Below are positions 1 through 64,000 of a DNA stretch of 64,000 nt, piece after piece. The notes beneath the pieces are model-generated. The model saw nothing but the letters and a program-made list of their open reading frames with translations, ran no database searches and was not told the origin of the DNA. The stretch's first letter is position 1, and each line of letters begins with the position of its first letter. Position numbers and translations under genes: made by a program. This stretch comes from Apostichopus japonicus (Eukaryota; Echinodermata; Holothuroidea; Aspidochirotida; Stichopodidae): the NCBI RefSeq assembly GCF_037975245.1, contig NC_092569.1, positions 34,508,668 through 34,572,667 on the forward strand, read 5' to 3'.

Positions 1-1384
1 TGTAACAGTCAGTGATGTTATATCCAAGTGATTTACAGAAAATGAAGGAACACATTGTGCATGCGTTAGAATGATTCTCAATCTCTTAAGATGAATAACA
101 GTAACCATTCCATGATCAAACACGTCCATTGAATACTATAGTCAATATTACATCAACATATTTACTATAGGCTCGAAGATTACAGGACCTACTAACAGCC
201 GATCGTCTATACCATTTTCAAATTAAAGGTAATCATTATATATAGGCCCAAATTATAGTATGCTATATTTGCTACAAGTTTTCAAAAAGTACTTTCCTGG
301 AGGTCTTCACTCTCCAAATTGTTCTCAGACATTTTTAAGGAACACACAAGATTATCGAATGTCCCAGTGAGGAAAATTTTCTCGAAGGTTGTAATAAAAA
401 CAGTTTAAGAATTTTGACCAAAGGTGACCATATTTGAATATCTAGCAAACTTTGACCCATACAGCATACCTTTAAGTTCGTACGACTGATTACGATATCA
501 ATATTTAACTCATCAACTTGACACATCAGTATAGGAACCCATCAAAGTTATTTAAAAATGTGATATATTGGCCTAAGCAACGCACTATATACCTAGTAAG
601 GTGAGTCACAAGTATATATACAAATGATTTTCTATGAGATGTTGCGTTTACCGGCAGCACTTTGTATTGAACCCCGTCCCTAGGGGAGGGGGTGTCTATA
701 TTTGTCAAGTTAAGGGCAATAAGCTGCAAAATTGTGCTATATTTCGCAACCATGTTAAATGGTTCTGTGACATATAACCACGGTGACGAAGCTAGCGTAA
801 GTGAAGCATCCCCCCCCCCCCACCCACACCCGCAGCTCGAAAGACCATTCGTTATTCAGGAACATCTGCAGCACCTTTTAAAGATGGATGTTAGTGGGTG
901 CGTTCGCATCGTCCTGGTACACCCACTCGCGTAGGGAACTTGAAGAATCACATTCCTCGAATCACTGGCACCAGTTTGTTTTCAACTGCGCTAAAATTGT
1001 AAGGCCATTATCCCTGGTGACATTACATCAAGCTCCACGAATAATTGGAGCTCATGTACAAACACCATTTATTACCCTTCATTCGGACTCTAGTTCCTTA
1101 AAAGTTGAGGGCTACGTGACCTTAATAGACTAATACTCTATCTTCATTGTTTCTAAGTCTTAGCTTGAAACAACGACCTTTGTTTCACCTTCACCCTCTC
1201 ATATTTACATTCTGATAGCCTTCCGATTGCCTAGACACAATAGCATGAATGTGTACCTGGTAAACCAATAAACAACAGATAAGTATTGTTCTCTGTGCCT
1301 GCTACACATGGCAACAGCTGAGCTGACCGCGTACGTTCCGAGTGTCATCCGATTGGACTCGATTTATATATCTTTATGGAATCC
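1..1384. other. Upstream intergenic DNA, no gene recognised
   Basis: No coding exon with recognisable homology is seen on either strand. The short open frames are unsupported. The stretch is AT-rich with one C homopolymer near 811-821. It leads into the promoter of the regucalcin-like gene. Confidence 0.5.
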
Positions 1385-1392
1385 TATATAAA
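1385..1392 (+). promoter_or_regulatory. TATA box of the regucalcin-like gene
   Basis: TATATAAA lies 119 bp upstream of the ATG at 1511. A transcription start about 25-30 bp downstream, near 1415, would give a 5' UTR of roughly 95 nt. The call rests on the match and its spacing only. Confidence 0.5.
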
Positions 1393-1510
1393 CATGATGA
1401 ATGTCGAATGACAAAATCAGAATCAAGAACGACTGTGGAGCTGTAACAGCCGAGTAAAACCGACACCCTGGTAAAGCGTAACATTTTACCGGAACCTGTA
1501 CTGTGTAACC

Positions 1511-4227
<2,717 letters not shown>

Positions 4228-6015
4228 ATTTCAACAAATATGTTTTCTTAGTATAAAAGTGCTAAAGATTTGTTTAAAAAACACAAGTATGTAAAACAAA
4301 TCATAATGTTATTGTTCACGATATGATTCGAAATGTGGTTTTTACGGAGTCTTGAAGAAACTGAAATTTACAATGTATCAAATATTATTAAATATTATTA
4401 AATATTAATATATATTATTAAATATTACCATATATTATGAAATGTCAATATATATTTAAAAAAATTATTATCTACGTTTCGATTGCAATATAGTATACAT
4501 TGATTTCATTTATTCGGATTTTTACTAGACGTACTGTTTAATTTTTTGTTCACCTAAAATTACGAAAAAAATACATTCCTTTTTAATTTTGATATGATAT
4601 TAAATACGTAGAAAATATATATGAATATGTGATATAGCAGTTTTTTGTCACGGCAGTCATACATCGATATATCACAAGTTCGAATATTTATAGTTTCAAT
4701 ATTTTCCGATATTTATACCGAAAATTACTGTATATGGACGTTACACGTATTAAAATGGATTCTATATTTTATTAAAATGGATTCTAGAGGTCAACACCTT
4801 TATCTGTGATCAGTCATTGAAAGAGAGATTGATACAATAAATCAATCGTTGACAGAAGCACGCATGCGCAGTGCAATGCTCTCTAAGTAGGCCTATGGTA
4901 CTAAAGCAACTAGAACATGCACCCTTATCTAGTTGTTCATGAAATGCACTATCAAGTTTGACTGTATACAGCAGTGCAAGTAATTGAATGGTGGGTGGAT
5001 CATGTATAGGTGTTTGTTCATAGACTACGATCATGGTTGTTAGAGGACCTAAGTTATGCAGATGAAAAGAAGTAGTAAAACCAATAAAAATCTTTAATTA
5101 CATATATTTATATATATACATCATAAATAATTATGTTGAATAACTCTTTCAATAAACTGAGAAAAGTTTAAAGTTTGGTCTGGGAAATTTGTGAAGTTGA
5201 AACCCACCACGGCCAAACGACAGGAGACTAACGTATGTTGGTTAACATGTGACGTCATGATACCAGCTTCAGCAAATAAAACTGGTAAAGTCATTGAAGA
5301 CTCACCCCAACCCGCGTGCGGCCATCTGAAAAGGTTAACTTGCTGTTGCTTGCAAGTCACGTTTTGTAAGTGTCGCTACAAAATGCAGACAGTAATGAAA
5401 CGTGATACCTTGTTATCTTTTATCTAGACCTGAGATGTCCATCGCTGTATCGTTTATACACTGTGCTGTGGGTATTGACCGCAGCTGTATGTACTGACTG
5501 TACACTATAGTGTCTAATTACCGACGGTAGCAAGCTGTGTGTTTATTTTCTGGGATAGATGGTGGTGTCTAACACTTCTGTTACACCTCATTTGAAACTA
5601 GGTCAGATTACCGGCATTAGACGTTTTTGCGCGAGTCTTCACACAACAAGTATCATTCACATTTTGATACGGTGATATAAGATACATATAGGTATCACGT
5701 AAGTCCGTTGGTTAGGCATGTAATAGCATACGTGGTCATGTGATATATTCGTCATATGCTGCATCACGTCTAAGAGTAGTTCAATATGCCCCCCTCCACC
5801 TCCCCTCCCCCCCAAAAAAAGAACATTAGCTAAGTTCTTCATAATATTTGCATAGCAAACATGCACTTCTATACAGGCATTACAAAGGCAGCAGTTGCAT
5901 ATGCCTTAGACGGCAAAGTTTAACACAATGGCCAGCAAGAGTCTTCCAATGGAAAGTGTTTACTATTGCCCTTGCATCCAGACACTTTATAGTGTCCATT
6001 AAGAACATTAAGTGG
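4228..6015. other. AT-rich intergenic region after the regucalcin gene
   Basis: No coding exon is recognised. 4375-4460 is a run of AATATTATTA-like sequence, and the region is generally A/T-rich. It presumably holds the 3' UTR; an AATAAA overlaps the stop codon at about 4223-4228. Confidence 0.5.
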
Positions 6016-6023
6016 AATATTGG

Positions 6024-6399
6024 CAGTGGCGGAGCGTCCATACAGTCATGGGGGGGGGGGCGCATGCCCCCCTGACGGACTCAAATGGACTGCTGGCGCC
6101 CTTTTCAGCTTTTTACCACTTTTTACTTATTCGCAATTATTGACTTTTTTTATTGCGCTCTCATCTACCTATTGACATTTGTCACATTTTGTTGGCGATG
6201 ACACCTATTTATTCTTCGTTTATCTGCAAATTAGCAAGGCCCGGAAAGGGTCATTTCCGGCGATCTAGAGAGTATCTTTACTCAAAAAATTCTGTACGCT
6301 CCGCGCCAACCTGTGGTGGCGCTCCGCTTAGATAGTGTCCAAAGCGCCCCTACAGACCATTCTCGACCCCCCTGACCAATACCCCTAGCTCCGCCACTG
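6024..6399. mobile_element. hAT-type MITE, copy 1 (376 bp, intact target-site duplication)
   Basis: The element begins CAGTGGCGGAGC and ends with the inverted form GCTCCGCCACTG. It is flanked by an exact 8-bp direct repeat, AATATTGG, at 6016-6023 and 6400-6407. Terminal CAGTGGCGG-type repeats with 8-bp duplications are characteristic of the hAT superfamily. It has no transposase frame, so it is non-autonomous. The interior matches 50143-50530 in reverse orientation. Confidence 0.9.
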
Positions 6400-7042
6400 A
6401 ATATTGGAATAAAAACTGTGAGATGTGGTTAGCAGCCAATAATATTAAGGTGTAAAAAAATAGGAACAAAATATGGCCATATTTGATCATGACTAGGTAG
6501 TTCCCCCTCCCCCCCTCCCTCCCACTCGAACCGCATAAGAAAAATGAAGAGTGCTGTTAGAACAACCTTGTTTGTGGATACATTTATACACCTAATTTAA
6601 ACCTAATTAATGCCTCAGAATCACCATTTCCACGGCAAACTTTTGTATGTTGGAGAAACCATCCCCCGCCCCCCCCGCCCCTCCTCAAACAAGGGAGTCT
6701 GCTGCGATGGCTTCCAGGCTCATCGCTTCTGTTTAAATCCTGGATTCGCCCCTGATTCTAATCTAGCTCACGACGAATCTGCATGCGTTGCCAAGGCATG
6801 ACATCGTTATTGCTTGGACAAATTGGATTTAATATTATGTGTTTGCCAATGGAGCTGCTACTTGGACTTTCCGCCGACATTAACACGGCTCCATTTTGTG
6901 ATAAAATAGTCCACTAGCATAAATCGTGCGGCAATCTACACACATGAATATGTTTCATAGTTTTTAATGCATTTTAGGGTATATGCTTCTTTCGTAACTA
7001 TGTCTATATACCGCACTGGTAGCTATCAAATAATGTGCAACC

Positions 7043-7078
7043 ACTGATCTGTACACTAACGTTAGTGTACAGATCAGT
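7043..7078. repeat. 36-bp perfect palindrome flanked by 9-bp direct repeats
   Basis: The half-site ACTGATCTGTACACTAAC is followed immediately by its exact reverse complement with no spacer. TGTGCAACC occurs directly before it at 7034-7042 and again at 7080-7088, after a single intervening base. Confidence 0.9.
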
Positions 7079-7432
7079 GTGTGCAACCCGTTCCCAAACC
7101 GTTCGACGGTCAAACGGAAGAGGAAGTGCGACAACATTCCATTACTGCAGTAACTTAGCAACAGAAACTTTTAACTTGTTCAAGTCGTTTTATGTAGAGC
7201 TATATTGCCCTGGGGTGCTTGCAAGTTTGAGCTGAAACGCTAACCATTCAGCACACATAAACAGTACATGACAACGCAACACAGTTAGCCTAATGAATGG
7301 TCGTAGACAGGAAGGCATATACGTGTAATGTAAGTAACCTTCTTTCTTTATTGTATGCTTTTGTGTGCGATCGCAGAAGTAAGTTGAACAGAAATAATCC
7401 ATTCCGTGCTTCACATTTACCTTTTTTTTTCT

Positions 7433-7470
7433 AGCCTAACGTGTTACTGCCTAACGTTACACGTTAGGCT
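7433..7470. repeat. 12-bp stem inverted repeat
   Basis: AGCCTAACGTGT at 7433-7444 pairs exactly with ACACGTTAGGCT at 7459-7470 across a 14-nt loop. The loop itself contains another CCTAACGTTA-like motif. Confidence 0.7.
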
Positions 7471-8773
7471 AATGTTAATCGTTGTGACACATAGGGCTAA
7501 CACGGGAACCATTGACTGAGACACAGTTTGCTACTTGTGTAGCCTAGAACTGCTGAAGTAACATTTAAAGCTTGATTACATGTTAAGTTAGTCTAACAGT
7601 AGCGGTAGCCATACCACAGGGTTCATTTTATGCCAAGTATTGATAGTTTTGGGGTCAAAATCGTTGTGAATGCATGAGTGACATTCCTGTGTCAAAACGA
7701 AAAGTTATACTGATAACTGATCGAGTTAACTGATAACTGATCGAGTTCCTGAACTTCGATTTAAATCCAATGAAAGAAGAACATAAATGTTCTTCATTCA
7801 AAGGTTGAAAAGAGTGTTTGCAGCTTTAACAGTAGGCTTTCCCCCCACCCCCTGACACCATCTAGTGGGGTTACTAGCCCATCTGATTTCTCGGAGTGTC
7901 CCAATTGTTATCAATTAAAGAAATTGGTAACCCAATATGAAAGCTGTTTAGAAAGTGAAAGGCTAAAACAATCCAAAAAATTGGCAATGCCACATGTAAA
8001 CCAAGAAAATACTCAGCAAACCTCGTCTTTTGTTATCGAGTTAACGTAAAACTCCACATTCAACATCAGTTTATCAATTTTACAGTTAATGTTAACCTGC
8101 ACAACAGTAACCCTACAGATTCTACTGCATGCTACCTCTAGCCTACCATAGGCCTAGTTATGGTCACATGCAAATTTTGGGCTCAAACCATTGAGCTAAT
8201 CAAATAAATATATGCATTATACCCTTGTGATGACACCAGAGGGATATACTGGTAATAATTTGTGAATTTATGATAAAATCTTTTTCTGTTTCTTCCATCC
8301 TATGTGTTTCATGTCTTTTCTTTGATCAACAATTTTCTGAATGTCAATTCCTCTAAGGTAGTTCAGTCTTTCAAACATATGTTGAGGTACTACATACTAC
8401 ATACTACTAAAAAGCATGAATCTGTTTATTTATTTTCCACTAACTGCTGCTTGGTCGATAGTGTTTGTTATATGAGGAATTGTAACTGTTTATGATCTGT
8501 TAACTAGGTATCATGTATCATGTATAGGTGACCTAGCTCTTATTACAGGGGGGAGGGATGTGGGGGGGGGGGATTTATGGTATCGGAACGTAGCAGAAAC
8601 GTACTTTTGAAAACTTTACACCAGTTTTAGTAGAATTTGGTAGTCGTAATAAACTCCTTTAATTAACATTGTTACAAAGTTTTAGAGATTCCGTAGAGCT
8701 CATTTGTAAATAATTTGGTAAGCAAACAGCTGATAGCTTAAATTGTGCGTTGCCAATTAAGTGACACCCGTAC

Positions 8774-8786
8774 GTCTCCTAGCAAC
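8774..8786 (+). promoter_or_regulatory. Possible RFX X-box
   Basis: GTCTCCTAGCAAC has an exact RGCAAC half and one mismatch in the other half of the RFX consensus GTNRCC(N0-3)RGYAAC. It lies about 830 bp upstream of the RGS22 ATG. A one-mismatch site is expected by chance fairly often. Confidence 0.25.
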
Positions 8787-9016
8787 AGCAGAAACCACTT
8801 AGAAGCCTGTTTACATAATGTACAATATGCAGTCAGCTTATAGTTTGTCCAACTTCCAACTTAATGAAAGAATAATTAGTAGCCTATGCCAATTAACAGA
8901 AAGCTAACAAGGAGCAGAAATTTGCTAATTGAGTTAATTGGGCTTAATGAGATACAGTTGTGTCATGCTAACAATGAAGTCATTGTAGTGACATATCATT
9001 GTCTACAGTACCTTGG

Positions 9017-9028
9017 GTTGCTAGTTAC
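9017..9028 (-). promoter_or_regulatory. Possible RFX X-box
   Basis: On the minus strand this reads GTAACTAGCAAC, again one mismatch from the RFX consensus. It is about 590 bp upstream of the RGS22 ATG. RFX factors drive many ciliary and testis genes, which would suit RGS22; this is inference. Confidence 0.25.
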
Positions 9029-9614
9029 ATAATATAGTTTTCATGAAACAGAACAATATTCTGGATGAGGAATAATGATGAATTAGCTACAAATATATGC
9101 CACACTCGACTTAAAGTATGATGAGGTTTTCAACATGTGCCATTTTGTAGAAAGAGAATGAAAGAGAATGATTAGTGATTTGATACATGCTGCTGAATGC
9201 AGAAATACAGGTATGAGACATATTAAATGATAACAGATTTAATGTGATGTTTTGATATTTGGTTAAGTCAAGTTTTAATTTATATTGTTTTACGACACTG
9301 TGCTAGAAGTACTCAATTAACAATGGACTACTAACTATGGTACTTAGCAAGGACTGACATAAATTTACATAAAGGATAAAAAGATTTACATCATGGCCCT
9401 AATCTTGTGGATCTTGGTGCACGGGCCTTTCATCAGGACAATTAAAGACGAGGATTTAATTCAATATCTTCTTCACGAATCCGTCTCTTTCACAGCGTGA
9501 GATGTTTACATGGATGGAAATGAGACGAAGCTGAGTCGCCGGAGCTGCAGACAAGATGTGCAATAAAGAGGAAACCTTTAAGGGATACAAGAAAAAGTAT
9601 TAGGAGAATTCAAA

Positions 9615-12600
9615 ATGCCGGAGAAAAAATTATCCATAGGTGAGTATAAGTTAGAGAAAGGCTTTTATGTTTTAATAGTTCTGTATTTAGATTTCAGATG
9701 AAAGTCATATTAAATTCTAGTGAAGTAACTTACAGATATAGAATTTTTATTATTTTAGCCACCAAAAAAAACTAACAAAAAAAAACGTTGATTAAAATAT
9801 CTACTGGTTAAAATCAATTTCTCATTTGCATTTCCCTGAATTTACAACACGCATCAGTTACTGTACAGGCTTTTGAAGAGCAGCCTAATATTTGCTGATA
9901 ATAAGCAGTAATTGCAATAGCAATAAGCATAATATATAATTGAAATCGTAGTTAGTAGGAAATCCAGAATAGTGAAAAGACTTCCAGCCGCCACCGGGAT
10001 TCGAACCCGGGCCTCTCTCTTTATATGCGGACAACCTTACCACTAGGCTATGGATGCTGATTGTATGTCTAGAGGTTCGAAATGGGTAAGGAAGGTCGTC
10101 ATTCCACTGTAGGCGTTTGACACCTGTATCGAACAATACTAGTTCTGTTAATGGTGACATAATAGATAAAACATAATGCTAACTAACTCGAAATCATTTG
10201 TGATTCCTAAAGCCAGATCTCGAAAGAGATACTTTGAACAGACTTTGTTAATGAAATGTACAGTAGGTGAACCACAAATGAATATATATGCAATTGAAAT
10301 AGTAGTGAGTTGGAAAATCCAAAACAGTGGAAAAACTTCCAGCCTCCACCGGGATTCAAACCCGGGCCTCCCATTTATATATATATTATGATAGAGAAAA
10401 GTTGTTTATGGTCAAATTTCTGGTTGTTCAGAGCTTGTATGTTGTTAGGACACTAAATTACTTGTGTCTCAGCAACTAGCTATTAATGAAAATTTTCATT
10501 GGGCCACTTTTGCAATTTACTTACTGTGTTAATTACTTTACAGATTCTCTTAGCCTGACTTAGACGACATAAGAGTCTTAGCCCTCACCTCAAAACCCCA
10601 TTAGCCCTCACCCCCTTAACCCTCACCCCCGCACCGCCTTAGCCCTCACCCCTGCATCGCCTACCCTTTGAAAATTGATGGTTGCACACTTGCTTACTTT
10701 TAAATGCTTTGTAAATTACTTTGATCATGAAATAGCTAATGAAGAGCTGTAGAAATAATTTAACATCATTTTCTTGCTCTTTTTCATCTCCACAGTTCCC
10801 CCAGAAGTTACTCTTGATGATCTGGTAAGTTTTCAGAGTCTCACAGCCATTCACCTGAGATGAATTGTCTCTTTCCATGTTTCATTGCTCCCAGAATTGT
10901 TCATTTATTTGGTAAAGACTAGAACTTAAGTGCCTGCCTGTGTGTGTGTCCAAGAGGAATGAGGAGGGTGGGGTATCTGTTGGGTCAGGGGAGGGGAAGG
11001 GGATGGATTTGAAAGAATGAAGAAATTGTATAACTGATCAAACCATTCCAGGGTTTACATGAATTCAGGACAGATGTCTCAAAGACAAACCTGTTGATAT
11101 TATTCAAAATGTCAATAGCTATGGTATTAACAAAATGAAGTTTCAATCATTCCAAGCATTCATACTGCCTACTCTGAGAGCAAGACATTGCTTTATGACT
11201 CGGGCAGTTTAATTGATGGAAAAAAATAAACCTTGTCTCTCTTTCTCCTTCCAGGAGGACTTTTTGGCTACAGATGATTTATTTATCGACTATTTTAATG
11301 CATTTCTTCAATTGCCGGTAAGTACCATCCACATTGCATCTACATATGTCATCATCAAAGGTTTTTTTTATTTCTTTTCAATCATATTTTACTTGTCATA
11401 AATGACTAATTAACAGTTGCTGACTGCTCTTTCCTTCATTTGAACGCTGTTCTAATTCATCGATATTTAGCCTCTCATAATGCACATGTGTTTCCATGGC
11501 AACATAGATCATTAACTTACTGAAAATGGGAGTGGGGGAGGTGACTATTCCCCACCACCTTAAGTGTTCGGACAGTTTGGCCACTTTGGCTGATCGTTGA
11601 AGTATGTGTGATTCCTTTGTCGGGCGGCATCCAGTGTCTTCTCTCCTCCCCGTGTCCCTCCTCCTACCTCCCCCCCCCAATATAACAAAATGGGCTCCTT
11701 TGCTGATCAATGAGCTAAATTGATAAGGCTATTTGCTCTGGCTCACATGGAGAGCAAATTACTGCAAAATCTCAGGGAAGTTTCTGTCATTAAATTGGTC
11801 CTTTGTAGCTCTACTTAATGTTTTGAGAAACCTGCTGGATTAGACGTTAAGATTGAAATGAATACTACATAAGTGCTTGAGCTTTAGAGTTGGGTAATTA
11901 ATCTAAAGGTTATTAACTAAGTTCATTCATAAGGTCACAAGAAAACAATCAGCCAACAAAGATCAACATGATATGAAGTGTTCTATGAGATGTGACAACA
12001 ATTCTTGGATCCTCTGTTCTTTACCTTTTAACTCCTTTGAAACCAGTAATCCATTGCACCGTTCGAAGCAAATTCAGAATTCAAGATTTAGTTTAACTTG
12101 CCACATCTTCGTTTGTTTTGTTTTTATTTTGCAGACATTTCCTGAACCATTATTTTTCAACAAGGACAGAGGAGGGTTTGAAGTCATCAGCGATGCCAAG
12201 ACTGATCTCAAATCCAGACTGCGGGCCATGGTCCGTTCACAGCAGAAGAGAAAGTCGATATACAAGGCCCCTCACCAGGTCATCACAGAGCAGAGCCCCC
12301 CAAAGATGCCCTGGCACTACACAGAGGAGGAAGAACCAGACATGAAGACAAGCTTCAAGGTCCAGGTATGATATGCAGATAGGACTTATCAAAGTACTAG
12401 ACCTGAAGACAAGCTTCAAGGTCCAGGTATGACATGCAGATAAGACTTATCAAAGTACCAGACCTGAAGACAAGCTTCAAGGTCCAGGTATGACATGCAG
12501 ATAAGACTTATCAAAGTACCAGACCTGAAGACAAGCTTCAAGGTCCAGGTATGACATGCAGATAAGACTTATCAAAGTATAGAAACATAGTTTGTTGTAT

Positions 12601-15600
12601 CTATCATCAATTTTATTGTGGACAAAGGGTAAAAGAAGTTTAATGGCGAGACCAGGGTTCGAACCAGTGACCTCTGGATTACTAGCCCAGTGTGGTACCA
12701 ACTGAGCTCTCCATTCCCCAGTTGGTGGCAATCCTTATATAGCTGTTCCTTTCCTCCGGGGGAAGGGGGGAGGTCGGAAGCCACTAACCAAGGACTGGAT
12801 TGCTCAGTTAGTGGAGAACTGGGTTTGCAATCCCATTCTATCCCATTGCACTCTAACCGTGAATTTAGTTTGAATCCTGTTCTAGCCGTAAAGTTGTTGC
12901 TCTTTTCAATCATTCATAATTTCACAGTCGGTTTACATTTGTTTAGCATAAGTAAATTTATTGTGATATACCATAAAATTCAGACTTCAAGCAAAACGTT
13001 GTCAAGTCAGTCACGTTTTCTTTGGCTTGATCTGTTTTTTTGAGTACCAACTTGTTTTAGTATTTTGTTGTTCTTGTAATTTTCTCCTCCTCCTCTGTCA
13101 CCAGTGTTTGAATAAAGACCAGGGTATACAATGGATCAAAGAGGAGAGGCTGCCAGCGTTCCTTCAGAGTGATTGTTACTTAGAGTATAGACTTGCCAGG
13201 TTGATATCTCAAACAGAGGTAAATCTCAAGAAAAATCTCAAAATTTGATATATTTGAATCCTAACTTACACCACAAAATGTCCAATGGTAGGTTTGTGGT
13301 GCCATCTTGGCACAAACGCTTTAATTTGTGACATTTTTTTTTTGGATTTCATTGTTTTCATATGATACAGTTGTGATGTTCACTTACCTTTTGATGTCTA
13401 CAGAAACACGACCTTCACTATTTTTGATGACATGTTGTATTTGTCTGTGAAGAAATGGTTTGTGCATTTTGAGGGAAATTCAAGGCACTAAATCTCCCAA
13501 CATGTTTTTACTTAATTATCCTCTTACCAGATTAAATATATCAATCCTTACTGAGATGCTGAATTTTCACTACAAGAAATAGACTTATACTCTCTTAAGC
13601 TACTGTGCAGAAAATTAACAATAACTTTTGTAATAATCAATGTAGCTAATGTAAGTTCTTTTTATCTGCAAAGTTAGTTTCACCAAAGGAGCAAGTTAAC
13701 TGAAATATTCCAGTATCAACATTCTAACTTATTTGTCATTTAAATTTATATAAAATATGTTCCAAAAATTTGATCGTTATTTCCAGGAAATTTGACGACA
13801 AAACAAGTGGTGATTGCAATCAAGCATTCTATCTCAGGTGCTGTGATGAAGATTTTATTCTCTCTTACTATATTTTAAAATATTCTTTTATTTATTTGCT
13901 CATTAGATTGCATCCAAAGAAACCGATTGTCCGTTGAACCTTTACATTGACCCGGAGTACAAACCATTTGCCATCGAGAAACCCTTTGTGGAGGTGGAGG
14001 AGGTGGTAGATGAAAAGCAACTGGCGATGAGGAATATGTATGTTTGTATGGGTGATGCTGTTACTACCCAAACAGATGATTGGTTCAGCCAGGTCAAGAT
14101 GTCCTCCACTACCAACCTTACCACCTCGACTGGTACAAGACCCTCGACAGCATCAGCGGGGGTGAGGAGTGGGTCACGACCTTTGAGTGAACTCAGCGGT
14201 AGGGAGACTTTGGCAGACAGTGGAGTTGGTTCCACGGGTAGAATATCTGCCACTGGGGACTCCAGCTACTCTGTGACCTTTGAGGATGACCTGCCCAATA
14301 GGGATCGTCTACTCCGGAGTCCGTTGAGAACAAGAACTCCGCCTGTTTGGAGACCTCCCATAGGGGAAGATGTCTGCGTGGTAGCTGATGGTGCCGGGGG
14401 AAGACGTTACTCTGGTAAGGGGATATCTGGAGATGAAGCAATACTGATGGAATTAGGTGAAGATGATGCTGCAAGCCACAAACAATTAGGAGGACATTCC
14501 AAGGACGAAGATGAGGAAGAGGCAGAGAGTGGGTGTGACGTTGGAAGTCAAGTCTTCGGAGATGACCAGGAAGAAGAAGAAGAAGAAGAAGATGAAGAAT
14601 TAAATCTGTCAGAGACCAATGCCCTGAGAGTTCACAGCCTGGATGATTTAGCTATGCTCATTATTTCTCAGGCTGTGAAAGGGGCTCTTGTAGTACTCTA
14701 CAATCCAAGTCTGGACGAACTAGAGAGAATCGTCGATGAAAACATCTTACGGACGTCCGATATTAAAACCAAACATCTCGATGAGGGTTGGATGGAACGG
14801 CTCGAGCTCGCCTCTGATTTCGGGGACGATCCACCAGATATTAAGAGCGTACGGATCGAAGTACCCGCTGTCGAAATGGAACGATCTGTGAGCAAGATAT
14901 CCATGACGATATCTTCCGTCGGAGGCAAAGACCAGGGCGATACCGATTCTCTCTTCGACAGCGATAATGAAGATGATGCCGCAGAACCAGACACCTTTTT
15001 CAGTCGCCCTCCACCGTCTTACGACCTGACCACCTTAAAGGGAATTGAGGCCTTCAAGAAATTTCTATGGGGTACCGCGGGAGAAAAATGCTGGAATCTG
15101 TGGTTAGACGTAGATAAAGGGAAGACAATCAAAGACCCGCAAGTCCAACAAATGTGAGTTTTAAGTTTTCAGTCATAAATTGTAAGAAACAAGTATTAAT
15201 ATCATTTCTTCTTCAGTATCACCAGCTTGTTCTTTGACTCCAACAAAAGCTATCATCATACATGTCTTTCTAACATCATGCAGCTAACTCATATTGTGCC
15301 AAAGAGTAAATGCATAAATGTTGGTCTGGGTCTGTGCTCTGTGGGAGGTTTACATCGTTTTTCTATTCTTTGTTTATTAACACACACGCCGTCTCCATTT
15401 TCACTTGATTAGCTATCTGTCTCAACTGAGGGAGAAGTACTTAAACTCAGGAGGTCTGTGTGAACTTCCAGTGGAGCTCAAAGATACCCTTGGATTAGCG
15501 ATTCCATCTCGCTTGACATCCATTACCAAACTGGGACGGATACAAGCAAAGATTGCCAAACCTTTACTTTTGTATTGGTAAGTTTCAGCTTTACCTGTTT

Positions 15601-18600
15601 CTTTCTTTCTACTGTCTTTTTCTGATCAAAACCAGAGTCCGAATAAAGCTGCTACAGAGTCCAAGCCAAGTCTAAGTCCATGTTACTCTGGAGTCAGAAT
15701 CAAGTCTTGAGTCCAGAGTAAAAGTGGATTTGAGTGACCCAGCTCTGACTTATTGCTTTAACCACAATCAACCATAGTTTTACATTTCTCTTATGCTGTT
15801 GTCCATCCACCATTGTTGTCCATCCTGTTGTCCATGCACCGGGGTTGTCCATGCACCGGTGTTGCCCATCCTGTTGTCCATGCACCGGTGTTGCCCATCC
15901 TGTTGTCCATGCACCGGTGTTGCCCATCCTGTTGTCCATGCACCGGTGTTGCCCATCCTGTTGTCCATCGTTAGATAAAAACTTTCTTTGTTATGTATTT
16001 CTTCACTTCATATTTTTCACCACCTCCTGTAACCATTATGTTGCTGTTTTGTATATTTCCTGTATTGGTCTATAAATTTCTCAGTTGGTACAATAATTCT
16101 AAAACTGTCAACCATATCTAGGTTTATGTTCCTACATATATTTATGTGATAATTGCCTTTCCTTCTGTGTTTTGTGACTTGCACACATTTTAAACTTCTG
16201 TCATTTTACCTCTTGAGAATGAATCTGGACTGGATGTTTCTGACTGCCTAATGTTAGTGCAATGTTTAACAGAGACAAACATCTGACTGATAGATTGTAA
16301 ATAAATAAACAGATTTCTATTGCTGACAGGCTTATCATGTTCGTGTTTGTATAAATGCAAATACCTCTCTCAATGATGTGAACCTATGTTATATTTAATC
16401 CAGCAGCCTTGTTGTGTAATGGTATGAGAATTAAATTGTGATACTGTAATTGTAAGAACAAAGTTCAAAATTCTGTCATTCAAATTTGAGATGGAAACTT
16501 AAGTTAAGCAAACACCAGATTTGATATAAGCAGCCAGCCCTATATTGGCTGTGTTGGATATGTTGGCTAAGGTAATTATTACTGTCAGCATTTTCCTAAA
16601 CATTAATGTTCAAATGTTTAGTACCTCCCTGGCTTGAAAGTACAAATGAAGTTCCTATATCCATGGTTTCTATTGTACAACTAAGATTTTGGCATATAGT
16701 GAAAAGCAAGATATTTTGTTAAGATAATTTCTGATGGTTACTTTTCTGCTTATCTTGGTGTCTGTTTCTCAAGGGCGCCCAGATTTTTGATGAAGGAAGC
16801 CTACCAGTGTCGTCCTGGAAGCCACTATGCCTATCATCAGCGGAGGTTACAGGCTCAACACAAACCAGAGGCATATCAAGAACCTCGTTCATTTACCCTG
16901 TTACCTCTCAGACCCAAAACATGTATGCCTCGTTTGAGAGGTCCTTCCAGCCCTAGTGAGGTATGGAAGTGTATATTGTGTGTTGGAGTTTAAATTTTAA
17001 ATTCATTTATAACCTTGAGGTTTCTGAAATTCAATCTAGGTTTTAAAAATGTCAGAACAGTCTTTGTAGGAATTAAAGAATGCATCTATTGAACAGATGC
17101 AGGGCAGTAGGTTGAATTCAGGAAACTTATTAAAGCAAACGCCCCATTCAGATTCATTTTACAATATCTGTACAGAAATCTTTTAATTGAGAGAGAAAGA
17201 GTTGGGCTGAGTTGGGACCCTCTGATATATGCTATAACCATGAAAACATTCCGAAAATATTTTATTACACAATACAAAATTCTATTACTTATAATCTTTT
17301 GGTTTGGGGGAGGGGTAGGGGCATATGATGTACTGGATGTGTTTATCTAAGGCTTTGCTTCTGTTCCTCCTTAGATTACTTCCAAACAAGCCAACCAGTC
17401 CCCACGATCATCTATCAACAAACCACAAATACAGACTGGAGGTAGAAGGAGCCTTCCTTTCATACCCCTAGGAAGTGCTTCAACTGCTTTGGTGCCCAAA
17501 TCACCAGCACCCCCCACAGCAGACCCACCCAGAAAAGCCTTGAATTCTCTCGCCAATAGTGAAGATGTAAACCCCTCACCTAAGCACGGGAACACCCAAA
17601 CTCTGGGTCCAGTGGTAGGTAGGAAGTTGGTTATGAACGCCCCCGAAAAGTTAAAGCCTCCTCTCAGTGTCAGAGATGTCCAGAATAGTGGAAGCAGTGA
17701 GGTGGGAAATGCAGAAAAAGAATTGAGGTATGTTAGAAATCTCATTTAAATTTGGATACTTTGTTGGTAATATACTCAGGGGCTGCACAATTTTAACCCC
17801 CCACCATCCCCGGTCACTGGTAACTTGTGACACCCTAACACCCGGATGTGGACAATTTAATAGGTCAAACCTGGGGCCCTACCCTGCGACACATCAGCAC
17901 AGTCCATAGGGGACAGCCTATAGGGTGCAGCCCATATCTTGCACATTGGAGTATATTTACAAGTTTGCCGTTTAAGTTATATCCATTTATCCACATTGGT
18001 GAAGAGATACACATGAGAATCAAGTACCTTGCCCAAGGACAGGACTTACGATATGGCCACGACTGGAACCAGCAATCCTGGTATCGCAAGTCCATTCCAT
18101 TGACAGCTGGACAATAACGCTGTCTATCTCTTCTAAGTAGATGGCTAATGTGATGAATCCTTACGTGGTCAAAGGTTGCAATGTATATTAACAATATAAA
18201 AGACCTGTATTGCACATAACAGGCATTTTCATCAGAATATATTTAGTTTACATAAGACACCATTGTCTTCTTAGAGAAAAACATTAAATGTTTGATAAGT
18301 TATCACTCACCATTGACAATACCAGACTCAAAAGTAAGTACTCTAAGCAACAGATTAGCTCTAATCCTGACTAACAAAGACACCGTCACTCAATTTTGAA
18401 ACAACAATAATTGTTCATAGCTCAATATTTGCTATTCTGAGTCATTGTGAAAGAGTCAAGGTGATGTTTGCGTTCAGTACATGTCACGCTGTTTGAAGAA
18501 ATGATTGATTGATTTGTTGTTTAATCGATCAATAAATATCAGCAGCATCTTTGACTGTCTGTGATACAGACGAGACAAATCAAACACATCTTATTCATCA

Positions 18601-21600
18601 GTTTTTAAAAGGATTGTTCGGATTCTGTGATTGCAAAGAAATCTATCAACTCTCGGCACGATTTGATTTCATGAAGGCAAGAGATTACATTTTCTGTAGA
18701 TCTGGATAACGTCAAACCAAGAGCTGGCTCTCATTGTAAAGAAAGACACCAAAGGTCGTTTGATGTAACTAAGCAGTAATCAAATTTTGGAGACATTAGT
18801 TATAAAACTATTGTACTAGTGATGTATTGAACAAGTATGCAAAAGTGATGCAAGGAAACAATTTGAAAAAAACTACTCCTTTGTACCTCTAAGGCCTGTA
18901 TTAATCAATTCTGATCTCTGTCCTGGTAACCTTTTCAATTCGAGTTCATGTTCTTTGGTATCAATTATGTCTTCTATTTCTTACATTACATTACTGACAT
19001 TTTAGTTCACTACCCACTGAATCTAAATAAGTAGGGCATTGGACAGATGGTACCAATGCTAATGAGTATCTTCCCTGAACACTTCCTATCCCTACCCCTA
19101 TCCCTTACCCCCACAGTAATATTTGATCAGCTGGTCATCACATTAATTAATATCAAAGTGATAATAACAACTGCAACCCTTTAGGGTTCTTCATCAATTC
19201 ATCTTGTTCATTCTCTGGGCTGATGGGTTAAACTTTGTGGGAGTAGTGTCTTGAAATGTAGAAAATTTCTTTGAGTTGTAACAAAGGTGAATTGACATCA
19301 ATGGAACTAGCAAGATAATGTTATGTGTTCATAAAGATTTTTTTGGAGTCTTCCTTTTTTTTGTGTCTTTTTCCTTTGTTTTCTGTTTTTTTGTTGAGAA
19401 AAAATACTCCCAGTTTATCTAACGGTTCTTCCATCCATCTTTCAGAAATGCAGATGAAAATAAATCTGATAAGAAGAGACCATCTTCTGCTGCAGAGAGC
19501 ACGACCTCGCAGGAGAGTGAATTTCTCGGTGGACGGAGGATGGAGAGCCTCTTAGACGGATTGTACCATGAGAAGAAAGCAGGGGGCTTCTTTATGAAAT
19601 ATCTAGAAAAAATTGGAAATGAGGTAACTTTTGAGTACCAATTACTCCTCAATATAATGTTGCCGTTGATTGAAATATGATGTTCCCTCTCTACTTGTTG
19701 AGAGTGTTGATTTAATTCCCTGCATTGTTATTTTCTCAATACTTTTGATTTTGTGTCCATGGTGAAATTTGAAATGTTGTTTCATACTTTGATCATCTCT
19801 CCTTTTGTTGTAATGATATATCAGTAATATACTATTTTCAGAACTAATTTTATTCTCGTGAAACTGACACAGATATCATAAATATTGTAACGTTCAAAAT
19901 ATTTCTTGCTTTCTATGGTACTACACTCAAGAATATTTTTTTTTGGCTTTCGTGTGAAAAGTTTTGAAAGCAGCATGATGTATAGTTTAACATTGATATT
20001 TTTTTCTATATGTCTAGCATCTGGGCGAAAATGTCATATTGTGGTGGCTAAAACTTGAAATATGAATGACTTGTTAATTAACTATAGCTTCAAAGTGCTT
20101 TTCTTTTCATTGGTCTCCAGGTTTATATTAATTGTCTCAGCTGTTGGCACGAGTTACAAGAGTATCACACATTATTCTATACTGATGCATTCAGTACGTA
20201 TGCTCTAGCAAGGAAAGCCCAGGTAAGGGAATGATGAATTTAATAAAAAAATATTTACTTAGTGAGTTAATTATTACAAAGTAAAACAAGACCAACTTTA
20301 GCAGAATTGCCATGATATGACACCACTCACTCTGCTGTTCCCTGATTTATTCATAAACTATCACTAAGTCTGAATAATTTGTATCTTCTCCATATAAAAC
20401 GCTGGCAGGTACTTTTACGACGCTTGAGCGACCACGAATATGGGAGAAGCCCGCAAGGGCTTATGGATTACAAATTACACGTGGGGTGGCTTCCAATAAA
20501 ATATTTAAACTCAAATTTGGAAACTTTTTAAGTTAGAAAGTCTTATCAGATGGGTAAACCCTAGATTGCTCTTGGATGATAAGCCTACCTTACAATGAAA
20601 TGGCCCGGTATCAAACCCCCAATCACCGGATTGCTAAGCCTAATTTTATCAAATGCCACCGCCTTTATCCACTTAAATACAGCACCGGTCAAACTTTTCA
20701 GAGAATTTCCCACAATTTAATTCAGCAATCAATTTTAACGACCACAATATCACTTCAAGAAAGTAACCTCTGACATATTATCTGATGGAACTAAGGGGAT
20801 TTTTTGGCAACTCATGGGCGCTGATCAGACCCTTGTATCTTTTATATTCACCCATGGCTACAGCCCATAATATGAATTGACCCTGATAACATTGGACAAA
20901 TTGAAAGATAAACTTTATCTGCCAAAGACTTGTTTATTTGGATATGCATATTCATAAAGTGATACACTTTTTTTAATGATGATTGGTCTGTATACCTCCC
21001 ATGTGGAACTGCACCAAGAACAAACTAGAAAGATGTCACATGGTTATATTTTATACACTGTTCTTTCTGGGAAAGCCATGCATCTATTTGAAAGACAAAT
21101 TCAAAAGAACAGGAAAACCGCTTCAAAGGACAGCAAGCATAGTGACTTAAGTCAGCCATCTAATAAAAAGTGAGTAGTTTGCCTCCATACAAAATATATA
21201 TAAAAAATGACATAATAAACCTTACCAACTGAAGGTTGCTGTGCTAATTAAAGTCTGACAAAAAGTTATTTCTAATGACAACATATTTCATTCCTTTTGA
21301 CTCATTTTTGTAGCTATTTCTCTGTGTTCTTCTGATCTTAACTCTGAGTCTTTTGTCTTCAATGTTACTCATTCTGCAGGAAATTCACTCCAAGTTTATA
21401 GTAGAAGGTTGTTTCTATTCCATCAACTGTCCTCAAAGCATCAAATCTCAGGTTTACAGAGAAGCAATACCACCCTTTGAAGAGCTGTTTGATGGGGCAG
21501 AAGAACATATCTTTCAGGTGTTAGTTACGCCCTGGTCGACAATGAAAGAACTAGATAAAGGGCTTTATGATAAGGTAAAGAATTTGTTTTATTCGTTGGA

Positions 21601-24600
21601 TGGTTAGTTCGTTTAGTTGGATGGTTAGTTGGTTTGTTCGTTTGTTTGTAAGTAATTTGGTGCATTCGTTCTAAGGTCAAGGAACGGAGAGGGGGAAAGC
21701 TCTTCGCTGAGAGAAAAGATGCAGATGATAGCTAAGTGAGACCTTACCTTGATAAGTGGGAGAGTCAGAGAGTGTGACGCAAAGATTATGATAAACTAAT
21801 ACTATTTCTAATAAGGAAGACGTACACAGTAAGCATGAACAAAGAAATTGTGAAGGGAAAGCACAAGATTTAAATGATCATGCAATGGTTAAATCAGTGG
21901 TATTGAAGAAGAAATTAACTCTACTATCTGGGAAAGTGTGGGTTAATGAACCATCATATCAAATAATACCAAAATAAATTTAAAAATCTACTTTAGTAGC
22001 AAAAATTAATTTCATTAAAATGTTGAATCAGTCATAGCATTTGTTTCTATCAATTAATTTGTAGCTGTTTTCTATTACCTTCAATGAGTACCTCAATACC
22101 CTTCTACCCCCCCACTTCTCCCCTTCACCTATCACCTCTCCTTATACTTGCTATTACTTTTCTTTTTGGTTTCAAATTGTACTCATATTTTTGTGTGACG
22201 CAGATTCAACTAACAGAGGAAGAGAGACAGTTAGAGGGTGTGACGTCTCGTCATCTCCAAAAGTTACAGAGACGTCTAAACAGAGAGGTAGGCGTGGTCT
22301 ATGAATATTCATTTTTATGCAAAAACACTGAAGTATACTCTACACAAATACTTAGGAGTACTGTTTTCCATAGTATAATATGTGTCAATTTAATAATAAT
22401 ACTCATAAAATGTATGTAAATTTAGCTACTGGATATTATAAAACTTAAATTTGACAAATGTAATATATTAAGTGACCCTTATTGTAATATTACAATGTGA
22501 ATATGCATCATGCAAATTATGTCTTTGATTATTCAATTTATAAGTAAGAGCACATGCTTATCTCATGCTCTTCACACAGCACTATAGCCTATAACATGGA
22601 AGTCCTAATTCTTTCTGTTCTTATGTTTTGAGCTTGTGTTAATAAAGTGAAATCCATTTGTAAAATCTGTTTGTCATTATACTTACTGTACTTCTTTCCA
22701 GACCTTAATATCTTGTGTAAACTGGGTTAGAATCCTTATCCAGTTTCAAGTTCAGAATATTTTGGTCTCATATCTTATGTTTGTTTTTTCTCTCGTCTCT
22801 TTTCAGAGGATGTTCACACCAGACTTCCAGGTCGATTCAGAGGATGAGGAAGCAAAACGAGAAGCGTATTACACTGCTCTCGCAGATAAAATTCCTCCAG
22901 AGTACAGTGATTTTGATTTTAACAAGCTCATCCACAATCGATTAGAATTGGAAAATTTCAGGAACTTCCTTGGTAAGATATTTGATGAATATGGTCATAA
23001 TCTCTAACAACTTTCGTAATTTATGGTGGATCATGGTTTTCTCAAACAATACTATTACTTCAGAATGAAACTATAAATCTAAATATTTGCTGTCATCTAG
23101 AATGAATAATACCCTTCTTTGCTTAAAATAACTATTGACAAACTTATATAAGTTGCTATCACAAAGTAACAGCAAAATAGAAAAGATATTTAGTCACAGA
23201 GTTGTTAACAATTCATAATCATGGACGTTAAATATGAATGTAAGAGACTGACTTCGGTCAGCTTGCGGGTTTGATAAGCCAATGAGGCTTCTTCACGAGT
23301 TCCTGCTTGCAGGAGGATCTAAAATACATACATACATACACCCATACATTTCCACAGTGAAAGGATAAATACTGTTGGCTTTAACATACAATTTCACAAT
23401 GTAAAAAAAAAACATGGAAAAAATGTTTGATCACAGTTCACAAAATATATTAAATCATAGATAAAACAAATTAAAGAGACTCTTTTTGTCTTAACACCAA
23501 AGTAGCATATGAGTTTACTTCCTTATTGAACAGATATCTAGTTACAGGCATCTTCAATAAGACATTTATTTTGCTAAAGTTGAGGAGGGCACTGTGGTTT
23601 GTAAAGGAAAATTGGATTGTATTCAAAGAGGACTATTAAACTTACTCTTCCCCACAGCTAACTTCAACTTAGGCCCAGTGGTTTTAAGTGTTAAAGCGGG
23701 TGGAATTTCAAGCTATGAAACCCACAAAAATGCCATCTAGGGGTCAAGAATTGGAGTCTGGATTGTTTCAAAGTAACAAATGTTTTATTTTCCAAGGATA
23801 ATCAATGGTGTTAAATCATCTGATATATTCTTCCAAATTGTAAAAACCAAACAAATCCTTTTATTTCCAAACTGTCCATCCTGATGTAATGTATAGACCT
23901 TTTGTTTTGCGTTCCACATTTCCATGTGACTGTTGAATACCCTGCACAAACGGCCTTCCATGTTATCGGACTGCAGTTGTCATTGCTTTCGTTTTGTTGT
24001 CTATTCAATCATGTAGTGTCATTATTTTATGAATGAATATGAAAGATATCTATGAATATGCGTTTTATTAATGAACATTTCTATTTTGCCAGATGACAAT
24101 TATGCCCTGATGGACCTACTCTGTTGGCTGGACATCGAGTCTTTCCGCCGGACTCCTCACCTAGAATCTGTTAAGAGAGATGGGAAGGCCAAGGACATCA
24201 AGACAAAGTACCTGAATAAAAAGTACTATTTTGGATCGAAATCTCCAGCAACAAGAAAACAACAAAATGAGGTAAAAATTGCATTTTTGTTTGCATCCCA
24301 ATATTTGCCTGCACGTATTGTCCCCCCCCCCTTTCCTGTTTTTTCTTTGCAATGAGAATCATATTTTCTGGAAAGTTGTTTATTTGCAAAAAGTCAATTA
24401 TTCCAAATAGTTCCCCTTTGATAAGAAAGGTTTCAGCATAATTTTCTATTTTTAAATTGTTTGTGAACAGTTTTACTTGAATTTCAGATATTCAGATATA
24501 TATATTCAGATATTTAAAAAAATATTGTAAATCAAAATTAGAATGAGGAAAAATATTGCTGTGGCTGAACAATGGTTTAACAAATGATGTAAAGTACAGA

Positions 24601-27600
24601 ACTTCCCTGTAGTGTCGGTCCCCAGGAACAAACCTAACCACTTCAAAGTACCTCAATTAACAGACAAACACAAAGAGAACTGTATCACGTAAATTATATT
24701 CTTCGTCTGCTTTGGAAGGTAGCATGCTTGGCTTTTATATTAAATGAATAAACATTATATGCTAATTAATACAATTAACATATAAATAGCAAAAAATCCT
24801 TATCAATGGAAACTACGTTCTGAACATTTCCCACATTTTTCCCAATTAAATGTCTGCAATTTGATTTATTTCCCCCCCCCCCCAAACTTGAGTCATTTGT
24901 TCAAAATGTGTGATTTTTTCCCTCGGGAACATTATCATGCAGATGTCATTGGGACGTACATCAGCAATCAATTTAGAAATGAGCTTTCATATCTTTTCTT
25001 GTAGGCTATGATGGCAGGAGGAGGGTGGGGTAAGTTACTCCTGGAGAGAACTCCGACCCCAATCTTACTAGAGGTACAGAAACATGTCAGAGAAAGACTA
25101 GAAAGAAAATGGCTGCCAATCTTCATCTGTACGGAAGGATTTCAGAGCCGACAGAGTCCAAACATGAAGCTGAGTGATTTAATGGATGATCTACTCTTTA
25201 ATCGAAGGAAGAGATCACAAGCTATTTACAAGGTCAGTTTATAAATAAATCTCTCAAACTTAAGTCACAGCTAGACAGCTATTTGTAGGTCAGTTCATCG
25301 ATAATTTTATCAAAATCAAGTCACAGAAGGTTAAATATCTTGTGATATAAATACTGTGATTTTTTTGTAGCCAAACTTGGGGAAGTATTTAATTTTTTTT
25401 TTATAAATATCTCTGTTTTCTTAGAAGGATATTTAATTTAAAAGTATTTCAAATAAGTAGTAGAACCGTGATAGTTTGTTAAAGGGGAAGGCTGCAAGAG
25501 GGAATTTCGAAAAACCTGCCAGCTTCTGAAAGGTTGGAGATGGAGAGATGTCACTGTGAAATTAAAGAATGCTTGTCATGAAGGAAGTGATCGTTATAAT
25601 TAAAGTAAACAATAAATGTCTGTAAATTTATTAAGAATCAGAATTTTAAATTGCACTTGTCTGATCAAAGCAGTATTTTGCTTCTTATGGTAGCATTCAG
25701 GTACCTAATGTATTTCTCTGCTATTTTTGCGATGAAGTGTAATGAATATGTTGACACATTGTATGTTACATGACAGAATTTAATATGCGAGAAACATTGA
25801 ATAAATAAAATTGTGAAAAGTTCAAAGAAACACAGCATTCTTATCATTAAATTGCAAGAACTCCACCACCCAGAATCTGATATGCCAATTAGGCTCGGTT
25901 TAAGATTTGCTACATACTCTTGAAAGATTCCGGAGGTTTTGAAACTTTAAAACATCCATTTATGAAAATATTAGCTTAACTAACAATGTATTGTTTACTG
26001 AATTTTGTCTCGCAATGTTATGTTTGTTGCAAACAGAAGCAGTGGCTTAAAATTCACTGAGTATGACAGTTTTTGGCTTTGAATGATCCTCCGTACCATC
26101 AAACGCATAGATGATAGTTCTACAAATCTGGAACAAAACTAATTTGAGAGAATAAATTTGGAAGTCCCTGTCTTGTATCTAAGTGCAAGATGCTACACTT
26201 ATATAAAATATGCAACACCATCTTAACCTTAATACATCGGTGGAATGGTCTTAGCTGCTCTTTTGCACAGTTGTAAGAGATTCGCTAGTTGTTCCCCCCA
26301 GGCTGAGACGATACTGTAGTTCTCCAAAGTTTAATAGAGTTAAATCTTGAGTGCACAAAAATATCTTCAAATCTTTCTGCTGTTGAGTGTAACATGTTAG
26401 ACCAGAATATGCTACACAATATCTCTTACCTCTCTCTAATGTGAGTGAAGATGAGTTTAATTCCTCTTTCACACAGCGGCTGGGTGTTGTTATACCCAGG
26501 GTCAGAAGATACTTAATAGAACTAGTCTTTTACCCCTAATGTGTGAGTGAAGATGAGTTTAATTTTGCTTTCACACAGTGGCTAGGTGTTGTTATACCCA
26601 AGGTCAGAAGATACTTAATAGAACTAATCTCTTACCCCTAATGTGTCAGTGAAGATGTGTTTATTTCCTCTTTCTCGCAGATATTAGAGAGTCGATGGGT
26701 ATCTTCATCCAAAGAGATCATATCCTTCAGGCAAGCCTTACAGAATCCTTTCACTTGCCAACAATTTCGAAAGTTTGTTTCCGTCAAGGGTGAGAACCTA
26801 GAAAACAACGTTCTTTTCTGGTTGGAGGTTCAGAAATTTAAGGTTTGTACACCTGTGTTCTCCTGTTAAAGTGGTATTATGATAAAGAGACAAAAAGCAA
26901 TAATAGTTTGCTCCAACCTTCCTTATGAATCCCATCTGTTGTTTTCCGTATCCTTAAGTAATTCAAGCCAGTATTAAAATAAACTACTGCCCTCTCTTTC
27001 TTTCTTAGTTTCCTTGCCCCTATAAATAAATGACAGTTAAATGGCCCGAAGATCGTTTCTATAGCAGGAACTTCTTTAGATGCTAACTGTTGGATCTGCA
27101 CACGGCTTTCCACCTGCCATTTCTCATTAAGTTACTCATTATTAAAATGGTATAAGAATAATCTAATAAACCTTTATTATGAGAAATTTCAATTAAATAA
27201 GATTTTGCCAAATGGGGAGGGAAACCCTTCCCAACGAACCCTTTCTTCCAGCTAGGGCCCAAGTTTGACATTTGGGCCATCAGTAGACCTCCCTGCTTGC
27301 TGTATCTGACAGAGACCTGGCCTACAATATACCATCCTCATAATGTGTATACCTGAATGGCTTTTTTGTTTATTTTCACATTGTCATAATTTTAGGTGGC
27401 ATATTTGTCCAATTGCTGATTTAATTATCATTAATAATTATATATTATTTTAAGTCATTGTTGTATTTAACTTCAGTTTATATTCTTGAGATATTTTCTT
27501 AGTGTTTTTGAATCAGTTTTATGCGCTCTTGTGTTTTTTGCTCTTTCACTGCTTTATGTCAGATGCATATCTCAACAGGGCCCTGGAAAAGATTAACTAC

Positions 27601-28318
27601 CCAAAATCAAGTAACAGTAGCTTGAATGAAGTATAAAATTTGCTCATTAATTCCTCGTTTTCAGGAAATGTACCATAGTCACACAGAGGAGTCTCTGATC
27701 CACCAGAAGATCACAGCTATCATCCGATGTTTCATTGATTCAGAGATCCAGCCCTCTCTACATATCGACATCACCCCAGAACAAGCTGATAAAATACTTG
27801 ATAAGCGACCTAAGGAGATGGGGCCTTACGTCTTTAGAGATTCTCAAGTAAGTCGCCTCCTCCTCCTGCCCCTCCCCTACCCCCCCACACCCCCTCTATA
27901 TATTCATCATGACCAGTCTTAAGTAAGCCCACTAGTCAATACCTCCAGTAGATTCAGATCCCTGTCTTGTTGTTTATAGTCGTTATATTGATGGTATTCA
28001 GATATTCTTTTCAAGGAAGCACGATATAATGTAAATGGTGTTTGTGTTCCCTCCCCTCAAATGGATATTGTCTCCACCAACCTATCAGAAATACTAAGTT
28101 CTACGGTGATAGGGCGTTCCATGTTTGCGCGCCAAGTCTGTGGAATACCTTACCACAGTCTCTTCTTGCACGTAATCATTTTCAAACTTTCAATTTTCAT
28201 CTCAAAACCTTTCTCTTTGCTAAGTACTTTTATTAGTAATAGTTTTTCTGCATTCTTTGTAAAGCACTTTGAGATACACCTTACTCAAAGAGCTATATAA
28301 ATGTTGATTATTATTTTA

Positions 28319-28350
<32 letters not shown>

Positions 28351-31300
28351 GATTATTCTTTCTTTCAGTTGACTGTGTTCAGAGTCTTGTTCTCTCACTG
28401 GAATGAATTCCTGAAATACAGAAATACAATTGCTGAAGATAAAGTTTTAGAGGATTTGGAGAGGAAGAAGAGGAGGCAGAAGAAGAAAGAGGCTGAACAG
28501 AGGAGACTTGATGAAGAAAAGGTATTAATTAAAATTTATTCATTTTTATTATTAATTAAAGAAAGGAAATGTGACATAATGGTCACTCCACAATGTCAAG
28601 AAAGGAATATTTTAGTCAATTGATTCCTTCAACGACAATAAAAACGAGAGATGAATCTATTAATGGCAGTCTTTACCCTGGCCCAGCTCTGTTGGCTACT
28701 GAGCTGATGGATAATGTTGGTCCTATTTGTCTATATTTCAGGCATATTAACCTGCATACCCCAGTATGTCCACCATCTGTGCCTTAACTCTGTTAGTTCC
28801 TTACATTATGACTATTATAACATGATAAAGTAATTTGTTTCTATTTTCAGGAGCTGAAAGCATCTGTCAGGATGGAGGATGATCGTATGAGCATCAGCTC
28901 CAGGAGGATGTCCCGAATATCAGGTTTATTTGTAGATTTCTTAGAAGAAGAGGAAGACGAAGAAAAGGTCCAGTGGAAATATTCGGAATACGTTAACGGC
29001 TTGGAAAGAGAACAGCAGCTGCTGAATGGAGATGACAGAGCCTCCAGTATCATGTCATGTGAGTACTACTATCGGCCATCAGCTGTTATTGATTCCACAT
29101 GAACAAAATTGCTGGAATGTTTCCTTGTCAATAATTAAATCATTTATCTGGATAGAAAACTTAATATTTGCAGCAAATAGTTGCATTCTGATGAATTCTA
29201 GCTAACTCGCTAACTAACTAACAGTGTTGAATGTTTTTATCTTTTTCTCTCTTATCCTTCCTGATTTTTCTGTATGTTTGTTTCTTGTTTATGAATGCAT
29301 GGTGTAGATGATGATTTGAGATTTGTTTCAATAACATACTGGTTAGATGATGATTTGAGATTTGTATCAATGACAGACTGGTTAGATGATGATTTGAGAT
29401 TTGTATCAATGACAGACTGGTTAGATGATGATTTGAGATTTGTTTCAATGACAGGCTGGTTAGATGATGATTTAGATTTGTTTCAATGACAGACTGGTTA
29501 GATGATGATTTAGATTTGTTTCAATGACAGACTGTTTAGATGATGATTTGAGATTTGTATCAATGACAGACTGGTTAGATGATGATTTGAGATTTGTATC
29601 AATGACAGACTGGTTAGATGATGATTTGAGATTTGTTTCAATGACAGACTGGTTAGATGATGATTTAGATTTGTTTCAATGACAGACTGGTTAGATGATG
29701 ATTTAGATTTGTTTCAATGACAGACTGGTTAGATGATGATTTGAGATTTGTTTCAATGACAGACTGGTTAGATGATGATTTGAGATTTGTTTCAATGACA
29801 GACTGGTTAGATGATGACTTGAGATTTGTTTCAATGACAGACTGGTTAGATGATGATTTAGATTTGTTTCAATGACAGACTGGTTAGATGATAATTTGAG
29901 ATTTGTATCAATGACAGACTGGTTAGATGATGATTTGAGATTTGTATCAATGACAGACTGGTTAGATGATGATTTGAGATTTGTTTCAATGACAGACTGG
30001 TTAGATGATGATTTAGATTTGTTTCAATGACAGACTGGTTAGATGATGATTTAGATTTGTTTCAATGACAGACTGGTTAGATGATGATTTAGATTTGTTT
30101 CAATGACAGACTGGTTAGATGATAATTTGAGATTTGTATCAATGACAGACTGGTTAGATGATGATTTGAGATTTGTATCAATGACAGACTGCTTAGATGA
30201 TGATTTGAGATTTGTTTCAATGACAGACTGGTTAGATGATGACTTAGATTTGTTTCAATGACAGACTGGTTAGATGATGATTTAGATTTGTTTCAATGAC
30301 AGACTGGTTAGATGATGATTTGAGATTTGTTTCAATGACAGACTGGTTAGATGATGATTTAGATTTGTTTCAATGACAGACTGGTTAGATGATGATTTGA
30401 GATTTGTTTCAATGACAGACTGGTTAGATGATGATTTGAGATTTGTTTCAATGACAGACTGGTTAGATGATGATTTAGATTTGTTTCAATGACAGGCTGG
30501 TAGATGATGATTTGAGATTTGTTTCAATGACAGACTGATTAGATTATGATTTGAGATTTGTTTCAATGACAGCATGTCTTATCTGTTTTAGCTATTACCA
30601 ATCTAATGGATGAGAAAGAAGAGGATTCAGTCATCGAAAAGGAACAGGGACAAGACAGGAAGGATGTAAATGGTGAGGATTAGAAACAGATTAAAACAAC
30701 TTAATCATGGATGGGAAGGAATAGGAAAAAATAAATGATACATAGACATCATGGGAAGGCGTGGGAAATATAAATTATACATAGACATAATGGGAAGGTG
30801 TGGGAAAGAATAAATTATACATAGACATCATGGTAGTTTGGAAAAGTGAAGGCAATCATATAAATGGAGTTAATAGCGTTCACAAAACTAAAATAAAAAC
30901 TGTAAGGATGTGAAAGTGTGGACAAAACTAGACACACTACATGGATATTGTAATGTGGATAAAACTGAGAAAAACCACATAGATGTAATAGCATGGACTA
31001 AACTAGACACAATACATGGATGTAATAGTGTGGACAAAACTAGACACACTAAACTGATGTAATAGTGTGGACTGAAGTGAGGCATATTGAATAAAATTGT
31101 TAAAATTAAAGAAGAATTAGAAACTTGATAATGTGTGGAAGGAGCTATGACAAGGCTGGGTGGGGTTACTGGGGTAGTAGTGTCAGCAAAATTACCAAAT
31201 GTAAAGTCTAGATATTTTGGATTAATGATTTCAGCCAGTGATAAGCTTAAGCTGCACATGTACGTATGAGGTCAGGGGCGTCGGGTGGCGACAACAGCTT

Positions 31301-31656
31301 TTTTTTGCTTGTTATCTTTGCTCATAGTTTTAGACATGCTTTATGTCTTTGATATTATAGGTAAGATTAAAGCTAAAGGCAACGTCTCCTTCAAGACAGA
31401 AGAAGATATCGTCTCCGTCAGTCAAACATCCGAAGGAGTTGATCCTCATCCTCCCAAAACCAAGAAGAGAGTGACGCTGATTGAGCCAGGAAAGGAGAAG
31501 GTGAGTGGCCCGACAGATCAACAAAATGGATCAGGGATTGGGAGAGGTTCTAAGAAGGGAACAGGTCGAGTGAGCTCAGCTGCCAACAGTAAACAGAGAG
31601 GACAGAATGGTGGTGTTAGGAATGTCTCCCGACCATCAACTTCAAAGAGGAGGTAA
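9615..31656 (+). CDS. RGS22: Regulator of G-protein signaling 22 (22 exons, 1542 aa)
   Basis: Exons: 9615-9639, 10796-10824, 11255-11317, 12135-12365, 13105-13218, 13907-15153, 15413-15577, 16774-16960, 17375-17727, 19446-19623, 20121-20222, 21380-21574, 22204-22287, 22807-22972, 24093-24271, 25005-25232, 26681-26842, 27665-27847, 28369-28521, 28851-29058, 30592-30672, 31361-31656. The sum is 4629 nt and stays in frame at every GT-AG junction. The N-terminus (MPEKKLS, then LATDD and DYFNAFLQLP) and the block GIQWIKEERLPAFLQSDCY match vertebrate RGS22 closely. RGS-type folds are seen at about residues 542-640 and 839-955 (divergent), and at 1035-1160 and 1198-1320 (clear). Vertebrate RGS22 is testis-expressed and binds G-alpha subunits. 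Exon 6 encodes a large low-complexity acidic insert (poly-Glu near 14570-14600), which largely explains the length over human RGS22 (1264 aa). The last exon encodes a basic Ser/Gly/Arg tail with no clear vertebrate match. GAP activity cannot be judged by eye. Confidence 0.94.
9930..10060 (-). mobile_element. tRNA-derived SINE, copy 1
   Basis: Read on the minus strand there is an A-box-like TAGCCTAGTGGTAAGG and a B box GGTTCGAATCCCGG, the polymerase III promoter of a tRNA-like head. About 50 bp of flanking body is shared with 10285-10372. It lies in RGS22 intron 1. Lack of a proper acceptor stem argues against a functional tRNA. Confidence 0.7.
10285..10372 (-). mobile_element. tRNA-derived SINE fragment, copy 2
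   Basis: Shares the body and B-box region of the SINE at 9930-10060, for example the TCCACCGGGATTCAAACCCG form here. The A-box half is missing, and the copy breaks off into AT-rich sequence near 10375. Confidence 0.65.
10575..10660. repeat. Short C-rich tandem repeat in RGS22 intron 1
   Basis: About five degenerate copies of TTAGCCCTCACCCC, ending about 140 bp before the acceptor of the 29-bp exon 2. Confidence 0.7.
12336..12580 (+). repeat. 61-bp x4 tandem repeat duplicating the RGS22 exon 4 donor
   Basis: Four consecutive copies with period 61 bp. Each contains the last ~25 bp of exon 4 (AAGACAAGCTTCAAGGTCCAG) followed by GTATGA or GTATGACATG. The first copy overlaps the true exon end at 12365; the other three are intronic decoy donors. 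Reading past the true donor meets a stop at once (GTA TGA), so the decoys cannot extend the protein. Confidence 0.9.
12600..12735 (-). mobile_element. tRNA-derived SINE-like element in RGS22 intron 4
   Basis: On the minus strand GAGCTCAGTTGGTACC (A box) and GGTTCGAACCC (B box, 12655-12665) lie at tRNA spacing, with CTAGTAA where the anticodon loop would be (Thr AGU-like). The acceptor stem does not pair, so this is a degenerate tRNA or SINE head rather than a functional tRNA. The adjacent ~150 bp may be further element sequence. Confidence 0.6.
15793..15972. repeat. 29-bp minisatellite in RGS22 intron 7
   Basis: About five to six copies of a unit reading TTGCCCATCCTGTTGTCCAT plus GCACCGGTG, with the first copies degenerate. 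The open frames through it on both strands are repeat artefacts. Confidence 0.85.
26441..26680 (+). repeat. 102-bp tandem repeat duplicating the RGS22 exon 17 acceptor
   Basis: Three copies with period 102 bp. Each includes a polypyrimidine tract plus AG: CCTCTTTCACACAG ending at 26476, GCTTTCACACAG ending at 26578, and the true acceptor CCTCTTTCTCGCAG ending at 26680. If used in phase, either decoy acceptor reads into TAC CCC TAA before reaching the true exon, so only the last copy can be productive. Confidence 0.85.
28040..28355 (+). mobile_element. 5'-truncated LINE (non-LTR retrotransposon) 3' end in RGS22 intron 18
   Basis: The frame at 28042-28236 encodes the typical C-terminal tail of LINE ORF2 (RAFHVCAPSLWNTLPQSL and LKTFLFAKYFY). 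It is followed by a 3' UTR with the common 'CACTTTGAGAT ... GAGCTATATAAATG' form and ends in an (ATT)n tail at about 28308-28352. The rest of the element is absent, as expected for 5' truncation on insertion. The tail ends just upstream of the exon 19 acceptor. Confidence 0.8.
29290..30580. repeat. 38/39-bp minisatellite (~33 copies) in RGS22 intron 20
   Basis: The unit is built on ATGACAGACTGGTTAGATGA plus TGATTTGAGATTTGTTTCA. A 1-bp-shorter form (GATTTAGATTTG) and a GTATCA/GTTTCA variant are interspersed in a regular order, suggesting a higher-order unit of about 190 bp. The array ends only about 20 bp before the exon 21 acceptor at 30591. Confidence 0.92.
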
Positions 31657-31862
31657 CATGAATTTGTGCTTCTGCTTTATTTGATGTCTAAAACCTATTC
31701 CACTGTCTTTCATTGGATAGTTGTAAAGAAAAAAGCACTTTTCAATTTTAATCAAGAAATTTTAATTCAACATGTATGTCAGCGTTAGTCCTGCTAATAC
31801 TTCATAGGACATGCAAGCTTTAAAAACAAGTTTTCAATTTTTTTTACAACTTTGATTTAGCA

Positions 31863-31868
31863 AATAAA
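31863..31868 (+). promoter_or_regulatory. Candidate RGS22 polyadenylation signal
   Basis: AATAAA about 210 nt after the RGS22 stop; further A-rich AATAAT motifs follow at 31890-31930. There is no independent evidence for cleavage. Confidence 0.35.
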
Positions 31869-32039
31869 TTTTGCTTTGTTGATCGTGGAAAAAAATAATA
31901 AAATAATAAAATTTGGATGAAAATAATAAAATATTCAGTTGTGTCTCCATCCAGGTCAAACTGGAGGTTGATCATTTTTATGAAGTTTGATATTTTTTTT
32001 ACAATCAGGGTATATGTTCAGAGGCTATTTAGAGTTATG

Positions 32040-32540
32040 GAGCTTTGGTATCTTATGTTAGGGTTATTATTCAAAGCTCTGATATCATGTAGCATTTCGT
32101 ACCTAGCCTAGCTATCACTTGTAAGTATATTATACCTAGCTTTGATATCATATGTTAGGGTTTTATTCAAAGCTGTGATATCAAGTAGCATTTTGTACCT
32201 AGCCTAGCGATCACTTGTCAGTAGTTTATACCTAGCTTTGATATCATATGTTAACTAGTTTTGACCACTCTTGTATATCCTATTTTTGTGTTTTATGTCT
32301 CATATTTTAGTGTTTATTTCACTGTGACATCATCAGTTAGTGTTTTGTACCTAGCTTTGATATCATATATCTATTTTATACCCAAATATGATATCTTCTT
32401 TTAATGTTTTATACCTCACTTTTATATCATATTTTACTTATAGCTTTGATATGATGATATCACATGTTAGTGTTTCATCTAGCTATGATATCCTATTTTT
32501 GTACTTTGATGTAATTTTTTAGTGTTGTCATATCTAGCCT
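32040..32540. repeat. ~97-bp degenerate tandem repeat downstream of RGS22
   Basis: Units contain TTATACCTAGCTTTGATATC and ATATGTTAG. Two clear copies with period 96-97 bp lie at 32050-32250, then decay into shorter GATATC-containing pieces. Confidence 0.65.
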
Positions 32541-33254
32541 TGTTAACAGAGCAGTTATTTTGATATGATCATGAAGTACAAACATTTTTATTTTATTCTC
32601 ACAATGGACTTCTAGAAACCAAAAGTTATATTTTTCTGCCATTCAAAATAATCATTTTCTCTGCTTTTTGTGCAGAGGGTATTTTTATATTTCGAATAGA
32701 CAATGATTGTACCTGAATTACTGCAATAACCAAGTAAAGATCATTTAGTCTGTTTATGATATATGCTTAGCATGTTTGTCTCTTGTACAGAAGACAATGC
32801 TCCATACTAGCTTCATCTGGTTATTAGTTATAATATTCATAAAAAATTACACATAACCTACACAGTGTTTCTCAGTTGTGCTTGTTAGTAGTATAAAATG
32901 GTATGCAAATATTCAGATTAAGTTTAACAGAAGGGGAATTATTCACCATTCGACCTGTGTTATAAACCTACACTGTTATGGTAAATGGTTTAATAATGAG
33001 ACTGAAATGCCAAACATTGATCAGGGTAAATCAGTTCTTGTATAGGATGATAAAGGTGTTTTACCTTTGATACTTTAACCGAGCTGTCAGTTACTGTACA
33101 CTGTCAGGCCTCTGGGAGCTGCCCAATAATATTTTCGGATAAATATGCAGTAAAACAGGGCTTATTTTAAGGATGGAAATCATGCAATTCTTTTACTAAC
33201 AATTGTTACCTAACTTATCTTTTATTCATGTTATTAATGTCTACTGCAGAAAAA

Positions 33255-34205
33255 ATGAAATCGCAAATAGCAAAGTCTACTGGTATTTAGCCAGTAGATA
33301 GCCTGAATGTAGCTTGTTCTTGAAGAAAAATAGAAAAGTCTACTGGTATTCAGCAGATGGCCTGAGTGTAGTTCGTTCTCGAAGAGAAATAGAAAGGTCT
33401 ACTGGTATTTACCCAGTAGATAGTCTGAATGTAGCTCAATCTCGAAGATAAATAGCAAAGTCTACTGGTATTTAGACAGTAGATGGCCTGAATGCAGCTC
33501 GTTCTTGAAGAAAAATAGAAAAGTCCACTGGAATTTAGCCAGTAGATAGCCTGAATGTAGCTCGTTCTTGAAGAGAAATAGCAAAGTCTACTGGTATTTA
33601 GACACTAGATGGCCTGAATGTAGCTCGTTCTTGAAGAGAAATAGAATGGTCTACTGGTATTCAGCCAGTAGATAGCCTGAATGTAGCTCAATCTCGAAGA
33701 GAAATAGCAAAGTCTACTGGTATTTAGACAGTAGATGGCCTGAATGCAGCTCGTTCTTGAAGAAAAATAGAAAAGTCCACTGGAATTTAGCCAGTAGATA
33801 GCCTGAATGTAGCTCGTTCTTGAAGAGAAATAGCAAAGTCTACTGGTATTTAGCCAGTAGATAGCCTGAATGTAGCTCAATCTCGAAGAGAAATAGCAAA
33901 GTCTACTGGTATTTAGACAGTAGATGGCCTGAATGTAGCTCGTTCTTGAAGAGAAATAGAAAGGTCTACTGGTATTCAGCCAGTAGATAGCCTGAATGTA
34001 GCTCAATCTCGAAGAGAAATAGCAAAGTCTGCTGGTATTTAGACAGTAGATGGCCTGAATGTAGCTCGTTCTTGAAGAGAAATAGCAAAGTCTACTGGTA
34101 TTTAGCCAGTAGATGGCCTGAATGTAGCTCGTTCTTGAAGAGAAATAGCAAAGTCTGCTGGTATTTAGCCAGTATGTGGCCTGAATGTAGCTTGTTCTTA
34201 AAGAG
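33255..34205. repeat. ~63-bp satellite-like array (~15 copies), each unit with a hairpin
   Basis: The unit contains TCTACTGGTATTTAGCCAGT followed by AGA, then GCCTGAATGTAGCTCGTTCT. The start of the unit is a perfect 8-bp inverted repeat (TCTACTGG / CCAGTAGA) around a 7-nt loop. The period of about 63 bp keeps both strands open in places, producing spurious 21-residue-repeat frames such as 33605-34006. Confidence 0.9.
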
Positions 34206-36335
34206 GAACATTCATTACAGTGCTGTATTAACCAGTCATGGGTTGAGTCAACTAGTTTTCATAATGAAAAATAATTCTCAATTAAATTTTTCATTTTGTC
34301 TGCTTCATTCACTTTACTAATTGTGTCCTCAAATGTATTAATTAGTTATCTGCCAATTAGAACTTGTCTGCTTGTACGGTGTCTGTAAGGAAAAAAGTTC
34401 CTTTCCCATCATATATCTCATTAGCAAAATCAATCCTCAAAACTTTGATATCAAGTTTTCAAACTATAAGCATATCAGGTAAAAGTTTGAAACAAGATGG
34501 TGCTTACTTTTGTACTTCTAACATCAAGAATACTGAACCTATAATTCCATATTTAAATAATTGTTCTTCCGTTTTATACCTCAGCAATAGAAAAAAACTT
34601 TAATGGAAGAAATTCTTAGCTATACAAATTATTTTAAATGCATTTCTCTCAACTTTAGCCTAGTTGTAAGTTACACAGAAAAGCCTGCTGTTAGCCATCA
34701 TATGTAAACAATAAACAAGGAACTAAAATGCCAACATGTTATGAAGAACAGAATGGGGAAAGAAAATTGCATGAATAGTTTGCACAAATCAGCAAAATGT
34801 CTCTTAATGCACATTGGCCTGGAACCCTGCTTTTATTGGTAATATTTTCTCTTTGATTGTATCCTTACTGTACAGCAATTAAGTCTGGTATCTGCTGTTA
34901 TGGATCAAAGCATTCTCCATAAATTAAGATCTGTTTGTATTTAAGATCCATTGTGTTATCTTTAATATATCTTTTGCCATATAAAGCTTGTTTATTTATT
35001 GAAAAATTAATACAATTTATAGTTGAATTGTAAATAAAAAATTCAGTCTTGAGAAGTTTGTGGTCATTATGGAATTGTTTGAAATAGTAATTAATTTGGT
35101 TAATAAGAGGATTGTTACCAAAGATGTAATAATATGTAGATGCACGTTTGATCTGTTTTTATTTGTTTATAAATGTATGTTTTCTGCCTTATATGTTGCC
35201 TCGTAAATTCACCAAAGTTGTTCCTTTTTATTTTAATATGCACCTTGCCTTATTCAGTGCCATTCCGTCCAGTTTGATGTGTGCTAGAATGACAACGGAA
35301 CTTGCAGTGTTTCTGTGTTTTATATTCTATGATTTATTCAATTTTTAAGTAATCTAAGGAAATGTAGCCTAATATCTTTTTCCTGTTTTATTTCTCAGCT
35401 TATTTAAAGTAAAAGGCAGTAACTGTTGTATGATTGATTACTTACTTTAGTTTAATAGAAGTTGCGCAACTTAAACCAAACAGAATCACACGCGCTATGT
35501 GCAGTAACTGGTACAGCTGTAAAGCTCCCACCTAATGTTGTGAACTTGTGATTGTGGTAAATATTAAAACATTAGGAATGGCGGTACTGTAGTGATGTTG
35601 GGTCATAGTTGTCCAAGTGACAAGCTAAAGCTCACCCCCACCCCCCTTCTACTTTTATCCCCATCATCTTTATAGCAAAAGAAATATGAGCTAGTTTAAA
35701 TTTCACAAAAAGAGACCTATAAATACTCAAATTTAATTGTTATAATATCTTTCCTGTATTAGGACCATTCTTTCTAATTGCTGAAAGTCCTAGTTTGCAA
35801 GAAGTGTCTTCTGAGGGTTGAATTCCACTCTCGCCCCCCTCCCAATTAGGAAAACATCCCCTGTGTGGGTAGTGCAGTAAACAAGGTGTTATGATTTAAA
35901 TAGTTAGTGTGATCACCTTTCTGCTGCATGTTAGGACAGTGCAGATGAAATGAAAACAGAATTTTATGAATTATGTTAATCATCAGTGGAGTAATTTACA
36001 CATTATGCTAGTGTTCCTTCCAGAACAATTTGACAACTTATCTGTAAACTGTTCCAGTTAGTCCCATCTACTGAACAATTATTTTGTGATAAGAAGTGTT
36101 TTTCTCTCAATTTTAAGGAAATCCTTTTCTGTCATGAAGGTAATATAAATAGAGTCACATACATTGTCCCATTAATCAATCTTTGTTCACATTTTTGTTT
36201 ACTTTTCTTTCCTTTTCCTGGCATTCAGAGTATAAACCAGGCCTAGCTAATTCCAAGAAGTATCACAATAAATCCTCTTATTACAACCTGCTGCAGAAAT
36301 GTATTATCACCACAGGATTCATTTCCAACCCACTG
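34206..36335. other. AT-rich intergenic stretch, nothing recognised
   Basis: No exon, RNA gene or element could be identified here. The open frames are short, lack homology and have no convincing splice context. Confidence 0.45.
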
Positions 36336-36339
36336 ACTT

Positions 36340-36845
36340 TATCTACCCATCAACTGACCATACCCACCAACTGACCCTATCCACCAACTGATGCTACCCA
36401 TCAACTGACCCCACCCACCAACTGATGCTACCCATCAACTGACTCCACCCACCAACTGATGCTACCCTTCAACTGACCCCATCCAGCAAATGCTACCCAT
36501 CAACTGACCCCACCCACCAACTGATCCTACCCATCAACTGACCCCACCCACCAACTGATCCTACCCATCAACTGACCCCACCCACCAACTAATCCTACCC
36601 ATCAACTGACCCCACCCACCAACTGATCCCAACCACCTATTAATTCTACCCACAAACTGATCCCACCACCATCTGATTCTACCCATCAACTGACCCCGCC
36701 CACCAACTGAACCCAACCAACTGAACCCAACCACCATCTGATTCTACCCACCAACTGACCCCACCCACACTGATCCTACCCACTCCACGCATCAACTGAT
36801 CCTACAACCCCACTGATCCTACCCACCCACTGATCCTACCTGCAG
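36340..36845. repeat. 17/34-bp C-rich tandem repeat
   Basis: Units of CCACCAACTGATCCTACC alternate with CATCAACTGACCCCACC, a dimeric 34-bp period built from 17-bp monomers. Order is regular in the centre and degenerates at both ends. Confidence 0.85.
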
Positions 36846-39800
36846 TTTCAGAAATATGGTTTTCACAATACTCCTCTTGATATGTGTTATAATCTCAAGA
36901 TGTCAAGCTTAGCTGAAGTTTAAGTGAAGTTAACAGGATTTGACTGTTCAATATCAACTTATCCTATGTATATATATATTTCATATTAATTGCAGAGCCA
37001 GCAGAGGTCAAATACTTGTTTAAATGGTGTGGGCAAAGGGGCCCCTCCCCCCCCCCCCCCCTCTATCATCACCAGTCCATGGAGTTTTGGCATTCAATTG
37101 GGAAAGATTTAGACTCTTCCCAGCACAGTCTTGGATTCAATGCATGAAAATGTATTAGCACTAATAATCTAAATATGCCTCAGTGTAAAGGTTCAATTTT
37201 GTTTTGCATGAGGGACCCCAAGATCCCTTATACAGATAGACCCCTCATTCTTAATTCCTGGATCCAACTCTAGCCCAGTCTGAAAGATTCATGCCACAAC
37301 AGAAATTGTCGGGGAGGATTTAGAACTTCAGCATATTTGAAATGAAGGCTTACGATGTTTCCTTCAGATTTAACAGTCAACCATTGACAATTAAGAGAAA
37401 TAAACCAGAGGTCTTTCATCCATTACAATAAACTTTGTTCAAATCCAGGTTTGAAAGTCAGAGTGACGTACAAAACAAAGGTTTCAGCAATAATTGACTA
37501 ATCAGATCTTTTCTTTATTATTTCAATCAGTATCTATTGTTCAACATTTCAATACAAAGCCAGAAAGATTATCATTTTCTGGGCAAGACTCCAAAAATTT
37601 ACAATCATTTCACACAAAAAAATGACCCTAAGAGATAATCTTTTCTGTAAAAATTCTTAAAAATTGTGCATACTAAGATTGTGAAAATTTATAAATAAAC
37701 TCATAATTTATTCAATCTTTTGTTCTTTCATAACAACATTTCCCTTGCCAAAACCTCATTACTATTATTAACAACCAGAACATCTCATTCACATTATGGT
37801 AAAATATATAAAAACAGAACTGCTTGTATCTCTCAGTGAAATAAGTGTATTATCTTATAACAAGCAGGTCCTTTAATTTAAATCTTCAAGTAGGTCATTT
37901 CACTCAAAGCAGCAGTGATAGACAATGAAACCAAAAGCAATATCAAGCTCAAATATCTCTATTCATTGTCCTATTTAATTGTCCTAATTAATTGTCCTAT
38001 TTAATTAGCTGTCTGTCTGTCCATCTGTCTTTTAAATGTGTCTTTAATCAGCTTTTATTTCAGTAAGCCCCTGAAGAAGATCCTGCTAGGATTAAAACAT
38101 CACGCTCTCTAAATGATTTCCTTCATGTATAGCCTTACTAAGTATTTCTAATATCTCAGACATGCTCACATCTTGAAGAGCATCTGAAGAGCATGCTACA
38201 ATCGAAATGTCAGGCTCTCTAACTTTGATAGAATACCTTACCAATTGAGCAGTTTACGGCTACCCTAACTCAATAAAGTCATCTCACTGACACATAGAAA
38301 TTAGTAGCTAACTTAAGACTTCTTCTGTATGTCCGTTAGTTTTATGATGTAACTCAATAAAGTCACCTCACTGACATATAGAAATTAGTAGCTAATTTAA
38401 ATCCGATAGTGTTATGATTTAATTGAAGTGACAACTTGGCAACAAACCAGCTTCAAAGAGTAGTGATTAAGTAATCTGTACAAAGAATGAGCGGTGTAGC
38501 ACCTACCTACACCATAACACCACTGCAACTTCACCTGAATGAACTGCACAGGTATGTACTGTTGTTAATGACAGCTTTACTTCTCATAAATTGAACAATT
38601 TAAACCTCACATCTGTGCCAAGAGCCACTCAATGAGGGTAACAGACCTGTGCACCACACTAGAGGAGTGTAAACCACAGAGGTAAACCATGGAGGTAAAT
38701 GTTTTCTGAATAACCCAGTTAGACTGGTTCTATATCTGCTTTTAACAAATGAACGCTGATACATTTAATCCAACCAACCATTTCATCAAAAAAACAGGAA
38801 TGCCATGAATTTTCAAATCCCTTCAAATTGGGAAAGATGTCCAAGCAGTACTGCCCTGTTGTTAAAAAAAACTAAGCCTAACGCATAGCAACCATGGCAA
38901 TGGTATCAGGAATGCCAACACAAATATTTCTTCAAATTTTTCCCATCAATGCTCAAATTCTTGGACTGACTTCAAACCTGAGATGAACCCCTGGCTTGAT
39001 ACAGAGTTGTATGCAGCATGGATTTCGATGGCCTCAGGAAGCAGGAATTATATGATTGACCATATCCGCATCTGGCTCTCTGCTAGGTAAATTGATCGGC
39101 GAATTGTCCATAATGGTTGAATGTTGAGGTGGCCTCGCTTGAGATCTGTGGATGATCAGATTCAATGTATTGATGACAATAAGCTTTTGTTATTATATTA
39201 CGATATCGACAAAAATATATCGACTTAAGTTTCTGCCCCGAATATCTGATGCCGAAGTAGCCAGATAATACCTCGAGATTTTAACTGACAATCACAAACA
39301 CAAAACGAGACAGTTTTTAAAACTCAACTCAGAGTGAATATGAGACCATGAATCGCACTGTTTTCTCACAACAACATACAAATTGGTAATTTTAGTTGGC
39401 TGACTTCTCAGTTTTGGTCGTACCAGTTTGGATGTGTTTCATGAACCAAAATCACATAGGTTTTACACAGGGTCCACTCATTGCAACTGGATTTGGCCTA
39501 GTCCAAAATGGATGTGGGTTGTTGTGCCTTATATTGCCTCATATTGTTTGTTGGAGAGAAAAAAAGTACAATATAAATATATGTTATATATATATTATCT
39601 CATAACTGAACAACCCCAATATCAGCATGCAACTTTTCATGTAATAAGTACTGCCTCTGGTAAATAATTTTGCCTTTTCATTAAATGAAAAAAAAAATGG
39701 TCTGATATAACTTGTGCCAACATCACAAGTTATCAAGCAGATATTTCTATAAAAGTTCTGCATCAGAACACATTCTCACCTGGCTCCTTTTACCACCTCA

Positions 39801-40175
39801 CTTGCCTTTTATTACACATGTCCATACTGGACCAACTGTTATCAAATTGACCCTCTACTGCCCCTCCCCCATGCCCACTCCCCTCCCACACCTCCACTTC
39901 AAGGAATTTGATTAATGTTTCTGCATTAGTCAGATATCTTAGTGTAGTAACAGTGAGGAACCAGTTATCACAGACATGCAATCCAGGTTAAAAGTGCTAT
40001 TAATGTTAGATCTAAATTTGCTAAATCATTACAAGTTGAGCTAAGGTGACTAGTCTGCCATAACTGGTTATTCAGTCTCATCGGTTATTCAGTCTCATCA
40101 TGGGCCCATAGCATAGCACTGCATAGCATTGAATAGGATAGCATAACAATGCATGGCATAGCATTGAATAGGATC
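36846..40175. other. Intergenic region between RGS22 and PPP1R42, possible PPP1R42 3' UTR at right
   Basis: No coding exon is recognised. A ~82-bp tandem duplication (ACTCAATAAAGTCA...TTAGTAGCTAA) lies at about 38265-38425. A minus-strand AATAAA at about 39809-39814 lies 360 nt beyond the PPP1R42 stop and could end its 3' UTR. Confidence 0.45.
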
Positions 40176-44521
<4,346 letters not shown>

Positions 44522-46164
44522 TATGTAGTCATGCTTATGCCACAGGTCATGTAGGGATACAGCCACCAGAAATCAAGATTTCAATTGCTTCAGGGTAAAA
44601 CAGAACCATTAGCTGATGAGAAAAATATTTTTATATACGAGTAGGTGATGAGGAATGAAGCTGTATACTTCTCGCACCCAACCTGTAACCACTCCTCCTA
44701 CGTACACCGGCAATACCAAGGCAATACAATTGCAGCCAGGGGTATCAATAAGGATTGACAATTATGATGGAGAGGGGGGGGGGGCATTTTTATCTGTCAA
44801 ATATCTGTTTACCACACAAAATCTCCTGAATTTCCCATAACCACCACTCCTACAGTAGCTCAAATGTCATGCTCATGCCAACGTAATTACGTAATTACAA
44901 ACAATTGAATAATCAAGTGATCTGTTTTTACTCTCCTGATCCGATGAAACTACTGAAATGTTCATGCCAATGTAAAACATTTCAAATGCTGATATTAACT
45001 GTCAAAATTTTAAGAAGTTAGGCCTAGGCTAGGCCCATTGTAACTTTAATAGCAGAACTTTAGGTTACAGCCTAGTCCTTACAATAAATTTAAACTCCAG
45101 CACAAACTTCAATGCTTGCATAGTATACCTAATGTCGGTTGAATAGTGTGTGATTAGACTGATTGAGCTGGGCTCTACTTTCCGCCATGGCAGATAGCTT
45201 GAAACCTATGGCGGATAGGTACATTTTAGGAATTTATTTTACACAGGAATGTTTTAGTGAAAGTTTCTGAGATTCGTGTGGAAGGATATAGGTACACCGT
45301 CTTCAAATGTGACGGTGTGCTGGATAGACTGAATTGTATTTAAGACAAAATAGGGAATAGACACACAGTCTTTAATGTACTTGTTGATTGAATAGTTTCA
45401 ATTGTAAGTTCGTAAGAGTCGATACGCTGTCTTCAAATATATAATAATTGGTTGAATAAATCAAATTAATTAAGGTTGATTGTTTATTAAAAGGACTGAT
45501 TCTAATTGTCAATTTAAATGACCTATTTTGTTGATTTTGCGGGCCTAGGTAGTGTGAAGAGAAGCAATATACAGTGCATATAGCCTAGGCCTACAAAAGT
45601 GCTTTACCGCAATCGGGGTAACACGGCGGAATGGCACTTTTTCTATGGCGGAAATAGCACATTTTCTATGGCGGAATGTACCGATGGTGGAATGACACGG
45701 CCCCCAGCTAGCCTATAGGCCTACACTCTGTCCTTGCCTGGTCAGGAACAGACCAGGAGATACTACTGTACAGTCACTACGAGTTGATTGCGTTATCTTT
45801 TATAAGCGTAAGGAGCGCTTGCAGCCTAACATTAAAATGCTTTCTGCAGCCTAACTTAACAGTTAAGCATTAATAGTATTTAGACTAACGTTACCATTTC
45901 TATTACTAGTATTCTTAGCCTAGGCCTATTTTCGGCACAACTTACTGTACAGTGTAGTGTAGGTCTCACGTAACGTAGGCTACTGTAAATGTTTGCAGAT
46001 CAAATTAAAAAAAAAAGCATTACTCTTTTAAACAACTCAACCGTTTCTACGAGTAAAATCGAAGTTTAACACACATTAAGTTAAAAATTCAGTAGCTTAC
46101 TATCATCTCATAGTGACAATAATTGGTCCTGGCTTGACAAGTGGGCAGGTCAGCACTTTGCTTA
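44522..46164. other. Upstream region of PPP1R42, no gene recognised
   Basis: It should contain the PPP1R42 promoter and 5' UTR. A short repeated motif TATGGCGGAA occurs three to four times at 45190-45225 and 45625-45685. No TATA box or clear X-box was found near the start. Confidence 0.4.
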
Positions 46165-46414
46165 GGCTGCGTCTATGCCGGTCGTTGCTAAGGAAGCAAT
46201 AGTAAAAGATTTAGTGCTAGTGCACGAAGAGCATACGTTATTCCTAGCTTACAAACTGTACTGAAAATGGTCACCACTCACCTATCTATCGTGATATCTT
46301 GCCGTGACATAGGGCAACAATTTTTAATCCAAGTTGTAAGTTAGGAATAATAGATGCCCTTCGTGTACTAATATAATTATTTAATATTCCTTAGGAACGA
46401 CCGTGTCGAACGCC
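46165..46414. mobile_element. Foldback (long inverted repeat) element, ~250 bp
   Basis: The left arm 46165-46256 and right arm 46333-46414 are reverse complements over most of their length with scattered mismatches. GGTCGTTGCTAAGGAA pairs with TTCCTTAGGAACGACC, and the inner ends pair around GCACGAAGAGCAT / ATGCCCTTCGTGTAC. The central loop is ~76 bp. There is no coding capacity and no convincing target duplication. The structure is typical of a foldback MITE; the superfamily is unknown. Confidence 0.7.
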
Positions 46415-46435
46415 ATTTTAACATTTATACAATAA

Positions 46436-46795
46436 TTCGAGATATCTACAATTAAATTGTAGATATCTGCAATTAATTTCAAATATCTCGAATTAAATTG
46501 AAGAAATCTCTAATCATTCCAGATATCTCCAGTTCAACATGAGATATCAGAAATGCATGTATTTTCGATATCTTGAATTTTATTTAAGATATCTCATATT
46601 GATTTTAAGATATTAAGACTAATAAAAGTTATTAAAATGGAACATTATTTAAAATTTCTCGAATTGAATTCGAGATATCAGAAATTGAATTCAAGATATC
46701 AAAAATTGAATTAGAGATATAAAAAAAAAAATCGAATTTGAGATATCCAAAATAGAATTCAAGATATCAAGAATTCGAATTTGAGATATTGTTAA
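46436..46795. repeat. GATATC/GAATTC-rich inverted tandem repeat block
   Basis: Degenerate ~18-bp units combine GAGATATC and AATTGAATTC. The units run in one orientation on the left (GATATCTCGAATTAAATTG) and the opposite on the right (AATTGAATTCGAGATATC), forming a large imperfect palindrome centred near 46620. Confidence 0.75.
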
Positions 46796-46878
46796 TGAAG
46801 TCTGCAAGTAAGGAGAAGAAAGCTGCTTATGTCCTATGGATAGCTTAAGGGGATTACAAAGCTGGGATTACTTAGACA

Positions 46879-47199
46879 TGTAAAGACTTGCTAATAGGAT
46901 TAAAGGATAGAGCTAGAGATGAGGAGAGAAAAGTAGGGAAGGGTTTACAAATTACAACAGTTGGGCTGTGGCTTTTGTGAGGTGAAGAGTTAAGGTAATA
47001 ACAAGAGACAAGGAAAGGGAGAAGCCTAGGTTGTGTGAGACGATAGCGGTGATAGTGTTGGAAGGTAGCAGAGTTTGTTGACGAAGATGTTTTGTGATTG
47101 TGAAAGGGAGCAGTGGCATTTTGTAGAGTCCGATAATAAAAGAAGAAAAGCATCGAATAACATTGTCCTTAACTTATTAAACCAAACTACGTAATTACA
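46879..47199 (+). mobile_element. Possible LTR of a retrotransposon remnant
   Basis: The stretch begins TGTAAAG and ends AATTACA (TG...CA), contains AATAAA at about 47135, and is followed directly by TGGTGGCAACGG, which looks like a tRNA primer-binding site starting with TGG. A gag-like remnant lies 0.9 kb downstream on the same strand. The partner LTR is not seen, so the boundary is tentative. Confidence 0.35.
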
Positions 47200-47718
47200 T
47201 GGTGGCAACGGTTTAAAAGAAGAAATGCCTCGGTGTTTGCCCACTACCATTGTGTTAAATCCGCTACCAGCTAAAAGTCAATGGGATTCAAAGGATATAA
47301 CTTTAGCTAATGTGTTAGTCATGCAGACGATTTGTTAATTTAACAGAAAATAGGTAACAACACATGAAACTTGGGCGAAACGGATGGATGGTAATCGTTT
47401 CAGAAAACATCTGAAGAAGCAAGATCCCGAAGGTATGTAACGACATCATACAACCGCATAGTGGTGGAGCTGATTGTACGGTGGAGATCATACAACGCCC
47501 AATTACGGAAGCAGAGTTGTCCATTTAAAAAACACGCTGTTACATAAAAATTCATTAATCAAGGTGGAGGAAGTCATTGTTTGGTGGAAGAGAAGAAGAA
47601 ACAAAAATATAGAATACAGACAGCAACCAAATATGACAGCTGAGGCACTTTTATGGATTTTTTTTTAAGGAGTTCTTCTTGGACACTTTCTCGCTGAAAC
47701 TGCGGTGGAGATCGCATA

Positions 47719-48010
47719 CAGGCCGTAGCCAGGAATTTGCCAAGGGAGGGGCGAAACTGTAGATTTGGCATTGCAAACTATCTAAGCGTAGCGCCACCAT
47801 GAGTGGCGCGAAGCGTACAAAAAATTTTGGCTGAAAATGCCTCCCAGATCGCTGGAAATGGCACTTCCCAGGCCTTGTAAGTTACATCTTAGCATTTTCT
47901 CTTTTGAAAATACTAGCGATATCATAAAAACATTAAAAAAAAATATATGCTCAAGGGGGGGGGGGGTGGCGGCTGCCCCCTTCGCCCCCCCCCCCTTGGC
48001 TACGCGCCTG
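47719..48010. mobile_element. hAT-type MITE, second family (292 bp, intact target-site duplication)
   Basis: Begins CAGGCCGTAGCC and ends GGCTACGCGCCTG. It is flanked by an exact 8-bp duplication, ATCGCATA, at 47711-47718 and 48011-48018. Its internal TATCTAAGCGTAGCGCCACC segment resembles the CAGTGGCGG family, so the two are related. It is inserted inside the retroelement remnant. Confidence 0.88.
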
Positions 48011-48086
48011 ATCGCATATACATTAAGGTTGTAAACCGATATTTATTAATAATTGCTATTTCATATTCTCCATTTAAGGGTGCATC

Positions 48087-48540
48087 ATGTATAATTTAGT
48101 GTCAGAGAAAAGTGAAGTGAAAATGAACACGACAGATAAAAGGGAGGACCAAACTTCTTCACCAGGGATACCTGAAGGTCTTCCAAAAGAAATGCGGATA
48201 AACTACTTACTAGATATGCGTAAGGTAGAAGCACAAATTGAAATAGAAAAATGTAAACAAAATCATGAAATAGAAAACAAAAGTCCGAACAAGACCATGA
48301 ACTGAACAAGGCTAAAGTAGAGGCAGATACAGAAGTAAAACTAAAGCAACTTCAGATAGAGAACGAAACTGCCAAAGTTCAAGTGAACCCAACGTATAAG
48401 TGGCAAGTGGTGAAAGTGTAAATTTGATGAAGGTGCCTCGTCTGCATGAGAAGGAAAATGCTGATGTATATCTTAGAGGTTTTGAAATGTTAGCAGAAAC
48501 AAACAAGTGGGATAAATCACAGTGGGCAATAATTTTTGGT
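48087..48540 (+). pseudogene. Decayed gag-like fragment of an LTR retrotransposon
   Basis: A Lys/Glu-rich N-terminal frame (48087-48305) is broken by a stop and frame changes. In another frame, about 48420-48520, a segment containing YLRGFEMLAE and KWDKSQWA resembles the N-terminal gag region of Ty3/gypsy-type retrotransposons of fish and invertebrates. No protease, reverse transcriptase or integrase was found. It is non-functional by inspection. Confidence 0.5.
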
Positions 48541-49364
48541 TATTTGGTTTTCATACATTATGCTATGATGTGAAAGAAATTTAAAGCAACATGATATGCT
48601 AATTTTTCAAATATCTTGGAAAAGACTTGCAATACAGGAATTAGCCTATAGTTATCTTTCACCTTTTTCTGTTACTTTATTTTGTAGTCAGGAAAAGCAC
48701 TTGTAATTTTAAGATCATTAGGCACATTATACCACTATTAAAACACCTGTTCACAAGATGGCTGAATGGACGAACAATAATGTTATTAAATGCTTTAACA
48801 ACTTTACAATGAATATTATAATTGTCCTTGACTACCATTTTGAAGATCTTTGATACATTCCATAATATCGTCATCATCGGTGGAATACAAAAACATACAG
48901 TGATCATGTATACACCAGCTCTTCTTAATTTTGGAGCGACTACTTCATCCTTGAAGAGGGAAATAACGTTCATACAAGAAGATACAAATGAATGCGTTTT
49001 AAGTAGAATTAAAATCATTTACTATTAGAACATCAGTCCAAACCACCTGTGAAAGATCCTGATGAAATGAAGTTATAGCACTTTGCGTCAATTTACGGTG
49101 TAAGTTTGTAGACCTATTCCTTCTAGATGTATAAGAAGAAGAGGCGTCAATCATAGAAGGGGGAGGGGGGACAGGGTGACACGTCCCCACCTCTAAAGGG
49201 TGGGGACAGGTTTGGTAACTGATTCGCGTAGGCGCTGGAGTATCATTCAGACTCATAATGACTCGTGTATCCCACAAAGGGAGCTGAAACATTGTGCTAC
49301 ATGAGATTAGTATGTTATTATTTTTTTTATTCTCAACTGCTCGACCACCAGATGCTCGACCAGA
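48541..49364. other. Non-coding stretch between retroelement remnant and microsatellite
   Basis: No element or exon is recognised. The open frames here are short and lack homology. Confidence 0.4.
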
Positions 49365-50019
49365 TCCCTCCCTCCCTCCCTCCCTCCCTCCCTCCCTCCC
49401 TCCCTCCCTCCCTCCCTCCCTCCCTCCCTCCCTCCCTCCCTCCCTCCCTCCCTCCCTCCCTCCCTCCCTCCCTCCCTCCCTCCCTCCCTCCCTCCCTCCC
49501 TCCCTCCCTCCCTCCCTCCCTCCCTCCCTCCCTCCCTCCCTCCCTCCCTCCCTCCCTCCCTCCCTCCCTCCCTCCCTCCCTCCCTCCCTCCCTCCCTCCC
49601 TCCCTCCCTCCCTCCCTCCCTCCCTCCCTCCCTCCCTCCCTCCCTCCCTCCCTCCCTCCCTCCCTCCCTCCCTCCCTCCCTCCCTCCCTCCCTCCCTCCC
49701 TCCCTCCCTCCCTCCCTCCCTCCCTCCCTCCCTCCCTCCCTCCCTCCCTCCCTCCCTCCCTCCCTCCCTCCCTCCCTCCCTCCCTCCCTCCCTCCCTCCC
49801 TCCCTCCCTCCCTCCCTCCCTCCCTCCCTCCCTCCCTCCCTCCCTCCCTCCCTCCCTCCCTCCCTCCCTCCCTCCCTCCCTCCCTCCCTCCCTCCCTCCC
49901 TCCCTCCCTCCCTCCCTCCCTCCCTCCCTCCCTCCCTCCCTCCCTCCCTCCCTCCCTCCCTCCCTCCCTCCCTCCCTCCCTCCCTCCCTCCCTCCCTCCC
50001 TCCCTCCCTCCCTCCCTCC
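49365..50019. repeat. (TCCC)n / (GGGA)n microsatellite, ~655 bp, perfect
   Basis: About 164 uninterrupted copies of TCCC. Open frames through it in both directions (Pro-Ser-Leu-Pro or Gly-Arg-Glu-Gly repeats) are artefacts of a tetranucleotide without stop codons. The purine strand has G-triplets separated by single A residues. Confidence 0.98.
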
Positions 50020-50142
50020 TATTGGTGTAAAATATTGACACCTCTTATAACGGCCACTATAAAACTTGGTTGAAGGAAATGAAAAAATAGCAGATATTTC
50101 CGAAACCGAACACTACACACATAGGCGTAGGAGGCGCGGCGG

Positions 50143-50530
50143 CAGTGGCGGAGCTAGGGATATTGGTCAGGAGGGGCGAGAATGGTCTGTAGGGGCGCTT
50201 TCGACACTATCTAAGCGGAGCGCCACCACTGGTTGGCGCGTAGCGTACAGAAAATTTTTGAGTAAAGATGCTCCCTAGATCGCCGGAAATGACCCTTTCC
50301 GGGCCTGGCTAATTTGCAGATAAACGAAGAATAAGGTGTCATCGCCAAATTACACCAACAAAATGTGACAAATCTCAATAAGTAGATGAGAGCGCAATAA
50401 AAAAGTCAATAATCTAGAATAAGTAAAAAGTGGTAAAGAGCTGAAAAAGGCGCCAGCAGTCCATTTGAGTCCGTCAGGGGGGGGGGCATCCGCCCGCCCG
50501 CCCTCTGACCGTATGGACGCTCCGCCACTG
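50143..50530. mobile_element. hAT-type MITE, copy 2 of the 6024-6399 family (388 bp, intact target-site duplication)
   Basis: Starts CAGTGGCGGAGC and ends GCTCCGCCACTG. It is flanked by the exact 8-bp duplication CGCGGCGG at 50135-50142 and 50531-50538. The interior aligns to 6024-6399 in reverse complement with scattered substitutions. It contains no transposase. Confidence 0.9.
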
Positions 50531-50885
50531 CGCGGCGGGGGTGCAGCCCCTAATTCGCCATTACTAATGTAAAAGAGAGTTTTGACATAATTGGACCTCC
50601 ATGCTTTTTCTACATCTACATGAGACATGTCGTTGTTTACATTAGCATCCCGCGGTATACTGCGCAATTTTAACGGACCGTACGGTACACGATGGCATGC
50701 GATGTAGTAACCGATGCTTGCTTATATGATATTGACTTTAACACGTTGAACGCGAGCTTTGCGCGCGAAAATTTTTGGTTATTTTTTCAGGCAAGTCGGA
50801 CAGTTTTGAGGCTTTTCATCCTGGAACGCCATTTTCATGCTCACTGATATGATGTGATATCTGCTGTTTGCGTTACAAATTCCAA

Positions 50886-51130
50886 CAGGCGCGTAGCGAG
50901 GAATTTGCCAAGGTAGGGGCGAAGCCTGTAGGCAAATTATCTAAGCGTAGCGCCACCATAGGTTGGCGCGAAGCGTACAAGCAAATTTTGGCCGAAAATG
51001 TCTCCCAGGTAGCTGGAAATGACACTTCCCAGGCCTTGTAAGTTGCATCTAAGCACTTTCTATTTTGAAATTACTTAGCGATATCATTTAAAAAAAAATG
51101 CTGAATGGGGGGGGGGGCGGGCGGTCGCCC
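50886..51130. mobile_element. Truncated copy of the 47719-48010 MITE family
   Basis: Begins CAGGCGCGTAGCGAGG and follows the 47719-48010 element through GCGTAGCGCCACC, TCCCAGGCCTTGTAAGTT and the G-run. It loses homology near 51130 without the expected TAGC-type right terminus. Confidence 0.75.
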
Positions 51131-51374
51131 CCATCCCAAAATGCGTCATGTTCCCCGACGACACGGTCGAGTTCGAGACCAGCCACAGTTGGTTTCATAG
51201 CACAATTCTACACACGCGTTATGATAGACCATATATAGTATATATATAGATCATTAGTGAGAGGGAAATGGAAACGTCAAAAAATGGAGTTGTCGGTGTA
51301 AAGGGTAGGGTGAGTCACACTTTTACGAAATCATTGATCCGTCACTGGCTACCCTTTAGCGCTGTAATGATGTT

Positions 51375-51592
51375 ACTGTTCCTCTTTCTCTTCCCGGTGT
51401 CTTCGCGTTTTTCTTTTACTCCCTCCTTTCTCCTTTCTCCTTTTTCTCTCTTTCTTCTTTTTCTTTTCCCTTCCTTCCTCTCCTCCTCCTCTTTTTTCCC
51501 CTCTTTTTTCCTTTTTTCTTCTCTTTTTTTTCTCTCCTCTTTTTCTTACCCGGGGGGCGCGCGCCCCCAACGCCCCCCCTAGATACGCACCT
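51375..51592. repeat. Polypyrimidine tract plus a MITE-like right end
   Basis: 51375-51550 is nearly pure C/T on the + strand. It runs into a GGGGGGCGCGCGCCCCC hairpin and CTAGATACGCACCTG at 51578-51592, resembling the right terminus of the CAGG(C/T)GCGTA family. A further interior fragment (CGCCAACCGATGGTGGCGCT) lies at 51658-51677. Confidence 0.5.
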
Positions 51593-51699
51593 GTATGTTT
51601 AGACAACGAAATAAGTTTGCCTTTTTAGCGTTCCATAAAACATTCTTGCTACCCTCTCGCCAACCGATGGTGGCGCTCAGATAGTGTCATGATGGTCCC

Positions 51700-52560
51700 T
51701 TTTAGGAATGGCCCACCCACTAAAGATTTCTTTCAAAGGCCCTGGTATAACCTCACCTCAAAGCATCACTGTGTAACATTTGGACGATACATGTTTCTCG
51801 ATGTTCCGCAACTGTGTATGGAACGCTAAAAGTGAAAAGTTCAAGAATGTTTCCGTTTGGGTTTAAGTTTCAATTAACCATGATACGGCTCTAAGTCACA
51901 CCCGGATGTTAAATAGCCAAGTCTTCCTTAATTTAAGTCCAATCACTTGTCAGATGTTGACTTTTGTTAAAATTTATCTATGACTGACATATAAATCCAG
52001 GGACCAAACAGAAGCAAACTTGAAGATTTATAGTTGTGAGTGCCACCCCCCCCCCCCATTCGCGCCCGCCGAAGCTTCATACTACACCCATTTAACTTTG
52101 ACTATCTAACTCGAAATCATTTGTGATTCATAATTATTAATTTTCCACAAACAAATTAAACATCTCCGAAATTTAGCGATAGTACCTGTGTTTTCAACAT
52201 TTCGTTATTTTAAGTTGACTATGTACATGAGATTAACAACACCACGTGCAACCACATAATACTTTGTCATTAGTTGACATGGCTGGTATTAGAAGATTTA
52301 TTTAGGGATATTGTAATCTATATATATTTATAAATGTTACCCTATGTTTTGTGAGTAGTTCGACGGCAACCCTGATAATGACTTCATATAAACATATAAG
52401 TATATGAAATGTGTATGTATATGTCCTAGAACCAAGAATCGTTAAGAATCCACTTGCAATTATCCATTTCCAACCAACTAATAATACTTGGGGGTTGGGG
52501 GGAGGGTGAGGGTTGACTACGAGGGATGCAACAAATTAAGGAAAAATGCACAAGTTTACT
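51700..52560. other. Intergenic stretch, nothing recognised
   Basis: AT-rich with short G and C runs; no exon or element identified on either strand. Confidence 0.4.
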
Positions 52561-52564
52561 ATGT

Positions 52565-52570
52565 TTTATT
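52565..52570 (-). promoter_or_regulatory. Candidate polyadenylation signal of the EGF/fibrinogen gene
   Basis: AATAAA on the minus strand, about 295 nt beyond the stop codon. A second copy overlaps 52572-52577. Confidence 0.35.
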
Positions 52571-52864
52571 TTTTTATTCTTTTGTGAGACTCATGCAATA
52601 ATCAATTTTCAAACTATCAAACAACAGTATGCTGGTTAATATTAATAATTTGACATCAATTTCAATAAATATCTCCTCATTCCCTTTGAAAATGAATTAT
52701 TTAGTCGAATCGTCCCGTTTGTAATTTGTGTTGCATTATACTTCTTCTTTCTTGTCTATGGCACGTCTAGCTGTCCGATGCTCGAAGATTTGTGTCGATC
52801 TTTTCTTATTTTTCCTTTTGTAAAACCTGCTCTTTTGTGCAATGTTATTTATACAGTGTTTTGT

Positions 52865-55800
52865 CTACACAGGCCGTATTTTCATATCTGTGTATTGAAG
52901 GTTGCATCCATAACTGTTCAAACTAGAACTATACCAGAACATGTGCGTTCCTCGAGTAGAGCCGTCATAGTCTCCGTTGAGGTGAGAATAAGCGCAATAA
53001 GCGCAGTTGTCGCTGCCATCGGGAAAATAATTGCAATAGTAACTATAACCGGGACAATAAGACCGACACTGAGAAGCAGAATAATAACGTCTACAGTCAT
53101 AATAATCGTAGAACCACCAGGCTCCTCTGTGTTCCACAGCACAGTTGTAGCTGCTCCATCCATCGTTGTCCCGGTCTTTTGTACTGAACGGTTTATTGTT
53201 GCTACCAGACAAACGATCATAACCTGCGACAAACAAGAAAGAGTAAATAAATCGGTCATTTTATATACTTTAAACGAATCCAATATCGGATGTAAAATAG
53301 AGGGCAGTGCGTTTTTGTCCTACCAACATGAAAACGTCAGTTCCGCGAATGTTTTGTTTTTTTGTGTTCAATATTTACGATACATAAGGTGGTATTTTGT
53401 CTTTGCAAGGGAGTTTTTATATACTTTTGTTGTTGTTCCGTTTGAAATACAGCACCACAATAGGAGTAGAATACAGATGGGGAAACCACTTTAACCAAAT
53501 ACTAGGTTTGGGTTACTAGAGTCGCTAATATCGCTCTTTATTTATATTTATTCATCCGCAAGTATTTACAATACTATTCATTCATTTCATTATTTGATTG
53601 TTATTTCTAAGTTCACAACTGATTAGTTTCCTACTCTGTCAAAACTGTAGTTATAAAGTTCTTGTTTGTTGAATAATATAACCCTGTTCTACTGCGTACT
53701 GGGTATTCAGTGTGTTATTGTCATCGATTGTTCAATTATTTACCCTAGATATATAACACTTTGTAATTGGTGTATCTTTCAACCTGAGCTCACACGTTGG
53801 ACTGTAAACGTAGATTGAAATTACACTATACACAAATCATAAAATCAATACTTTTAAATGAAGAATAGAACCGACATTGTATAAACGGAATTTACTATTA
53901 ATGTAGTAGCTAATATTTTAGGTTTCGACAAAGTAACCAAAATTCGATGTATTACATTTATGAAAATCTTGAATGATATTGATTATCGTCTTTTTATTAT
54001 TTAGTTCTTATCGACATGTACTTCTAGTCTCGTACGTATAACTTCTTTGAACAGACTGATTGATTGATTAAAATTTATCGAATCTATACAGACGAATATT
54101 TCAAATAAATCATTTTTGATTCCTCTATTTCAATGTTCTATGCATGATAAACCCTAAATGACTTTTCACATAACATGATTAAATTTAAATAGCGCCTCAA
54201 AGTTTTCACATATGAGAATCATCGAAATATACTTACCACTTAAAGTCACACTATACAGTAACGAGAAGGCACACGTGACATGCTTCCAGTTACTACTAAT
54301 ATGATATTAACCCCTTTGTAAGTTGGAAGTGATGCGAGTTTGGTAGACAACAGCGAGCGGCAAGGCAACAGACATTTACGATAATTTTCAGAATACTCGT
54401 TTAGGTTGGGGTGATAGTGATGTTGAGATTTACTTTCTCTGTGTCAGAAATACATGGACACTGGCTATTATAATATCTACTGCCAAAGTTTTATATATTG
54501 TTAGGTGCTTGTTACGTGCAAACACGGCCAAGAGACTTGTGTTTCCAATGAAAAGCGGATCTTATCGTCTGCTTCTTATGTCTGTACACATTGTATACAG
54601 TCCTGAAACCTACGTGCGTTCCAGTTGTACTTCAAACGCTTGAAAGAAAATAGCAATGTTTGGAATTGAAAATTGCTGTGAACCTTGAACTTAAATATCA
54701 TTTAGCCAGGAATGCGGTAGCTATGAGATCAGGACATTAGTTGTTAGTTGCTTCTCCTAATTCACGTAATCGGTCCAGATTTATGTTTGCGTCAGTGATT
54801 AGAACCATCTATTACTCACCTGTATTTCCGCTGTGTGATCCAACTGATAGTCGATACTTGTTTGCTTGGTTATTAATCCTAAAAGTCGAATAGACGGCGT
54901 ATTTTGATGATGAGCCGGAGTCCCTTAGATCAATACGAAGCTGGTAAGTTTTCTGGTTGGTCAGAGAGTAGATATATTTATTACCTAGCCAGTGGTCATC
55001 ATTTTTATTACCGAAACCGTCCTTGTAGTCCCTCCAACCACGATAAAAGTCAACGGAGGCACTCGATCGTCGTTGGAAAACCTATGAAATAAAAAAGAAA
55101 AGTGAATCCAGCTGTATAATCTAGTTATCCGTAAGAGCATAACATTCAACGCCGTTAGATAGTTAACAAAGATATGGATACTGTGAAAGTGAGATAATTT
55201 GCAATAGTGTTTTGTTTCTTGATTTTGGTTCTTCCTTAAATGGTCAAGTGCATCTCAAAGAGATCTGCAGTGCATCATTTTGAGGAATTTAAAGTATAAT
55301 GTGAGAAAGTTCAGAATTTAAGTCCTTAATTGTTTGCGAAGCTCACCGTCCATCCTCCTCCGTTACTTTCCATCTCACAGTAAACCTGAATACCGCGTGG
55401 CCAACCATCAGGGTAAATGGTGTAAACTCCATCACTGCGTGTACCGGAAATATAAAGCTCTTGGCAATCTTTTGGGACCACCTCGCGGGTGCACGTCACT
55501 CCGTCCCCTTCGTAGTTTGTATTGCAGTAACATTTACGGACACTCCTCCTCGTAGCACAGGTTGCGTGACTACTACACTGGTAACTTTCATCTACAAGTC
55601 GGCTGTTCCTACAAGTTGATTTTCGTGTACATCTTGAATTGATGTAAAAGTGGCCCTCCTGTTTTAAGATATTCAGCAAAAAGAAAAACAACAACTAATA
55701 AATGAATTATGCATTTGCGGTTGTCATATTGAAATGTACCGGATTTCAACAATAAGTGGCCACGTGATTCCCGACTAAACGAAATACATCCCTCGACTGA

Positions 55801-58800
55801 AAGGTTTTACTGTATTGGCGACAAAAAACTGGGTCTATAGCCCCTTCACAACCACGATGCGCACGCTACTCGGTTATCTGTAAATGCAATGTAATTATCG
55901 ACAAGTATAAATAGTAAAGGTTTGCTTCTAATTATATGGACAATGATTTAAAAAAAACCATTACAAAATGACCTAAAAGAACCGTACTGACCCCTAATAC
56001 ACTTCCTTTGTCGGCAACGAAGCAGTTGTGGGTGCACGTCACTCCGTCCCCTTGGTAGTTTTGATTACAGTAGCATTTACGGACACCGTTCCTCTCAGCA
56101 CAGGTTGCGTGACCACTACACTGGTAACTCGCCTCTATAATCTGGTTATTTTGGCAAGTTGATCTTCGTGTACATCCTGAATTGATGTAAAAATCGCCAA
56201 CCTGATTTAAGATATTCATCAAGTAAGAAACAACAAATAAACAAATAATAAATTTGCGGTTGTCACAGTGAAATGTATATGATTTCAACGGTGGGTGGCC
56301 AATGATAAATCCCCTCGAATGATCTAGGTATGGATATGAACCTTTTCGAAAAATATATGAGGTCTTTCAAGCCAACTCCGATGAATGGACGTAGGAATCC
56401 GCCTTAAAAATTGTAGCCACAACTATTGCATTCAACCACTTATCACGACTATATATTAGCCATACAAATGAATCTAACCGCAAGACTGTGAAAAAAGTAT
56501 CCATGAATTTTTGTGTCAGGCTTATAAGTGCATGCACATCCGTAGGAGTGGTCTCGTGATTCCCGAATCAACGTAATATATCCATCGACTGACAGTTTTG
56601 AGAGGACTGTCGACAAAAACAAATGGGTCAATGGCCCTGCCCAACCACGATGCGAACGCCACTCAGATATCTGTACTGTAATGTGATTATCGACAAGTAT
56701 AATAAGTAAAGGTTTCCTTCTAATTATATGTACAAGATTAAGAACAAAGCATTATAAAAATGACCTGAAGGACCGTACTGACCCCTAATACACTTCCTAT
56801 GTCAGCAACGAAGCAGTTGTGGCGGCACGTAACTCCGTCCCCTTGGTAGTTTTGATTACAGTAGCATTTACGGACACCGCTCCTCTCAGTACAGGTTGCG
56901 TGACTACTACACTGGTAACTTTCATGTTCAAGCCGGCTGTTCCTACAAGTTGATTTTCGTGTACATCTTGAATTGATGTAAAAGTGGCCCTCCTGTTTTA
57001 AGATATTCAGCAAAAGGAAAGCCAACAACTAATAAATGAATTATGCATTTGCGGTTGTCATATTGAAATGTACTGGATTTCAACGATGGGTGGCCACGTG
57101 ATTCCCGACTAAACGTAATACATCCCTCGACTGAAAGATTTTACTGTATTGGCGACAAAAAACTGGGTCTATAGCCCCTACACAACCACGATGCGCACGC
57201 TACTCGCTAATCTGTAAATGCAATGTAATTATCGACAAGTATAAATAGTAAAGGTTTGCTTCTAATTATATGGACAATGATTAAAAAAACCCATTACAAA
57301 ATGACCTAAAAGAACCGTACTGACCCCTAATACACTTCCTTTGTCGGCAACGAAGCAGTTGTGGGTGCACGTCACTCCGTCCCCTTGGTAATTTGGATTG
57401 CAGTAACATTTACGGACACCGTTAATCTCAGAACAGGTTGCGTAACTACTACACTGGTAACTCTCATCCACGAGCCGACTGTTCCTACAAGTTGATTTTT
57501 GTGTACATCTTGAATTGATGTAAAAGTGGCCCTCCTAATTTAAGATATTCAGCGAAAAGAAAAACATCAACATCAACTTATAACCGAAATAAACAGAATG
57601 TGTCAGGCTTATCAGTGCATGCACACCCGTAGGAGTGGCCTCGTGATTCCCGACTAAACGTAATATATCCCTTGACTGACAATTTTGACTGGACTGGCGA
57701 CAAAAACAAATGGGTCAATGGCCCCTGCCCAACCACGACGAGCGCGTCACTCGGATAACTGTAAATGTAAAATGAATATTGACAAGTATAAAGAGTAAAG
57801 GTTTGCTTCTAATTATATGGACAATAATTAAGAACGAAGCATTATAAAAAGGGCATGAAGGAACCGAACTGACCCCTAACACACTTCCTATGTCAGCAAC
57901 GAAGCAGTTGTGGGTGCACGTCACTCCGTCCCCTTGGTAGTTTTGATTACAGTAGCATTTACGGACACCGTTCCTCTCAGCACAGGTTGCGTGACCACTA
58001 CACTGGTAACTCGCCTCTATAATCTGGTTATTTTGGCAAGTTGATCTTCGTGTACATCCTGAATTGATGTAAAAATCGCCAACCTGATTTAAGATATTCA
58101 TCAAGTAAGAAACAACAAATAAACAAATTATAAATTTGCGGTTGTCACAGTGAAATGTATATGATTTCAACGGTGGGTGGCCAATGATAAATCCCCTCGA
58201 ATGATCTAGGTATGGATATGAACCTTTTCGAAAAATATATGAGGTCTCTCAAGCCAACTCCGATGAATGGGCGTAGGAATCCGCCTTAAAATTTGTAGCC
58301 ACAAATATTGCATTCAACCACTTATCACGACTATATATTAGCCATACAAATGAATCTAACCGCAAGACTGTGAAAAAAGTATCCATGAATTTTTGTGTCA
58401 GGCTTATAAGTGCATGCACACCCGTAGGAGTGGTCTCGTGATTCCCGAATCAACGTAATATATCCCTCGACTGACAGTTTTGAGAGGACTGTCGACAAAA
58501 ACAAATGGGTCAATGGCCCTGCCCAACCACGATGCGAACGCCACTCAGATATCTGTACTGTAATGTGATTATCGACAAGTATAATAAGTAAAGGTTTCCT
58601 TCTAATTATATGTACAAGATTAAGAACAAAGCATTATAAAAATGACCTGAAGGACCGTACTGACCCCTAATACACTTCCTATGTCAGCAACGAAGCAGTT
58701 GTGGCGGCACGTCACTCCGTCCCCTTGGTAGTTTTGATTACAGTAGCATTTACGGACACCGCTCCTCTCAGTACAGGTTGCGTGACTACTACACTGGTAA

Positions 58801-61800
58801 CTTTCATGTACAAGCCGGCTGTTCCTACAAGTTGATTTTCGTGTACATCTTGAATTGATGTAAAAGTGGCCCTCCTGTTTTAAGATATTCAGCAAAAAGA
58901 AAACCAACAACTAATAAATGAATTATGCATTTGCGGTTGTCATATTGAAATGTACTGGATTTCAACGATGGGTGGCCACGTGATTCCCGACTAAACGTAA
59001 TACATCCCTCGACTGAAAGATTTTACTGTATTGGCGACAAAAAACTGGGTCTATAGCCCCTACACAACCACGATGCGCACGCTACTCGGTTATCTGTAAA
59101 TGCAACGTAATTATCGACAAGTATAAATAGTAAAGGTTTGCTTCTAATTATATGGACAATGATTTAAAAAAAACCATTACAAAATGACCTAAAAGAACCG
59201 TACTGACCCCTAATACACTTCCTTTGTCGGCAACGAAGCAGTTGTGGGTGCACGTCACTCCGTCCCCTTGGTAATTTGGATTGCAGTAACATTTACGGAC
59301 ACCGTTAATCTCAGAACAGGTTGCGTAACTACTACACTGGTAACTCTCATCCACGAGCCGACTGTTCCTACAAGTTGATTTTTGTGTACATCTTGAATTG
59401 ATGTAAAAGTGGCCCTCCTAATTTAAGATATTCAGCGAAAAGAAAAACATCAACATCAACTTATAACCGAAATAAACAGAATGTGTCAGGCTTATCAGTG
59501 CATGCACACCCGTAGGAGTGGCCTCGTGATTCCCGACTAAACGTAATATATCCCTTGACTGACAATTTTGACTGGACTGGCGACAAAAACAAATGGGTCA
59601 ATGGCCCCTGCCCAACCACGACGAGCGCGTCACTCGGATAACTGTAAATGTAAAATGAATATTGACAAGTATAAAGAGTAAAGGTTTGCTTCTAATTATA
59701 TGGACAATAATTAAGAACGAAGCATTATAAAAAGGGCATGAAAGAACCGAACTGACCCCTAACACACTTCCTATGTCAGCAACGAAGCAGTTGTGGGTGC
59801 ACGTCACTCCGTCCCCTTGGTAGTTTTGATTACAGTAGCATTTACGGACACCGTTCCTCTCAGCACAGGTTGCGTGACCACTACACTGGTAACTCGCCTC
59901 TATAATCTGGTTATTTTGGCAAGTTGATCTTCGTGTACATCCTGAATTGATGTAAAAATCGCCAACCTGATTTAAGATATTCATCAAGTAAGAAACAACA
60001 AATAAACAAATTATAAATTTGCGGTTGTCACAGTGAAATGTATATGATTTCAACGGTGGGTGGCCAATGATAAATCCCCTCGAATGATCTAGGTATGGAT
60101 AAGAACCTTTCGAAAAATATATGAGGTCTCTCAAGCCAACTCCGATGAATGGGCGTAGGAATCCGCCTTAAAATTTGTAGCCACAAATATTGCATTCAAC
60201 CACTTATCACGACTATATATTAGCCATACAAATGAATCTAACCGCAAGACTGTGAAAAAAGTATCCATGAATTTTTGTGTCAGGCTTATAAGTGCATGCA
60301 CACCCGTAGGAGTGGTCTCGTGATTCCCGAATCAACGTAATATATCCCTCGACTGACAGTTTTGAGAGGACTGTCGACAAAAACAAATGGGTCAATGGCC
60401 CTGCCCAACCACGATGCGAACGCCACTCAGATATCTGTACTGTAATGTGATTATCGACAAGTATAATAAGTAAAGGTTTCCTTCTAATTATATGTACAAG
60501 ATTAAGAACAAAGCATTATAAAAATGACCTGAAGGACCGTACTGACCCCTAATACACTTCCTATGTCAGCAACGAAGCAGTTGTGGCGGCACGTAACTCC
60601 GTCCCCTTGGTAGTTTTGATTACAGTAGCATTTACGGACACCGCTCCTCTCAGTGCAGGTTGCGTGACTACTACACTGGTAACTTTCATGTACAAGCCGG
60701 CTGTTCCTACAAGTTGATTTTCGTGTACATCTTGAATTGATGTAAAAGTGGCCCTCCTGTTTTAAGATATTCAGCAAAAAGAAAACCAACAACTAATAAA
60801 TGAATTATGCATTTGCGGTTGTCATATTGAAATGTACTGGATTTCAACGATGGGTGGCCACGTGATTCCCGACTAAACGTAATACATCCCTCGACTGAAA
60901 GATTTTACTGTATTGGCGACAAAAAACTGGGTCTATAGCCCCTACACAACCACGATGCGCACGCTACTCGGTTATCTGTAAATGCAACGTAATTATCGAC
61001 AAGTATAAATAGTAAAGGTTTGCTTCTAATTATATGGACAATGATTTAAAAAAAACCATTACAAAATGACCTAAAAGAACCGTACTGACCCCTAATACAC
61101 TTCCTTTGTCGGCAACGAAGCAGTTGTGGGTGCACGTCACTCCGTCCCCTTGGTAATTTGGATTGCAGTAACATTTACGGACACCGTTAATCTCAGAACA
61201 GGTTGCGTAACTACTACACTGGTAACTCTCATCCACGAGCCGACTGTTCCTACAAGTTGATTTTTGTGTACATCTTGAATTGATGTAAAAGTGGCCCTCC
61301 TAATTTAAGATATTCAGCGAAAAGAAAAACATCAACATCAACTCATAACCGAAATAAACAGAATGTGTCAGGCTTATCAGTGCATGCACACCCGTAGGAG
61401 TGGCCTCGTGATTCCCGACTAAACGTAATATATCCCTTGACTGACAGTTTTGACTGGACTGGCGACAAAAACAAATGGGTCAATGGCCCCTGCCCAACCA
61501 CAATGCGCGCGTCACTCGGATAACTGTAAATTTAAAATGAATATTGACAAGTATAAAGAGTAAAGGTTTGCTTCTAATTATATGGACAATAATTAAGAAC
61601 GAAGCATTATAAAAAGGGCATGAAAGAACCGAACTGACCCCTAACACACTTCCTATGTCAGCAACGAAGCAGTTGTGGGTGCACGTCACTCCGTCCCCTT
61701 GGTAGTTTTGATTACAGTAGCATTTACGGACACCGTTCCTCTCAGCACAGGTTGCGTGAGCACTACACTGGTAACTCGCCTCTATAATCTGGTTATTTTG

Positions 61801-63731
61801 GCAAGTTGATCTTCGTGTACATCCTGAATTGATGTAAAAATCGCCAACCTGATTTAAGATATTCATCAAGTAAGAAACAACAAATAAACAAATTATAAAT
61901 TTGCGGTTGTCACAGTGAAATGTATATGATTTCAACGGTGGGTGGCCAATGATAAATCCCCTCGAATGATCTAGGTATGGATAAGAACCTTTTCGAAAAA
62001 TATATGAGGTCTCTCAAGCCAACTCCGATGAATGGGCGTAGGAATCCGCCTTAAAATTTGTAGCCACAAATATTGCATTCAACCACTTATCACGACTATA
62101 TATTAGCCATACAAATGAATCTAACCGCAAGACTGTGAAAAAAGTATCCATGAATTTTTGTGTCAGGCTTATAAGTGCATGCACACCCGTAGGAGTGGTC
62201 TCGTGATTCCCGAATCAACGTAATATATCCCTCGACTGACAGTTTTGAGAGGACTGTCGACAAAAACAAATGGGTCAATGGCCCTGCCCAACCACGATGC
62301 GAACGCCACTCAGATATCTGTACTGTAATGTGATTATCGACAAGTATAATAAGTAAAGGTTTCCTTCTAATTATATGTACAAGATTAAGAACAAAGCATT
62401 ATAAAAATGACCTGAAGGACCGTACTGACCCCTAATACACTTCCTATGTCAGCAACGAAGCAGTTGTGGCGGCACGTAACTCCGTCCCCTTGGTAGTTTT
62501 GATTACAGTAGCATTTACGGACACCGCTCCTCTCAGTGCAGGTTGCGTGACTACTACACTGGTAACTTTCATGTACAAGCCGGCTGTTCCTACAAGTTGA
62601 TTTTCGTGTACATCTTGAATTGATGTAAAAGTGGCCCTCCTGTTTTAAGATATTCAGCAAAAAGAAAACCAACAACTAATAAATGAATTATGCATTTGCG
62701 GTTGTCATATTGAAATGTACTGGATTTCAACGATGGGTGGCCACGTGATTCCCGACTAAACGTAATACATCCCTCGACTGAAAGATTTTACTGTATTGGC
62801 GACAAAAAACTGGGTCTATAGCCCCTACACAACCACGATGCGCACGCTACTCGGTTATCTGTAAATGCAACGTAATTATCGACAAGTATAAATAGTAAAG
62901 GTTTGCTTCTAATTATATGGACAATGATTTAAAAAAACCCATTACAAAATGACCTAAAAGAACCGTACTGACCCCTAATACACTTCCTTTGTCGGCAACG
63001 AAGCAGTTGTGGGTGCACGTCACTCCGTCCCCTTGGTAATTTGGATTGCAGTAACATTTACGGACACCGTTAATCTCAGAACAGGTTGCGTAACTACTAC
63101 ACTGGTAACTCTCATCCACGAGCCGACTGTTCCTACAAGTTGATTTTTGTGTACATCTTGAATTGATGTAAAAGTGGCCCTCCTAATTTAAGATATTCAG
63201 CGAAAAGAAAAACATCAACATCAACTCATAACCGAAATAAACAGAATGTGTCAGGCTTATCAGTGCATGCACACCCGTAGGAGTGGCCTCGTGATTCCCG
63301 ACTAAACGTAATATATCCCTTGACTGACAGTTTTGACTGGACTGGCGACAAAAACAAATGGGTCAATGGCCCCTGCCCAACCACAATGCGCGCGTCACTC
63401 GGATAACTGTAAATTTAAAATGAATATTGACAAGTATAAAGAGTAAAGGTTTGCTTCTAATTATATGGACAATAATTAAGAACGAAGCATTATAAAAAGG
63501 GCATGAAAGAACCGAACTGACCCATAACACACTTCCTATGTCAGCAACGAAGCAGTTGTGGGTGCACGTCACTCCGTCCCCTTGGTAGTTTTGATTACAG
63601 TAGCATTTACGGACACCGTTCCTCTCAGCACAGGTTGCGTGAGCACTACACTGGTAACTCGCCTCTATAATCTGGTTATTTTGGCAAGTTGATCTTCGTG
63701 TACATCCTGAATTGATGTAAAAATCGCCAAC
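52865..63731 (-). CDS. Multi-EGF fibrinogen-related protein (5' end beyond window, >=16 exons)
   Basis: Exons in transcript order (minus): 63522-63731, 62973-63182, 62430-62639, 61639-61848, 61090-61299, 60547-60756, 59757-59966, 59208-59417, 58665-58874, 57874-58083, 57325-57534, 56783-56992, 55992-56201, 55347-55658, 54820-55081, 52865-53223. The first thirteen are 210 bp, phase 0-0, each encoding a 70-aa module with eight cysteines and an EGF core (C-S-S/G-H-A-T-C, then C-Y-C-N-x-N-Y-x-G-D-G-V-T-C). Exon 55347 adds a last EGF and opens the fibrinogen C-terminal domain ([21 protein letters not shown]). The domain continues with VFQRR, WLGN, the calcium-type [16 protein letters not shown] and ends TDMKIRPV. 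The 3663 nt in the window are in frame throughout (1220 aa plus stop). Fibrinogen-related lectins recognise carbohydrates or mediate adhesion and innate recognition; a holothurian fibrinogen-like protein is known. The signal peptide must lie outside the window. Oddity: ~33 extra Cys/Tyr-rich residues at 52985-53092. Confidence 0.88.
55992..63731 (-). repeat. Higher-order tandem repeat of EGF exons (~1882/1883-bp unit)
   Basis: Exon types A (VGDFYINSG...), B ([13 protein letters not shown]...VHES) and C (...CTQK...[10 protein letters not shown]) recur in fixed order. Type A starts at 55992, 57874, 59757, 61639 and 63522 (spacing 1882, 1883, 1882, 1883). Type B starts at 56783, 58665, 60547 and 62430; type C at 57325, 59208, 61090 and 62973. 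Introns are copied too and nearly identical between units. Within a unit, introns of 332, 339 and 581 bp share a core, so the three monomers are themselves older duplicates. Confidence 0.95.
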
Positions 63732-64000
63732 CTGATTTAAGATATTCATCAAGTAAGAAACAACAAATAAACAAATTATAAATTTGCGGTTGTCACAGTG
63801 AAATGTATATGATTTCAACGGTGGGTGGCCAATGATAAATCCCCTCGAATGATCTAGGTATGGATAAGAACCTTTTCGAAAAATATATGAGGTCTCTCAA
63901 GCCAACTCCGATGAATGGGCGTAGGAATCCGCCTTAAAATTTGTAGCCACAAATATTGCATTCAACCACTTATCACGACTATATATTAGCCATACAAATG

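Follow-up and report, generated by a model that had tools for sequence, protein, structure and literature searches.

Higher-order repeats are most familiar from the satellites of centromeres, the monomers of which are non-coding. In the human NBPF genes, 3mer higher-order repeats were described in four paralogues with 7-19 canonical units and with lineage-specific amplification; in NBPF20 (chromosome 1) the monomers are ~18% apart and the unit copies ~1.6% (PMC9584774). Another intragenic array, the LPA kringle IV type 2 VNTR, was measured at 1-40 units per allele (PMC11462820). The coding higher-order repeat is a known kind of structure, from a few human genes, and the array reported here, from the sea cucumber Apostichopus japonicus, adds a vivid new case. 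Searches of the literature on EGF/fibrinogen intragenic duplication, EGF tandem exon duplication and EGF higher-order repeats, and on sea-cucumber FREPs with an EGF-like domain, returned no title or abstract on this array, and a search combining TILa, EGF and fibrinogen found no paper.

The DNA analysed (64,000 nucleotides, hereafter the window) contains a minus-strand gene with 13 exons of exactly 210 nt each between positions 63731 and 55992, all with AG and GT at their borders and phase 0-0. Each exon encodes one TILa/EGF module, and the modules follow one another in the order V-Y-H. Together with their introns they form head-to-tail units of 1,882-1,883 bp, four of which are complete in the window, all on the minus strand: U1 (61849..63731, 1883 bp; V1 63522-63731, Y1 62973-63182, H1 62430-62639), U2 (59967..61848, 1882 bp; V2 61639-61848, Y2 61090-61299, H2 60547-60756), U3 (58084..59966, 1883 bp; V3 59757-59966, Y3 59208-59417, H3 58665-58874) and U4 (56202..58083, 1882 bp; V4 57874-58083, Y4 57325-57534, H4 56783-56992). 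The 269 bp at 63732..64000 (minus strand) are the 3' end of the last intron of a further unit, U0, and are identical to the U1 copy. Self-BLAST at an offset of one unit gave 97.9% identity over 6,644 bp, far beyond chance. The first-pass annotation, which had proposed a ~1.88-kb unit in at least four copies, introns included, was thus accurate, and the sequence variants it listed were found where it had placed them: SAHATC in the exons ending at 61639 and 63522, SGHATC in the exons at 55992, 57874 and 59757, and CAGTGCAGG in those at 60547 and 62430.

The three monomer types differ from each other by 16-21%, whereas unit copies differ by 0.05-1.3% (98.7-99.9% identity, introns included). Among 24 monomers of the gene, mean divergence was 5.0% at a lag of three monomers versus 16.7% at a lag of one. 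This pattern establishes higher-order organisation within a protein-coding gene, as the annotation had proposed. That the array is instead decaying sequence, spliced out or pseudogenic, is hardly credible. In the window, neither the 13 array exons nor the terminal exon contains a stop, and all have AG/GT borders, the fibrinogen exons 3' of the array are open through to the stop codon, and all eight cysteines are retained in 77 of the 77 distinct exons of the family. Some family members do decay, as indicated by a paralogue exon with an internal stop (locus L015) and another that lacks its 5' part (locus L018). Coding constraint in the family shows also in the median dN/dS between its genes, 0.47. 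Selection on the window copies taken alone is weakly shown: variable sites among U1-U4 were mildly rarer in exons (5/630 versus 21/1253, Fisher P 0.15), and amino-acid changes fell below a neutral simulation with P 0.06 for V/Y, 0.18 for V/H and 0.015 for Y/H.

Pairs of units among U1-U4 are separated by 2-24 substitutions. U1 and U2 group together by the derived states that they share at four polarised sites, and U0 joins them, the three being 0.05-0.16% apart. For these youngest copies the stepwise block duplication suggested by the first-pass annotation stands, except that the youngest group comprises three units instead of two. The older history is less orderly. U3 is seemingly mosaic, its 5' part resembling U4 and its 3' part U2 (49 of 5000 label shuffles were as good), and two polarised sites, Y312 and H162, are in conflict. 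Stepwise duplication of U1-U4 along a single tree was therefore dropped as the full story; gene conversion must act too. U4, at the 3' edge of the trimer array, is the most diverged of the full units and carries nine changes, one of them a gap, that are absent from the other units and from the outgroup monomers used for polarising, although one of the nine, at site 224, recurs in a partial unit outside the window. The mosaic U3, the two conflicting sites and the changes that cluster at unit positions 343-347 would also be expected if the array were an older tandem duplication, uniform mainly through gene conversion and long stable in copy number.

The annotation's view that the array reaches toward the right edge was borne out, as it continues past the window to a total of five full V-Y-H units and a partial one. 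The fifth full unit, U0, extends to C9:34574281 and is followed by the partial unit, the H and Y of which are 1.5-1.7% from those of U0, and then by a second array, built from a two-exon block, b-a. This block is present three times, the third pair being shorter than the other two. Copies b1 and b2 are identical over 785 bp and b3 is 1.5% from them, while a2 and a3 are 0.8% apart. Monomer b lies 6.4-8.2% from V, and a2 and a3 lie 3.2-4.7% from H, with a1, at the junction, at 11%; Y is 17-22% from all other monomers. The gene has 25 EGF modules in total, in an EGF region of ~16 kb, ~11 kb of which is the trimer part; its V-Y-H and b-a units lie at C9:34564134-34580218. Interior copies are near-identical and edge copies more diverged.

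The last 210-nt exon of the array, at its edge (55992..56201, minus strand), carries SGHATC as annotated but is not a plain copy. At the diagnostic sites it has V alleles up to 144 and Y alleles at 189, 194 and 204, so it is a V/Y hybrid; it is followed by a Y-type intron of 333 nt, is in frame and, compared with a complete V-Y pair, lacks 549 bp. A comparable junction was found in a pair of paralogues that differ by one module; their flanks match at 99.80% over 1500 bp and at 99.93% over 2865 bp. The 6- and 7-module forms at the L017/L024 locus may be alleles or duplicate genes. The odd monomer resembles B5 for ~450 columns (2 mismatches) and then B6 (1 mismatch). A sister gene, at a distance of 0.94 Mb, carries just one trimer-like stretch, along with a dimer array of its own. 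Conversion as the main agent of uniformity gains some ground from the module counts, equal in three of the four near-identical paralogue pairs compared, and from the uneven identity to the sister gene (94.3-95.0% in long alignments, 97.0-97.2% in the trimer stretch, 98.0-98.3% in an H-V stretch). The latter also makes exchange between the genes possible, so that growth of the array after their split is our inference. However, the sister-gene arrays, the crossover-type hybrid in the pair that differs by a whole module and the 549 bp removed at the V/Y junction indicate changes in number, beyond what conversion alone would produce, and we consider a long-stable array unlikely.

Unequal crossover is the mechanism best supported by these comparisons, with gene conversion probably acting as well. 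Misaligned recombination between homologous exon-intron monomers would duplicate or delete one, two or three monomers at a time; in this way the V-Y-H block may have spread in the window gene and the b-a dimer beside it, with further exchange homogenising the interior copies. Since the array exons are all 210 nt long and phase-symmetric, the reading frame survives gain or loss of whole monomers. We are fairly confident that arrays of stalk modules grew by misaligned recombination in a fibrinogen-domain gene with the frame kept. At least 84 related terminal exons lie within 6.4 Mb of the same chromosome, and paralogues there show different registers of amplification (1, 2 or 3 monomers). Genes of this cluster might amplify stalk modules independently, in registers of 1, 2 or 3, by ongoing unequal crossover, so that each individual would have its own set of recognition proteins, differing in reach; we put this forward tentatively, leaning slightly against it.

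The near identity of the units raises the question of whether their number was inflated or collapsed in assembly, or two haplotypes joined. If the assembly is the one described in PMC10344927, the mean HiFi read given there, 14.7 kb, is shorter than the EGF region, and the number of units could be inexact; moreover, the loci that recur nearly unchanged at an offset of ~678 kb could be retained haplotypes. The trimer part is nevertheless shorter than such a read, the units carry distinct variants, the two array types adjoin each other, and other registers occur in paralogues, which together make an artefact very improbable. Polymorphism of copy number, also predicted by the annotation, is likely, with indirect support from comparisons within one genome: the divergence among U0, U1 and U2 is below the heterozygosity values reported for A. 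japonicus, 0.73% and 1.59% (PMC5638244), and one of the four near-identical paralogue pairs differs by a module. Such arrays need not be polymorphic, since NBPF unit counts were equal in 20 human genomes (PMC9584774).

On the 3' side of the array, the terminal exon (55347..55658, minus strand) fuses the last EGF module, with no intron, to the first part of a fibrinogen C domain (PF00147, 41.5 bits). The domain continues in a second exon (54820..55081, minus strand, 94 bits) and a third (52865..53223, minus strand, 27.1 bits), which has a Cys-rich insertion after WWFY and ends with the stop codon at 52865-52867; all three scores exceed the Pfam cut-off of 22. The array module matched TILa as well as EGF_3. 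Over joined modules TILa scored 61.8 bits (cut-off 27); in single scans of four exons V passed (30.3), and Y (26.9), H (25.6) and the terminal exon (19.5) fell below the cut-off. An exon 5' of the array gave a full-length match to Pfam TIL at 21.3 bits (cut-off 24.5); fibrinogen exons lie upstream as well, and these and the TIL-like exon may be part of the same transcript. Structure prediction for one array module reached a mean pLDDT of 40.9, too poor for a fold search, and a signal-peptide pattern scan upstream returned many ORFs, none convincing. Judging by its domains, the product would be an extracellular fibrinogen-domain protein with a stalk of TILa/EGF modules, likely a matrix protein or a lectin-like one, the stalk of which would vary in length. 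As would be expected of an animal gene, no relatives in viral and bacterial/archaeal contig collections were confirmed by tblastn. One tRNA was detected in the window with Rfam at the gathering cut-off.

Here a satellite-like divergence pattern occurs in exons that have splice sites and a reading frame and encode eight fixed cysteines. The array opens up the questions of what determines the register of amplification, how often copy number is altered by crossover, and whether longer stalks are favoured or limited by selection. If its genes do amplify modules independently, the fibrinogen/EGF cluster would offer a natural test bed for the study of coding higher-order repeats. FREPs are the most expanded family in A. 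japonicus and are up-regulated in visceral regeneration (PMC5638244); as the genes studied here are among the fibrinogen-related genes, variation in stalk length could matter for immunity or regeneration.

Like the A. japonicus FREPs, the window gene belongs to an expanded, clustered fibrinogen-domain family (PMC5638244), but it has EGF modules, and EGF occurs 0 times in the main text of that paper. With tenascins it shares the combination of EGF-like domains and a single fibrinogen-related domain at the C-terminus, as described in PMC11401434; unlike in tenascins, its EGF exon runs directly into the fibrinogen domain. Membership in that family was rejected, as the tenascin EGF cysteine pattern given there matches 0 of 14 window exons; the authors of PMC11401434 report tenascin as absent from the echinoderms they searched. 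In LPA KIV-2, as in the window gene, exons and introns are repeated together and unit number sets protein length, but the KIV-2 unit is one kringle of two exons and 5.6 kb, the window unit comprises three module types, and polymorphism, measured in LPA (PMC11462820), is a prediction for the window array. The closest parallel is with the human NBPF/Olduvai triplets, which likewise have a three-monomer unit with introns in a protein-coding gene family and much the same divergence of monomers versus units. The sea cucumber array differs from them in that its modules are TILa/EGF instead of the unrelated Olduvai, its monomers have one exon versus two in NBPF, the register of amplification varies among its paralogues from one to three monomers, and a single gene carries two array types, trimer and dimer, side by side (PMC9584774 for NBPF).

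The window (C9:34508668-34572667, C9 being chromosome NC_092569.1 of a 671.6-Mb genome) contains a minus-strand gene with 13 exons of 210 nt each, which have AG/GT borders and phase 0-0. On their 3' side lies a terminal exon that joins the last EGF module to the fibrinogen C domain without an intron, followed by two further fibrinogen exons with the stop at 52865. Three EGF exon types, V, Y and H, alternate along the array. The first-pass annotation had proposed a three-exon unit of about 1.88 kb, repeated at least four times and reaching toward the right edge of the window; its exon coordinates and variants were correct, and we counted four complete V-Y-H units (U1-U4) of 1882 or 1883 bp. In the next 60 kb on the right the array continues: a fifth full unit, U0, differs by one substitution from U2 and by three from U1, and is followed by a partial unit holding Y and H. 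The whole gene has 25 EGF modules, the terminal one counted. The last fibrinogen exon (52865-53223) carries a Cys-rich insertion between the WWFY and LNG motifs, which is missing from the one PDB alignment viewed. In exon V1 of U1, the codon at 63522-63524, which borders the donor site, is Trp, the other V exons having Gly.

After the partial unit comes a different array, in which a two-monomer block (b-a, each monomer an exon plus its intron) is present three times; two of these pairs measure 785+792 = 1,577 bp, and the third, at the junction, 785+661 bp. No difference separates monomers b1 and b2 over their 785 bp, whereas b3 lies 1.5% off both, and a2 differs from a3 by 0.8%. The distance to V is 6.4-8.2% for b, the distance to H is 3.2-4.7% for a2 and a3 (11% for a1), and Y is 17-22% from all other monomers; judged by these distances, the trimer looks like a dimer into which a Y monomer was inserted.

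Within the window gene, units are 98.7-99.9% identical to one another, and the V, Y and H types are 16.3-20.6% apart (exon plus intron). The units differ by 2 (U1-U2), 12 (U1-U3), 24 (U1-U4), 10 (U2-U3), 24 (U2-U4) and 16 (U3-U4) substitutions, and more diverged copies sit at both array edges. Polarisation against the other monomer types gave four derived states common to U1 and U2, three common to U3 and U4, all in the V-Y part, and nine of U4's own, one of them a gap and one (site 224) present in the partial unit too. U4 and the partial unit are also alike, against U0-U3, at sites 861, 1675 and 1719. Sites Y312 and H162 contradict the tree from the polarised states, and a description of U3 as a hybrid, resembling U4 in its 5' part and U2 in its 3' part, was matched by only 49 of 5000 label shuffles. 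Because of these conflicting sites and the hybrid signal, the history of the array is best described as block duplication with later exchange between units.

Probable traces of recombination were found at two junctions. Exon 55992-56201 is of V type at diagnostic sites up to 144, agrees with Y at 189, 194 and 204, and continues into a Y-type intron; it is 549 bp short of a V-Y pair, with the frame intact. The second concerns one of four near-identical pairs of paralogous loci that we compared (L015/L022, 99.65%; L016/L023, 99.87%; L025/L026, 97.2-98.3%; and L017/L024, whose flanks are 99.80% identical over 1500 bp and 99.93% over 2865 bp). Only L017/L024 has unequal module counts, six and seven, respectively. 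Monomer A5 of L017 matches B5 with 2 mismatches over the first 450 columns or so and B6 with 1 mismatch from there on, the trace expected of one crossover between adjacent monomers. Whether the copies are duplicates or tandem-placed haplotypes, the number of modules changed while divergence stayed below 1%.

At a distance of 0.94 Mb, the sister gene L029 carries a single Y-H-V stretch, whose identity to four corresponding stretches in the window gene is 97.0-97.2%; L029 also has V-H dimers of its own. On the simplest reading, the trimer array grew after the two genes split. Exchange between them is possible, because their divergence is uneven: identity is 94.3-95.0% over long alignments and reaches 98.0-98.3% where an H-V stretch is aligned.

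With the end of the terminal exon as query, 150 matches were scored from 1121 first-look candidates. At least 89 have an identity of 75% or higher, each of them on C9 (at least 84 at 29.36-35.78 Mb and at least 5 at 19.1-23.1 Mb); these counts are lower bounds. Ten loci were analysed by lag: the window gene (25 EGF exons), L029 (13), L030 (10), L031 (8), L032 (11), L020 (7), L024 (7), L017 (6), L019 (5) and L013 (5, too few monomers for a lag reading). L029, L030 and L031 extend to a TIL-like exon. Mean monomer divergence in the window gene is lowest at lag 3 (5.0% versus 16.7% at lag 1). The minimum lies at lag 2 in L029 (6.8% versus 12.5% at lag 1) and L030 (11.0% versus 15.9%, minimum 1.8%), at lag 1 in L031, L020 and L019 (3.6-3.9%), and at lag 3 in L024 and L017 (9.6% and 8.8%, from just 3 and 2 pairs). 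The lag analysis saw no recent amplification in L032, a partial locus that ends before its terminal exon (means 18.5-22.8%). The minima thus indicate that registers 1, 2 and 3 are present among the paralogues. The FReD expansion is very large: Fibrinogen_C has at least 169 matches in the genome (150 scored of 2732 first-look candidates), those listed being mostly on C9. Loci at C9 34.65-34.72 Mb recur at 35.33-35.40 Mb, at an offset of about 677.6-678.4 kb and with 98.5-99.9% identity in three compared pairs, as a recent segmental duplication or a retained haplotype.

Coding capacity was tested on 17 loci, leaving out the near-identical L022, L023, L024 and L026 and dropping gapped and terminal matches. 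Two of the 95 exon-length stretches taken contained stops and were excluded; all eight cysteines are kept in 77 of the 77 remaining distinct exon sequences. The between-gene dN/dS has a median of 0.47 (3755 of 3781 pairs, which are not independent), and the coding signal is weaker on the window types alone. One EGF exon of L015 (C9:34651264-34651473) has a real internal stop, its near-identical L022 copy being open, and one of L018 (C9:34810642-34810812) lacks its 5' part. On the 5' side of the EGF modules we found, as open frames conserved in four compared paralogue stretches, a TIL-like exon (aligned across eight loci), which falls short of the Pfam TIL cut-off (21.3 versus 24.5 bits), and two phase-matching exons from a further fibrinogen domain (27.1 and 76.1 bits against a cut-off of 22). 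Only by inference would these belong to the window gene's transcript. The two second-domain exons lie outside the window, in L009, at about C9:34582377-34582571 and C9:34581738-34582002, and the phase-matching TIL-like exon stands where a third fibrinogen exon would be.

The window also holds a (TCCC)n run at 49365-50019 (655 bp, 163.8 copies, 100% matches), minisatellites with units of 39, 63 and 77 bp (29300-30572, 33265-34205 and 41193-41968, respectively), a minus-strand tRNA (9986-10057, 35.5 bits), a plus-strand SMP-30/gluconolactonase-like stretch (2709-3098, 54.6 bits) and a minus-strand LRR stretch (43928-44140, 33.3 bits). The echinoderm mitochondrial code is table 9, and codon use of COX1 on contig C35 agrees with it against the mammalian chain (AAA at Asn 9/9, TGA at Trp 11/11, AGA at Ser 4/5). 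Window GC is 38.3%; a published A. japonicus assembly has 671.60 Mb in 34 scaffolds and 38.56% GC (PMC10344927). FREPs are described as the most expanded family in A. japonicus, up-regulated in regeneration, and heterozygosity is given as 1.59% (k-mer) or 0.73% (mapping, termed an underestimate) (PMC5638244, in excerpt). Since U0, U1 and U2 differ by 0.05-0.16%, under this heterozygosity, we predict that array length is probably polymorphic.

Coding higher-order repeats are an already known kind. NBPF triplets have an almost identical divergence profile, with monomers about 18% and units 1.6% apart; according to excerpts of the same report, triplet counts were equal in 20 human genomes, although variation found by others is cited there, so polymorphism is not a necessary property of higher-order arrays (PMC9584774). 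LPA KIV-2, with 1-40 units, illustrates that a coding array can be polymorphic (PMC11462820, in excerpt). New here are the domain, the phylum, the two array types within one gene and the mixed registers among paralogues.
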